Assembly: GCA_018660265.1 (NCBI GenBank)
Contig: JABJKS010000058.1
Coordinates: 1 to 64,000, forward strand
DNA from: Rhodospirillaceae bacterium
Lineage (GTDB): Bacteria > Pseudomonadota > Alphaproteobacteria > GCA-2731375
Reading direction: 5' to 3'
Length of the DNA: 64,000 nucleotides
Shown: in pieces, positions 1-64,000 of the stretch
Position numbering within the stretch: position 1 is the first letter of the stretch
Layout of the letters: each line of letters begins with the position of its first letter
Translations under genes and position numbers: made by a program
The notes under the pieces: generated by a model
The model's input: the letters and a program-made list of their open reading frames with translations, nothing else
Told to the model about the DNA's origin: nothing
Databases searched by the model: none

Positions 1-1056
1 GAAAATGTGATGGAAATGGCCAATGCCCCATCCAACAGCCAACTGGGCAATGGCAAAATCAGAATGACAAGAATAGTCGATACGCCCAGGGCCAAGGCAA
101 TGTCGCCCTGGCGCATGTGGTTGGCCCTGACGAACGGCGTTATGAGCTTTGACGCAGCGACGAGCACGGACGGCGTGTCCATCGCCCAGAATGCGACGAC
201 ACCAGCGGATCGCGGCGGCCGGGGCTTCTCGCACTTTTTTGGTATGAACGATTTACTTTCAGGTCGGGAAGATGCCGCCTTCGACACCGGATTGACCACC
301 GCCTCGGGCCACGGTTTTGGCAGTACAGGCATTATGGCTGTGGAATTCCGCGGACCCGGTGGGGTTCTCGCCGCATCCCACTCCCTGGATTTCTCAGCCG
401 TTGGCGGCACAGTTGCCAATGTTCTGACCGATCTGAACACAGGTTTCTCCGGCTATGGCACCTTTACCATGGATGCCAATGGCAAGCTTACCCTGGCACC
501 TGCGGCTGGCTATGAAAGCTATGACATGAAGGTGCGGACGGACACAACAGCGCGGGGCGCCACGGGAAAGTCATTTTCTGACCACTTTGGTGTCGGTGAT
601 CACTACCGCATGGATGCCGCTTTCAACATCACAGTCGATTCCGCGATTAAAGCCGACACGGGCAAACTGGCCCTGGCCCGTCTGGATACCGCCGCGGCAA
701 CTGGTGTGCCGGCCTTGAACAGCGGTGACAACCGAGGTGTTAACGCCTTCTTCGCTCTATCATCGGATGTCGTCAGTTTTACCAGTGCCGGCGATTTACC
801 GGCAACAACAACCACCTTGACCAATTACAGCAACTATTTCCTGTCCAATATCGGCCTGGAAGCAGACCGCCTATCCAGCCTTGCAGAGGATCGCTCGATC
901 CTTAGGCAAGAGCTGAGCATCCGGCGGGACAATGTTACCGGCATCAATCTCGACGAAGAACTGGCGGCCATGGTGCAGTACCAGAACGCCTACAATGCCG
1001 CGGCCCGCATTATCGCCGCGGTCAATGAAATGTATGACACCTTGCTGCGCATCTAG
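1..1056 (+). CDS. flgK: Flagellar hook-associated protein FlgK, C-terminal part (gene runs off the left edge)
   Basis: Frame open to position 1; C-terminus SIRRDNVTGINLDEELAAMVQYQNAYNAAARIIAAVNEMYDTLLRI is typical of FlgK; followed by flgL. Confidence 0.88.
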   Translation, partial: ENVMEMANAPSNSQLGNGKIRMTRIVDTPRAKAMSPWRMWLALTNGVMSFDAATSTDGVSIAQNATTPADRGGRGFSHFFGMNDLLSGREDAAFDTGLTTASGHGFGSTGIMAVEFRGPGGVLAASHSLDFSAVGGTVANVLTDLNTGFSGYGTFTMDANGKLTLAPAAGYESYDMKVRTDTTARGATGKSFSDHFGVGDHYRMDAAFNITVDSAIKADTGKLALARLDTAAATGVPALNSGDNRGVNAFFALSSDVVSFTSAGDLPATTTTLTNYSNYFLSNIGLEADRLSSLAEDRSILRQELSIRRDNVTGINLDEELAAMVQYQNAYNAAARIIAAVNEMYDTLLRI

Positions 1057-1092
1057 CGTCTAGCGCTATCGGCGCAAATTAGGAAAAATATC

Positions 1093-2046
1093 ATGACCAG
1101 AGTTTCAACATTCAGCCAAAGCCAATCCCTGCTGACGCAAATGATGCGCAATCAGGAGTATTTGCGCACTGAGCAGACCCGCGTGGCGACAGGCAAGAAC
1201 GGTGATGACCTGAAATCTATCGCCCGGGACGCGAACGCATTGCTGTCTTCACGCTCCGTATCTGCCCGGACGGAAAGTTTTATGAGTGCCAATCGGGAAT
1301 TGGGGATCCGCCTGGAACTACAAAACAGTGCCCTGAGCGGCATCGCCGGCATAGCCGATGAATTCCGTAATGACCTGATCAAGACCGTGAACCTGAACAG
1401 CGGCGTCGGCCTAATTGATAAGATGACCGATCACATGGACCGGTTGGTCAATCTGTTGAATACGACCTTGAACGGCCAATTTGTATTTTCCGGCACCCGA
1501 AGCGATACCTCACCTATCAATGTTTCAACCACCGCCGAATTGTTGGCTCTGACGAATACGTCGGACGCCTTTGATAACAACGCTATTAAGCTGACCCAGC
1601 GCCTGGATGAAAATCGAACTGTTGAATATGGCGTCCTGGCCAACGATGTGGCGACGCCATTGTTGGACTCCATTCGTCGGATCCAACAATTCGCAAACGG
1701 GACCTTGCCTACAGGTGCCGGTGCCTATAGTCCCGCCGGTGCTTTTACCGATCCGTTAAGCGAAAACCAGACCAATTTCCTAGTCAACGAATTCAGTGGC
1801 GCTGTGAGCGCCATTGCCACCGCCCGTCAGGCCGAGGAAATGAACGGCATTCATATGAGTACCGTCGATAAACAGCTGGATTTACAGCAGGAAGAGATTA
1901 ATTTCCTTGATATTTTTACCGCTGAGATAGAAAACGTTGATATCGCCGAGGCGGTCGCAAACCTAAAGGCGGGCGAGACGGCATTGCAGGCATCTTTGCA
2001 GGTTCTTGGCCGTCTGGGACGGCTAAGCTTGCTTGACTATATCTAG
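1093..2046 (+). CDS. flgL: Flagellar hook-associated protein FlgL / flagellin-like
   Basis: N-term MTRVSTFSQSQSLLTQMMRNQEYLRTEQTRVATGK, flagellin-type coiled-coil N and C termini; adjacent to flgK. Confidence 0.88.
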   Translation: MTRVSTFSQSQSLLTQMMRNQEYLRTEQTRVATGKNGDDLKSIARDANALLSSRSVSARTESFMSANRELGIRLELQNSALSGIAGIADEFRNDLIKTVNLNSGVGLIDKMTDHMDRLVNLLNTTLNGQFVFSGTRSDTSPINVSTTAELLALTNTSDAFDNNAIKLTQRLDENRTVEYGVLANDVATPLLDSIRRIQQFANGTLPTGAGAYSPAGAFTDPLSENQTNFLVNEFSGAVSAIATARQAEEMNGIHMSTVDKQLDLQQEEINFLDIFTAEIENVDIAEAVANLKAGETALQASLQVLGRLGRLSLLDYI

Positions 2047-2088
2047 ATCAATTGCTGCGTGGTTTAACCTGCGGCGCGTGAGGGTGGC

Positions 2089-3108
2089 ATGACGAAACTT
2101 CAATTAGCGGACGATGGATTGGATGTTGTCACGGGGGGCGCCGGATTTATCGGCAGCCACCTGGTTGACCATTTGCTGGCCGATGGGCGTCGGGTTCGCG
2201 CGGTGGACAATTTTGTCACCGGGGGACCCCACAATCTGAAACACCTGACGGATAACGATCGGTTTGAGCTGATCGAGGCTGATGTCCGTGACCGTGCGGG
2301 CATTGTGAAGGCCTTGGATGGCGCGGAACGGATTTTCCACCTTGCCGCCTTGGCCGACATCGTCCCATCTATTCAAAATCCCGAAGGCTACTATGATACC
2401 AATGTCACCGGCACATTCAATGTCTTGCAGGCCGCACGAAGTCTTGATGTGAAGCGTCTGGTCTATGCCGCCTCTTCCTCCTGTTATGGCATTCCAGATA
2501 ATTATCCCACGGCGGAGAGTGCGGATATCCGGCCCGAATACCCCTACGCCCTGACGAAGTATTTGGGCGAAGAATTGGTGATGCATTGGGCCCAGCTGTA
2601 CGGCCTGCCCGCCGCCTCATTGCGGTTCTTTAACGTTTATGGACCGCGGGCCCGGACATCAGGAACATACGGTGCGGTCTTTGGGGTATTTCTGGCCCAA
2701 CTATTGGCTGATGAGCCTCTGACCATTGTGGGCGATGGCTCGCAAACCCGTGACTTTACCTATGTTGGCGATGTCGCCGATGCCATTGCCACTGTTGGCG
2801 GCTATAACGAAAGCGGCGAGGTTTTCAACGTCGGTACCGGCAAGGATGTCTCGGTTAATTATTTGGTCGAATTGCTAGGTGCCAAGGCCACCCTGCATAT
2901 TCCGAAACGGCCCGGCGAACCCGATTGCACATTGGCGGACGTGACCCGGATCAATCAACGCTTTGGCTGGCGGGCAAGCGTGCCTATAGAGGAAGGTGTG
3001 CGGATCATGCTTGATAACATTGAGTATTGGCGCGATGCACCGGTTTGGGATGCCGCAAAAATTGCTGCCGCCACGGAAGATTGGTTTCGTTACCTTTCGG
3101 ATGATTAA
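2089..3108 (+). CDS. NAD-dependent epimerase/dehydratase (extended SDR, UDP-glucose 4-epimerase-like)
   Basis: GGAGFIGSHLVDHLL nucleotide-binding motif, YALTKYLGE (YxxxK), RFFNVYGPRA. Confidence 0.88.
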   Translation: MTKLQLADDGLDVVTGGAGFIGSHLVDHLLADGRRVRAVDNFVTGGPHNLKHLTDNDRFELIEADVRDRAGIVKALDGAERIFHLAALADIVPSIQNPEGYYDTNVTGTFNVLQAARSLDVKRLVYAASSSCYGIPDNYPTAESADIRPEYPYALTKYLGEELVMHWAQLYGLPAASLRFFNVYGPRARTSGTYGAVFGVFLAQLLADEPLTIVGDGSQTRDFTYVGDVADAIATVGGYNESGEVFNVGTGKDVSVNYLVELLGAKATLHIPKRPGEPDCTLADVTRINQRFGWRASVPIEEGVRIMLDNIEYWRDAPVWDAAKIAAATEDWFRYLSDD

Positions 3109-3194
3109 TTCGGCTTTGGTCATAAAATTTCAATATCTGGCCGGCATTATCCGCATCAGCCTTTACCGTATCTGAAAATTCACGAGCTAAAACT

Positions 3195-4316
3195 ATGTAC
3201 TTTGTGGCGTCTAAACTAAGTCGCGAAATTTCTGCCCCTGAAATGCGCCGCGATTATCTCCACGATAACCGACTTGATCTTTGCGTAGCCTACCTACAGC
3301 ACGTCTTTGGCGATAGCCTGAAGGGGGCCCGGGTCATTGATTATGGCTGCGGTCACGGCGATTGGGCCCTGGCGTTTCGCAGGGCAGGGGCCGAGCATGT
3401 GCTGGCTATCGATGCTGCGGTCGATAATGTCAGGTATCTTCATGACAACAGTCGTGCCATGGGATTTGATGGCTTGGACGTGGTGCAGGGCGATCTGTTA
3501 AGCCAAAATATCGGCGGGGAAAAAGCCGACATTGTTTGGCTGTATGATGTCCTCCCGCACGTGCCGCGGCCTTTAGCATTGTTGCAGGCACTGCGGGATT
3601 TGGCACCTGGGGCTGCGGCACAGTTCTATATCAACGCCTATGATGCGGGTAGCTTGCGGCAATTTTCCGTGGAGACGGCGCGTCAGTTATACCCTCACCC
3701 AGGCCGGGATGCCTTTGACCTGGATTGTCTTTCTCTGACCCGCGAAGCGCGACGCCGGGGCGGCGATAATCTGATGGTTTCCCAGATTGAATGGTTTAGT
3801 GCGACTGGATTTGCCGAGATTTTAAGCGGTGCCGGGCTGGAACCTGTTGAACGTCCCATGGGTTTTCACAGTTTTCAGGGTGCGGGCAGCAATACAGAGT
3901 TCCAACCCCACGAGGCACTGTGTCGTGGGGTTCCGGCTGAGGGTGCCATGCTTTGGGAGGAGCCGCCGCGGGAGTATGGCTGCGATCTTGCGGTTTTGGC
4001 CGCCATGGCGCGCGAAGTGAATTTTTCACTGACTGACAGGCAGTTCCGGACCCAGGCCGCAATGGGATTGCTGAATACCCATTTTGCCAATTTAGTGGGG
4101 AATAATGCCTGTTCGGGCACGGCTATGGAAATCTACCTGTATCTCTTTCATATCCTTGATGTGCATGGCGGCCTACGTCAGGCAGAGGGCTTGGCCAGGG
4201 ATTTCATAGAATTGACGGAGGCCGCTTTATCCGATGCGCCCCGCCGGCAATTACGCGCGGCCAACCACGCCGCCACCATAGCGCGCGATCTTTGTGAGTC
4301 GTCTATTCATCTATAG
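3195..4316 (+). CDS. Class I SAM-dependent methyltransferase
   Basis: VIDYGCGHGDWALAFRRAGAEHVLAIDAA motif I; DIVWLYDVLPHVPRP. Confidence 0.8.
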   Translation: MYFVASKLSREISAPEMRRDYLHDNRLDLCVAYLQHVFGDSLKGARVIDYGCGHGDWALAFRRAGAEHVLAIDAAVDNVRYLHDNSRAMGFDGLDVVQGDLLSQNIGGEKADIVWLYDVLPHVPRPLALLQALRDLAPGAAAQFYINAYDAGSLRQFSVETARQLYPHPGRDAFDLDCLSLTREARRRGGDNLMVSQIEWFSATGFAEILSGAGLEPVERPMGFHSFQGAGSNTEFQPHEALCRGVPAEGAMLWEEPPREYGCDLAVLAAMAREVNFSLTDRQFRTQAAMGLLNTHFANLVGNNACSGTAMEIYLYLFHILDVHGGLRQAEGLARDFIELTEAALSDAPRRQLRAANHAATIARDLCESSIHL

Positions 4317-4377
4317 ACCACTAATTTAGCGTTATCCGCATTGCGTACCCGCCAGTGTTTCGTATGCTGTCGATGGT

Positions 4378-6837
4378 GTGGATTGGATCGTCGATCAAGC
4401 TAGGATGACGCGGATGGCAGGTGATATGGTGCGACAAGTTGATGGCAGTGCCAGACGACCTTTTCAATTCGGCACCAAGGCGCAGACCCTTGCCGCACTG
4501 GCACCATTGGTTACAAGTGCCCAGGTCCTCGATCTTTACTTTTTTACGGTAACCGAATGGCGGAATGATCCTGACGCAGTGTTGGCGCAGATCACCGAAC
4601 GCTTTGGCACGATAGCCTTGGTGGTGCGCAGCAGTGCCCATGCCGAAGATCAGGGCGATGCCTCTATGGCCGGTGCCTTTGAATCCAAATTGAATGTGGA
4701 CGGTGGGGACCCAAAAGCGGTTACGACCGCTGTCAAAGATGTTATCGATTCTTACGTTGGTCACCCGGATGATCAGGTTCTGGTCCAGGCCATGTTGGAC
4801 GATGTCGCCATATCCGGTGTGGCGATGACCCATGATGTTGAACGGGGTGCGCCGTTTTATGTGGTCGACTACGATGATGAATCGGGGCGAACCGACACGG
4901 TAACGGGCGGCGATAGCGTTCATAAGACGGTTATCGTATTTCGCGATGCCGATTTGGAGCTGGTTGAAAGTCCCCGGATACGAGCCGTTCTGGCCCTGGT
5001 GCGGGAAGTTGAGATCCTGTGCGGTGGTGTCCCCCTGGATATGGAATTCGCCATGCAGGGCGACGGCAGTATGTACCTTCTCCAGGCGCGGCGGATATCT
5101 CTGCAACGAAACTGGCTGTCAGGTACCGAGCGCCGTGTTTCAAAGCGGTTGGAATTCGTCGAACAATATTTGACGGAAAGATCATTGCCCCGCCCCGGAC
5201 TGGGCGGTGAACGGACCATTTTGGGCATCATGCCTGATTGGAACCCGGCGGAAATGATCGGCATCGTACCCCGACCGCTCGCGGCCTCCCTCTATCGGCA
5301 ATTGGTGACCCGCAATGTGTGGAGCCGGGCGCGGGAGCGTATGGGATACCGCGCCATGCCGAACGAAGAATTGATGGTTATGATCGGCGGACGTCCCTAT
5401 ATCGATGTGCGAAACAGCTTCAACTCCTTCCTGCCCGCCGGCGTCAGTGATCAGGTTGCCGACCGTTTGGTGAATGCCTGGCTGAACCGTTTGGCCGATC
5501 ACCCCGAACTCCATGACAAAGTGGAATTTGCGGTGGCCCAGACCTGCCTTGATTGCTGTTTCGATGAGGATTTCAACGGCCATTACCAAGGCGTCCTGTC
5601 TACGGACGAAGCGGCTGATTTTCGCAACCGACTGGCCGCACTTACCAATCATTGCCTCAATCTTGGCCCATCGGGAACTTTATCGTGGTCGTTGGAAATG
5701 ATCGAGGATCTGACGACAAAACAAACCTTGCGGAAACTGAACCCCGATGCGGGCAGACCGCGGGAGCCGTTTTCCGTGGCAGCCGACCTGCTGCTTGAGT
5801 GTGAAGTATCAGGGACCATTCCATTTTCCATTGTTGCCCGTCACGCCTTTATTGGTGAGGCATTGCTGAAATCCCTGGCCCGCCGGGGTGCCATTGGCGA
5901 TGACCGGTTGGATACGTTCAAGCGTTCCGTACGCACCATCAGTGGCGAATTGACCTCTGATTTCGCAGCTGTCTGTCATGGTGGCTTTAGCCCCGATACT
6001 TTCATGATGCGCTATGGCCATTTGCGTCCCGGTACCTATGACATCATGTCCCTGCGCTATGATCATCGGAACGAATTGTTCGAGGGCTCCGCCCTTGGGG
6101 CGGAACCACAGGTGCCGAAATTCGATCTAACCGGGGGCGAGCGGGAAAATATCAACAAAGTCCTGGCTGAAAGTGGCATCACTGCGGTTGATGCGGACAG
6201 TCTGTTGGATTATGCCCGGCGCACCATTGCTGGGCGGGAATATGCCAAGTTTATATTTTCGGCAAATATTTCCGATGCTCTGGAGGCCATTGCCACATGG
6301 GGCGAAAATATCGGCCTTGATCGTGAACATCTCTCATACATCGAATTCGACGCCATGATCGATGCTCGGGTGAAGCCGTTACTGGATGATATTGACCTTC
6401 ATTTTATTGATCTCGCCGAACAGGGGCGGCGTAATGTGGCCATGGCCCAGTCATTGAAGCTGGGCTATATCCTGCGGGACCGTCGCGACATCTATGTGGT
6501 GCCGCTGCATCGTGCGGCCCCGAATTTTGTCGGCAGCGAACGGGCCGTGGCCGCTCCGGTGGTGTTGGGACCTTTGGCATCATCAGCCACCGATATCTAT
6601 AATCGCATCGTTTGCATCGAAAACGCCGATCCCGGCTATGACTGGATATTCACCAAAGGCATTAAAGGCCTGGTGACAAAATTTGGCGGTGCCAACTCCC
6701 ACATGGCCATCCGCTGTGCTGAATTCGGATTGAGTGCCGCCATCGGTTGCGGCGAAGGCACGTTCGAGCGTCTTTTGGGGGCCCGCGCTATCGAAGTCGA
6801 CCCCTTGAGCAAGACCTTGCGCGCAGTGGATAATTGA
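4378..6837 (+). CDS. PEP synthase/pyruvate phosphate dikinase-like phosphotransferase (PPDK N-terminal ATP-binding + C-terminal PEP-utiliser phospho-His domain); candidate glutamine-kinase-like
   Basis: KAQTLAALAPLV, VVRSSAHAEDQGDASMAGAFESKLNV, TGGDSVHKT; C-term TKGIKGLVTKFGGANSHMAIRCAEFGLSAAIGCG with the expected phospho-His. Confidence 0.8.
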   Translation: MDWIVDQARMTRMAGDMVRQVDGSARRPFQFGTKAQTLAALAPLVTSAQVLDLYFFTVTEWRNDPDAVLAQITERFGTIALVVRSSAHAEDQGDASMAGAFESKLNVDGGDPKAVTTAVKDVIDSYVGHPDDQVLVQAMLDDVAISGVAMTHDVERGAPFYVVDYDDESGRTDTVTGGDSVHKTVIVFRDADLELVESPRIRAVLALVREVEILCGGVPLDMEFAMQGDGSMYLLQARRISLQRNWLSGTERRVSKRLEFVEQYLTERSLPRPGLGGERTILGIMPDWNPAEMIGIVPRPLAASLYRQLVTRNVWSRARERMGYRAMPNEELMVMIGGRPYIDVRNSFNSFLPAGVSDQVADRLVNAWLNRLADHPELHDKVEFAVAQTCLDCCFDEDFNGHYQGVLSTDEAADFRNRLAALTNHCLNLGPSGTLSWSLEMIEDLTTKQTLRKLNPDAGRPREPFSVAADLLLECEVSGTIPFSIVARHAFIGEALLKSLARRGAIGDDRLDTFKRSVRTISGELTSDFAAVCHGGFSPDTFMMRYGHLRPGTYDIMSLRYDHRNELFEGSALGAEPQVPKFDLTGGERENINKVLAESGITAVDADSLLDYARRTIAGREYAKFIFSANISDALEAIATWGENIGLDREHLSYIEFDAMIDARVKPLLDDIDLHFIDLAEQGRRNVAMAQSLKLGYILRDRRDIYVVPLHRAAPNFVGSERAVAAPVVLGPLASSATDIYNRIVCIENADPGYDWIFTKGIKGLVTKFGGANSHMAIRCAEFGLSAAIGCGEGTFERLLGARAIEVDPLSKTLRAVDN

Positions 6838-6962
6838 GTGCTAAACGTTGGAAAATCTGGCTTCGCAGTATGAGTTTGTTAAATAATTAAGCATAAATTT
6901 GAACCCTTAGCGTTAATGACAAGGGTAATTTCAGGTCGTCGCCGGGCTGAAAATTAAAGTTT

Positions 6963-8027
6963 ATGGATGTAAAACCAGTTGTAGACGTTGTCGGCACCGA
7001 TTTAAGCCCTTTCGCCAGGCCGGCGGAGCGGCTTCTTGATCTGCCGGACCGCCCTGGATTTGCACGCGCCCTGTCTTTTTTTCATGAATATCCCGTCCGT
7101 GCATTATCAGTGCCGAAAAATCGTGCCTTCATGCATTGTCTGGTGGCTGCCAGAAAGCCTGATCTATTCGTTGAAATTGGCACATATTATGCCGGCATGA
7201 CGGAAGTCGTGGCCCGCGCCATGCAGGCCAATGGCAATAACGGGCAGCTATTGACCATAGATCCTTATGGCAATGACCGGGTGCCGGGGATATTGGAATC
7301 CTGGCCCAGCGAATTGAGCGATATGGTGTCCTACCTGCCACTGGATTCCATGGGATTTTATACCCAGATCGATACCATCAAGGCGGTTGTTGATGTCTGT
7401 TTCATTGACGGCAATCACCTCTATGAATTTGTTCTCTACGATCTGAACTGCATGGCGCAAAGAATGCGGCCAGGCGGTATTGTAATCATGGATGACTACT
7501 CCCAGCCGGGCGTTTTTTGGGCAACCAAGCATTTTTTGGACCTGAACCCAGGTTGGCGAGAGATTAGCGGGGTCTTTGACGATTTCGATCCCCATGCACC
7601 CTTTGAAAGTATTCGGCCAAGCATACCCAATACGGATTTTCTGGTGCTGGCGGTGCCTGATTATATTGAGGTCGGTGAAGCACCAAGCGTATTCGAATAT
7701 GGCAGATACCGCGAGACGGCCATGTCCGGATATAACCTAAATCTTGGTCCTGGAAATGTCGCGGGCAGGCTGCATGCCATGGTCTATCTGCGCAGTTTCT
7801 ATGAAGATGGTTCGTTAGGTGATCCGGAGCAATTGGAGCTTATCATTTCATCGGACATATCGGGCGACGGCGGCGAACAGGCTGTTTCGTTCGGCGCGTC
7901 ATTGGCGACAGCCTATGATCGCGCCCTGACCATGCGCCAGGTAGAGATCAATCTTGTCTGGTCGCCATCCGATGGTCGGACGCCATTGCGTCTGCATCAG
8001 CGCCCCGAACCAGTCATGTCGAACTAA
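6963..8027 (+). CDS. Class I SAM-dependent methyltransferase (Methyltransf_24-like) with an extra C-terminal region
   Basis: DLFVEIGTYYAGMTEVVARAM, DVCFIDGNHLYEFVLYDL, MRPGGIVIMDDY. Confidence 0.72.
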   Translation: MDVKPVVDVVGTDLSPFARPAERLLDLPDRPGFARALSFFHEYPVRALSVPKNRAFMHCLVAARKPDLFVEIGTYYAGMTEVVARAMQANGNNGQLLTIDPYGNDRVPGILESWPSELSDMVSYLPLDSMGFYTQIDTIKAVVDVCFIDGNHLYEFVLYDLNCMAQRMRPGGIVIMDDYSQPGVFWATKHFLDLNPGWREISGVFDDFDPHAPFESIRPSIPNTDFLVLAVPDYIEVGEAPSVFEYGRYRETAMSGYNLNLGPGNVAGRLHAMVYLRSFYEDGSLGDPEQLELIISSDISGDGGEQAVSFGASLATAYDRALTMRQVEINLVWSPSDGRTPLRLHQRPEPVMSN

Positions 8028-8179
8028 TCATGTCTAAGCAGGCAGTGCCGGAAGGGTAACGTTATGGCTGATTTTTCTCACCCTTCGAATGTCTTTGCAA
8101 AGATTGATTTTAACATATTGCATTTGAAGCATATGGCAAAACGGGCCTGTGGGTAGAATATGAGAGACTGGAAATCCCG

Positions 8180-9430
8180 ATGAGCGGCAATTATCGAATA
8201 ATGCGTATGTCCCGAAACGCATATCATTCTGTTTTCGACGATATGCTACGTCAGGATACAAACCTTGCCGAAGCCGGCTTTGCAAAGCAAATGGAAGCCT
8301 TTTTTGCCAAAAGCTTGATCTACAGCGATAGCTTTTCCCGAGCCATGGACGGGCTAGGCAATGAGACCTTGGAAATCGTTTGCAATGGCGAATTGATGCA
8401 AAAAACCTGGGCTGCGACCCACGGCGTCACTTATGACGAAGACGACTGGGTGCGCCAGATTATGTGGGCCCAGGTAGAGGAATTTCGTCCCGATGTGGTT
8501 TTTATTCAGGGGTTGACCAGCAACAGTACTGGTTTTCTGCCCGAGAATGGCTTTCGGGAAAAATTCCCCTTTGTCCGCGCCGTAGTTGGCTTTGCCGGTT
8601 ACTTTCATCCCGCTGACCGGCTGGAGGGCGTTGATGTTGTCATTTCCGGCTTACCGTCCGTATTCAACTATTATCGGGCCGAAAATGTCCCTACGGAATT
8701 GATTTACCACGGCTTTGACGCCTCGTTGGTAGAGCGGGTGCCGGAACCCACCGGAGATATGATTGATCTGAGTTTCATCGGCTCGACCGGTCTTGGTTAC
8801 GGCGAGAACCATGCGGTGCGCTATTGGGAATTGTTGGAACTTTGTTGCGGCAGCGACATCCAACTTTGGGCTAATGAAAAATTCGATGCCGACCAGTTGG
8901 CCATGTCGGGGGAGCAACTGGCTGGCCTGGGCCAATCGTTGCGAGGGATGGTGGGGCAGCATACCCCGGCGGCGGTGGTGGAGGTATTTCGCGAGTCTAT
9001 ATCCTCCTCCTCCGGCACTCATTTGCCGGTCCTGCCGCTTTCGCTGATCTTTCCAGACCGCGTTCATGAAGCCATTTACGGATTGGAAATGTATGCCACC
9101 CTGCGCCAATCGCGCCTGACCTTGAATAGGCATTTTGATCCCGATAGCGGCATTAGGGAAATCGGCAACATGCGGACCTTCGAAGCCACCGGCATCGGCA
9201 CCTGTATGTTGGTCAACGAGGGCGACAATGTGCGCGATCTGTATGAACCGGACACGGAAATCGTCACCTATGCCAGTGTTGAAGAATGTCTGGAGAAGGC
9301 CAACTGGTTGTTACAAAACGATGAAAAACGCCGGGAAATAGCGGCGGCGGGCCAGAAAAGAACCTTACGGGATCATACCATCGCATCCCGTTGTGCGGTG
9401 ATCGATGGTTTGATTCGTGGAATGATTTAA
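8180..9430 (+). CDS. CgeB-like glycosyltransferase (Glyco_trans_1_2 type)
   Basis: C-terminal LNRHFDPDSGIREIGNMRTFEATGIGTCMLVNEGDNVRDLYEPDTEIVTYASVEECLEKANWLL resembles CgeB-type transferases. Confidence 0.7.
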   Translation: MSGNYRIMRMSRNAYHSVFDDMLRQDTNLAEAGFAKQMEAFFAKSLIYSDSFSRAMDGLGNETLEIVCNGELMQKTWAATHGVTYDEDDWVRQIMWAQVEEFRPDVVFIQGLTSNSTGFLPENGFREKFPFVRAVVGFAGYFHPADRLEGVDVVISGLPSVFNYYRAENVPTELIYHGFDASLVERVPEPTGDMIDLSFIGSTGLGYGENHAVRYWELLELCCGSDIQLWANEKFDADQLAMSGEQLAGLGQSLRGMVGQHTPAAVVEVFRESISSSSGTHLPVLPLSLIFPDRVHEAIYGLEMYATLRQSRLTLNRHFDPDSGIREIGNMRTFEATGIGTCMLVNEGDNVRDLYEPDTEIVTYASVEECLEKANWLLQNDEKRREIAAAGQKRTLRDHTIASRCAVIDGLIRGMI

Positions 9431-9627
9431 GTAGACCGGGAATCCTGTCCTTTGAAGAACCGAACAACTATCAGGCTGCTACAGTTTTTCTCTTTGTTTA
9501 CTATTACAAGCGTAAGATATTTCTAAATAAGGGCCGCCGGATTGCTTGAATTTGCGTATTTGGTGCAATTTTTTTCAGTATATAGCCGCAATAATGCAGT
9601 TATATTATTTATTGGGATAGACGTATC

Positions 9628-11274
9628 TTGGACATAGCGCAGGAAATAGGATTGCTGGAAACGGCTGTTGTTAGCGGAGAGTGGCAACAAGCAGAGAATT
9701 CAGTGCGATCCCTGATGGATCACGCCGCGGACAATATGAAATTCGTCTATCTGAAAACTGCGGTTGATAAACAATTCAACCGTATGGATGAAGCGATTGC
9801 CAGTCTGCGACAACTCATTTCCGCGATGCCTGATTTTGCCCATCTATACCAGGAATTGGCAAATTTGCTTATTGAGCGCGGTGATTTTGAAGAAGCGAAG
9901 GCGCTGCTGCAGAAGGCTGTCGAACTGGAACCGGAGAAATCGGAACTTTGGTTGTCATTGGCATCCGTCACAGTGACGCTCGGTGAGCGTGAAGCCGCTA
10001 TGCAGGCGCTTGGATCTGCCCGTAAATTGCTGCCCGGCGATGGGACCGTCAGATCGACAATTCAGACAATGAAGATGCGCACACCGTCGCCGTGCCATGC
10101 CACCGGCCGGGTGGTTCTGGTAAGTGACCGGCCGGGTGTCCGCGAAGCCAAGATCAGCTGTGCACTGCGACAGCATGGTTGGCAGGTCTTGTTGCTGCAT
10201 AAGGTGCCGGTGCCGGCAGGGTTCATTGAATATTTCGATCAAATGCAGCCCTTTGAAAATGCTTGGCAGGCCGTACGGGACGCAGCAGCATTCGATGCTG
10301 CTGTCACACATGTCTTCTGCCATATGAACTATGTCACTGCATCAGCCTTTGTGACAGCAGGCCTGAACAAGGTTGTTTTGGATTTTTACGACAATGTTGA
10401 TGGCATGCTTAGCGATGCATTTCTCGATGCTCAATCATTTCGACGTCGGGACGCCGGCTCGGAGAGGGGACTGGCATTCAATGCCGATGGTTTGATTTGC
10501 CGCAACCTTGAAAGTCAGTATCTCAAGGCTAATTCTGGTGGGAAAAAGCTGCCAAAACGGCTTTATTTTCCCGACTATGCCTGGGCCGTGCCCTTGCAAA
10601 GACCACAGAAATTAAGCGATTTGGACGGCGAACTGCATTTGGTTACCGCAGGTACTGTTTGGCTTGAAAATGAAACAAACGGCAACGACGCTGATATCGG
10701 GTTTCAGTGGTTGGCGGAGTTGCTGGAAGGTTTCAAAGTTCATCTTCATGTTTACGCCTCGAATGTACCGGACGGGGAATTCGCGGAAAAGATGGCTGAT
10801 TATATTGCTCAGGAAAATCGTTCGAAATACCTGCACATTCATAAACCGTTGCGCGACCACGACCAATTGCTGCAAACCTTGTCAACCTACGACGCGGTCC
10901 CACTAATTCGCAAAAGCTTGGTTTTTGGAGGTTCACCCTGGCAGTACAGCGAAAATAAATACCGCTACAGCTATACCAACAAGGTAGCTGATTGCGTGGA
11001 TGCTGGCCTCTCATTGATCGTTCATCCGCAAAACCGTCACAACTATGGTTTGGCCCGCCGCCTTGGCATGCTTATTCCCGCCACGCCGGAGCTTGTAAAA
11101 AAGGAATACTGGGAGGAAGCGTTGGCGCAGGCGAAAAAGCATCAAAGCTCGCATCGGGGGTCGCAGTCGTTTTATACTGGCGGCGAACAAATCCATCGCT
11201 TGATAGATTTCTATGAAGGCGTGGCGGACGATGTGCGACCGACGAATGCTTACTCAACAACATCTGGTGGCTAA
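9628..11274 (+). CDS. TPR protein fused to a glycosyltransferase-like C-terminal domain (TTG start)
   Basis: N-terminal TPR repeats (FEEAKALLQKAVELEPEKSELWLSLASVTVTLGE); C-terminal part with VADCVDAGLSLIVHPQNRHNYGLARRLGMLIPATPE resembling a GT-B C-terminal region. Confidence 0.6.
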   Translation: MDIAQEIGLLETAVVSGEWQQAENSVRSLMDHAADNMKFVYLKTAVDKQFNRMDEAIASLRQLISAMPDFAHLYQELANLLIERGDFEEAKALLQKAVELEPEKSELWLSLASVTVTLGEREAAMQALGSARKLLPGDGTVRSTIQTMKMRTPSPCHATGRVVLVSDRPGVREAKISCALRQHGWQVLLLHKVPVPAGFIEYFDQMQPFENAWQAVRDAAAFDAAVTHVFCHMNYVTASAFVTAGLNKVVLDFYDNVDGMLSDAFLDAQSFRRRDAGSERGLAFNADGLICRNLESQYLKANSGGKKLPKRLYFPDYAWAVPLQRPQKLSDLDGELHLVTAGTVWLENETNGNDADIGFQWLAELLEGFKVHLHVYASNVPDGEFAEKMADYIAQENRSKYLHIHKPLRDHDQLLQTLSTYDAVPLIRKSLVFGGSPWQYSENKYRYSYTNKVADCVDAGLSLIVHPQNRHNYGLARRLGMLIPATPELVKKEYWEEALAQAKKHQSSHRGSQSFYTGGEQIHRLIDFYEGVADDVRPTNAYSTTSGG

Positions 11275-12402
11275 GTGACCGAAGCGAACATGAAAAGGGC
11301 ACCTGTTCCTTATGTGGATCTGCAGTCGTCCTATAAGGACGAGCGCGATGACATTATTGCCATCGTCGATGATATTTTCGGCAGCGGCCAGTTCCTTGGC
11401 AATAAGCATGTTGCCAAGTTCGAAGCGGATGCGGCGACAGCCCTCGATGTCGCGCAAGTCGTTGCCGTGGACTCAGGCACGGATGCCCTCGTCTTAGGGA
11501 TGGGGGCCTTGGGCATTGGTCCCGGAGACGAAGTAATTACACCCCCAAATTCCTTTCTCGCATCGACGGGTGCCATCATTCAAATTGGGGCAATCCCGGT
11601 TTTTGCCGATGTTTTGCCTGATCAGAATATCGACCCCGATGCTGTGTTGAAAGCCGTTACAACGCGCACTAAGGCCATAATGGCTGTGCACTTGTCGGGC
11701 CGAATGGCGGAAATGGACCGTTTATCAGAAATCGCGGAAGAGCATGGTGTCTTGTTGATCGAAGATGCCGCGCAGGCCATGGGCTCTTCTCAGAACGGGC
11801 GCAAGGCCGGGTCATTCGGACAAATTGGCTGCTTTTCAACCCACCCGGTGAAAAACCTTGGTGCTGCAGGTGATGGCGGCTTCATTGCCACCAACGATGT
11901 GGAAATGGCCGAACAAATCCGCTTCACACGGCGTCATGGTTTGATCGACCGGGATACGGCACCGACCTGGGGCATTGTCTCGCGGATGGATGAGTTGCAG
12001 GCGGCCATACTATCGCTTCGCCTAACGACGTTGTCCGGCAAGATCGAACGGCGGCGCGCCAATGCCGCCCTGTATCGAGACTGTCTGGACCCGGATCACG
12101 TCTTTCATGCGCCCTGTAGGGATGGCGACTACAATACTTTCCATACATTTGTTGTTCAGGTCGCAGAGCGGGATAAACTGCGCCAATACCTAAGCGATCA
12201 TGATGTATCAACGGCGATCCACTATCCTGTACCTATACACCTGCAACCTTGCGCACGGGATCTGGGTTGGGGGCTAGGTGATGTGCCAGTCGTAGAAGCG
12301 CAGGCTGGACGAATTTTATCCCTGCCCGTTCATGAACACTTGTCTGAGAATGATATTAAATTCGTTGCCGATACAGTGAACCATTTCCTATCGAATATTT
12401 AG
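11275..12402 (+). CDS. DegT/DnrJ/EryC1/StrS family aminotransferase (sugar aminotransferase)
   Basis: PYVDLQSSYKDERDDI, VAVDSGTDALVLGMGALGIGPGDEVITPPNSFLASTGAI, CFSTHPVKNLGAAGDGGFI PLP-Lys motif. Confidence 0.93.
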   Translation: MTEANMKRAPVPYVDLQSSYKDERDDIIAIVDDIFGSGQFLGNKHVAKFEADAATALDVAQVVAVDSGTDALVLGMGALGIGPGDEVITPPNSFLASTGAIIQIGAIPVFADVLPDQNIDPDAVLKAVTTRTKAIMAVHLSGRMAEMDRLSEIAEEHGVLLIEDAAQAMGSSQNGRKAGSFGQIGCFSTHPVKNLGAAGDGGFIATNDVEMAEQIRFTRRHGLIDRDTAPTWGIVSRMDELQAAILSLRLTTLSGKIERRRANAALYRDCLDPDHVFHAPCRDGDYNTFHTFVVQVAERDKLRQYLSDHDVSTAIHYPVPIHLQPCARDLGWGLGDVPVVEAQAGRILSLPVHEHLSENDIKFVADTVNHFLSNI

Positions 12403-12414
12403 GCGGAGATTAGG

Positions 12415-13116
12415 GTGTCGCTGGATGTGGTTTTAATCGGTGCCGGCGGCTCGGGCTTGAAAATCACCCAAATTGCCGAAGATCGTTGGGATAACGGCTC
12501 AAGGGATTGGAAAATCGTTGCGGTCCTTGACGACGATGTGGCGCTGCATGGTCAACAGCTATTGGACTATCCTATCGTTGGTGGCACGGAAGCCTTGAAC
12601 ATTCAATTCATGGACAAGAAAATCGGTGTGATTTGTGCTGTGGGCGCGCCTGTGACGCGACGCAGAATTGTTGATCGCATTAAAGGGCCGAATATAAGCT
12701 TCCCCAATGCTATCCATCCCTCCGCACAGGTTTCGAAGCGGGCCTGCATGGGGCAGGGCAATATTCTTTGCCAGAATGTGGTGTTGCAGGCCGGCGTGGA
12801 AATTGGCGATTTCAATTGTTTCAACATGGCTGCCGTTATGGGGCCTTTGGCCACGACGGGAGATTTTTGCACTGTAAATGCCCATACAATGTTGGCTAGT
12901 GGCAGTGCGCTGGGGAATTATTGTTATGTTGGCATGGGTGGCAAGGTCGCGCCGCGGATCAAGGTGGACGAGGGCACAACCATTGGCGCCAACACGTTTG
13001 TCCACCGGACGCCGCCCGCCTGGACGACAGTCTTTGGCCTGCCTGCGAAGGTAATCAAGCGCACCAGTGCGCCCCAGTTTGACGACCAAGAGATTGATGG
13101 CAATGACGGCAATTGA
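12415..13116 (+). CDS. Sugar O/N-acyltransferase, NeuD/PglD family (left-handed beta helix)
   Basis: N-term DVVLIGAGGSGLKITQIAED PglD-like; hexapeptide repeats GNILCQNVVLQAGVEIGDFNCFNMAAVMGPLATTGDF; VGMGGKVAPRIKVDEGTTIGA. Confidence 0.85.
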   Translation: MSLDVVLIGAGGSGLKITQIAEDRWDNGSRDWKIVAVLDDDVALHGQQLLDYPIVGGTEALNIQFMDKKIGVICAVGAPVTRRRIVDRIKGPNISFPNAIHPSAQVSKRACMGQGNILCQNVVLQAGVEIGDFNCFNMAAVMGPLATTGDFCTVNAHTMLASGSALGNYCYVGMGGKVAPRIKVDEGTTIGANTFVHRTPPAWTTVFGLPAKVIKRTSAPQFDDQEIDGNDGN

Positions 13117-13765
13117 TTTTTTCCAAAGCATAGGGGCGACCCGGGATGCGGGTGATCGGCGGGAAAAAATGAAAAACGGCAATTTGCCTGCCGCCAGTGA
13201 AGATTATTTGAACTTCGGTGCCGACTATTTTGATAATCCTGATTTGGGCATCGGCTATGGCGGCTATCACTATGACGGTCGCTATGGTGACGCGGCATCT
13301 GAAATCTGTCGGCACTACAATTTGCAACCCGGCAGCCGCGTTCTGGAGATTGGTTGCGCCAAAGGCTTCCTGTTGTACGAGTTTCATCGCCTGGGTCTTG
13401 CCGTGACCGGATTGGATATTAGTGACTATGCCGTTGGTCACGCCCATCCTGAGGTTCAACGTTATCTCTGCCTTGGCGATACTTCATTGCTGCCATTTCC
13501 CGATGGGCAGTTTGATTTGGTTTTGGCGAAGGAAATTTTGCCTCACGTAAGAAGTGACCAATTGCACCTTGCCCTTGCCGAATGTGCCAGGGTGTCGCGA
13601 GGCGGTATCTACTTTGTCATCCAGGCCGGACGTGGTGATGGCGATCTTGAAGAAATGGCTGCCTGGGATCCAACCCATCAGGTGCTTCGGACGGAAGCGT
13701 GGTGGCGCAGCGCGCTGGCGGATATGCCTGTGCGGCCGGATGTCATATTCAAGCACCTATTCTGA
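13103..13765 (+). CDS. Class I SAM-dependent methyltransferase
   Basis: GSRVLEIGCAKGFLLYEFHRLGLAVTGLDISDYAV; start chosen at the internal ATG (MTAIDFF), slightly overlapping the upstream gene. Confidence 0.82.
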   Translation: MTAIDFFQSIGATRDAGDRREKMKNGNLPAASEDYLNFGADYFDNPDLGIGYGGYHYDGRYGDAASEICRHYNLQPGSRVLEIGCAKGFLLYEFHRLGLAVTGLDISDYAVGHAHPEVQRYLCLGDTSLLPFPDGQFDLVLAKEILPHVRSDQLHLALAECARVSRGGIYFVIQAGRGDGDLEEMAAWDPTHQVLRTEAWWRSALADMPVRPDVIFKHLF

Positions 13766-13798
13766 TGTTGAATAGAAGATCGCCCGTCTTTTTATAAT

Positions 13799-16447
13799 CT
13801 ATTCGCCCAGTTCGATGCGTTCGGGCGGTCGCCCGGCCAGATGATTGTGCCAGGCCGCTGCAATGGCATTGTCCAAATTTCGGCCATAGCGTGCGTTGTC
13901 GAAAAGTGGCTGGCTGTCGCGGCCATCCAAAAGACGCTGGCGCAGGGCCTCTCGTTCATCGCCATCATTGGCCAGCGCAACAGCGCGTTCGACATAGCTG
14001 GCTAGATCCGGCATCACCATTTCGGGAATGCCGGCGGCATTGCATAATGTGGCTCCCAAACGTGCGCCCGGTTTATCGCCCAGAATTGAGAGGACGGGAA
14101 GGCCGACCCACAGGGCATCAACGGACGTGATGCCGCCGCCGTGATGCAGATTATCCAGCGCCAGATCAACCAGGGCCAGCCTGGCCAAATGATCCTGATG
14201 CTCTACAATTTCGGAAAAAATCAGACGCTCTGCATCAACGCCGTGTTTGGCCGCTTCCCGGCGTAAATTGCCTTGCGTGTCGTCCATCCATGCCCCGAAC
14301 CATAGGACGCTGTCGGGGACCTTTTTCAGGATCTCCATCCAGGCAGCAAAGATCACCGGTTCAAACTTGCAGGGGTGATTGAAATTGCAAAATACAATGG
14401 CGTCTTCCGGCAAACCTACATCCTTCCGGCTGACGGGGGCACCAACGGCCTCGGGTCGTTTTGTCGGCATGAACGTGTTTGGCAGATAAAGCATTTTTTC
14501 CGGCCCCAAATTCTCCCACGCTTCGGGGATATAGGTGCGGTCGGTGATCAGATAGTCGATATAGTCGGCGCCGGTGGTGATGGAATAGCCATAGCCGTGC
14601 ATTTGCACCGGTGCCGGTCGGAACGATGAGATCGGCATACAGTTGATGGAGGTCAGGCCGGTGACGTCGATCAAAACATCAATGCCATCATCATTGATCA
14701 TCTGCGCCGCCAAATAGGGCGCGGCTTCGGGGATGTCCTTGAAATGATCGAAGGCGGCGCGATAGTTGGCGGAGAAGTCACTGTCATCGCCCGGTTTGAC
14801 GGAATAGCCGAAGACTTCGAAACGGTCCCGGTCATGGCGTTTGACAATCTCCTCCAACACCAGGGGCAGACTATGGAACCAAGTGTATCCCAGGGCGTAA
14901 CCGAGGCGAATGCGCCCATCACCGGCTTTTTTATTTTGCGGCGCGGCGTGCACCAGATCCGGGGCCAGCAAATTCATCCGCGCATCCGCGGCAATATTGG
15001 CGGCGGCATGGCGGGCCGTCTTGGCAATGAATTCGTAACTGACGGGCAGCGCCTGTAAATTGAAAACATCAAAACGGCCGCCTTCCTCCGCAGTATCGGC
15101 AAACCCGGCTTCGATCTGGTCAACCTGGCTTTGACAGATCGCCTCATAATCCGTCCAGTCGCACATGCCCATTTTCAGATCGAAAATCCGGATGGCGGCG
15201 TTGCTATCGTCGGGTGATATGGCAAGTATATTTTGATAGACGATGATGGCGGCGGCGGCGTTCTTGTGCTGCTCAAACATCCCGGCAATGGCACCAAGGA
15301 TGATGGTATTTTGGGTCCCTGAATCCAGAACAGTAGATATATGCTGCATCTTTAGCTTCTGATCTACTGTGGCCGCTGCAATTGTGACGTTGGCGCGCAG
15401 TTCATTCGGGTCCAGGGTCAAGGCTTTCTGGGCCAGGGCGATCGCTTCGTCAAATCGACTTTGGGAGCGCAGTAAATTGGCCTGGTCCGCCATCAAATGA
15501 GCATCGCTGGGGGCTAATTTCATGGCTTGCTGGCGCGCGGTCAGGGCTTCCTGGAAGTCCCCTAGGTTTTCGAGCACCAGAGCATATTCTTTCAAAATCA
15601 TGACTTCGTCCGGGAGGACACGGGTCAGACGCTCAAATTGCGCCCGCGCGCCTGACAGGTCATGCATCTGTACCAGGCATCGGGCAAGACCATGGCGGGC
15701 AGCGTGGAAATTGTCATCAATGCTTAAGGCCTGCAATAATGCCTCGCGGGCCTCGCGATATTGTTGGGTCTGCATGTACAGACCGCCCAGGGTGTTCCAC
15801 GCCAGCATAAAGTCGGGCCGGGCCTGTAGAAGATCGTGCAGTATATTAATGGCCTCGGCCACGCGCCCCAAACCTTCCAGGGCGCCGGCCAGATTATTGC
15901 CGCAAGCGGGATCATTGGTCAGTTTATAGGCGATGGAGAAGTAGTGGGCCGCGCCTTCCAGGTCGCCTTGTTTTTGTCGCAGATTTCCAAGGGAGAAATT
16001 GCCTGCCGCATGGTCTGGTTCAGCCCGTAGAATTTCCTGTAGATATTGTTCAACCAGATCATCATCGCCATTTTTCCGAGCCATCTCAGCCAGGCTGTGC
16101 CAGGCATCAAAATGCCGTAGATCAAGCTCCGTTGCGCAAAGATAGCTGCGTGCGGCAGCCTCCAACGCGCCCAATTGTTCGTGCATTTGGCCTAGTTGAA
16201 ATTGGCTATGCGGATTGCCAGGGTCCATCTCAACGGCACGTTCAAGGCACTGTTTCGCCTCGGCGTGGCGATGCAGACCACCCAGTACGATCCCCAGGTT
16301 CAGCCAGACAGCCGCCTGTTCGGGCCATATATCCGAAAGTTCCAGATAAAGCGGCACAGCGCCCAGCAGATCACCCGCCGTCGCAAGGGCATTGGCCTGC
16401 TGCCAGAGAGCGTCGCCACTAGAAGAAGAATTTTGATCCATACTCAT
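13799..16447 (-). CDS. TPR-repeat protein with O-GlcNAc-transferase (SPINDLY/GT41-like) C-terminal domain
   Basis: About 10 TPR units followed by IRLGYALGYTWFHSLPLVLEEIVKRHDRDRFEVFGYSV ... DVLIDVTGLT ... FCNFNHPCKFEPVIFAAWMEILKKVPDSVLWF ... DLALDNLHHGGGITSVDALWVGLPVLSILGDKPGARLGATLCNAAGIPEMV. Confidence 0.9.
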   Translation of the reverse strand: MSMDQNSSSSGDALWQQANALATAGDLLGAVPLYLELSDIWPEQAAVWLNLGIVLGGLHRHAEAKQCLERAVEMDPGNPHSQFQLGQMHEQLGALEAAARSYLCATELDLRHFDAWHSLAEMARKNGDDDLVEQYLQEILRAEPDHAAGNFSLGNLRQKQGDLEGAAHYFSIAYKLTNDPACGNNLAGALEGLGRVAEAINILHDLLQARPDFMLAWNTLGGLYMQTQQYREAREALLQALSIDDNFHAARHGLARCLVQMHDLSGARAQFERLTRVLPDEVMILKEYALVLENLGDFQEALTARQQAMKLAPSDAHLMADQANLLRSQSRFDEAIALAQKALTLDPNELRANVTIAAATVDQKLKMQHISTVLDSGTQNTIILGAIAGMFEQHKNAAAAIIVYQNILAISPDDSNAAIRIFDLKMGMCDWTDYEAICQSQVDQIEAGFADTAEEGGRFDVFNLQALPVSYEFIAKTARHAAANIAADARMNLLAPDLVHAAPQNKKAGDGRIRLGYALGYTWFHSLPLVLEEIVKRHDRDRFEVFGYSVKPGDDSDFSANYRAAFDHFKDIPEAAPYLAAQMINDDGIDVLIDVTGLTSINCMPISSFRPAPVQMHGYGYSITTGADYIDYLITDRTYIPEAWENLGPEKMLYLPNTFMPTKRPEAVGAPVSRKDVGLPEDAIVFCNFNHPCKFEPVIFAAWMEILKKVPDSVLWFGAWMDDTQGNLRREAAKHGVDAERLIFSEIVEHQDHLARLALVDLALDNLHHGGGITSVDALWVGLPVLSILGDKPGARLGATLCNAAGIPEMVMPDLASYVERAVALANDGDEREALRQRLLDGRDSQPLFDNARYGRNLDNAIAAAWHNHLAGRPPERIELGE

Positions 16448-16502
16448 GATGCCATCAGGGTCGCAGCATATGGTTAATTTTGTCCTGCGAGATCATCATT
16501 GA

Positions 16503-17729
16503 TTGGTGCTTGCGACTGTAACTACGGAGACTATATTGCGGGCCATGTCAGACAGTGAAAATTTGCAGCAGATGATCAATAACGGCATCGCCCTTGATGG
16601 CGTCACGCCGGGCGGCCGGGTCGTGGTGGCTATGTCGGGCGGGGTTGACAGCTCCGTCTGTGCTGCCTTGTGTCAACGTGCGGGCTATGAAGTCGTTGGC
16701 ATCACCTTACAGCTTTATGATCATGGTCAGGCCGTCCAGCGGCCAGGTGCCTGTTGTGCCGGTGCCGATATTTACGATGCCAAGCAGGTGGCTGATGCTT
16801 TGGGCATTGCCCACTATGTTCTGGACTACGAAGACCGCTTTCGCGCGGCGGTAATCGATGATTTTATTGATGACTATCTGGCGGGCTCCACCCCCATTCC
16901 CTGCATTCGCTGCAATCAGCGGGTTAAGTTCAAGGACTTGCTGGCCACGGCCCGGGAGCTTGGGGCAGAGGCCCTGGTCACCGGCCATTATGTGCGCCGT
17001 ATAGAAGGTGTCCAGGGAGCGGAGCTGCACTGCGCCGCCGATCCGCAAAAGGATCAAAGTTACTTCCTTTTTACAACGGAACAGGCCCAGCTAGACTATT
17101 TACGGTTCCCATTGGGTGATTTGGCGGGCAAAGCAACGACCAGAGCCTTGGCGGAGGCGTTTGGCCTGGGTGTCGCAGCAAAACCTGACAGCCAGGATAT
17201 CTGCTTTGTGCCGGATGGCAAATATGGCGATTTGATCGAACGTCTGCGTCCTGGTGCTGCGGAACCCGGCGATCTTGTCGATCTTGGGGGCCAGGTGCTG
17301 GGGCAGCACAACGGGGTGATCCATTATACGGTCGGTCAACGCAAGGGTTTGGGCCTGTCCGGACCGGAGCCCCTGTATGTTCTAAAGCTGGATGCGACGG
17401 CCCGGCGTGTGGTTGTCGGACCCAAATCAGCCCTGGCGAAAAATCTGGTGAAACTTCACGACGTCAATTGGCTGGATCATGAGGCACCTTGCGAGGGCAG
17501 GGTGGTCCAGGCACGGATCAGGTCGACGCATCCCCCTGTCGACGCGACTTTGAATGTATCTGCGGCCCATACTGGAGTTTTGGGAGTTTTGGGAGTTTCG
17601 GGCGAAGGATCAGGCGTTGAGCTTGCCGTTGAATTGGTGAAGTCAGAGGATGCCGTGGCACCTGGCCAGGCTTGCGTCATTTATGATGGCGCGCGCGTCC
17701 TGGGCGGTGGTTGGATCGCCAGATCTTGA
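16503..17729 (+). CDS. mnmA: tRNA 2-thiouridine(34) synthase MnmA
   Basis: [74 protein letters not shown]. Confidence 0.96.
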
Positions 17730-17872
17730 TGGCCCTGAAGTGGCATCCGCATCCGATATACAACATTAATCAGTTGTAAAGAAATTGCTCGCAAACTGTA
17801 ACAATTCCATAACTCGTCTGTAGCATTTTCAGGTCGACAAAGGGTGGTGCGGTTCGTGCGCCATACATCAGT

Positions 17873-18415
17873 TTGAAAGAAAATTACGCATTGTCGTTCG
17901 AAAACATGAGTGTGTTGATCGTCGATGACAGCGAAAATATGTGCCGTATTCTGACCAGGCTATTGCGCTCATTTGGCTTCAAGGAATTCAAATTCGCTGC
18001 CAATGGCCAGGAGGCCCTGGACGAATTGCACGACCGGCCGGTCGATTTGGCTATTGTCGATTGGCACATGGAAAAGATGAACGGGATTGATTTCACGTTA
18101 CAAATGCGTTCGCGCGCAACCAGCCCGGATCCCTATTTGCCGATCATCCTGCTGACCGGATTTAGCGATGTATCAAAGGTCAAAATCGCCCGCGATACAG
18201 GTGTTACGGAGATTCTGACCAAGCCGGTCTCTCCAGAGGTATTATATGGTCGCCTCATCACCCTGGTTCGCCAGCCACGACCCTATGTAGAGACGCCGGC
18301 CTTTTTCGGCCCCGATCGCAGACGCCGGGCGAAGGCTGGTTTCTCGGGGCCTTTTCGTCGCCGTCGGGATAAGGGGCAACGGACGCGGGGTCAGATGTCC
18401 GGATCGATGGCATGA
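17873..18415 (+). CDS. Single-domain response regulator (receiver) with basic C-terminal tail
   Basis: VLIVDDSENMCRILTRLLRSFG, DLAIVDWHMEKMNGIDF, ILLTGFSD, LTKPVSPEVLY; tail FFGPDRRRR...GPFRRRRD. Confidence 0.88.
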   Translation: MKENYALSFENMSVLIVDDSENMCRILTRLLRSFGFKEFKFAANGQEALDELHDRPVDLAIVDWHMEKMNGIDFTLQMRSRATSPDPYLPIILLTGFSDVSKVKIARDTGVTEILTKPVSPEVLYGRLITLVRQPRPYVETPAFFGPDRRRRAKAGFSGPFRRRRDKGQRTRGQMSGSMA

Positions 18416-18897
18416 ATTCATCCGAACAACATCGGATTATACGCCCGGCGAACCGTTTGCAGATCAAGGCGCGGTTGTCCGACTTGACCGTTACCCAGAT
18501 GATGGCAAAGGCCCACGAGGTCATGGCCACCATTGCCCAGGGTTATTCAAAATGGTTGCTGGCGGATCTGAAGGCTTTGATCAAGGCTCATGATGGGCTA
18601 CGTCAAAACCCGAACGATGCCGATGTCAAAGCCGAACTCTTTCGTATCGCCCATGATGTTCGCGGTCAGGCAGCCAGCTTCGGCTATGACCTTGCCTCCG
18701 AGATGGGTGCCTCTCTGTGCCACTACTTAGAGGCGCGCGAAGGCCTTTCAGCCGCGGATTTGCATGTCGTTGAATCCCATATCAACGTGATCCGCGCCTG
18801 TCTCAGCCAGTCGCTGAAAGGTGATGGTGGGCCCGTAGGCCAAGAATTACGGGTTGAATTGACCGCTCTGATCAAACGGGTTGAGCTGCTGCAATAA
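18412..18897 (+). CDS. Hpt-like histidine phosphotransfer domain protein
   Basis: ATGA start/stop overlap with the receiver gene; RIAHDVRGQAASFGYDLASEMGASLC resembles the Hpt phospho-acceptor helix. Confidence 0.65.
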   Translation: MNSSEQHRIIRPANRLQIKARLSDLTVTQMMAKAHEVMATIAQGYSKWLLADLKALIKAHDGLRQNPNDADVKAELFRIAHDVRGQAASFGYDLASEMGASLCHYLEAREGLSAADLHVVESHINVIRACLSQSLKGDGGPVGQELRVELTALIKRVELLQ

Positions 18898-19875
18898 TCA
18901 GCGCAGGTTTTTCATCAAAGGCAGAACCTCTTCCGAGAAACGAATGAACTGATTGTCCCGTTCTTCGTAGGGCCCGACAAAATCCATAATGACATGGCGC
19001 ACGCCTGCATCATGGAATTCCACCAATCTCTCGGCCACGTCCTGGGGCCGGCCCAAGGCACAATACTTCTTGGCCGCCTCGCGGAAATCCATGGCGTAAC
19101 GGACACTCAAGGTCTCCGTTGCTTTGTCCAGGGCACTTTCATAGGTGTCATCAACCGTGGCGAACAATAAATGTCCCGTGGCAAAGGGCCGCTCCGAGGT
19201 GCCCGCAGCTGCCGCTGCGTCCTCTATCTTGGCCAGGGAGTCTTGGTACATCTGCGGCGAAACCACATAGGACAACCAGCCATCGGCAATCTCGCCGGCC
19301 CGGCGCAGGGCCGCCGGCGAGCGTCCGCCGCACCAGATCGGCGGCCCGCCTACCTGGCGTGCAGGCGGTGACATCTTTAACTCAGGGAACGAAAAATATT
19401 TGCCGGTATGGGAAACTGCTTCACCGCTCCATAATTTGCGTAAAACCTCGATACCTTCGCTCAACCGCGCACCACGCTCCGACGGATCAACGCCTGCGAC
19501 CTGGAAGTCGGTCTTGAATTCACCGCCAACGCCCAGGCCCATGATCAAACGCCCACCCGAAAGATGATCCAGGCTCGCGGCTTGTTTGGCGACCGGCCCC
19601 GGATGCCGTAGGGGCAGGAGGTAGACACCAATGCCTAACTCCAGGCGCGGGCTATAGGTCGCAGCCTGGGCCAGTTGGATAAAGGGGTCCAGGATGGGAA
19701 TGGCGAATGATAGATGGTCGCCGACCCACAGGCTGTCATAGCCCAAACGATCGATCATCTCGACCATGGCGCGACCGTCCTCTGCCTCCGGTAACCACAA
19801 ACCCACGGCGGGTTCCGTGCGCCTGTGCATGGTCTGTACGCCGAATTTTAATTGATCGTTTAGTTGCAGGCTCAT
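18898..19875 (-). CDS. LLM-class flavin-dependent oxidoreductase
   Basis: GYDSLWVGDHLSFAIPILDPFIQLAQAATYSPRLELGIGVYLLPLRHPGPVAKQAASLDHLSGGRLIMGLGVGG; start chosen at MSLQLNDQLKFG. Confidence 0.9.
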   Translation of the reverse strand: MSLQLNDQLKFGVQTMHRRTEPAVGLWLPEAEDGRAMVEMIDRLGYDSLWVGDHLSFAIPILDPFIQLAQAATYSPRLELGIGVYLLPLRHPGPVAKQAASLDHLSGGRLIMGLGVGGEFKTDFQVAGVDPSERGARLSEGIEVLRKLWSGEAVSHTGKYFSFPELKMSPPARQVGGPPIWCGGRSPAALRRAGEIADGWLSYVVSPQMYQDSLAKIEDAAAAAGTSERPFATGHLLFATVDDTYESALDKATETLSVRYAMDFREAAKKYCALGRPQDVAERLVEFHDAGVRHVIMDFVGPYEERDNQFIRFSEEVLPLMKNLR

Positions 19876-19879
19876 GTTT

Positions 19880-19981
19880 CTAGACCTTCGTATTGCTGAC
19901 TGGGTTGCCCCCATCAATGACCCGGACACTGTGTTTGGTCAATATGCCAAAGCGGAATTGCGCATCAAGCTGCAGGGTCAT
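19880..19981 (-). pseudogene. Possible truncated remnant of a second LLM oxidoreductase 5' end
   Basis: Reads MTLQLDAQFRFGILTKHS.. then loses similarity; compare MSLQLNDQLKFGVQTMHR of the adjacent intact gene; nucleotide similarity visible over the first ~50 nt. Confidence 0.35.
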
Positions 19982-20064
19982 TGGGGCCGTCTTCCGATCG
20001 AAAATTTCGTGCGGGTGAGGCGGCGACAAAAAAATATCGCCACCTCGTCCGCAGCGAGATAACA

Positions 20065-20385
20065 CTATTTGATCGGACAAAAATCCGTCGGGATCATCAG
20101 GCTGTTTTCCTGTTTTTCCAAAGCGCCCAGTTTGGCGGAGGCCTGGGTATAGGCGATCCATTCCGGATCGGCCCATAAGGCGGCCCGTTTTGCCTCTCTA
20201 TCGCCCGCACTGTCATAGACCCAGATGTGCATGTATTGATTTGGGTTGCCGGTTTCCGTCTTCATATAAGCCAGGGGCTGGCCCAGATTGCGGCTTTGCG
20301 GGGCGAAACCCATATCAGCGTAAAGCTGTAGGTGCTTGTTGATGGTGCCCGGGCGGCAAGTATAGGTGCGTACATCGAGGAGCAT
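20065..20385 (-). CDS. NIPSNAP family protein
   Basis: MLLDVRTYTCRPGTINKHLQLYADMGFAPQSRNLG..HIWVYDSAGDREAKRAALWADPEW. Confidence 0.85.
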   Translation of the reverse strand: MLLDVRTYTCRPGTINKHLQLYADMGFAPQSRNLGQPLAYMKTETGNPNQYMHIWVYDSAGDREAKRAALWADPEWIAYTQASAKLGALEKQENSLMIPTDFCPIK

Positions 20386-20507
20386 GTCGTTTTCCTTTAT
20401 TGGCTGTTAGATATTCAAATCAGCCTCACTTTACGCCATCCCTGTTACGGTTTCTCGCCTCATATTTCCCAAGGTGAATTAGGACGGCAATAAATTGCCT
20501 CAAAATT

Positions 20508-20537
20508 AATAGTATGCTAATCAATAGCGTACAAATT
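20508..20537. promoter_or_regulatory. Candidate operator: two imperfect 15-bp direct repeats upstream of the marR gene
   Basis: AATAGTATGCTAATC / AATAGCGTACAAATT in tandem just upstream of the MarR ORF. Confidence 0.25.
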
Positions 20538-20571
20538 AGCCTTATTGGCATAGTAATCCGGTGAAATTCCC

Positions 20572-21141
20572 ATGGTGGACGTTCCTGCCACAGATGAAAA
20601 ATACAGCGCCCGCGATCAATTCGGTTTTCGATTGGGGCGCCTGGCCCGTCTATGGCGGGCCCGTCTGGATGACAAAATGCGCCCCCATGGTCTGACCCAA
20701 GCCCGTTGGGTTGTCCTGATGCATTTGCAACGGGGTGCCAATGGCTATCAGCAAAAGGCATTGGCGCGCTTTGTCGGCGTGGAAGGGCCGACCTTGGTGC
20801 ATATTCTGGATAATCTGGAAGGCCAGAATTTGATCGAACGCCGCCAGGATGAGACGGACCGCCGGGGTAAAACCGTGTATTTGACCGACAAGGGCTGGGA
20901 CATGCTCGACGTTTTGGATCATGACGCAGCTGACGTGAGGCGGGAGCATCTGGACGGCATATCGGATGAGGATCTGGCCCATTGCTTGAACATTTTCGAC
21001 CGCATACAGAAACGGGCTGACGCAGCGGTGGATGCAGCTGTGGGTGCGGATGTTGATGCCGCCGTGGATGCCGCCGTCGAAGAGGGGTCGCAAAATGGGG
21101 CGGATATGAATATGAGCGCTACAAAATCGGATGGAAAATAA
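20572..21141 (+). CDS. MarR family transcriptional regulator
   Basis: GLTQARWVVLMHLQRGANGYQQKALARFVGVEGPTLVHILDNLEGQNLIERRQDETDRRGKTVYLTDKG winged-helix signature. Confidence 0.92.
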   Translation: MVDVPATDEKYSARDQFGFRLGRLARLWRARLDDKMRPHGLTQARWVVLMHLQRGANGYQQKALARFVGVEGPTLVHILDNLEGQNLIERRQDETDRRGKTVYLTDKGWDMLDVLDHDAADVRREHLDGISDEDLAHCLNIFDRIQKRADAAVDAAVGADVDAAVDAAVEEGSQNGADMNMSATKSDGK

Positions 21142-22344
21142 GTGAACGATAAATCGACCACCCAGCGGATGGAGCCGCAAATGGATAAGCAAACGGACAG
21201 TCAATCTGAAGCACAAGCGGGTGCATCTGATAGTCAGCTGCCCCAAGGGGGATCGGATTCCGGTTTGCGGCGGCTATTGGGGCGCGGTCTGTTGCTGGCC
21301 GCTGTTGCTGTTGGTTTGGCCGGTTTGATCTATTGGGTTTATGGCCGCTACACCAACGTTGTGGTCTATGACGCCCGCATCAAGGCGGACATGGTGATGA
21401 TGTCATCGCGCATTGACGGCTGGGTCACTGACGTTCCGGCCTCTGAGGGTAACAAGGTGGAGGCCGGGAAGCCGTTGATCGTGATCGATGATCGCGAGTC
21501 TACATTACGACTGCGGGAAATCGATGCCCAGCGCAAATCCATGCGGGCCGAACGTGGCCGGATAGAGGCTGAAATCCGCATGATTGACCACCAGACCCAG
21601 GGTCGGTTCCAGGCGTCCCGTGCCGCCCTGACGGCGGCAGAGGCGGCCAAGGCGGGCATGGATACGGAGTTGGAGCAGATCCGGAGCGATTATGAGCGGG
21701 GACAATCTTTGTTGGCGAAGAAGGTCATCTCTCGCCAGCGTTGGGAATCCCTGCGTACCGCCTATCGCATGGCCGGTCAGGAAGTCCTGAAAAGCGAGGC
21801 GGATGTGGCCCAGGCTACGGCTTCTGTGATGGAGGCACAGGCGGACCGCCAACGCATTGATGTTCTGCAGGGCCGTCTTGCCAGCCTGCGGTTTGATGAG
21901 GAGCGCTTGGATACTCAGCACGAACGCCAGCAACTGGATCTGTCAGATCGTACGATTAAGGCACCCAGCAACGGCACCGTGGATCGTACATTTGTTGATC
22001 CCGGCGAATATGTGGCGCGGGGCCAGCGTCTGTTGTTGATGCATAATTCCGATGTCATTTGGGTCGAGGCGAATATCAAGGAAACCGATATTCGCGACGT
22101 TAAACTGGGTGCCAAGGCAAAGATACTGGTCGATGCCTACCCGGACTTGGAGGTGGTTGGCGAGGTTGTTCGCATTGGCAATGCCGCCACCAATCAATTC
22201 GCCCTGCTGCCCTCTCCCAATCCCTCGGGCAGCTTCACCAAGATTACCCAGCGCCTGCCGGTGAAGATCGCTATTCCCCAGACGGAAGGCCTGTTGCGCC
22301 CAGGCATGATGGTCGAGGTCGAGATTGCAATCACCCGCGATTGA
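21142..22344 (+). CDS. HlyD/EmrA family membrane fusion protein
   Basis: Single N-terminal TM, KADMVMMSSRIDGWVTDVPASEGNKVEAGKPLIVIDDRE, coiled coil, IKAPSNGTVDRTFVDPGEYVARGQRLLLMH. Confidence 0.92.
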   Translation: MNDKSTTQRMEPQMDKQTDSQSEAQAGASDSQLPQGGSDSGLRRLLGRGLLLAAVAVGLAGLIYWVYGRYTNVVVYDARIKADMVMMSSRIDGWVTDVPASEGNKVEAGKPLIVIDDRESTLRLREIDAQRKSMRAERGRIEAEIRMIDHQTQGRFQASRAALTAAEAAKAGMDTELEQIRSDYERGQSLLAKKVISRQRWESLRTAYRMAGQEVLKSEADVAQATASVMEAQADRQRIDVLQGRLASLRFDEERLDTQHERQQLDLSDRTIKAPSNGTVDRTFVDPGEYVARGQRLLLMHNSDVIWVEANIKETDIRDVKLGAKAKILVDAYPDLEVVGEVVRIGNAATNQFALLPSPNPSGSFTKITQRLPVKIAIPQTEGLLRPGMMVEVEIAITRD

Positions 22345-23947
22345 GGCGATGTTCGCGCGGTTTGGGCCGCGCTATCGCTACTATGTAAGTCTCACGGCGA
22401 TGCTGGGCACCGTGGCCATGGTGCTGTCGGCGACCATGATCAATGTGGCGGTGCCGGTTATCATGGGTGCATTTGGCGTTGGCCAGGACAAGGTGCATTG
22501 GCTGTCGACGGGTTTTATCGCCGCCATGACCGTAACCATGCTGCTCAATGATTGGTGTGTGCGGGCGTTCGGAATGCGGGCCACCTATATTGGTGCCATG
22601 GTGATCTTTGCCGCTGGTGCCATCATGGGCGGCCTTAGTCCCACTATTGATATCATGATTGTGTCCCGGCTGTTGCAGGGCGCGGGCGCGGGCATCGTTC
22701 AGCCCCTGGCCATGATCATTATGTTTCAGGTGTTTCCCGTGGAACAACGGGGCCGTGCCATGGGCCTGTTCGGCCTGGGCGTTGTTGTCGCCCCGACCGT
22801 GGGGCCGGCCCTGGGCGGGATTTTGCTGGATAGCTTCAATTGGCATTACGTCTTTTATATGGCGGTGCCCGTGGCTTTGGTCGGTATCATGTTGTCGTTG
22901 ATTTTTATCCCCGGAAAAGAGCGTGCGGGGCCATTGCCCAGTTTTGATGTGGCGGGGCTTGTCCTGATCGCGCTTTGCATATTTTCATTTTTGACGGGCC
23001 TGTCGAACGGCCAGCGGGAAGGCTGGCAGACGCCTATCATATCGGTCTATTTCTCTGTCGCCGCCATCAGCGGCGTGGCCTTTATATTTTGGGAACTGAT
23101 GACCAAAAATCCGATTATGGAAATACGGGTCTTCTATAACCGCAAATTCATCATCGCCGCCCTTGTGGGCATGTTGCTTGGCGCAGGCCTGTTCGGCTCC
23201 ATCTACATCATCCCGTTGTTCGTGCAGACCATTCAGGGCTACTCCCCCACCCGTTCGGGCCTGTTGATGGTGCCGGGCGGGATCATTATGATGATCTCGT
23301 TCCCCATCGCGGGATGGCTCTCTGACAAACTGCCGCATTATCAAATGATCCTGTTTGGTATGTGCATTTTTGGGCTTTCCTCCATTCTGATGATGCAGGC
23401 CCATACGGATACGCCGTTTTGGATTTTTGCCGTTTGGATCATGTTTGGCCGTGTCGGCCTGGCATCTGTCATGCCGACCCTGACGGTTGCCGCCGTCTCA
23501 ACTCTCAAGCCGGAGCAATTGAGCCAGGGTTCCGGTGCGATCAATTTCACCCGGCAATTGGGCGGCGCTATCGGCATTAATCTGATCGCTTTGGGATTGG
23601 ATCAGCGCACGGCCATGTTCTCGGACGCCTTCCTGAATTTGCGTACACCTGATAACGAAACCGTCAGCCATATGATGATGCAATTGGGCCATATGCTGGG
23701 CCAGTTGGGTTGGCCATTGGAGAAGACACCCGCGGGCGCGCTTTATCTCATTGGCCGAAGCCTTTATTCTCAAGCTTCCATGATGGCGTTTCGCGATGTC
23801 TTTCTGCTTATTGGGCTGGTCTATTTTGCAATGATGATACCGGTCGTGTTCCTGCGTGATAGTCGGCGGGCAGAAGCGGGCCGGCCGCAATTGCGACCCA
23901 AACCCCAACCGCAATCTTCACCACAGCCGCAATCACGGACGGGGTAG
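22325..23947 (+). CDS. DHA2-family MFS multidrug transporter (EmrB-like), copy 1
   Basis: 14-TM-type MFS; GFIAAMTVTMLLNDWCVRAFGMR, GLGVVVAPTVGPALGGILLDSFNWHYVF; TTG start supported by N-terminal alignment with copy 2. Confidence 0.93.
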   Translation: MQSPAIEAMFARFGPRYRYYVSLTAMLGTVAMVLSATMINVAVPVIMGAFGVGQDKVHWLSTGFIAAMTVTMLLNDWCVRAFGMRATYIGAMVIFAAGAIMGGLSPTIDIMIVSRLLQGAGAGIVQPLAMIIMFQVFPVEQRGRAMGLFGLGVVVAPTVGPALGGILLDSFNWHYVFYMAVPVALVGIMLSLIFIPGKERAGPLPSFDVAGLVLIALCIFSFLTGLSNGQREGWQTPIISVYFSVAAISGVAFIFWELMTKNPIMEIRVFYNRKFIIAALVGMLLGAGLFGSIYIIPLFVQTIQGYSPTRSGLLMVPGGIIMMISFPIAGWLSDKLPHYQMILFGMCIFGLSSILMMQAHTDTPFWIFAVWIMFGRVGLASVMPTLTVAAVSTLKPEQLSQGSGAINFTRQLGGAIGINLIALGLDQRTAMFSDAFLNLRTPDNETVSHMMMQLGHMLGQLGWPLEKTPAGALYLIGRSLYSQASMMAFRDVFLLIGLVYFAMMIPVVFLRDSRRAEAGRPQLRPKPQPQSSPQPQSRTG

Positions 23948-25522
23948 ATGCCCACCGCTGCCATTGAGGCGCTATTCGAACGCTATGGCCCGAAATACCG
24001 GGCCTTTGTAACATTTACGGCGATCCTTGGTGTGGTGGCGATGTTGTTGAATGCCACCATGATCAATGTGGCGATCCCGGTTATCATGGGGGCTTTTGGG
24101 GTTGGCCAGGATACCGTGCATTGGCTGGCCACGGGCTATATCGCAGCCATGATGGTGGGGATGTTGCTGAACGACTGGTTCGTCCGCTCATTCGGTATGC
24201 GCGCTACGTATTTGGGCGCTATGGCGATCTTTACCGTCGGTGCGATCATGGGCGGTTTCAGTGCCAATATCGATATTATGATTGCCGCCCGTTTGTTGCA
24301 GGGCAGTGGTGCCGGCCTGGTGCAACCCCTATCCATGGTTCTGATGTATCAGATCTTTCCGGCCCATCAGCGCGGCAAGGCCATGGGTTTGTTCGGCCTG
24401 GGCGTGGTTGTGGCCCCGACCATGGGGCCGACGCTGGGTGGTGTATTGCTGGATGCCTTCAATTGGCACTATGTCTATTTTGCCTCCGTCCCCGTGGCGG
24501 CCCTGGGCAGTATACTGGCCTGGCTGTTCATGCCATGGCGCGTCGGCAATAATCCCAAGCCGCGTTTTGACTGGACCGGATTGGCGCTGTTGATCATCTT
24601 TGTCTGCTGTCTGTTAATTGGCCTGTCGTCGGGCCAGCGGGAAGGCTGGCATTCCACCATAATTGCCGTCTATTTCTCTGTTTGCGGAATGGCTTTTCTG
24701 GCCTTCCTGTGGTGGGAATGGCGGACGCCGGAACCCATATTGCAACTGCGCCTGTTTCTAAACCGGGAATTTGCCGCCGCCGCCGTCGTGCGCATGGCCC
24801 TGGGCGCGGGCCTGTACGGTACAACCTATCTTATCCCGTTGTTTGTGCAGACCGTGCAAAGCTATTCGCCGACGCGATCTGGTTTGTTGATGGTGCCGGC
24901 GGGTCTCACCATGATGCTGCTTATGCCCATAGGCGGACGATTGGCCGACCACTTCCCGCGCTACCTGTTGATATTGGGGGGGCTGTTTGCCTTTGGTGTT
25001 TCGTCCGTCTTGATGACGGGGGCGCACACGGATACGCCTTTTTGGACCTTTGCTCTGTGGCTGGTGCTGGGGCGGATTGGCATGGGCTTTGTTATTCCGA
25101 CCATCAACGTCACCGCCCTGCGCTCGCTGCCCGCACCGCTGTTAAGCCAGGGGTCGGGGGCGGTGAATTTCATGCGCCAATTGGGCGGGGCTCTGGGCGT
25201 CAATCTGATCGCCGTGATGTTGGAGCATCGAACAGCCGTCTTCTCGGAAGCATTTGCCGGCTTGCAGACCCCCGACAACCCAATGACCCAAGGCATGGTA
25301 CAGCGCCTGTCGGGTCTATTGACCCAACTAGGCTGGCCGTTGGAGATGCACCCCCTGGCCACCATGCACCTGTTGGGCAATAGTCTCTATGCTCAGGCCT
25401 CCATGTTGGCCTTTCGGGATGTATTTTTGTTCCTTGGCATGGTCTTTTTCGCGGCCATGGTGCCGGCAATTTTGTTGCGGGAACGGCGGTACAAGGCGGT
25501 CGTGCTTAAGACCGTGACATAG
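23948..25522 (+). CDS. DHA2-family MFS multidrug transporter (EmrB-like), copy 2
   Basis: Collinear similarity to copy 1 over its length (GLGVVVAPTMGPTLGGVLLDAFNWHYVY); starts at the base after the copy 1 stop codon. Confidence 0.93.
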   Translation: MPTAAIEALFERYGPKYRAFVTFTAILGVVAMLLNATMINVAIPVIMGAFGVGQDTVHWLATGYIAAMMVGMLLNDWFVRSFGMRATYLGAMAIFTVGAIMGGFSANIDIMIAARLLQGSGAGLVQPLSMVLMYQIFPAHQRGKAMGLFGLGVVVAPTMGPTLGGVLLDAFNWHYVYFASVPVAALGSILAWLFMPWRVGNNPKPRFDWTGLALLIIFVCCLLIGLSSGQREGWHSTIIAVYFSVCGMAFLAFLWWEWRTPEPILQLRLFLNREFAAAAVVRMALGAGLYGTTYLIPLFVQTVQSYSPTRSGLLMVPAGLTMMLLMPIGGRLADHFPRYLLILGGLFAFGVSSVLMTGAHTDTPFWTFALWLVLGRIGMGFVIPTINVTALRSLPAPLLSQGSGAVNFMRQLGGALGVNLIAVMLEHRTAVFSEAFAGLQTPDNPMTQGMVQRLSGLLTQLGWPLEMHPLATMHLLGNSLYAQASMLAFRDVFLFLGMVFFAAMVPAILLRERRYKAVVLKTVT

Positions 25523-25746
25523 GCCGTGACATAGCCCGGCCCGCAACAGGGCGTATCGCTATAAAAAGCTAAAAATCTGCTGTTTTTCCGGCCTTATGAT
25601 GCCTGAATGATTGCCGAAAACCGCAAGACTTGGTATAATTTCAAGACTCGCCCCGCAACATCTCGTGATCGCGGCTTCAGACGGTTCGGCTGGGAATTTT
25701 TCCATAAACGCCGCCGTTATTTGCCCAGCCATCAGGACCACTTAAA

Positions 25747-28590
25747 TTGACCGACGACAGCCAAACGCCGCCTCCCGCACCGCCCGGTTCGCCTCCCCCC
25801 CCGCCAACTGACGACGGTGGAGAGGGCCGCAGTGACGCCGTGATGCCCATCGCTATTGAAGACGAAATGCGCCGCTCATACCTGGACTATGCCATGAGCG
25901 TCATCGTCTCGCGCGCCATTCCGGACGCCCGCGACGGCCTGAAACCGGTGCATCGGCGCATTCTCTATTCCATGTACGAGGCCGGCTATACATCGGACAA
26001 GCCGTATCGTAAATCGGCCCGCGTGGTCGGTGATGTCATGGGTCGCTACCATCCCCACGGCGATCAGGCGATCTATGACGCTATGGTCCGTATGGCGCAA
26101 ACGTTCGCCATGCGTCTGCCGCTGTTGGATGGCCAGGGCAATTTCGGTTCCATGGATGGCGACCGCCCTGCGGCCATGCGCTATACCGAGATACGTATGG
26201 ACAAACCGGCTGAGACGCTGCTGGCGGACATCGACAAGGATACGGTGGATTTTCAGGATAACTATGACGGTTCCGCATCGGAACCGGTTGTCCTGCCCTC
26301 TATGTTGCCGAATTTGCTGGTTAATGGCGCAGGCGGTATCGCCGTTGGTATGGCAACGAATATCCCGCCCCATAATCTGGGCGAAATCATCGATGCCTGC
26401 TTTGCTTATCTGGAAAATCCTGAAATTACCGTCGATGCCTTGATGGAGCATGTCCATGGCCCGGATTTTCCGACGGGGGGCCTTATTCTGGGCCGGGTGG
26501 GCATTCTGTCCGCATTCCGTACCGGGCGGGGTTCCGTGGTCATGCGTGGGCGCACCCATGTGGAGGAAATTCGCAAAGATCGTGAAGCCATCATCGTGAC
26601 GGAAGTGCCTTATCAGGTGAACAAGGCCGGCATGATCGAAAAAATAGCTGAGGCCGTGCGCGCCAAACGTATTGAAGGCATTTCAGATTTACGGGATGAG
26701 AGCGACCGTACGGGCGTCCGGGTAGTAATCGAATTGCGCCGTGATGCCATGGCGGAGGTGGTCTTAAACCAACTGTTCCGTTTTTCACCCCTGCAAACAT
26801 CTTTTGGGGTTAACAGCCTGGCCCTGAACCATGGCCGGCCGGAATTGATGAACCTGGGGCAGATGATTGCCGTTTTCGTGGATTCCCGCGAAGTCGTGGT
26901 TACCCGGCGGACCAAGTATCTGTTGGGCAAGGCGCGGGAGCGGGCCCATATTCTGGCTGGTCTGGCTATTGCGGTCGCCAATATTGATGCCATCATCGCC
27001 TTGATCCGTGCAGCCCCCGACCCAGCCACGGCACGGGCCCAATTGATGGATCAGGACTGGCCGGCCCATGAGGTTGAGGCGATGATCCAGTTGATCGATG
27101 AACCTGGTCATCGGGTGGTCGATGGTGGCTATCGCCTAAGCGAAATTCAGGCCCGGGCAATCTTGGATCTGCGCCTGCAACGCCTGACTGCCCTTGGTCG
27201 GGATGAGGTGGGTGAGGAATTAAAGGAACTGGGGGCGAAGATCCTCGACTATCTGGATATTCTGCATTCCAGGGAGCGTCTGCTCGGCATTATCCGCGAG
27301 GAATTGGCGGATATGAAAGAGCGCTTTGCCACGCCAAGGCGGAGCGAGATTGTCGAGGCGGAGGCGGATCGCGAAGACGAGGACCTGATCCAGCGTGAGG
27401 ATATGGTGGTCACCGTTTCCCACAACGGCTATGTCAAGCGGGTGGCCTTATCCACTTACCGACCGCAACGTCGCGGGGGCAAGGGCCGTCAAGGCATGGC
27501 CACGCGGGATGAAGATTTCGTCTCACAGCTGTTCGTGGCGAATACCCATACGCCCATGCTGTTCTTCTCCTCTACCGGTAAGGTTTACAAATTAAAGGTC
27601 TTCCGCTTGCCCCAGGCCGCACCTCAAGCCCGTGGCAAGGCCATGGTCAATCTGTTTCCCCTGGAAGAGGGGGAGACCATCCACACGGTTCTGCCGTTGC
27701 CCGAAAACGAGGCGGAATGGGCGGATCGTTATGTGATGTTTGCTACCGCCTCAGGTTCCGTCCGGCGCAATGACCTCGGCGATTTCCAACGGGTCCAGGC
27801 AAACGGCAAGATCGCCATGAAGCTGCCCGAGGGGGACCGTATCGTCGGCGTGGCTATTTGTGACGCCAATGACGATATTCTGCTATCGGGCCGCCGGGGC
27901 AAGTGCATTCGTTTTCCCGTCATCGATGTTCGGGTCTTTAAAAGCCGGGATTCCGTCGGCGTACGGGGCATCCGCCTGGTCGGTGATGATGAATTGATTG
28001 CCATGTCGATCCTGCGGCATGCGGATTTCGACAGTGACACGCGGGAGCGTTATTTGCGCTGGTCCAATGCCAGCCGACGGGCCGAGGGTGATGGTGGCAA
28101 TGGCAATGGTGGTGGCAACGGCAATGGTGGCGGCGGTGATCCTCTGCCAAATGCCCCGGTTGAGGCCGAGGCCATGGCCCTGGCAGAGCAATATGTTCTA
28201 TCCATCACCGAGAACGGCTATGGCAAACGCACCTCCGCCTACGAGTACCGGGTCACCGGGCGGGGCGGCCAAGGCATCATCAATATTGAAACCTCGGACA
28301 GGAATGGCCAGGTTATCGCCTCTGCTCCGGTGGAAGAAGATCACCATGTCATGATGGTCACCGATACCGGACGTTTAATCCGTACACCGGTGCATGATAT
28401 CCGCATTGCCGGGCGCAATACCCAAGGGGTGACCCTATTCGATGTGGAACCAAACGAGCGTGTCGTCTCCGTAGCCTGGCTGACGGAACAAGATAACGAT
28501 GACGGCAGCGACGATGATGGTGATGACGTCAACGATGGGGACGGGGGCGGAGATAGCGATAGCAATGCGGACGTCGGGGACGACGCATAA
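25747..28590 (+). CDS. gyrA: DNA gyrase subunit A
   Basis: [78 protein letters not shown]; GyrA-box type [10 protein letters not shown]. Confidence 0.97.
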
Positions 28591-28717
28591 GCTGTTTCAA
28601 TTGATTTCTTTTTCGCTCTTTTCATGTTGGCCTTGAAAGGTTACTGATCCGATTAGATATCCGGCGAAAATTGTTGGTGTTGTGTTTTAGAAGAACAGTT
28701 GGGCGTAGGAGGCGGTT

Positions 28718-29227
28718 TTGTCGAAGAAACGTACGGGTTTTTACCCTGGTACATTTGATCCCATCACCTTGGGGCACGTGGATATTATTCAACGGGCCAC
28801 GAAAACGGTCGATCATCTGGTCATCGGCGTCGCCATCAATCGCGATAAGGGACCCATGTTCACACTGGATGAACGGGTGGAGATGGTTCGTGACGAACTA
28901 AGTGATGTTGCGGGCGGTCTGAACGGCTGCACCATCGACGTCCAACCGTTCGACAATTTGTTGATGCATTGCGCCGAGCAACATAGCGCCAGTGTGATCG
29001 TTCGCGGCCTGCGCGCTGTTTCCGATTTTGAGTATGAATTTCAGATGGTTGGTATGAACCGCCGGTTGAATTCGGAAATCGAGACTGTGTTCCTGATGGC
29101 TAATGACAAGTATCAGTTCATTGCTTCGCGCCTGGTCAAGGAAATTGCCCGGTTGGATGGCGACGTCTCTGCCTTCGTTTCCCCATCCGTCATGGCGCGT
29201 TTGTACGAGAGGGTTGGGCGCGCGTAG
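28718..29227 (+). CDS. coaD: Phosphopantetheine adenylyltransferase
   Basis: TGFYPGTFDPITLGHVDIIQRA; ISSTxVRE-equivalent and SPSVMARL region; TTG start. Confidence 0.95.
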   Translation: MSKKRTGFYPGTFDPITLGHVDIIQRATKTVDHLVIGVAINRDKGPMFTLDERVEMVRDELSDVAGGLNGCTIDVQPFDNLLMHCAEQHSASVIVRGLRAVSDFEYEFQMVGMNRRLNSEIETVFLMANDKYQFIASRLVKEIARLDGDVSAFVSPSVMARLYERVGRA

Positions 29228-29266
29228 GGACAGTGCTTGAACCTCTACCTGACACTCTAACTAACA

Positions 29267-29821
29267 ATGGACGGCGATATGCAGTTAAGAAGACTAATTT
29301 TTGGATTAATCATGGCCATTGCGTTACCGGCCATGCAAGCGGGAGCGGCTGACTTGGAAAATACACTCTATCTGGAACTCAAAGACGGTCGGGTGACCAT
29401 CGAATTACGCCCCGATCTGGCCCCCAACCACGTGACACGGATCAAGGAACTGGTGCGCCAGAATTTCTATGACGGTATTGTCTTTCATCGGGTGATCGAG
29501 GATTTTATGGCCCAGACCGGCGATCCAACGGGTACGGGCACGGGTGGCTCCGGGCAAAACCTGGCGGCGGAATTCTCCGACGAGAAACATTTGCGCGGAA
29601 CCTTGTCCATGGCCCGCTCGGCAAGCCCTGATAGCGCCGACAGCCAGTTCTTCATCGTCTTCAAGGCGTCTTCCTGGTTGGATGGGCAATACACCGTTTG
29701 GGGCCAGGTCACCGACGGGATGGAACGGGTCGATAACATCAAAATGGGTGCTGCGGGCAGTGGTGCCGTCGATGACCCGGACAAGATCATCACCCTGCGG
29801 GTTGCCGCCGACGTCGAATAA
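29267..29821 (+). CDS. Cyclophilin-type peptidyl-prolyl isomerase with signal peptide
   Basis: FYDGIVFHRVIEDFMAQTGDPTGTGTGGSG, LSMARSASPDSADSQFFIVF; N-terminal hydrophobic leader. Confidence 0.95.
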   Translation: MDGDMQLRRLIFGLIMAIALPAMQAGAADLENTLYLELKDGRVTIELRPDLAPNHVTRIKELVRQNFYDGIVFHRVIEDFMAQTGDPTGTGTGGSGQNLAAEFSDEKHLRGTLSMARSASPDSADSQFFIVFKASSWLDGQYTVWGQVTDGMERVDNIKMGAAGSGAVDDPDKIITLRVAADVE

Positions 29822-29854
29822 TAATCTGACGGCGTCTTTGGCGAAAGTTTAGCT

Positions 29855-30946
29855 ATGGACGTGGACCTTTTCGACTTCCCCTTGCCGGACGAGGCGATTG
29901 CCCTGCGTCCGGCGCGACCGCGGGATAGTGCCAGATTGCTGCATTTGGATGCCCAAGGTCATCGTGATCGGGGCATCCGCGATCTGCCCGATTTGCTGCG
30001 GCCCGGGGATTTCCTGGTCTTCAACAATACCCGGGTCCTGCCTCTGCAACTCGAAGCTCGGCGCGAGGTGGGGCGAGATGTTGGGCGTGATGGGGGACGC
30101 GGTGAGGGACGTTTCGAACTTACCTTGTTTGAAGCCGTCGGCCTTGGCCGCTGGCGGGCCTTCGCTAAACCCGCCCGGCGCTTGCGGACGGATGACCGAC
30201 TTATCATTGCCGAGGGGTTTTCCGCACGGGTTGAAGGCCCCCATACGGGTGGCCAGGTGGTGCTGGATTTCGGGCTCTCTGATGCGGACCTGCTGGCGGC
30301 GCTGGAACGCCATGGTAGTCTGCCCCTACCACCCTATATTCGCAAACATCGTGCCGTCGATGAGCGGGATCAGGATGACTATCAGACGGTTCTGGCCCGC
30401 CATGACGGCGCGGTGGCCGCACCCACGGCGGGTTTGCATTTTACCAACGAGCTGTTGCAACGCTTAACGGATGCCGGGATCGACCATGGCGAGGTGACCT
30501 TGCATGTGGGCCCCGGCACATTCCTGCCCGTCAGCGTCGAGAATACGGAAAACCACGTCATGCACTCTGAATGGGGGGAAGTGGATGCAGCCCTGGTCGA
30601 TAAAATCCAACAAACCAAGGCGAACGGCGGGCGAGTTGTTGCCGTGGGTACGACGTCTCTTCGTTTGTTGGAAAGCGCGGCGCGGGATGGAGTGTTGAAA
30701 CCGTTCACCGGGGATACGGATATCTTCATTACGCCCGGCTATCAGTTTCAGGTGGTGGACGTGTTATTGACGAATTTTCATCTTCCCCGCTCCACTTTGT
30801 TTATGTTGGTTTCGGCCCTCGCGGGTTTGGATGCCATGCAGGCGGCCTATGCCCATGCCATTCAGGCCGGCTATCGATTTTATTCATACGGGGACGCCTG
30901 TTTGTTGGAGCTGGCGCCTGCGGATTTAGGAGCGGCTGCAAAGTGA
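29855..30946 (+). CDS. queA: S-adenosylmethionine:tRNA ribosyltransferase-isomerase
   Basis: [68 protein letters not shown]. Confidence 0.96.
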
Positions 30947-32070
30947 CGGATTTCGGCTATCAGATCTTTGCCCAAGACGGGGCTGCGCGGGTCGGGCAAA
31001 TCGAAACCGCGCACGGTGCCATTCAGACACCCGCCTTTATGCCTGTGGGTACGGCCGCAACGGTAAAGGCGATGACGCCAGAATCCGTTCGGGAAACCGG
31101 CGCGGACATCGTTCTGGCCAACACCTATCACCTTATGCTGCGACCGGGGGCGGAGCGTGTGGCGGGTCTGGGCGGGTTGCATAAATTCATGAACTGGCAG
31201 CGCCCCATCCTGACGGATTCGGGTGGCTTTCAGGTCTATTCCCTGTCTGATCTGCGCAAAATGGATGAGGCCGGGGTGACCTTTAAGTCCCACATCGACG
31301 GGGCGCAAATTCATCTTAGTCCCGAGCGCAGTATCGAGGTGCAAAACCTCCTTGATGCGGATATCACCATGGCGTTTGATGAATGCACGCCTTTTCCTGC
31401 CACGGAGGAGGTCGCAGCAACCTCCATGCGTCTGTCCATGCGCTGGGCGGAACGTTGTCGGCAGGCGTTCGTGGAACGCCCGGGCTATGGCCTTTTCGGC
31501 ATCGTCCAGGGTGGTATGTATGCCGATTTGCGTGCGGAGTCTGCCGCGGCCCTGCAGGATTTGGGCTTTGACGGCTATGCCATCGGCGGCTTGGCGGTGG
31601 GGGAGGGGCAGGCATTGACGTTTTCGACCCTGGAAGTAACCGTGCCCCATTTACCCAAACATAAACCCCGTTATCTGATGGGTGTTGGCAGACCCGGCGA
31701 TATTGTCGGCGCTGTTCTTCGCGGCGTCGATATGTTCGATTGCGTAATGCCGACAAGGTCCGGGCGTACGGGGCAATTATTCACCCCAAATGCCACCCTG
31801 AACATTCGCAACGCCCGCCATGCGGATGATCCCCGGCCCATCGATGCGGACTGCCGCTGCCCGTTGTGCCGGAATTATTCCCGTGGCTATCTCCACCACC
31901 TGTTCCGTGCCAAGGAGATCCTGGGCTCCATGTTGGCGACCTGGCATAACCTGACGCACTATCAAGATTTGATGGCGAATTTGCGCCAGGCGATCACGGA
32001 AGGCGGCCTAAATGACTTCGCGGCGGGCCACGCCCGGGCCGGAGAATTGGGCGATATTGAGCGACTTTGA
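30943..32070 (+). CDS. tgt: tRNA-guanine transglycosylase
   Basis: [72 protein letters not shown], zinc-site Cys cluster. Confidence 0.97.
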
Positions 32071-32168
32071 AAATGATGGAAATAATTGAAAAAAAACCTT
32101 AAAAATCGTCGTTTTTTTGTGAATTAACATTGACCCCAACCCCACACCGACCTTATGTTCCGCCGCGA

Positions 32169-32244
32169 GGGCGCGTAGCTCAGTTGGTAGAGCATTCGAC
32201 TTTTAATCGAACGGTCACAGGTTCGATCCCTGTCGCGCCCACCA
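32169..32244 (+). tRNA. tRNA-Lys (anticodon TTT)
   Basis: GGGCGCG acceptor paired to CGCGCCC, TAGCTCAGTTGGTAGAGC D-arm, CTTTTAA anticodon loop, GGTTCGATCC T-arm, encoded CCA. Confidence 0.96.
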
Positions 32245-32304
32245 CTATTTCGCCGCATATTTTGCGGCCCATGAACATGATTATCAGATGTTCACGGCAG
32301 AACA

Positions 32305-32343
32305 GAAAAAATGGTCAGACGATAAACGTCTGGCCATTTTTTT
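32305..32343 (+). terminator. Rho-independent terminator downstream of tRNA-Lys
   Basis: AAAAAATGGTCAGACG-ATAAA-CGTCTGGCCATTTTTTT hairpin plus T tract. Confidence 0.85.
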
Positions 32344-32395
32344 GTTTCGGATCATGCTAAAGTCGGGGCAATAAATTTTCGCGGAGGGACGTCCA

Positions 32396-33364
32396 ATGGC
32401 TGCAAATAAAATTCTTTTCGTTTCGCAATTTCCGGCAGCGATTGATTTCGCACACGAACTGGTGCCGGCAGGGTTTGAACTGCTGGTCGCGGATGCGCCC
32501 AGTGCCGCTTATTCAAAAGCTCTGGCCGATGCTGACTTTCTTGTGGGCTTTGTCGATATGCTGGTCGATGGGGATTTATATGCCGGCGGCCCGAACCTAA
32601 AGCTGATCCAGTTGCTCTCCGCCGGTTATGACCGGGCCGATATCCCTGCTGCCCAGAAGGCGGGCGTGCCCATATCCAATAACGGCGGAGCGAACTCCGT
32701 CGCCGTATCCGAACATGCCTTGATGCTGATGCTGGCTGTATCCCGGCAATTGGTGCGACAGCATACAACCGTGGCAGCCGGCAATTGGCGGGGCAATGAT
32801 ATCCCGGTCCTGCATGAACTGCGCAACAAGACCCTTGGTATTATCGGTCTAGGCACCATTGGTAAGAAAACCGCCCGCCTGGCCTTGGCCTTTGGCATGG
32901 ATGTGATTTATTACGACGTGGCGCGCCTGACGGAGGCGGAGGAAGATGCCTTGGGCGTACGTTTCCGTTTGCAGCGGGAGATATTTGCCGAGTCCGACCT
33001 AATTTCTTTGCACGTGCCCTTTAACGCCTCGACGGACAAAATGATCGGCGCGACGGAGTTCGCGCAAATGAAGCCGACGGCGATGTTGGTCAACACGGCC
33101 CGTGGCCAGGTTGTTGATGAAGGTGCGCTATTTAACGCGCTGACGTCGGGCACCATTGCCGCCGCCGGCCTGGACGTCTTTGATGAGGAACCGCCCAGCC
33201 CGGACAACCCCCTTTTGGGCCTGGACAACGTCATCCTGACCGCCCATATGGCGGGACCCACATTTGAAAGCAATAAAGTGCGGGTGCGCAATGCCTTTGA
33301 CAATGTGCAACGTGTCAGCCGCGGTGAAGCGCCGCTGTGGGTTATCCCGGAATTGGAAGAATAA
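32396..33364 (+). CDS. D-2-hydroxyacid dehydrogenase (NAD-binding)
   Basis: NNGGANSVAVSEHALMLMLAVSR, LGIIGLGTIGKKTARLALAFGMDVIYYD, LVNTARGQVVDEGALF. Confidence 0.92.
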   Translation: MAANKILFVSQFPAAIDFAHELVPAGFELLVADAPSAAYSKALADADFLVGFVDMLVDGDLYAGGPNLKLIQLLSAGYDRADIPAAQKAGVPISNNGGANSVAVSEHALMLMLAVSRQLVRQHTTVAAGNWRGNDIPVLHELRNKTLGIIGLGTIGKKTARLALAFGMDVIYYDVARLTEAEEDALGVRFRLQREIFAESDLISLHVPFNASTDKMIGATEFAQMKPTAMLVNTARGQVVDEGALFNALTSGTIAAAGLDVFDEEPPSPDNPLLGLDNVILTAHMAGPTFESNKVRVRNAFDNVQRVSRGEAPLWVIPELEE

Positions 33365-33397
33365 AAGGCGCGTTAATAGGCGCGTTTATCCGCCGCG

Positions 33398-33580
33398 TTA
33401 TTCAGGCTCGGCCGTGTCGTCAGAACCGTCTATGGGGCCATCCGTAGGCAGGCTTCCGTCCTGCTCCGCCTTAACGCGATCCAGCTTGTCCGCTTTGGCT
33501 TGAGCTTTGGCAGCTTTCTTTTCGGCTTTGCGCCGATCACGTTCTTGGCGTTCGAAATTATAATTTGGTTTTCGGGCCAT
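33398..33580 (-). CDS. Small charged, Lys/Ala-rich protein of unknown function
   Basis: 60 aa ORF MARKPNYNFERQERDRRKAEKKAAKAQAKADKLDRVKAEQ with acidic tail; separate gene in an intergenic position. Confidence 0.55.
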   Translation of the reverse strand: MARKPNYNFERQERDRRKAEKKAAKAQAKADKLDRVKAEQDGSLPTDGPIDGSDDTAEPE

Positions 33581-33639
33581 GATGCTTTCTGCCTTTAATT
33601 ACCGCACGGATATAAAGTTTCCAGACGGCAGAAAAATTT

Positions 33640-33702
33640 CGAGACCAGCAGTCGCCAGATACCGGGATAATCCCAATATATTAATCCGGGCCGCTGGTCT
33701 CG
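33640..33702 (-). terminator. Large inverted repeat downstream of the cold-shock gene, possible terminator / structured RNA
   Basis: CGAGACCAGC ... GCTGGTCTCG 10-bp perfect arms around a ~43 nt insert, followed on the minus strand by AAATTTTTCT. Confidence 0.4.
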
Positions 33703-33786
33703 TCATTCGTATCCAACTGTGTCCTTATCCAATCGCCCGTCGAGGGCTGGAGAAACAGAACCAGTTTTCGATCTAAGCCTTCAAAC

Positions 33787-33996
33787 CTAGTCGAGCGCGA
33801 CGAGGTTCTCCGCCGCTGCGCGACCGTCGCGGCCTGCGACGAGCTCAAATTCGACCTTTTGGCCCTCGCGCAGGCCTTGCAGGCCGGCACGTTCGACCGC
33901 AGAAATATGTACAAAAACATCTTTCGCGCCGTCACTCGGCTCGATAAAACCAAAACCCTTAGTTGGGTTGAACCATTTCACTGTTCCGGTAGCCAT
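33787..33996 (-). CDS. Cold-shock domain protein (CspA family)
   Basis: [47 protein letters not shown]. Confidence 0.97.
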
Positions 33997-34026
33997 AGCT
34001 AGTCCCTTCAACTTACGATTATTGCA

Positions 34027-34052
34027 GCGGCCAAGTAATTTGACTGGGCCGC
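34027..34052 (-). promoter_or_regulatory. Hairpin in the cold-shock gene 5' leader
   Basis: GCGGCC(N14)GGCCGC perfect inverted repeat ~30 nt upstream of the csp start codon. Confidence 0.4.
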
Positions 34053-34430
34053 ACGTCTCATTAATGCACAATTTCCAGGCGTAGCTTGATCGGATGCGCG
34101 AGCAACTTGACAAGATACCTCAAGATGAGGTGCAACGAGTGGCCTTACATGGCACCACCGGGGCAACGTTGCAAGCACAGAATTAGAATATTGGGCCAAA
34201 TTTGGTTAATGTCGCCCGGTGTCGCAAATTTGCGACGGTTTTAAGGCGGCGGGTGTGGTCCGTCGATACAATTGCTTGATTTCCGCCGCTCTGCCGATAA
34301 ATTTAGGTGCGACCACTACGGGCGTTGTACCGCCCAGGCACGAGTCACGTAAGTGGCATCAATTTCTTCGATATCGGAAATTCGGTCTTGAACATAATGC
34401 AAAAATGGATCGGGCGCGCTATCCTTCTGC

Positions 34431-34465
34431 GTCGCGCTTCAACCAATTACTTGAAAATTGCTCTA
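34431..34465 (-). repeat. Gene-3'-end repeat, partial copy
   Basis: Minus strand TAGAGCAATTTTCAAGTAATTGGTTGAAGCGCGACGC; matches the start of the 62707-62817 element; overlaps the stop codon of the GNAT gene. Confidence 0.55.
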
Positions 34466-35002
34466 AGGCGGGGAACCGCTGCCCGCGCCCAGGGCACGTT
34501 GCAGAACAACTGAATCCAGCCAGCGCCCGGCTTTCCAGCCGATGCCCACAATCAAGCCAACTTGGCGAAAGCCCATTTTCTCATGGAACCGGATGGAGGG
34601 TTGGTTGTCGCTGTCGCCAACCACAGCGATCATTTGCCGATAACCCAGCCCCGTGCAATCGTCGATCACCTGTTGCAACAGGGGCCCGGCGATGCCTTGG
34701 CCGGCGCGGTCGGGGTGCAGATAGATGGTGTTTTCCACCGTGAAGCGATAAGCGGGCCGGGTCCGATAGGGGCCGGCATGGGCATAACCGGCCACCTCCC
34801 CATCCAGTATAGCGACCACATAGGGGTAGCCTTGGGCGACAAAGCCATCCCGCCGCAGGTTCATTTCCGTTAAATCGGGCGGTTCCAACTCCCAACTCGC
34901 CAGGCCGTGCAGGACATGATGGGCATAGATCGTCTGGATTGCCCCCATGTCAGCGTCGGTGACGGGGCGGATATGTAATTCTGATGACGCTGCCGGCGTC
35001 AA
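34463..35002 (-). CDS. GNAT N-acetyltransferase (phosphinothricin acetyltransferase-like)
   Basis: LHIRPVTDADMGAIQTIYAHHVLHGLASWELEPPD, NTIYLHPDRAGQGIAGPLLQQVID; TTG start overlaps the upstream gene stop. Confidence 0.85.
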   Translation of the reverse strand: MTPAASSELHIRPVTDADMGAIQTIYAHHVLHGLASWELEPPDLTEMNLRRDGFVAQGYPYVVAILDGEVAGYAHAGPYRTRPAYRFTVENTIYLHPDRAGQGIAGPLLQQVIDDCTGLGYRQMIAVVGDSDNQPSIRFHEKMGFRQVGLIVGIGWKAGRWLDSVVLQRALGAGSGSPP

Positions 35003-35823
35003 GCCACCTGGCCTGCCACTTGTCCTATGCCGGCCGCCTGGCACCGCTTTATGGCGTGCTCCGCCACTGCCCGGCCAAACGCCTCGAACAAGGCACGGTA
35101 AAAGGGATGATCTTCCGTACGGTATTCCGCATGCCATTGCACGCCGATGGAAAAGGTCGATGACGCCTCAACGCGCACCGCCTCGATCATGCCGTCATCG
35201 GCGACGGCTTCAACCACAAGAGGTTCCGCCAAACGGTCGATGCCCTGGGCATGCAGGGTGTTGACCATGACCTTGTTGGCGCCATTGGCCAGTGATTGCA
35301 GGGTGCCCCCCGGACTTAAGGTAATGCGTTGGCGCGCGCCCATCTGCACTGCGATAGGCATATGCCTTGGCCGGCGGTGATCGAAATGACTGGGTTGTTC
35401 ATGCATATATTGATGCAGGCTACCGCCCAGGGCGACGTTCATTTCCTGAATGCCGCGGCAAATGCCAAACAAGGGAACCTCGCGGGAGACACAGGCACGG
35501 ACAATTTCCAACGCCACGCCGTCACGGCGGGCATCAAGGAGGTTCTGATCCCGCGCCTCGCCACCGCCATAATGCTGCGGGTGCACATTCGAAGCACCCC
35601 CTGTTAGAACGACCCCATCGATATTATCCAACAAAGTATCCAGGTCCGCGCCGCTGCCCAAGGCGGGCAAGGCAAGCGGCAGGGCACCGCAAATATCCTG
35701 GATCGCGACAACGAAACGATCTCCGATGCGGTGGTTGGCGTGATTTTCTTCAACATTGAAATTGCTGACAATGACGACGATGCCGTTCGCGCGTTTTTCG
35801 TTGTTCTGTGTGGTGCTTTGCAT
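34999..35823 (-). CDS. Gamma-glutamyl-gamma-aminobutyrate hydrolase family protein (peptidase C26)
   Basis: DGVVLTGGASNVHPQHYGG, VPLFGICRGIQEMNVALGGSLHQ, GVQWHAEY. Confidence 0.93.
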   Translation of the reverse strand: MQSTTQNNEKRANGIVVIVSNFNVEENHANHRIGDRFVVAIQDICGALPLALPALGSGADLDTLLDNIDGVVLTGGASNVHPQHYGGGEARDQNLLDARRDGVALEIVRACVSREVPLFGICRGIQEMNVALGGSLHQYMHEQPSHFDHRRPRHMPIAVQMGARQRITLSPGGTLQSLANGANKVMVNTLHAQGIDRLAEPLVVEAVADDGMIEAVRVEASSTFSIGVQWHAEYRTEDHPFYRALFEAFGRAVAEHAIKRCQAAGIGQVAGQVA

Positions 35824-35890
35824 AATTAACCGCTATCACGCCTGCGTCGGGGCAGCAAGGGGCGAGGTCGATTTTGAACACATGGCTGCC

Positions 35891-36931
35891 TCAGGCATTT
35901 AACCGCGCCGCCTGCGCCATGACTTCAACCGCTTCATCCTGGTGGGCCCAGACAACCAGGCCTGTAGCACCAGAATCCTCCCACGGACGATAGCGTTGTT
36001 TGATCCGTGCGGGTGGGCCGACCAATGATTTCTGATCCACCCATTCATCGGGTACCGCCGCTGCCGCCTCTTCCTTATGGCCGGCCAGGAACAACTCCTG
36101 AATGCGCGCTGCCGCATCGCCAAAGCCACGGCGTACCATCAGATCGTTGTGGAAGTTCTTATCCTTATGGCCCATGCCCCCAACATAGAGGGCGACATTT
36201 GGTTTTTGTCGATCCAGGGCGGCCTGAACATCCGCGTCAACCTCAACATGGGTCAGGGCCATGATTTCGAAATTGTCCAGGGATTTGCCACCCCCGGCAC
36301 GGGCAAAGCCCTGTTCCAACCACGGCAGATATTCGGGCAGAGAGCCTGGAATAAAGCCATGGGGCAGCCAGCCATCGGCGATTTCCGCTGTCAGGCGCAC
36401 CGTCGCCTCGTTGCCGGTGCCAAGATATATGGGGATATTTGGGTTGGTGTGCAGGATCGATTTCAAGGGCTTGCCGATGCCGAGGGCACCTTCGCCTGTG
36501 AAGGGCAGGGATATTTCCTTGCCTTCGTAGCTAACCGGCCCCTCCCGATCCAAAATAGCCTTCATGATCAAGACGTAATCTTTGATCCGATAATAGGGTT
36601 TGCCCCAGGGTTGACCATACCAGCCTTCAACGATTTGGGGCCCAGACACACCGATGCCGGCAATAAAGCGGTCGCCACCTGCCAGGGCGTCCAGGGTCGC
36701 TGCCGTCATGGCGCAGTTGGCGGGTGTGCGGGCCGATAGCTGCATGATGGCCGTGCCCAGTTTGATCTGCTTGGTCACGGCAGCCAGATAGGCCAGGGGC
36801 GTTATTGCGTCCGAACCATAGGCTTCCGCCGTCCAAACGGAATGGAAGCCAAGTTCTTCTGCCCGCTGCACCCGTGCGACCGGAATGTCCAACTGTGCGC
36901 CGGAATAACCCAGCATCAACGCCATTTTCAT
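35891..36931 (-). CDS. LLM-class F420/flavin-dependent oxidoreductase
   Basis: MALMLGYSGAQLDIPVARVQRAEELGFHSVWTAEAYGSDAITPLAYLAAVTKQIKLGTAIMQLSARTPA. Confidence 0.92.
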   Translation of the reverse strand: MKMALMLGYSGAQLDIPVARVQRAEELGFHSVWTAEAYGSDAITPLAYLAAVTKQIKLGTAIMQLSARTPANCAMTAATLDALAGGDRFIAGIGVSGPQIVEGWYGQPWGKPYYRIKDYVLIMKAILDREGPVSYEGKEISLPFTGEGALGIGKPLKSILHTNPNIPIYLGTGNEATVRLTAEIADGWLPHGFIPGSLPEYLPWLEQGFARAGGGKSLDNFEIMALTHVEVDADVQAALDRQKPNVALYVGGMGHKDKNFHNDLMVRRGFGDAAARIQELFLAGHKEEAAAAVPDEWVDQKSLVGPPARIKQRYRPWEDSGATGLVVWAHQDEAVEVMAQAARLNA

Positions 36932-37129
36932 AGTGGTTCTGCCCTATATTTCTTTGTCCCAACCCTATGGGAGCAGGTTTTACCGGTCAAGACAGTCCCG
37001 TGAGGTGTCCGCGAGGTGCCCGCAAGGTGCCCGTAACCCGTTGTAATGGCAAAAATGGCCCGGTGGGCAAGCCACCAGGCCATTGTTGTCGATAAGAGCG
37101 GTTTTCAATCATCAAGGGTCACTTTCGCA

Positions 37130-37200
37130 ACCTGAACAATTGGTTCAATCGCACTTTTCTTTTGAACTAGAGCATGTTCAAAGAGCGCATGCTCTAGGCC
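37130..37200. repeat. Gene-3'-end repeat, diverged copy containing a GAGCATG...CATGCTC palindrome
   Basis: CAATTGGTTCAATCGC ... CTAGAGCATG-TTCAAAGAGCG-CATGCTCTAG, similar layout to 62747-62817. Confidence 0.5.
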
Positions 37201-37217
37201 AAATCGTCAGGCTTAGC

Positions 37218-37601
37218 CTAAAGCGCGGCTTCCTGATCCGGTTTGGCGATGCTTTTCACCAGGCCCGAAACAGCGGATCTGATTGATGGATTGTCGATGG
37301 CACCAAAATTTCGCACCAATTCGATGGTGGAACGATTCTTGCCACCATGGCCCAAAGGCTCCGCCTCTACCGTTTCATCCAGCCCTTCAAAGAAAAAGCT
37401 GACTTCGGATTGCAGAATCTTTGATATTTCATAGAGCCGGCCGGCACTGACCCGGTTGGCACCCGTCTCATACTTCTGTACCTGCTGGTATGAAATATTC
37501 AACGCATTTGCCAAATGTTCCTGTGTCAGACCCAAACCGGTGCGCCGATCACGGATGCGACCACCCACATGGGCATCGACACGTTTCGCTAGTATACCCA
37601 T
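37218..37601 (-). CDS. XRE-family helix-turn-helix transcriptional regulator
   Basis: IRDRRTGLGLTQEHLANALNISYQQVQKYETGANRVSAGRLYEISKIL. Confidence 0.93.
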   Translation of the reverse strand: MGILAKRVDAHVGGRIRDRRTGLGLTQEHLANALNISYQQVQKYETGANRVSAGRLYEISKILQSEVSFFFEGLDETVEAEPLGHGGKNRSTIELVRNFGAIDNPSIRSAVSGLVKSIAKPDQEAAL

Positions 37602-38071
37602 AATTTCCTCAATGTTTGGCGGTGAGGTTATATGGCATAACCCACCGCGGATATTAGTGTTCACTGATCTTACATTATTTTGATAACATTACAGTATAAA
37701 ATTCGGCGGCGCGCCAAATTCCTCCTTGTCCCCGTATATAGCTCCCTCAACCATTTCAGTCATTTATTTTGAGGCTTAGCTACAACGTGCAGCTGTTTTT
37801 TTTAGACCAGCAGTTGTATTTAGATGATGCCTTATGGCGTATAAGAAAGATAGGGCAAAAAAAGGACGTTGACACTGTAATCAGACATTTTTTTATTTTA
37901 GACGGAAATTTGGCAGTCCGCCTTGTCTTAAGAACGTGCTATATATTGTCACAGGTAGGTGAAGAGAAGATTTTGGGACTAAAATCGAAAATGCATAGCC
38001 GTTGTTTTTTATATGTTTCTACATTTTTAGAAATTGTGGGCTCAATCGTGCGACAGGGCCGGACTATTTTC

Positions 38072-38875
38072 ATGCGCATGGCTTTAATCATGGTCTTCGG
38101 AATGATTACCGCCTGTAGCGGCAACGATGAACCGACCTATCAGGAGCGCCCGGTTGAGGATATCTACAATCAGGCGATGGACAAATTGTTGTCGGGTAAC
38201 GCTGAACTTGCCGCAATTGATTTTGACGAAGTAGAACGCCAGCATCCCTATTCCGTATGGGCCCGAAAATCCCAATTAATGGCAGCTTATGCGCAATACC
38301 TCAGTGACAATTATGACGAGGCGATTTTTACGGCCCAGCGGTTTTTGCAATTGCATCCTGGCAATAGGGATGCGCCCTATGCCTATTACCTCATCGCCAT
38401 CAGTTATTACGAGCAAATTGCGGATATTGGGCGAGAGCAGAAGATAACCGAATTGGCCCTTGAGGCCTTGCGTGAGGTGGTGGACCGTTATCCCAGCAGC
38501 GAATACGCCCGAGATGCCCGGCTGAAAATCGACCTGACCCGGGACCATCTGGCCGGCAAGGAGATGGAGATCGGGCGTTATTATCATGATCGCAAACTGT
38601 ATGCCGCGGCGATCAACCGGTTTCGTTTTGTGGTCAGACATTATGAAACCACGTCCCACGTCCCCGAGGCGCTGCACCGGTTGGCGGAAGCCTATTCGGC
38701 GCTTGGGCTGGAGACTGAGGCAAAGAATGCAGCTGCGGTGCTGGGCCATAATTATCCAGGCAGCAACTGGTATCAGGACAGTTATGGCTTAGTAGCCGGC
38801 GCGTCCGGTGAATATCCAGTAGCGGACGCTCCGGCGAAACCTTGGTATAGCCGGATGTGGAACTCTGTGTTCTAG
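38072..38875 (+). CDS. bamD: Outer-membrane assembly lipoprotein BamD
   Basis: Lipoprotein signal MRMALIMVFGMITACS; YNQAMDKLLSGNAELAAIDFDEVERQHPYSVWARKSQLMAAYAQYLSDNYDEAI; followed by recN. Confidence 0.93.
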   Translation: MRMALIMVFGMITACSGNDEPTYQERPVEDIYNQAMDKLLSGNAELAAIDFDEVERQHPYSVWARKSQLMAAYAQYLSDNYDEAIFTAQRFLQLHPGNRDAPYAYYLIAISYYEQIADIGREQKITELALEALREVVDRYPSSEYARDARLKIDLTRDHLAGKEMEIGRYYHDRKLYAAAINRFRFVVRHYETTSHVPEALHRLAEAYSALGLETEAKNAAAVLGHNYPGSNWYQDSYGLVAGASGEYPVADAPAKPWYSRMWNSVF

Positions 38876-38884
38876 TAAGCTGCC

Positions 38885-43418
<4,534 letters not shown>

Positions 43419-43427
43419 GAGTGCGTC

Positions 43428-43880
43428 ATGACCACAGCCGTAACACCGAATGCGACCAATCACGAAGGCCTTGGTCCCATGGCCTCGCGCTTCGTCGAGA
43501 CCCATTCGATGCCGTGGGAGGCGACGCGCTATCCCGGTATTGAGGCGAAAACCCTGTTGGTGGACCGTCGTACGGGTCTGTTGACGGTGTTGTTGAAGAT
43601 GGCACCTGGTGCAATGCTGCCCGACCACGAGCATGTGCAGATAGAGCAGACCTTTGTCATTGAAGGTGCGCTGGTCTGTGCGGAGGGAACCTGCAGCGCG
43701 GGCAATTTTGTCTGGCGGCCGGCCGGCAGCCGTCATCAGGCAGGTACGCCGAACGGCGGTTTAATGCTGGCGACGTTCCAATTGCCGAACAAATTTTTTG
43801 AAGAGGACGGTCGCGCGACCGATATGTTGAACCAGGACTGGCAGGAATTCTGGGGTGGTGCGACGGCCAACAATCTTTAG
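43428..43880 (+). CDS. Cupin-domain (ChrR-like) protein
   Basis: LLKMAPGAMLPDHEHVQIEQTFVIEGALVCAEGTCSAGNFVWRPAGSRH. Confidence 0.85.
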   Translation: MTTAVTPNATNHEGLGPMASRFVETHSMPWEATRYPGIEAKTLLVDRRTGLLTVLLKMAPGAMLPDHEHVQIEQTFVIEGALVCAEGTCSAGNFVWRPAGSRHQAGTPNGGLMLATFQLPNKFFEEDGRATDMLNQDWQEFWGGATANNL

Positions 43881-43885
43881 TTTAA

Positions 43886-44983
43886 CTAATTAATCGCGGG
43901 GGCGGATTGTTCAATTTCATAGATGTAGTTCATGCCCATACGAATTTCGGACATGATAAAATCTGCTTTTGAGATCGGCCCGCCACGGCCGTTGGAGAAT
44001 TTTTCGTCCCAGGAATCCATCTTCACCATCAGGCCGCACAAGACGCCGCCAATGGTCACATAATGCGCTTCGATCATTTCTTTCATGGCGTGAAAGGTTG
44101 CGGCGTTGATGTCGTCCCAAAGGGTTTTCGAATTCCGGTCGAAACTCTCAAACCGCCCCGTTAAAGATGCCGTGATATCATTGAAGCGCATTTGCAAGTT
44201 ATCACAGGTTTCTTCAAAACGCGGCATCTGACGTACCTGAAAATTGCCATTAATCTCTTCCAACTCATCCAGGAAAGCGGTGACCCGTGGAATGATGCCG
44301 TCCAGCGCGTTTTTATAGTAGGCCAGGGATAGGAAGACGTCGCCATATTCTTCAAGAAACATCGGCACTTCAGCCAGGCCAATTCCCAATTTATCTGCAA
44401 TCATTCTAAGGTTTTTGATCGCCTCACCCTTGTCCGGGCTTTTGAACATGGCCAGCAACTGATCCATGTCCTCAATTTCGCTGTCACCACCACCATAGAT
44501 TTGTTGCAACAGTGGTTTGGTGAACTCCGTCATATATGAGGTGAGCTCTTTTGCCTTGCGCTCGGAAAGCTGCAAGCCTTCCTGATCTGCAATAGAGATA
44601 CCGAGACGGCGGAGTTCGATACGCAAACTATAAACGTCATAGCTATGCAGGTTTTCCATATGCTCGAGGATTTCCAGATCGTCTTTGAATTGATCGGTCT
44701 CTTCAAAGACGTTGTGCAAAGCCTCCACTTGCATGCGTCCGCTGCCGGCGTTGCCGGTGTTGAACATCTCAACCATGCTTTTCATGTGATGATCTTTGAG
44801 CATCTTCGCCCGCTGTAACGAGGGCAAATTCAAGGGCAATATGGACAAGGGAAGCGTATGCAGGGAATCCTGATCGCCTTCGTCCAAGGCTCGATCGATC
44901 TCCTGGGCCTTCGCCGCAGATCGGCTCTTATATTCCGGTTCTGCGGTATCTTCTGCTGTCTCGGACATCAATGTCCCGCCCAA
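43886..44983 (-). CDS. Uncharacterised ~360 aa helical protein
   Basis: Long ORF with normal coding character; predicted mostly helical; no domain recognised. Confidence 0.7.
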   Translation of the reverse strand: MGGTLMSETAEDTAEPEYKSRSAAKAQEIDRALDEGDQDSLHTLPLSILPLNLPSLQRAKMLKDHHMKSMVEMFNTGNAGSGRMQVEALHNVFEETDQFKDDLEILEHMENLHSYDVYSLRIELRRLGISIADQEGLQLSERKAKELTSYMTEFTKPLLQQIYGGGDSEIEDMDQLLAMFKSPDKGEAIKNLRMIADKLGIGLAEVPMFLEEYGDVFLSLAYYKNALDGIIPRVTAFLDELEEINGNFQVRQMPRFEETCDNLQMRFNDITASLTGRFESFDRNSKTLWDDINAATFHAMKEMIEAHYVTIGGVLCGLMVKMDSWDEKFSNGRGGPISKADFIMSEIRMGMNYIYEIEQSAPAIN

Positions 44984-45142
44984 TTCTAATAATTTTCAAA
45001 CCCGATACTCTGTGAAATAGATGAATTTGTCGTTAACCCACAGTAAATGCACCCGGCGTCAGCTATTGCGCCGCGCAAAAGCCAATGCCATAAACTCAAG
45101 CGCTGATCAGGCCCGGAAAATCAACATATGCAGGTATGATAA

Positions 45143-46153
45143 ATGACTGAAAACACCCAAGTTCTATTCAAATCACGACCAACGGGCTGGGTCGATCCGT
45201 CCCATTTTGAGGTTGTGAAAACGCCTATAAAGGAACCGGGTGCGGGCGAGGTGCTGATCCGAAATATCTTCATGTCTCTCGATCCTTATATGCGTGGCCG
45301 GATGCGGGATCAGAAATCCTACACGGCGGGTTTTGAATTGGGGGAAGTGCTCCAAGCTGGTGCGATTGGTGAAGTGGTAGCCTCTAACGATCCATCATTA
45401 TCAGTTGGTGATCTGGTAGAAGGGCGCCTGGGCTGGGAAAACTATACAGTGGCCAAGGCGAATGAAGTTGGCAAGGTCGACGGCAATGTGGCCTCTCTAT
45501 CCCACTATTTGGGGGTTTTAGGTATGCCATCCATGACGGCGTGGGTCGGCCTGCGCAATATTGGCCAGCCTAAAGCCGGGGAAGCGGTTTATGTTTCCGC
45601 CGCCTCCGGTGCGGTCGGGCAAATCGCCGGTCAAATCGCCAAGTTGCAGGGTTGCCATGTTGCCGGCAGTGCGGGCAGTGATGACAAGGTCGCCTACATC
45701 CGGGACGAGCTGGGCTACGACGCTGCCTTCAATTACAAAACCGTGTCGTCCCTGAACGATGGTTTAAAGCAGGTCTGCCCAAAGGGTATTGATGTCTATT
45801 TCGAGAACGTGGGCGGTGCCATGCTGGATGCGGTGCTGTTGAAGGTTAATCCATATGCCCGCATCGTGGCTTGCGGCATGATCAGCCAATACAATCTGGA
45901 AAAGCCCGAGGGCGTCAAAAACCTCTCCACCATGGTTGGCAACAAGGTCAAAATGCAGGGCTTCATCGTCTCCGACCACATGGATCTGAAGGCGGAGTTT
46001 ATGGCCGAGATGTCAGGCTGGCTGGCCGATGGCAAAGTCAAATACCGCGAAGACATCACCCAGGGGATTGAGAACGCACCGGCTGCGTTTATCGGCATGT
46101 TGAAGGGTGAGAATTTCGGCAAGCAGGTGATCCAGATCTCGGACGCGCCATGA
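45143..46153 (+). CDS. NADP-dependent oxidoreductase (CurA / prostaglandin-reductase-like MDR)
   Basis: LMRNIFMSLDPYMRGRMRD, VYVSAASGAVGQIAGQIAKLQGCHVAGSAGSDDKV, YFENVGGAMLDAVL. Confidence 0.94.
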   Translation: MTENTQVLFKSRPTGWVDPSHFEVVKTPIKEPGAGEVLIRNIFMSLDPYMRGRMRDQKSYTAGFELGEVLQAGAIGEVVASNDPSLSVGDLVEGRLGWENYTVAKANEVGKVDGNVASLSHYLGVLGMPSMTAWVGLRNIGQPKAGEAVYVSAASGAVGQIAGQIAKLQGCHVAGSAGSDDKVAYIRDELGYDAAFNYKTVSSLNDGLKQVCPKGIDVYFENVGGAMLDAVLLKVNPYARIVACGMISQYNLEKPEGVKNLSTMVGNKVKMQGFIVSDHMDLKAEFMAEMSGWLADGKVKYREDITQGIENAPAAFIGMLKGENFGKQVIQISDAP

Positions 46154-46155
46154 AA

Positions 46156-47025
46156 TTATTTCTGCTTTAATTCACGATGCAGAATGAATAATCCCGCGCC
46201 CACCACCAGGGCGGAGCCGGACAGTTTCCAGGTATCGGGCACGTCGCCCCAGACGCCATAGCCAATGAATGTGGCCCAGACCAGAGAGAAATATTTAAAC
46301 GGCGCGACGGTGGCGCTTGGTGCGTACAGAAATGCCTGGATCGTCAGCAGGTGCGATAGGCCCACCAACAGACCGGCAGCGGCGAAAAGGCCCCATTGTG
46401 ACGCTGTCGGCCAATGTACCCCGAATATGGGCAGGCTGATGGCACCGGCAACGATTGCGACCAGCATGGAATAAAACAGGATGGAGTTGGAGCTGTCTCC
46501 ACCGCGCAGGCGGCGGGTGGCGATATCCCGCATGGATGACAACAGGGCCGTAATCAGCGGGAAAATATAATAGAACGGCACGCCTCCGTCACTGGGACGG
46601 ACGATGATCACGACGCCGGCGAACCCCACAAGAACGGCCGTCCAACGCCGCCAGCCGACGCGTTCCCCCAACAAGGGCACGGACAATGCCGTCAAAATGA
46701 CCGGGTTCAGGAAGATAATGGCAAGGGCGGTGGCAAGGGGTAGATAAATAAATGATATCACCACGAATATGGATGTCGCCGTGCCCAAAATGGCCCGGGT
46801 CATGGTGCCTTTGAGATTGCGTGATTTAAGGCTGCGCCAATCATTGGCGTGGATGACAATAAACAGGATCGGGATGAAGGTGAAAAAACCGCGAAAGAAC
46901 AGAATTTCGCCAGGATGAAATTCATCCGTCAGCCATTTCGTTATGCCGTCCTGGGTGGTCAGCAGAAACGAGCCGATGATCATGCACCAGGCACCTTTGG
47001 CACCGTCCGACAAATTTTTGAACAT
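46156..47025 (-). CDS. DMT-family EamA transporter
   Basis: Ten predicted TM helices, two EamA-type halves; ILFFRGFFTFIPILFIVI. Confidence 0.9.
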   Translation of the reverse strand: MFKNLSDGAKGAWCMIIGSFLLTTQDGITKWLTDEFHPGEILFFRGFFTFIPILFIVIHANDWRSLKSRNLKGTMTRAILGTATSIFVVISFIYLPLATALAIIFLNPVILTALSVPLLGERVGWRRWTAVLVGFAGVVIIVRPSDGGVPFYYIFPLITALLSSMRDIATRRLRGGDSSNSILFYSMLVAIVAGAISLPIFGVHWPTASQWGLFAAAGLLVGLSHLLTIQAFLYAPSATVAPFKYFSLVWATFIGYGVWGDVPDTWKLSGSALVVGAGLFILHRELKQK

Positions 47026-47053
47026 GAATTTTCGTAAGCGTTCTGGCGCTGGC

Positions 47054-48208
47054 TTAACGCTGGCGAAGCAGGAATTCGCGCCCTACCTTGACCTTTGCCT
47101 CGCCGTCATAGGCGACGATGTCCGCTGTTGCGTAGGTTTCCCGCCAATCATCGGGCAGGTAGGAACCGGTGCCGACAACATCGATGGGGGCTTTAACCGA
47201 ACCCATTACTTGGCATTTGAAAAAGTTGAAGCCGGACGAGGCCACGATCCGCGCATTGGGGAAGCCTGCGTTGTCCAGGGTATCGCGCATATGAAATATC
47301 GCTGCGGCCGAGACCCCCGTGCCGACCAGCCAGTGCAGCTCCTCCTCATTACGATACTGGCGCACGGCGCGGGGCACGTGGCGTTCCAACACTGCATAGG
47401 ATGACTGGGTATCCAAACCTTCAACGAAGCGGCCGCCGTGGGTGTCCAGACGCACGGCCAATTGCCCTGTCTCGGCCTGTTCGGGGAAGCGCTCACAAAC
47501 GGCCAGGGCGTCGGTCACTTCTTGGCCAAAATAATCCACCAGAACCGTCAATGGTTCGCCTGGAAAGGACTCAGCATACATTTCAGCCGCCCGCAACGTG
47601 CTGCCGGCATAGCCGATCAGGGCGTGGGGCATGGTGCCCAGGCCGTTCTCGTTGCCAAAAAAGTGCGCCGTGGCGTCCGTGGCATTGCCGATGAAGCCCA
47701 CCGCATCGCGTTCCCGCCGGGCCGCCTCACTACCCACCGATGCCGCATAAGCCATCATCTCGGCCATTTCATGACCGGCGCAATGACGGGCGTCCATGGC
47801 CAGGAACTGACTATCCGGCAGGGCGGAGCACATCAGATAGGCGTTGTAGGCCGAAACACAACAGGCCCCCAGTTTTTGTAGATACAGCGTCTCCATATCC
47901 ACCAATTGCGACATGGGCCCGGATATATACAACAGCGGCTCACCGGCACCGACCCAATCGCCTTCTTCAAAACGTTGATCGATTTCAAAGCTAACGCCGC
48001 GTTCCGCCGCAATCTGTTGGATCCAATCCACCATAATGCGTGGCGCAAAACTGACCGGCCGGCGCATGAAAACCGCATAGGTAACCTGGACATCCCCATT
48101 ACGCTGTACAATGGCGCGGGTCTTTTTGAAATATTGATCCGTCCAGCGATCTATATCGCCTTCCAGATCTGTCGCCGTTGTCGGGCCTGAGCCGCCTGTA
48201 GCCGTCAT
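47054..48208 (-). CDS. Nicotinate phosphoribosyltransferase-family protein
   Basis: MDARHCAGHEMAEMMAYAASVGSEAA, GFIGNATDATAHFFG, LTVLVDYFGQEVTDAL, RLDTHGGRF, IVASSGFNFFK. Confidence 0.85.
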   Translation of the reverse strand: MTATGGSGPTTATDLEGDIDRWTDQYFKKTRAIVQRNGDVQVTYAVFMRRPVSFAPRIMVDWIQQIAAERGVSFEIDQRFEEGDWVGAGEPLLYISGPMSQLVDMETLYLQKLGACCVSAYNAYLMCSALPDSQFLAMDARHCAGHEMAEMMAYAASVGSEAARRERDAVGFIGNATDATAHFFGNENGLGTMPHALIGYAGSTLRAAEMYAESFPGEPLTVLVDYFGQEVTDALAVCERFPEQAETGQLAVRLDTHGGRFVEGLDTQSSYAVLERHVPRAVRQYRNEEELHWLVGTGVSAAAIFHMRDTLDNAGFPNARIVASSGFNFFKCQVMGSVKAPIDVVGTGSYLPDDWRETYATADIVAYDGEAKVKVGREFLLRQR

Positions 48209-48248
48209 GTAAGGGTCTCGGCCCCCAAAAAGGGGTGCCGTCCTTTTT

Positions 48249-49664
48249 CTATTGCGCGGCCTCAGCCACTTCCGGCGTTTGCCGCTCTGTGCGCTGTTGT
48301 TTCAACATCTCGGCAATCAGGAATGAAAGCTCCAGACTTTGCGAGGCATTTAAGCGCGGATCGCAATGGGTGTGATAGCGGGAGGCCAATTGTTCCTCAT
48401 CTATCGACTGGGCACCGCCCAGGCATTCCGTCACGTCCTGGCCGGTCATCTCCACATGCACGCCGCCTGCATGGGTGCCTTCTGCCTGATGCACCGCGAA
48501 AAAGCCTTTTACCTCGGCCAGAATACGATCAAAGGGCCGGGTCTTGTAACCGGTCGATGATTTGATGGTGTTGCCGTGCATGGGATCACAGGACCACACG
48601 ACCTTGCGGCCCTCACGCTCAACCGCGCGGACCAGGGGCGGCAATTTGTCCATTACCTGATCATCGCCCATGCGGCAGATCAGGGTCAGGCGACCGGCCT
48701 CGTTTTCAGGGTTCAGGGTATCGATCAGGCGGATCAGATCATCCGTCTCCATTGTCGGGCCGGCCTTCAGGCCCAGGGGATTGTGAATACCCCGGCAATA
48801 TTCAATATGGGCACCATCCGCTTGGCGCGTACGGTCACCGATCCAGACCATATGGGCCGAGGTATCGTACCAACCGCCCGTGCGGGTGATGGTATCTTCC
48901 CGGGTCATGGATTCTTCGTAGTTCAACAACAATGCCTCGTGCGAGGTATAGAAATCCGTTTGGCGCATTTCCGGCACGCTGTCGCCGTTGATGCCGCAGG
49001 CTGCCATGAAATCCAGGGCCTCTGTTATGCGCCCACACAATTCGCCATAGCGGGCCGCGGCCTCGGTGCCGTCAACAAAGCCAAGGTTCCAGCGATGGAT
49101 TTTGTACAGATCCGCATAACCGCCCTGGGCAAAGGCGCGCAGCAGGTTCAGGGTCGCGGCTGCCTGGGAATAGGCGGTCAGCAAACGGTTGGGGTCAGGC
49201 TGGCGGGAAGCATCATCAAAATCGATACCATTGACGATATCACCCCGATAAATCGGCAGTTCGACGCCATCAATAGTTTCCGATGCGCTGGAACGCGGCT
49301 TGGCGAATTGCCCGGCCATGCGACCGACCTTAATCACGGGCACGGCACCGCCAAAGGTCAAAACCACGGCCATCTGCATCAGCACGCGAAAGGTATCGCG
49401 AATGTTGTCGGGATGGAATTCGGCGAAGCTTTCCGCGCAATCCCCGCCCTGCAACAAAAAGCCGTTACCCATGGCCACCTGGGCCAGACGACGGCGCAGG
49501 GCATTGACCTCGCCGGCAAAAACCAGGGGTGGGAAGCTCCGCAGCTTGTCCAATACGCCGTCCAAATGTGCTGCATCGGCATATTCCGGCATTTGCAAGG
49601 CTGTACGTTGCCGCCAGCCGTTCGGTGTCCATTGCGGCGTCGTCTGCGTGGCCATAACTTGCAT
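48249..49664 (-). CDS. Class II 3-deoxy-7-phosphoheptulonate (DAHP) synthase
   Basis: [95 protein letters not shown]. Confidence 0.97.
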
Positions 49665-49769
49665 CCCAACTAAAAAGAAGGCCTCTATATACGTTAACCT
49701 GTTACGCTTTCCAAGCTTTCAGCGACGATTCGTCCACAGGTTGTTGTTATGAACAATATGGGATCGTGA

Positions 49770-50013
49770 ATGATGCCCCGGCAAACAGGGCCACTATTTC
49801 ACCTCTCCATCCTCGTCGATGATCTGGATCGCCCCCTCTCGCGCCATTTCGGCGTCATCCTGCCTTCGGACGATTGGCAAGCTATGGAAATCCGCCTGAA
49901 AGACAGCAAAACAGGTTTCACGTTATCCACCTCACCTGTCATTCGCGGGCAAAGCAGCGGAAGAACACAACATGGTGCTGCACGATGGCTGCGCCTGAAT
50001 TGAGTAAACGGGC
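49770..50013 (+). pseudogene. Degraded VOC/glyoxalase-like gene (internal deletion and frameshifts)
   Basis: GPLFHLSILVDDLD (VOC N-term) fused directly to RHFGVILPSDDWQAMEIRLKD; downstream similarity moves to other frames (EEHNMVLHDGC, then PELSKR). Confidence 0.5.
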
Positions 50014-50164
50014 ATCGTAATTGTGGGCCGTAATCACGCGCGGATACGAAATATATACAAATCCAACAATTTAACGGCACATTAATATCGATATGCAATT
50101 ATAAGACATTGATATTTAGAATAATTCTACTTTTTTGACGACAGCCCGTCAAATGGAGAATATA

Positions 50165-50851
50165 ATGAATACGACAGCAAATGGTACCGTCCTGGCAGGT
50201 GCCGAGAAAGAGCAGCCCCATCGCGGCGGCATGACGAGATCCAGTGTCACGCCAAATAATCGGTTCCTCTACCAGACGATTTCAGCGTTCGCGACGCTTG
50301 TGCAATACAGGGACGCGTATACCTCCGGTCATCAACAGAACGTCAGCGACCTGGCCCGCTCAATCGCAACCGAGCTTGGTTTGAGCCGTAATCAGATTGA
50401 AGGTGTTCGGATCGCGGGAACGTTGCATGATATCGGCAAGATCGCCGTGCCGATGGCGATTCTCGCCAAAGCAGGTCAGCTTAGTGGGGAGGAGTTCAAT
50501 TTGATAAAGACCCACTCCCAGGTCGGCCATGACATTCTCAAGGGCGTGGATTTTCCTTGGCCGGTGGCGGAAGCCATTCTGCAGCACCATGAGCGGCCGG
50601 ACGGCAGCGGCTATCCGCGGGCCTTGGAAGGAGAGGCGGTTATTTTGGAGGCGCGCATCCTAGGGGCCGCCGATACGGTCGATGCGATGGCATCGCATCG
50701 GCCTTACCGACCGGCAAAGGGCATAAAGCACGCGCTGCGGGAGTTAGATGTCGGTGCCGGGTTGCACTACGACCATGCGGTCGTCAAAGCTTGCCGATAT
50801 CTGTTCATGGAAAAGGGCTACAAGCTGTTGAATTCCAACGCCACTATATAG
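50165..50851 (+). CDS. HD-GYP domain protein (putative c-di-GMP phosphodiesterase)
   Basis: RIAGTLHDIGKIAVPMAILAKAGQLSGEEFNLIKTHSQVGHDIL; ILQHHERPDGSGYPRALEGEAVILEARILGAADTVDAMASHRPYRPA. Confidence 0.92.
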   Translation: MNTTANGTVLAGAEKEQPHRGGMTRSSVTPNNRFLYQTISAFATLVQYRDAYTSGHQQNVSDLARSIATELGLSRNQIEGVRIAGTLHDIGKIAVPMAILAKAGQLSGEEFNLIKTHSQVGHDILKGVDFPWPVAEAILQHHERPDGSGYPRALEGEAVILEARILGAADTVDAMASHRPYRPAKGIKHALRELDVGAGLHYDHAVVKACRYLFMEKGYKLLNSNATI

Positions 50852-50856
50852 GCGCA

Positions 50857-50886
50857 GCGATCTAAGCGATTGGTTTAATTGCCGTA
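50857..50886 (+). repeat. Gene-3'-end repeat, short copy
   Basis: GCGATCTAAGCGATTGGTTTAATTGC vs GCGATCTAAGTGATTGGTTCAATTGC at 62739. Confidence 0.6.
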
Positions 50887-50983
50887 CCAGAACGGAACTG
50901 GGCATATTTGAGTTAAAGGCACACTAGGATGGGTCGCATTCAATTGCGACGTGGCCCGCAAGAACAGCGAGGAGCACAAATTC

Positions 50984-51514
50984 ATGTTGAGAACAATACT
51001 CGTGGCGACCGACGGCTCCAGACATGCTCAAAAAGCATTGTCATTGGCAAGCAGCCTAGCCGAGAAATATGGTGCGCAATTGATACTTGCCCATATTCTT
51101 TTGACGGATGCGCGGCCTGAAACCCTGCGTAAGCTAGCCAACCGCCGTCATTTGTCGGTAAAGCAGCGTGATCTGCTCGACAACTACGATGCAGGTTTCC
51201 GGCTGGAGGCCGCAGCCAGCAAAGTGATCGGCTTTCTCACGGTTCCACCGCCTCGCGAACTTGTCGAAGCGATCAGTCGGCAAATTATGGATAGGGCCAG
51301 AAAATTCGTCGCCAAGAGGGGCGTTAAGAAAATCGTCCCCGTCATGGTCGAAGGCGATCCGGCAGAGGCAATTCTTGACTTGGCTGCTAGGCACAAAGCT
51401 AGCATGATCGTGATGGGCAGCCGGGGCTTGAGTGATGTCAAAGGCTTATTGTTAGGTAGCACTTCCCACAAGGTTAATGCGCAGGCAGGTTGCACCTGCG
51501 TTTCGGTAAAATAG
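50984..51514 (+). CDS. Universal stress protein UspA family
   Basis: MLRTILVATDGSRHAQKALSLASSLAEKYGAQLILAH; ASMIVMGSRGLSDVKGLLLGSTSHKVNAQAGCTCVSVK. Confidence 0.93.
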   Translation: MLRTILVATDGSRHAQKALSLASSLAEKYGAQLILAHILLTDARPETLRKLANRRHLSVKQRDLLDNYDAGFRLEAAASKVIGFLTVPPPRELVEAISRQIMDRARKFVAKRGVKKIVPVMVEGDPAEAILDLAARHKASMIVMGSRGLSDVKGLLLGSTSHKVNAQAGCTCVSVK

Positions 51515-51813
51515 GCAATACAAAACTCTGCCTAAACGCCGCGTCACGGTAATACAATCCATCAGGAGTTCAGCGCCACGGGAGGCCCCCAGGTCGAAAT
51601 CGAGCCGCCAGGCCGACGATTTTCCGCGTCCCGATTTGGTCACGCCCTTGGCTGGCTGATAGTTGGCTGGCTGATAGATCGTTGCCTTTGCACTCACGTG
51701 GTAACGCCCGGCATAAAGTCTTTACGGGCCCGGGTGCAAACCGCGCTGGGCCATATGCCATGGACAGGACGCGGATAATAGCCCAACATCGGGTGACGCA
51801 CGGCGTAGTGGTA

Positions 51814-53148
51814 ATGATGAGTAAATCTATGGCAAGAAAAAAGATGCATCTGGCGCAGTTCCTGGTGCATGGGCCGACCTATCACAGCCTGGCCATGTGG
51901 CGGCACCCGGAAACGGCGGCGCGGAACTATGACTGGACCCAGCCGGAGCTGTACCAGCACATCGCCCAAGTTTGCGAGCGGGGCAAGTTCGACATGGTCT
52001 TTTTCGCCGACCTGAACTACATCTCCGACACGTTTCGCAACAGCCTGGAACCGGCCCTGCGTTATGCCGCCCAGGCCCCCGAGCATGACCCCATCCCGTT
52101 GATTACATCCATGGCGGCGGTGACCAGCCATGTGGGTCTGGGGGCGACCTTTTCGGTCAGCCATCACAATCCGTTCTATGCTGCGCGCCTGTGGGCCACC
52201 CTGGATCATCTGACCAAGGGCCGGGCTGCCTGGAACGTGGTGACATCCCTGAACCATAACCAGGCCGCCAACTACGGCGAAGAGCGCGCGGATACCGACA
52301 GCCGCTATGACCGGGCCCATGAATTCGTCGAGGTCTGCCAGAAACTCTGGCAAAGCTGGGATGAAGACGCCGTGGTGATGGACCGGGAAAATGCCATCTT
52401 CGCCGATGCCAACAAGGTCCACCGTATCGAGCACCAGGGCGAATTCTTTAAATCCCGCGGCCCGCTGAACGTGGTCCGCTCGCGCCATGGCGGCCCCCCC
52501 ATTATTCAGGCCGGCACCTCGCCCAAGGGCATGGACCTGGCAGCAAAATACGCCGACGCGATCTTTGCCATACAGCCCCGTGTTGAAAATGCCGCCGAAT
52601 ACTACACCGCCGTTAAGGGACGTATGGAAGGTTTCGGGCGGCGGCCGGAAGACTGCAAAATCCTGTTCGGTATGCAGCCGATCATCGGCGCCAGCGAGGC
52701 GGAGGCGGTGGAGAAACAGGAACTGCACAATTCCCTGATGCCCCTTGATGGCGGCATGACGATCCTGTCGTCGCACATGGATTTCGATCTTTCAAAGCTG
52801 GACCCGAACGAAAAGATAGCAGAGCGGACGGAGCCTGAATTGCAACGCATGCACAGCCGCTTTCTGAAGCCTTCGGGCGAATCCATGACTGTGGCCGAAG
52901 TGGCCCAGCGCCACGGTGAAGGCGTCAGCCTGCCGCAGTTCGTCGGCACGCCGGAGGCCATCGTCGACCAGATGGAGGCCTATATAGACGTGGTCGGCGG
53001 CGACGGCTTCATGATATCGCCCATCTATTGCCCCGGCGCGATCGAGGAATTCGTCGATCAGGTGGTGCCTGAGTTACAACGGCGCGGCCTGTTCCGCACC
53101 GACTATGCCGGTACCACCCAGCGCGACCACCTTGGACAATATGACTAA
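51814..53148 (+). CDS. LLM-class flavin-dependent oxidoreductase, NtaA/SnaA/DszA-like
   Basis: HSLAMWRHPETAARNYDWTQPELYQHIAQVCERGKFDMVFFADLN; LDHLTKGRAAWNVVTSLNHNQAANYG. Confidence 0.93.
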   Translation: MMSKSMARKKMHLAQFLVHGPTYHSLAMWRHPETAARNYDWTQPELYQHIAQVCERGKFDMVFFADLNYISDTFRNSLEPALRYAAQAPEHDPIPLITSMAAVTSHVGLGATFSVSHHNPFYAARLWATLDHLTKGRAAWNVVTSLNHNQAANYGEERADTDSRYDRAHEFVEVCQKLWQSWDEDAVVMDRENAIFADANKVHRIEHQGEFFKSRGPLNVVRSRHGGPPIIQAGTSPKGMDLAAKYADAIFAIQPRVENAAEYYTAVKGRMEGFGRRPEDCKILFGMQPIIGASEAEAVEKQELHNSLMPLDGGMTILSSHMDFDLSKLDPNEKIAERTEPELQRMHSRFLKPSGESMTVAEVAQRHGEGVSLPQFVGTPEAIVDQMEAYIDVVGGDGFMISPIYCPGAIEEFVDQVVPELQRRGLFRTDYAGTTQRDHLGQYD

Positions 53149-53176
53149 AGCAATTTGATGACAGTTTGCTCTGGGT
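53146..53176 (+). repeat. Possible diverged gene-3'-end repeat at a stop codon
   Basis: TAAAGCAATTTGATGACAGTTTGCTCT, stop codon TAA is the first triplet. Confidence 0.35.
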
Positions 53177-53212
53177 AAAGTGGCGTTACGGTGCCATATG
53201 TGGACGACCTTA

Positions 53213-54625
53213 TTACAGCGGTTTCAGATCAGCCAACATGGTTGGAATTAGCTCGCTGACCGTGGGATGGGTATGCATGGCGCGCTGTATCACGGTGTAG
53301 GGCGCATCCGCGTACATGATATCCAGTAAACTATGGATAATCTCATCCCCGCCAATGCCCAGGATCGCGGCACCGAGAATGCGTTTGGTTTCGGCATCAA
53401 TAAAAACCTGCATGAAGCCCTGGGTCTCGCTGCGTTCACGGGCCCGGCCAACCCGCGCCATCATCATCTTGCCCGTTAACGCCGGTCGTCCGGAGGCCCG
53501 AACCTCAGCCTCCGTCATGCCAACCCGGCCCAACGGCGGATCGATGAACAAACCATAGGCCATGATCCGGTCGGAGACGCGTCTGGGATCGTTGTCAAAC
53601 ATATTGGCGGCAAGAATTTCATAATCATTGTAGGAGGTATGGGTAAAGGCGCCCCGGCCATTGGCATCACCAATCTCCCAAATGCCCGGCACATTGGTGG
53701 CCAGCTGGTCATCCACCGTGATAAAGCCGCGCCGGTCGGTTTCGACACCGGCGGCGGCCAGTCCCAGGTCGTCCGTGTTGGGTATGCGACCCACCGCCAA
53801 CAGGACATGGGAGCCGACAATTTCTTCGTTACCGTTTTCGTCGCTGCTGTTGTCACCAGATCCGCCACTGGGTGTGCAGCTGGCACTGACCACCACTTTT
53901 CCATCGCGCTTGGCGAAGGCAACGCATTCTGCCTGCAGCCTGATCTCTATGCCTTCATTCTCCAGAATATCCTTAACCGCTTCCGAGACCTCCGGATCAT
54001 CCCTTGGTATCAGGCGGTCGCCTTTTTGTATTACGGTGACACGGCTGCCAAAGCGGCGATAGATTTGCGCGAATTCCAGGCCGATGTAACTACCGCCGAC
54101 GATGATCAGATGCTCCGGCAGAAAATCCACGTCCATGATATTGGAATTGGTAAAATAGTCGATCTCGTCGATGCCCGGCATTTCCGGCACCAGGGCACGG
54201 CCGCCGACGTTGAGGATGATCTTTTCCGCTTCCAGCAGCGCGCCATTGACCCGCACCGTATTGGCGCTTTCCAGACGGCCATGACCTTCATAGACGGAAA
54301 GGTTGTCCATGTTCTTCATCCAGTTGGTCACGCCCTGGTTGGATTGCTGAACGATAACGTCCTTGCGCGCCTTGACGGCCTTCATATCCACCTTGATCTC
54401 GCCCTCAATGACAACGCCGAATTCTCCGCCGCGCCGCGCCATATAGGCGGCGCGGGCACTGGCGACCAGGGTCTTGGTGGGAATGCAGCCCACGTTGACG
54501 CAAGTGCCGCCGAACAGCTTGCGTTCAATTATTGCGACCTTCAGACCTTCGCCGGTCATTCGTTGCGCCATGGACGGCCCCGCCTGCCCAGTACCGATGA
54601 TGATCGCGTCAAATTTCTCAGCCAT
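53213..54625 (-). CDS. Pyridine nucleotide-disulfide oxidoreductase (mercuric reductase / dihydrolipoyl dehydrogenase-like)
   Basis: FDAIIIGTGQAGPSMAQRM, GGTCVNVGCIPTKTLVASAR, LIIVGGSYIGLEFAQIYRRFG, IWEIGDANGRGAFTHTSYND. Confidence 0.93.
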   Translation of the reverse strand: MAEKFDAIIIGTGQAGPSMAQRMTGEGLKVAIIERKLFGGTCVNVGCIPTKTLVASARAAYMARRGGEFGVVIEGEIKVDMKAVKARKDVIVQQSNQGVTNWMKNMDNLSVYEGHGRLESANTVRVNGALLEAEKIILNVGGRALVPEMPGIDEIDYFTNSNIMDVDFLPEHLIIVGGSYIGLEFAQIYRRFGSRVTVIQKGDRLIPRDDPEVSEAVKDILENEGIEIRLQAECVAFAKRDGKVVVSASCTPSGGSGDNSSDENGNEEIVGSHVLLAVGRIPNTDDLGLAAAGVETDRRGFITVDDQLATNVPGIWEIGDANGRGAFTHTSYNDYEILAANMFDNDPRRVSDRIMAYGLFIDPPLGRVGMTEAEVRASGRPALTGKMMMARVGRARERSETQGFMQVFIDAETKRILGAAILGIGGDEIIHSLLDIMYADAPYTVIQRAMHTHPTVSELIPTMLADLKPL

Positions 54626-55030
54626 GTCTCGGCTCCCCCGTTTTGCGCCGTAAAAATTTCCGGCGACCCCCAATTTCTGAAACAAAGTCTAAAACGCGCC
54701 ATATAGGGTTGATAGGCCGAACTGGCTCTATTTATCGGCTGTTCATAACAATACTGTGATAGCGCTCCCTAAAGACCGTGCGTCAGGCGCGAAGTCTCAG
54801 GCTGCGCGTCGAGTTTTTCCCGGCCTATCGACCTATAATTTGTCCTCGGAATTGTTCGTCGAAAACGGGTTAGCGAGGGAAAATTTTTGCCATCAAAACT
54901 TACATCCTGTTGCACCGATTATGAGCCCCGATGGTGGAAAATTATTAAGATCTGTCAGGCATGGTGATTTCTGTTTAGCGGCCTAGTTGAAATGGTGGCG
55001 CAACGGTAAACGGACATACAAGGCCAATTC

Positions 55031-57352
55031 ATGACGCAGCAACGCATTATTCTATTTTTCATTCTGGCTGCGGTAGCCGTTTCGGGAAATTATGCAAATG
55101 TTCCCCTGTTTTTCTCCGTCAGTTTCATCTTTGGCTCCGTCGCCGCGCTGATTGCGGTCCGCCTGCTTGGTGTTATCCCGGGCACTCTCGTTGCGGCGAT
55201 CGGCGGGGCCTATACCTGGATTATCTGGGGCCACCCATATGCGATGATCATCTTCACGCTTGAGGCGTTGGTGGTGGGTCTGCTTTTGCCACGGATAGAG
55301 AAGATCGCCCTGGCCGACACGATTTTTTGGATTTTCATCGGTAGTCCTTTGGTGTTTTTGTTTTATCGCGTGCAGATGGACATGCCGGAAAGTGCTGTAG
55401 CTCTTATTGCCATCAAGCAGCCTGTAAATGGTATTTTCAATGCCGTTTTGGCGGCGTTTGCCTTGATGGCGGTGCGTTTGTGGCTACCCTGGCTGGCGAT
55501 GGCTGCTCAAAGGCGCATTCGGGTTTCTTCTCTGGTCTTCAACGTCCTGTTGCTGTTGACCCTGGTCGCAGGCACCGCGCCGATCATATTCAATAGCTAT
55601 CAGATCCTTGAGGATGAGGAATTGGCGGCCAGTCACGATCTGGAAGATACTGCACAATGGATTTCCGGTCTGCTCCAGGTGAGACGCGACGGCAACGACA
55701 TTGCGCAGAGTGTCGAAAGTTTCGCGGCGATGATGCCAGACGGGGACGCGCTTCATTTTGCGCTCCTCGGTCCGGGAGATGTGGCGTTAGCCCAACATGG
55801 CCAGGTCAAAAGCCTCGGCAAAAATGGATCGCTCAGGAAAAGCGAACGGGGGCTGACGATCTGGCAGCCGAATGGCCAGATGGCCTCCATGTCGCGATGG
55901 CGCAACAGCCGCTACATTCACCGGGTGCGTCTGGAACGTACCGAACCCGCCATGACCCTGTTACTGGAAACCAATGCCAGCTCCATAATTGAGCGAATGG
56001 ATTTTCAGCATTTTCAATCGCTTCTCTATATTGCCATTCTTGTCGGTGTTGCCTTGTCGTTGTCCCTGGTTTTAAGCACGTTGGTAACGCGACCGATCAG
56101 CGCGCTGGCGGCACTTGGCACGCGGATCGCGAACCAAGTGGTTGAAACCCCAATTCCAAACGTGAATTTTCCGGATAGCTTTGTTCGCGAGTACGATGAT
56201 CTTTCTCGCTCGCTGAAAAACATGACCGGGGATCTGGCCATGAGTTATAGCGAGTTGCGCGCCATCAAGGAGAACCTGGAAGAAATTGTCGAAGTGCGCA
56301 CAAATGAACTGCGTTACCTCTCGATGGTGGCGAGCCAAACCACGAACGGCGTTATCATCACTGATGCCAAGGGCGTGACTACGTGGGTCAACGACAGTTT
56401 TGTCGAGATTTCCGGCTACACGTCCGATGAAATCATCGGTAAACGGCCCGGTGATCTGCTGCAAGGGCCTGACACCGCCATTGAGTCCATCTCAGTAATG
56501 CGTCAGGCTTTGGCCGACTGCATTCCCTTCAACATTGAAGTGATCAACTATTCGAAAACGGGTGCGCCCTATTGGATCGAGATCATGTGCAACCCCGTCA
56601 AGGACGAGCAAGGGCATCACACCGGGTTCATCGCCATTGAAACCGACATCAGCGAGCGCAAGAATATTGAGCGGGTAAAGGATGAATTCATCTCTACCGT
56701 GAGCCATGAACTACGCACGCCTCTGACCGCCATTAAAGGATCCATTGGCCTGTTGTGTTCCGGCGCAATAGCAGAGCTGCCAAACAAGGCGCAATCCCTG
56801 GCGGATATGGCGTACAAAAACACCAATCATCTTGTCGCGCTCGTTAACGATATTTTGGACATTGAAAAACTGGGGACCGATCAGATGACGTTCGATTTCC
56901 AGCCTACGGATTTGACGACCCTGGTGAAGGAGGCCATCGCCGACAACCAAGGTTACGCCGATGAATACAGTGTGCAGTTCCAGTTGGGCGACACCGAAGG
57001 CGTTCAGGTTAACTGTGACCCCAGGCGAATGAAACAGGTGTTGGCCAATCTTCTGTCAAACGCGGCAAAATTCTCTGATAAGGATGGGACCGTGAAGGTT
57101 TCGGTCCATCGTCAGGACGTCTTTGCCCGTTTGTCGGTATCTGACCACGGCGTGGGCATTCCCGAAGGGTTTCACGATAAGGTCTTCGACCGCTTCACGC
57201 AGTCGGATTCATCAGATACCCGAAAAGTTGGCGGTACAGGGTTGGGCCTCAACATTTCGCAAAAAATTGTCGAGAGGCACGGAGGTACCATCGGGTTCGA
57301 CAGCACGCCCGGTGTCGGCACCACGTTTCAGGTGGAATTGCCTGTTCTGTAG
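55031..57352 (+). CDS. Membrane-bound sensor histidine kinase (multi-TM N-terminus, extracytoplasmic loop, PAS/PAC, HisKA, HATPase)
   Basis: Multi-TM N-term; TTNGVIITDAKGVTTWVNDSFVEISGYTSDEIIGKRPGDLLQGP (PAS); FISTVSHELRTPLTAIKGSIGLL; GGTGLGLNISQKIVERHGGTIGF. Confidence 0.93.
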   Translation: MTQQRIILFFILAAVAVSGNYANVPLFFSVSFIFGSVAALIAVRLLGVIPGTLVAAIGGAYTWIIWGHPYAMIIFTLEALVVGLLLPRIEKIALADTIFWIFIGSPLVFLFYRVQMDMPESAVALIAIKQPVNGIFNAVLAAFALMAVRLWLPWLAMAAQRRIRVSSLVFNVLLLLTLVAGTAPIIFNSYQILEDEELAASHDLEDTAQWISGLLQVRRDGNDIAQSVESFAAMMPDGDALHFALLGPGDVALAQHGQVKSLGKNGSLRKSERGLTIWQPNGQMASMSRWRNSRYIHRVRLERTEPAMTLLLETNASSIIERMDFQHFQSLLYIAILVGVALSLSLVLSTLVTRPISALAALGTRIANQVVETPIPNVNFPDSFVREYDDLSRSLKNMTGDLAMSYSELRAIKENLEEIVEVRTNELRYLSMVASQTTNGVIITDAKGVTTWVNDSFVEISGYTSDEIIGKRPGDLLQGPDTAIESISVMRQALADCIPFNIEVINYSKTGAPYWIEIMCNPVKDEQGHHTGFIAIETDISERKNIERVKDEFISTVSHELRTPLTAIKGSIGLLCSGAIAELPNKAQSLADMAYKNTNHLVALVNDILDIEKLGTDQMTFDFQPTDLTTLVKEAIADNQGYADEYSVQFQLGDTEGVQVNCDPRRMKQVLANLLSNAAKFSDKDGTVKVSVHRQDVFARLSVSDHGVGIPEGFHDKVFDRFTQSDSSDTRKVGGTGLGLNISQKIVERHGGTIGFDSTPGVGTTFQVELPVL

Positions 57353-57494
57353 GGTGTATCTGCGGGAGATAAAAATTCAAGTTACGATGAACAGTTGCCT
57401 AAATTCTGCTGGCGGCCTTTTTGAGATCTGTTGACCTATAATTTTTCAGCGCCACAATGTCGGTGAACGATATTGAAGAAGCAATAGGCCAGCC

Positions 57495-58361
57495 ATGTTC
57501 ACATTCGCGCAAATATCCGATTTCCATATCTCCGCACCGGACGGTACCGCTAATAGCATGTATCGGACCAGACGGCATTTAGAGGTCGCGGTTGAACACT
57601 TGAACAATCTCGTGCCACGGCCCGAATTCGTCCTTTGTACAGGTGACTTGGTGGATGGCGGCGGGGCGGATCAATATGCGGTTCTGGCCGGGGTTCTGAA
57701 GCAACTACAGATGCCGTTCTATCTGATCCCCGGTAATCATGATGACCGGGACGGTATACGCCGGCATTTTCCGGAGCATGGCTATCTGATGGAAATGGCC
57801 GGTTCGGACGGTTTCATACAATACACCTTGGAAGATTGGGGGCCGCGTTTCATTGCCCTTGATACCTTGGTGCCCGGTCAAACCGGCGGCCGGCTGTGCC
57901 AGACACGATTGGGTTGGTTGGATGACCGCCTTGGGGACCAGCCCGACCGGCCGACGATCATCTTTATGCACCATCCTCCCTTTCGCACCGGCCTGGCGCG
58001 GATGGATTTGAAAGGCCTGGAAGACGGCGCCGCCTTGGCTGAAATTCTACGGCGTCATGATAATATAGAGGCGGTTTTGGCGGGCCATTTGCACCGCTAT
58101 ATCACCCACCGATTTGCCGGAACCATCGCAGTCACCGCACCCGCCACGGCGCATCAGATCGCCTTGGATCTGGATGATCCGGACAGCCTGCGGGTGATTA
58201 TGGAGCCTCCCGGTGGTCTATTGCACGTCTGGTTTGGCGGCGATGACGGCCTGGTCAGTCATCAGATTTATACCGGTGGCGGTTATGGTGATCATCTGAT
58301 TTTTGCGAACGGTGCCTACCACCCAAAAGGCACGCCGCCCGGCCCAGCCATAGCGCTATGA
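57495..58361 (+). CDS. Class III cyclic nucleotide phosphodiesterase-like metallophosphoesterase
   Basis: FAQISDFHI, LCTGDLVDGG, IPGNHDDRDGIRRHF, IIFMHHPPF, VLAGHLHR. Confidence 0.92.
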   Translation: MFTFAQISDFHISAPDGTANSMYRTRRHLEVAVEHLNNLVPRPEFVLCTGDLVDGGGADQYAVLAGVLKQLQMPFYLIPGNHDDRDGIRRHFPEHGYLMEMAGSDGFIQYTLEDWGPRFIALDTLVPGQTGGRLCQTRLGWLDDRLGDQPDRPTIIFMHHPPFRTGLARMDLKGLEDGAALAEILRRHDNIEAVLAGHLHRYITHRFAGTIAVTAPATAHQIALDLDDPDSLRVIMEPPGGLLHVWFGGDDGLVSHQIYTGGGYGDHLIFANGAYHPKGTPPGPAIAL

Positions 58362-59039
58362 GGTCTGGTTCAAACCCATTTGCCAGAAATCAGCTTCCAG
58401 TATCGTGGCCTGGCGAAAAGTACGGGCCAGGGCGTCAAAGCGGGCCGGGGTCAGGCGTTGTTCGGCCAAACGGTCCAGCTTGGTAATCGCGGCTGTTGCC
58501 AGGTCCTGATATTCCGCACCGGCATACATCTCAATCCAGCTGGCATAGGGGTTGTTGGTCATGACAGTGTCCGGGGCAGCGGCCAATGCGGCACCGATCT
58601 CGCCATAGCCGATGACGCAGGGGGCCAGGGCCGCGTATAAATCCAGGCTGTCCCCTGCCATGCCGGTTTCGAGGACAAAGCGGGTATACGCCATGGTCGC
58701 CTTCGCCTCCCGTTGGGCCGTCATGGCAGTCTCATCCAGGCCCCAGACCTGGCAAAAGTCTATATGCAGGGCCATTTCCGTATTGAGAATATTGTCGACG
58801 GCGGCGATCGCCTCACGCATTTCACCAAGGTCGGTGGTTTTGTAGGCAGCCAGGGCATAGGCCCGGGCGAAATGGACTAGGAACAGATAATCCTGGCCCA
58901 GATAATGGCGAAAGGCCGTCTCTGCCAAGGTGCCGTTGGCCAACTGGTGGACAAAATCATGGCCCGTATAGGCCTGCCAATCGTCGATGCAAGATGCCTT
59001 CAGACGGGCAAATAATTGGTCAGTCGAAAATTCCGGCAT
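58356..59039 (-). CDS. tenA: TenA family thiaminase II-like protein
   Basis: TGHDFVHQLANGTLAETAFRHYLGQDYLFLVHFARAYALA; YASWIEMYAGAEYQDLA. Confidence 0.9.
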   Translation of the reverse strand: MPEFSTDQLFARLKASCIDDWQAYTGHDFVHQLANGTLAETAFRHYLGQDYLFLVHFARAYALAAYKTTDLGEMREAIAAVDNILNTEMALHIDFCQVWGLDETAMTAQREAKATMAYTRFVLETGMAGDSLDLYAALAPCVIGYGEIGAALAAAPDTVMTNNPYASWIEMYAGAEYQDLATAAITKLDRLAEQRLTPARFDALARTFRQATILEADFWQMGLNQTS

Positions 59040-59047
59040 CTGAGTCT

Positions 59048-60067
59048 TTAAACCTTTGGCTGTTGCTGGGTCATGCAATGGATGGCACCGCCGCGCTGGG
59101 TGATCTCCGCCATATCAAGTTGCACAATTTCGCGCTGGGGAAAGGCGGCCCCGATCAGGCCGGCGGCGGTCTCGTCCATGGCATCGTCAAAGGCGGGAAT
59201 ATAGACTGCCCCCGTGCCCAGGTAGAAATCCAAATAGGATCGCGTCAACAAATGCCCGTCTTCGTGCTGTAGGGGGTTAGGCAGCGGAATTTCCACCACC
59301 TCCAACGTCCGGCCCAGGGCATCGCGCTCTTCACTTAGTTGGGCAATGTTGTCCTTCAAATTCGCTGCGTTCGGGTCGCTTTTGTCAGAGGCGACAGCAC
59401 ACATGATCCGGCCCGGGGCCACAAAACGCGCCACCTTGTTGACCTGGCCATCGGCCCTGTCGCCGACCAACCCTTCGGGCAGCCAGATGACCTTGCGGAC
59501 ACCGAAAAACATCGCCAGGCGTTCTTCGATCTGTCGTTGGTCCAGGGTGGGGTTGCGATCCGTGTTGAAGGCAACGGATTGCGTGGTGATCAGGGTGCCG
59601 GAGCCATCAACATGGATCGAGCCGCCTTCCAGTGTCATGGGTACGTGATAGCAGGGCAGGTTCATTTCCCGCAACATCCATTCGCCCAGTCTGGCATCAC
59701 TGCCATAGTCGCGAAACTTGTTGCCCCAGGCGTTAAAGTCAAAGACCGCACCAGCCAGCCCGCCTTCGCCGTTGACCAGGAAATTCGGCGCTGTATCCCG
59801 GCTCCAACTATCATCCAGCTCCGCCTCCCATATCGTAATCAGGCTGCCCAGTTGCAGGCGGGCGATGGGGATCAGGTCGCCGGGCACCAGCATATTCACC
59901 GGCTCATACTTGGCGATGGCGCGGGCCAGGGCGGCGGTGGCCAGACAGGCCTGATCCATCGCCTCGCGCCAGGCGCCAACCCTGCTGGGCCAGGCCATCC
60001 AGCAACGTTCGTGGGGGCCCCAATCGGCGGGCATATAAAATCCGTCTTCAGCCGGTGTGCTGCTCAT
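59048..60067 (-). CDS. aguA: Agmatine deiminase family protein
   Basis: MPADWGPHERCWMAWPSR, DSWSRDTAPNFLVN, LEGGSIHVDGSGTLITTQ, GGAIHCMTQQQPK. Confidence 0.95.
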   Translation of the reverse strand: MSSTPAEDGFYMPADWGPHERCWMAWPSRVGAWREAMDQACLATAALARAIAKYEPVNMLVPGDLIPIARLQLGSLITIWEAELDDSWSRDTAPNFLVNGEGGLAGAVFDFNAWGNKFRDYGSDARLGEWMLREMNLPCYHVPMTLEGGSIHVDGSGTLITTQSVAFNTDRNPTLDQRQIEERLAMFFGVRKVIWLPEGLVGDRADGQVNKVARFVAPGRIMCAVASDKSDPNAANLKDNIAQLSEERDALGRTLEVVEIPLPNPLQHEDGHLLTRSYLDFYLGTGAVYIPAFDDAMDETAAGLIGAAFPQREIVQLDMAEITQRGGAIHCMTQQQPKV

Positions 60068-60267
60068 AAAGCCGCCTCGCTATTTTTCTTGGCTATGCGG
60101 CACACTATACAATGCCCCCCGCCCTGTCAGTCCACGTAATTGATATCGGCCCGTGGCCTCCAATGCCACCGATTCATGGCCCAAGAATAAGTGTTCACGT
60201 TCGCCGTTGCGAGGTGCAAACTGAACCCATCTGCAAACAGATTCTTTATGAAATACAGGAGATCGCA

Positions 60268-60735
60268 ATGGCGGGAGAAGTAGAAGCACGGTTGGCGGCA
60301 TTGAACATTACCTTACCCGATGCCCCGGCCCCGGCGGCCAATTACGTCCCTTATGTGAAGACCGGCAATCAGGTTTTCGTTTCGGGCCAGGTGCCTTGGG
60401 TTGGTGGCGAGCGTAATTTTGTCGGCAAGATCGGCGAGGATTTTTCCATTGAAGAAGGTCAGGCAGCCGCCCGCGTGGTTTGTTTGAACATTATCGCCCA
60501 GGTTAAAGCGGCCTGCGACGGCGATCTGGATCGGGTTGTGCGTTGTGTGAAGCTGGGTGGTTTCGTCAATTGTCCGGGCGATTTTCACAATCACCCGCAA
60601 GTCATCAATGGTGCCTCGGACCTGATGGTCGATATCTTTGGCGATGCGGGACGGCATGCCCGCTTTGCCGTTGGGGCCCCTGCGTTACCGTTCAATGTCG
60701 CCGTGGAAATTGATGCGGTGTTTGAGGTGAAATGA
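60268..60735 (+). CDS. RidA/YjgF family protein
   Basis: NYVPYVKTGNQVFVSGQVPW, ARFAVGAPALPFNVAVEIDAVFEV. Confidence 0.94.
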   Translation: MAGEVEARLAALNITLPDAPAPAANYVPYVKTGNQVFVSGQVPWVGGERNFVGKIGEDFSIEEGQAAARVVCLNIIAQVKAACDGDLDRVVRCVKLGGFVNCPGDFHNHPQVINGASDLMVDIFGDAGRHARFAVGAPALPFNVAVEIDAVFEVK

Positions 60736-61490
60736 CGGTGTCGTTGGATTGGCTGTTCGGCAGGCCCATCGCTCATCGTGGCCTGCACGGGCAACTCAGG
60801 GCAGAGGCGGGGGAGGCGGAGATCCCGGAAAACTCCCTGGCCGCCTTCGCCGCCGCCGTGGCGGATGGCTATGGGGTGGAGTTGGATGTCCAGGCCTCCG
60901 CCGATGGCCGGGCCATGGTTTTCCATGATTGGCGCCTCTCGCGTATGACCGGGGCGGACGGCGGCATTCGTGATCACGATGCAGAAACCTTGGCCACGCT
61001 GCGCCTTGGTCAAAGCCGGCAGACGATACCCAGCCTGGCCCAGGTTCTGGACCTGATCGACGGCCGCTGCCCGATTATTGTCGAGATTAAAAGCGCGCCC
61101 GACAACTTGGGGGCGGCGGAAGAAGCAGCCTATAGCGAACTGGTCAACTATGGAGGGCCGTTTGCCGTGACCTCGTTCGAACCACGCGCCCTGACCTGGT
61201 TTCGGGAGCGGGCACCTGGCTGGCTGCGTGGTCAAAATAGCGGTGGGCCGCGGCATTCGCCACCATTCGAACCTTTATGGCGTCGCCTGGCCCTGCAATA
61301 TTTGTACGATGTGGACGATGCACAGCCCGACTTTGTAGTCTACGATAGAGCCGACCTGCCCTGTTTTGCCACGGCGCGTTTGCGGGCAGGGGGGATGCCG
61401 GTGTTAACCTATACGGTACGGGACAGGATTGAGATGCGACGCCTGGCCAGCTGTACGGATAACGTGATTTTTGAGGGGTTTCGTCCCTGA
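60732..61490 (+). CDS. Glycerophosphodiester phosphodiesterase family protein
   Basis: PIAHRGLHG..IPENSLAAFAAAVADGYGVELDVQASADGRAMVFHDWRLSRMTGADG. Confidence 0.94.
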   Translation: MTVSLDWLFGRPIAHRGLHGQLRAEAGEAEIPENSLAAFAAAVADGYGVELDVQASADGRAMVFHDWRLSRMTGADGGIRDHDAETLATLRLGQSRQTIPSLAQVLDLIDGRCPIIVEIKSAPDNLGAAEEAAYSELVNYGGPFAVTSFEPRALTWFRERAPGWLRGQNSGGPRHSPPFEPLWRRLALQYLYDVDDAQPDFVVYDRADLPCFATARLRAGGMPVLTYTVRDRIEMRRLASCTDNVIFEGFRP

Positions 61491-61519
61491 TCTTGTGCGG
61501 GGGCTATACAAGGATAAGT

Positions 61520-62701
61520 ATGTCGGAACAGAAAGAAGAGGGCGTGGTTGCGCGGATTGTGCAATCAATGGGGGAGATACCGGCGCACCATTGGGATGCC
61601 TGTGCAGGAACCTCCGATCCATTTCTCTCGCATGCATTTCTGTTGGCGTTAGAAGAAAGCGGCTGTGTTCATGGCCGCAACGGTTGGGGCCCGGTGCATT
61701 TGCTGCTGGATGATCCTGATGGTGGTGGGCCGTTGGGTTGCGTACCCCTGTATGTGAAAAGCCACAGCCGGGGGGAGTTCATTTTTGATTACGGCTGGGC
61801 CGATGCCTACGAGCGGGCAGGCGGGCGCTATTACCCAAAGTTACTGGCAGCAGTGCCGTTCACGCCCGCTACCGGACCGCGCCTTTTGGTCCGGGAAGGC
61901 TTGGACAAGGTCACCGTCCAGCGGCAGTTAGCGGCAGGGTTAATCAGCGCGGCAGAGCATCTGAATATCGCGACCATCAGTGTTAATTTTTTGCCGGAGG
62001 ATGAGTGGGAACTGTTGGAGGACGCTGATTACCTCAAGCGCGCCGATCAGCAATTCCATTGGTATAATCAAGGCTATAGCAGCTTTGATGATTTCCTCGA
62101 CGACCTGTCGTCGCGCAAACGCAAGACCATCCGACGGGAACGTCGCGGGGCTCTTGAAACCGGGGTCGAGATTGAATGGATCACCGGTGCTGATCTGACC
62201 GATGACCATTGGGATGCTTTCTATCAATTCTACACGGACACCGGCAGCCGCAAGTGGGGGGAGCCCTATTTGAACCGGCGGTTTTTCAGCCTGATCACGG
62301 AAAGCATGGCGGACCGGATTTTGCTGGTGATGTGCAAACGGGAAGGCCGCTATGTCGCCGGGGCCCTGAACCTGATCGGGGAGGAGGCTTTATTCGGGCG
62401 CTATTGGGGCTGTATCGAAGACCACCCGTTCCTGCATTTTGAAGTCTGTTATTACCAGGCTATCGACTATGCCATACAGCACGGCCTGGCCCGCGTTGAG
62501 GCCGGTGCCCAAGGCCCCCATAAAATCGCCCGCGGCTATCGCCCCACCGAGACCCACAGCTCCCACTATATCCGCGATCCCAGCTTTCGCGAGGCCGTGG
62601 CCAACTATCTGGAGCACGAGCGGGCCGAGGTTATCGACAACATCGAATACCTGGCCGAACGCGGCCCGTTTCGTAAAGGTGAGCGGCAGTCGTTGGACTA
62701 G
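61520..62701 (+). CDS. GNAT-fold peptidogalycan-type protein (DUF482 / COG3146 family)
   Basis: IPAHHWDACAGTSDPFLSHAFLLALEESGCV; RKRKTIRRERRGALE; RVEAGAQGPHKIARGYRPTETHSSHYI. Confidence 0.9.
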   Translation: MSEQKEEGVVARIVQSMGEIPAHHWDACAGTSDPFLSHAFLLALEESGCVHGRNGWGPVHLLLDDPDGGGPLGCVPLYVKSHSRGEFIFDYGWADAYERAGGRYYPKLLAAVPFTPATGPRLLVREGLDKVTVQRQLAAGLISAAEHLNIATISVNFLPEDEWELLEDADYLKRADQQFHWYNQGYSSFDDFLDDLSSRKRKTIRRERRGALETGVEIEWITGADLTDDHWDAFYQFYTDTGSRKWGEPYLNRRFFSLITESMADRILLVMCKREGRYVAGALNLIGEEALFGRYWGCIEDHPFLHFEVCYYQAIDYAIQHGLARVEAGAQGPHKIARGYRPTETHSSHYIRDPSFREAVANYLEHERAEVIDNIEYLAERGPFRKGERQSLD

Positions 62702-62706
62702 GCCTG

Positions 62707-62817
62707 AGAGCAATTTTCAATTAACTGGAATCGCGTGCGCGATCTAAGTGATTGGTTCAATTGCTCGATTCTTAGAGTCCCAGCGCCTTGGGCATGTTTA
62801 AAAGAAACATGCTCTAA
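62707..62817. repeat. Gene-3'-end repeat, longest copy in the window
   Basis: AGAGCAATTTTCAATTAACTGG ... GCGATCTAAGTGATTGGTTCAATTGCTC ... GCATGTTTAAAAGAAACATGC palindrome; lies between two convergent genes and covers the 62814 stop codon. Confidence 0.65.
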
Positions 62818-63260
62818 AGACGCAATAGCTGTCCACAGCGTTGGCAATGGTGGCCGTCGGTGACGCCTTTTAAGGTCGTGGTGGCATCGCAACCGGGGCA
62901 GCGTAGATGCCTCAAGGCACCGTATAGAGGGCAGAGGAGCAGGACGCCGATGGCGGACAGATGCATCCCCGCCAGGCCCAAGACGACGGCACCAAAGACC
63001 CCGGCTATTACCCAGCGACTGCAATAGTCCCGGCGATAGGCGAATTCGGTGATCAGGGGCCAGTCGCCGCGCTGTGGCGGGGCCATATCTTTTCTGGCCC
63101 TATCTTTTCCGGATATGTCTTTTCCGGCCATGTCGGGGTTCCTCTTTGACAAAAGCGCGTTAGAGGGCGGGTTGGAACGGCGGCTGAACAAAAAGGCCAA
63201 CAGGAACGGCGCAAGGAATTGCGCGGCAAGCAACATTACCAATATGCTGTCCCTGGACAT
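62814..63260 (-). CDS. Small membrane protein with C-terminal zinc ribbon
   Basis: MSRDSILVMLLAAQFLAPFLLAFLF TM segment, second hydrophobic region, CPGCDATTTLKGVTDGHHCQRCGQLL (2x CxxC). Confidence 0.65.
   Translation of the reverse strand: MSRDSILVMLLAAQFLAPFLLAFLFSRRSNPPSNALLSKRNPDMAGKDISGKDRARKDMAPPQRGDWPLITEFAYRRDYCSRWVIAGVFGAVVLGLAGMHLSAIGVLLLCPLYGALRHLRCPGCDATTTLKGVTDGHHCQRCGQLLRL
63087..63131. repeat. Three imperfect 15-bp tandem repeats inside the zinc-ribbon membrane protein gene
   Basis: ATCTTTTCTGGCCCT / ATCTTTTCCGGATAT / GTCTTTTCCGGCCAT; encodes MAGKD-ISGKD-RARKD on the minus strand. Confidence 0.8.
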
Positions 63261-63388
63261 AGCGTATCCTTGTCCCCAAAATTCCAAGGGTACTGCAATG
63301 TACTGCAAGCAGGGCAATAATAGCGCTTTTCCGATAATTTTTAAATGGGACCTATCCAGATCTGCATTGCCATTAAAGGAGCATAAAC

Positions 63389-63808
63389 GTGGCCGAAACA
63401 GATTGCATTTTCTGCAACATAATCGCCGGGGAAATCCCCTCGTTCAAGCTGTACGAGGATGCGCGAACCTATGCCATGATGGATATCAATCCATTCAACG
63501 ACGGCCATTGCCTGGTCATCACAAAGGCCCATTCCATCAATCTTTTGGATGCCGACCCGGCCGACCTGGCCGCCGTGCTGCCCGCCGCCCAAATCATCGC
63601 CCGCGCGATTGAGACGGCGTTGGAGCCTGAAGGCATCAACATCATCCAGGCCAACGGCCCGGCAGCCGGACAAACCGTCTACCATTACCACAGCCACATC
63701 TTCCCCCGCCGCCTGAACGACGGCGCGTTGTTGAATTGGGGCCATGCGCCCGGCGATATGGGGAAGATCGAGGAGATCTATAACAAGATCATGGCCGAGC
63801 TTGGATAA
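63389..63808 (+). CDS. HIT family protein (histidine triad hydrolase)
   Basis: DCIFCNIIAGEIPSFKLYED, GHCLVITKAHSINLLDA, QTVYHYHSHIFPR; GTG start. Confidence 0.95.
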   Translation: MAETDCIFCNIIAGEIPSFKLYEDARTYAMMDINPFNDGHCLVITKAHSINLLDADPADLAAVLPAAQIIARAIETALEPEGINIIQANGPAAGQTVYHYHSHIFPRRLNDGALLNWGHAPGDMGKIEEIYNKIMAELG

Positions 63809-63895
63809 TTACAGTTGTCGGAGCTCAATGGCAAAACTCTGAATTAAAGGCGGCAGAATAATTCGATTTATCACTACCAATTATCGCCGGTCTGA

Positions 63896-64000
63896 TCAGG
63901 CTGCAAATCCTGCCTGCACCGATTTGATTTGCGCCAAGGCATCGTCCGACAGTGGTCCTTTGTTTACGGCTGCGGTCGCCTGCTGCAATTCTTCAAGCGT
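63896..64000 (-). CDS. C-terminal end of a CDS running off the right edge, possibly aldo/keto reductase
   Basis: Minus-strand frame ends TLEELQQATAAVNKGPLSDDALAQIKSVQAGFAA-stop. Confidence 0.4.
   Translation of the reverse strand, partial: TLEELQQATAAVNKGPLSDDALAQIKSVQAGFAA

Follow-up and report, generated by a model that had tools for sequence, protein, structure and literature searches.

A predicted Cj1418-type glutamine (amide) kinase from a glycan island next to flagellar genes of an alphaproteobacterium, with candidate partner genes on two other contigs

The window analyzed here is a stretch of 64,000 nucleotides from the beginning of contig JABJKS010000058.1 of a Rhodospirillaceae bacterium (assembly GCA_018660265.1). 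The contig opens inside flgK, and 2.3 kb behind flgL lies the gene that is our subject, in an island of genes for an epimerase, methyltransferases, glycosyltransferases, an aminotransferase and an acyltransferase:

7 to 1056, + strand: C-terminal part of FlgK, flagellar hook-associated protein (TIGR02492, 7.8e-21); the contig starts here
1093 to 2046, + strand: FlgL, flagellar hook-associated protein (TIGR02550, 1.8e-23; PRK08913, 8.2e-30)
2089 to 3108, + strand: NAD-dependent sugar epimerase/dehydratase (Pfam Epimerase, 202 bits)
3195 to 4316, + strand: SAM methyltransferase immediately preceding the kinase, with a gap of 61 bp (Pfam Methyltransf_23)
4378 to 6837, + strand: kinase open reading frame, 819 aa; predicted ATP:L-glutamine (amide) phosphotransferase of the PRK05849/NF004508 family
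6963 to 8027, + strand: methyltransferase downstream of the kinase (Methyltransf_24)
8180 to 9430, + strand: glycosyltransferase (Glyco_trans_1_2)
11275 to 12402, + strand: DegT/DnrJ/EryC1-type sugar aminotransferase (Pfam, 325 bits)
12415 to 13116, + strand: NeuD/PglD-type sugar acyltransferase (TIGR03570, 152 bits, slightly under the cut-off of 160.8)
13799 to 16447, - strand: TPR and GT41 glycosyltransferase, the island border before mnmA (Pfam Glyco_transf_41, 235 bits)

The kinase reading frame has no internal stops. Its GTG start is uncertain, because in-frame ATG codons occur from position 4405 onward, the model is poor over the first 30 residues, and conservation within the family begins at about residue 28; the ATG at 4405 is also possible. 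The following parts of the protein were distinguished:

4477 to 5103, + strand: ATP-grasp/PPDK_N-type nucleotide-binding domain, about residues 34-242 (Pfam)
5125 to 6597, + strand: all-helical acceptor (substrate) domain, about residues 250-740 (DSSP of the model, conservation)
6604 to 6801, + strand: C-terminal swivelling phospho-His domain, residues 743-808 (PF00391, fold)
6700 to 6702, + strand: codon of H775, the histidine predicted to be phosphorylated, within the motif GGANSHMAIR; invariant in 102 kinases

PPDK_N matched the N-terminus with 57.6 bits (cut-off 27) and the PEP-utilising mobile domain PF00391 matched residues 743-808 with 39.3 bits (cut-off 23.1). These were the only two domains found with Pfam, and no PEP/pyruvate barrel family appeared even at E <= 0.1. 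A preliminary description of the locus had recognized the two domains and the histidine motif and had seen no barrel, and in all of this it was borne out. It had also taken the region between the domains for a long linker, and here it erred: in an AlphaFold model built with 61 relatives (mean pLDDT 89.6, pTM 0.86) residues from about 250 to 740 form a well-predicted, almost wholly helical domain, as judged by DSSP. This helical acceptor domain thus stands between the ATP-grasp domain and the phospho-His domain at the C-terminus, and the barrel is absent from the model as well. The ATP-grasp residues K34, R84-S85-S86, E223, Q236 and R238 are invariant in 61 of 61 relatives and also in a set of 102 kinases.

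A Foldseek search with the model placed rifampin phosphotransferase at the top (E 7e-23), PEP synthase scoring far lower (2.6e-7), and H775 aligns with the histidine region of rifampin phosphotransferase. Taken together, the order of the domains, the fold and the missing barrel suggest a phosphotransferase of three domains whose phospho-histidine would shuttle between ATP and the acceptor domain. From end to end (residues 28-817) the protein is matched by NF004508/PRK05849 with 875.4 bits against a cut-off of 501. This NCBIfam family bears the name "hypothetical protein" and carries no function of its own; we propose one here. A search of the open literature for PRK05849 yielded nothing, and the genome holds no second NF004508 member above the cut-off.

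Two other identities were weighed and rejected. A relative of PEP synthase or pyruvate phosphate dikinase that had retained PEP chemistry would have the ATP-grasp and phospho-His domains in common with the window kinase. However, the window kinase is without the barrel, its histidine domain is C-terminal, the model PEP_synth (TIGR01418) reached 41.1 bits against a cut-off of 739.75, and all PEP synthase models of NCBIfam remained below 50 bits against far higher cut-offs. The same genome encodes a separate PPDK-type (PPDK_N) protein on contig 24, and we consider retention of PEP chemistry extremely improbable. The refuting condition that the preliminary description had set, placement among true PEP synthases, was checked, and the outcome favors its proposal. 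An enzyme resembling rifampin phosphotransferase and acting on a natural product or drug would account for the best fold match and the identical domain order (5HV1, 5FBS), but the acceptor of the characterized enzyme is unrelated, RIF_Ptrans_rph (NF041857) scored 35.6 bits against a cut-off of 999, and the family to which the window kinase belongs is tied to a phosphoramidate gene set. We give this explanation hardly any credence.

An ATP-grasp domain and a C-terminal phospho-His domain are also the architecture of Cj1418 of Campylobacter. Cj1418, the L-glutamine kinase (EC 2.7.3.13) of the O-methyl phosphoramidate pathway, was itself earlier annotated as a PEP synthase/PPDK (PMC10971088); the window kinase is like it in domain architecture, in this old label and in the set of partner genes. 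Searches of PDB sequences returned no characterized glutamine kinase, cytidylyltransferase or hydrolase of the phosphoramidate pathway, and the tie to the assayed enzyme runs through the gene set, the NF045546 model described below and the architecture.

We therefore turn to gene neighborhoods. The family is sparse in the Alphaproteobacteria, with NF004508 above its cut-off in 16 of 385 genomes, and phylogenetically wide, a genome-wide scan having confirmed at least 562 stretches of DNA. The best 80 of these at least 562 stretches come from Pseudomonadota, Bacillota, Verrucomicrobiota, Acidobacteriota, Bacteroidota, Planctomycetota and others; Campylobacter is not among the best 80. Using HMMs built from plasmid and alphaproteobacterial neighbors (3 of the 80 loci lie on the same contigs as training loci), we found among the best 80 of at least 562 relatives a hydrolase gene in 77, a cytidylyltransferase gene in 75 and both in 74, an APS-kinase-like gene in 70, and all three partners in 66. 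In these best 80 loci the hydrolase and cytidylyltransferase genes mostly lie from a few bp to about 2 kb from the kinase gene, and in eight loci an APS-kinase-like domain is fused to the kinase reading frame. Both the cytidylyltransferase and the hydrolase were present in 16 of the 16 alphaproteobacterial neighborhoods compared. Annotated plasmids show the kinase gene followed by genes labelled "gamma-glutamyl-gamma-aminobutyrate hydrolase family" and "phosphocholine cytidylyltransferase family" (on the L051 plasmid the cytidylyltransferase gene carries no name and was matched by BLAST), and two of them also have an "adenylyl-sulfate kinase" gene. Cupriavidus is an exception to the plasmid pattern.

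The model for gamma-glutamyl-CDP-amidate hydrolase, NF045546, was the top NCBIfam match for 11 of 11 hydrolases tested, the one of this genome included, with scores of 70-127 bits that lie below the equivalog cut-off of 250. Cytidylyltransferase, gamma-glutamyl-CDP-amidate hydrolase, APS-kinase-like enzyme and kinase together make up what we take to be the phosphoramidate-donor set Cj1415-Cj1418 of Campylobacter. Because this set of partners is constant across phyla, gene context argues strongly that the function of the family is that of Cj1418, and the window kinase has the architecture and the catalytic residues of the family (H775, K34, R84, E223, Q236 and R238). The preliminary description had suggested a Cj1418-type glutamine (amide) kinase and not a PEP synthase; strong support for this comes from the NF004508 score, the fold, the linkage to partner genes in many phyla and the presence of three partners in the same genome.

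The preliminary description had found neither cytidylyltransferase nor amidase in the cluster. This holds for the cluster and fails for the genome (97.24% complete, 121 contigs), in which we identified three candidate partners by comparison with the complete operon of a congener, G187:

Contig 19, 11711 to 12481: cytidylyltransferase, 74% identical to the operon gene of G187
Contig 19, 12493 to 13140: candidate gamma-glutamyl-CDP-amidate hydrolase, 66% identical to the operon gene of G187
Contig 51, 98896 to 99405: APS-kinase-like gene (predicted cytidine diphosphoramidate kinase), 80% identical to the operon gene of G187

The two contig 19 genes adjoin each other and are flanked by genes for a TRAP transporter and a sensor kinase, outside any flagellar locus; the top match of the hydrolase is NF045546 with 110.9 bits, below the cut-off of 250. 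The APS-kinase-like gene is followed, as in G187, by two accessory genes, one for a protein of about 190 aa without known family and one for a formyltransferase-like protein, which recur in 14 and 18 of the compared loci, respectively. The sole amidase-like gene noticed in the window (34999-35823), tried as the pathway hydrolase, was set aside as a generic protein of the Peptidase_C26/PuuD type (209 bits).

Thus, the pathway genes lie on three contigs here, the kinase apart from its partners, whereas in G187 all are clustered. In three more congeners (G386, G389 and G390) the cytidylyltransferase and the kinase are on different contigs, too, so that a split pathway is usual in the genus. No kinase was detected in three congeners (one of them 98% complete), though the cytidylyltransferase-hydrolase pair is present in them.

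We recognized no phosphoramidate transferase gene in this genome, and no universal extra neighbor that could be a candidate for it emerged across the compared kinase loci. One methyltransferase family recurs in 53 kinase neighborhoods; this genome has no clear member of it, its matches being to generic methyltransferases only (best 50.6 bits), and for this reason the "O-methyl" part of the Campylobacter product is not to be assumed. Phosphoramidate also occurs unmethylated on the Campylobacter capsule (PMC9561416).

We consider the best explanation, with a probability of roughly 0.8, to be that the window gene encodes a Cj1418-type kinase that uses ATP to phosphorylate the amide of L-glutamine and so feeds phosphoramidate onto a surface glycan, most likely that of the flagellum. 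If each chemical step, glutamine as the acceptor and the target are drawn from the Campylobacter pathway, ATP bound in the N-terminal ATP-grasp domain would phosphorylate H775 of the swivelling domain. Once this domain has moved to the helical middle domain, the phosphoryl group would be transferred to glutamine, on the nitrogen of its side-chain amide, so that a P-N bond, an acid-labile linkage, is formed. The cytidylyltransferase of contig 19 would activate the phosphoglutamine product with CTP, and the neighboring hydrolase would cut the activated product to give cytidine diphosphoramidate. This in turn would be 3'-phosphorylated by the APS-kinase-like enzyme of contig 51, and a transferase would place the phosphoramidate on the surface glycan, most likely flagellar.

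The acceptor has to be considered with care, since the window kinase belongs to a divergent subfamily. Of 104 kinases placed in a tree, 87 form one clade (support 100), subfamily I, and the window protein falls in a looser group, subfamily II. Within it the window kinase and its ortholog from another genome, G388, join the kinases of L051, a deltaproteobacterial plasmid, and L046 (support 99), apart from those of five congeners (support 99), to which the window kinase is not orthologous. The partner enzymes are nonetheless 66-80% identical to those of congeners, and thus the kinase was apparently exchanged, or duplicated and lost, while the partners stayed. Many positions of the window kinase deviate from the consensus of subfamily I; at least 45 replacements are common to subfamily II, and these are concentrated in the acceptor domain, at 316-330 and 469-495.

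Such subfamily-wide replacements in the acceptor domain would be expected if subfamily II had switched to a different acceptor (another amide, a guanidine or a sugar), the native glutamine kinase having been lost or having fallen into a gap of an assembly in 121 contigs that is 97.24% complete, and the lack of orthology to the kinases of congeners points the same way. On the other hand, all 59 residues that are invariant in 102 kinases are kept in the window kinase, H775 included, and among them are N289, H379, D380, R488, H548, R550, R620, E621 and K624 of the acceptor domain; moreover, the genome has no other NF004508 member to do the work. Outside the genus its closest relatives are L046 and L051, both encoded in full operons that include hydrolase and cytidylyltransferase; an unchanged acceptor is for this reason more likely than a new one, and we think a switched acceptor improbable. 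The acceptor is, even so, the weakest link of the case for a glutamine kinase.

Within the family just one further genome, G388, has this kinase; the ortholog there is 88% identical and precedes the same GT41/mnmA border as in the window. Its surroundings have decayed: the upstream methyltransferase keeps its C-terminal half only (tblastn to L079), the downstream methyltransferase is down to its first 27 codons, and the GT41 gene is truncated. The kinase itself is intact. Divergence between the two kinases (dN 0.069, dS 1.17; dN/dS about 0.06, like mnmA and the cytidylyltransferase) shows clearly that the kinase is under purifying selection. The preliminary description had supposed that the nearby methyltransferases methylate the product, a proposal that finds no support, given the truncation of the adjacent methyltransferase beside an intact kinase in G388 and the lack of a clear member of the operon-type family here. 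An APS-kinase-like gene of this type was not detected in G388.

Where would the phosphoramidate go? Pseudaminic acid loci are typical of flagellin glycosylation, and the APS-kinase-like gene of contig 51 shares its stretch with pseB and pseC, which are some 5 kb off, and with pseG and pseI, at distances of no more than about 20 kb, all four scoring above their cut-offs. In five Pseudomonas-type loci (L110, L113, L115, L118 and L126, of which L110 and L113 are nearly identical and L115 is from a P. taiwanensis strain) the kinase operon lies directly behind flgK-flgL, with a gap of about 70-210 bp from flgL to the operon where both ends were mapped; these kinases belong to the other subfamily, and the operon is whole. 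Flagellin-like genes occur within 10 kb in six other kinase loci (confirmed by Pfam for L121). Flagellar linkage of kinase loci is thus a recurrent pattern; it is not a statistic, several of the loci being related.

The same enzyme and pathway could instead serve a capsule, an exopolysaccharide or LPS, the proximity to flgKL being incidental. Most of the related operons are in ordinary polysaccharide loci, it is the capsule that is decorated in Campylobacter (PMC9561416), and the cytidylyltransferase-hydrolase pair of contig 19 lies outside flagellar loci. Set against this are the position of the kinase behind flgKL, with remnants of the upstream methyltransferase and GT41 genes, and mnmA, flanking it in G388, the APS-kinase-like gene by pseBCGI, and the independent linkage of flgL and kinase in Pseudomonas. 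We therefore somewhat favor phosphoramidate on the flagellar glycan and find another polymer the unlikely, if still serious, alternative. More tentatively, and with slightly more doubt than belief, we suggest that P-N decoration is an overlooked surface chemistry found bacteria-wide, with PRK05849 as its marker enzyme, that the flagellar glycan may carry it in several unrelated lineages (this alphaproteobacterium, Pseudomonas, some Rhodocyclales and Bacillota), and that here the genes of the pathway may be distributed over three sites, one of them next to flgKL and another among pseudaminic acid genes.

Phosphoramidate modification has been described as confined to Campylobacter (PMC6429109), where the genes of the pathway have been named (PMC10071015), and a review describes glutamine kinase as specific to C. 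jejuni (PMC9561416). Across the open literature, with few subscription papers included, the pathway is treated as Campylobacter-specific save for one structure-based suggestion for archaeal Borg elements (PMC12660748). A phosphoramide group has been reported in Xanthomonas LOS, the accessible part of the report giving no pathway (PMC8042644). Compared with the Cj1418 system, the one predicted here has its genes spread over three contigs, a flagellar glycan island instead of a capsule locus, a kinase of a divergent subfamily and no operon methyltransferase that we could find; its kinase subfamily, its scattered genes and its flagellar and pseudaminic acid setting make it more than a further example of that system. 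Should the family assignment hold, proteins now called "hypothetical" or "PEP synthase" would be markers of surface P-N chemistry in many phyla.

Phosphorus-containing groups on flagellin, with genes near flagellar genes as we propose here, have been seen before. The b-type flagellin of Pseudomonas aeruginosa carries rhamnose and a phosphate-containing group of 209 Da (PMC3958885), and the type A flagellin glycan of Clostridioides difficile bears phosphate (PMC10714395); the accessible parts of these reports mention neither phosphoramidate nor a glutamine kinase. A 2009 paper on a Clostridium flagellar island, considered as a precedent, cites phosphoramidate work in passing only. Non-pathogenic Pseudomonas with a complete operon directly behind flgL would offer a simple test ground for phosphoramidate on flagellin.

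The cytidylyltransferase-hydrolase pair is present in three congeners (G359, G385, and G391; loci L086, L087, and L091), despite the lack of a detectable PRK05849 kinase in these genomes; either the pathway has decayed, the kinase is missing from the assemblies, or the pair has a second role. The kinase of genome G350 (L050:8993-11802) consists of two ORFs, with a stop codon within the match, and is apparently a broken gene, to which the hydrolase and cytidylyltransferase genes are still adjacent. One gene in the window is easily confused with the pathway hydrolase but was rejected as such, being of a generic type:

34999-35823, minus strand: generic gamma-glutamyl hydrolase (Peptidase_C26 / PuuD type)

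In Pseudomonas, the full phosphoramidate operon directly follows flgK-flgL (L115:6455-15004; also L126, L110, L113, and L118), in what looks like a flagellar glycosylation island. On an Agrobacterium vitis plasmid (L056:13917-19006), kinase, hydrolase, and cytidylyltransferase genes are followed by a gene for an exporter of the LysE type and by one resembling CDP-alcohol phosphatidyltransferase genes; this arrangement suggests that the product is a small molecule or lipid rather than a glycan.

At eight loci, mainly from Acidobacteriota, the glutamine-kinase-like ORF is fused to an APS-kinase-like domain (L112, L120, L122, L129, L130, L139, L140, and L150). Three other kinases (L045:8269-11298, L053:13155-16364, and L054:13338-16346) carry an additional N-terminal nucleotidyltransferase-like stretch, and a separate cytidylyltransferase gene is present as well. 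Finally, two genes accompany the APS-kinase-like gene in phosphoramidate operons and are possibly new parts of the pathway: one for a family of ~190-aa proteins with no Pfam or NCBIfam match (L068:8313-8885; 14 loci) and one for a formyltransferase-like protein (L068:7567-8442; 18 loci).
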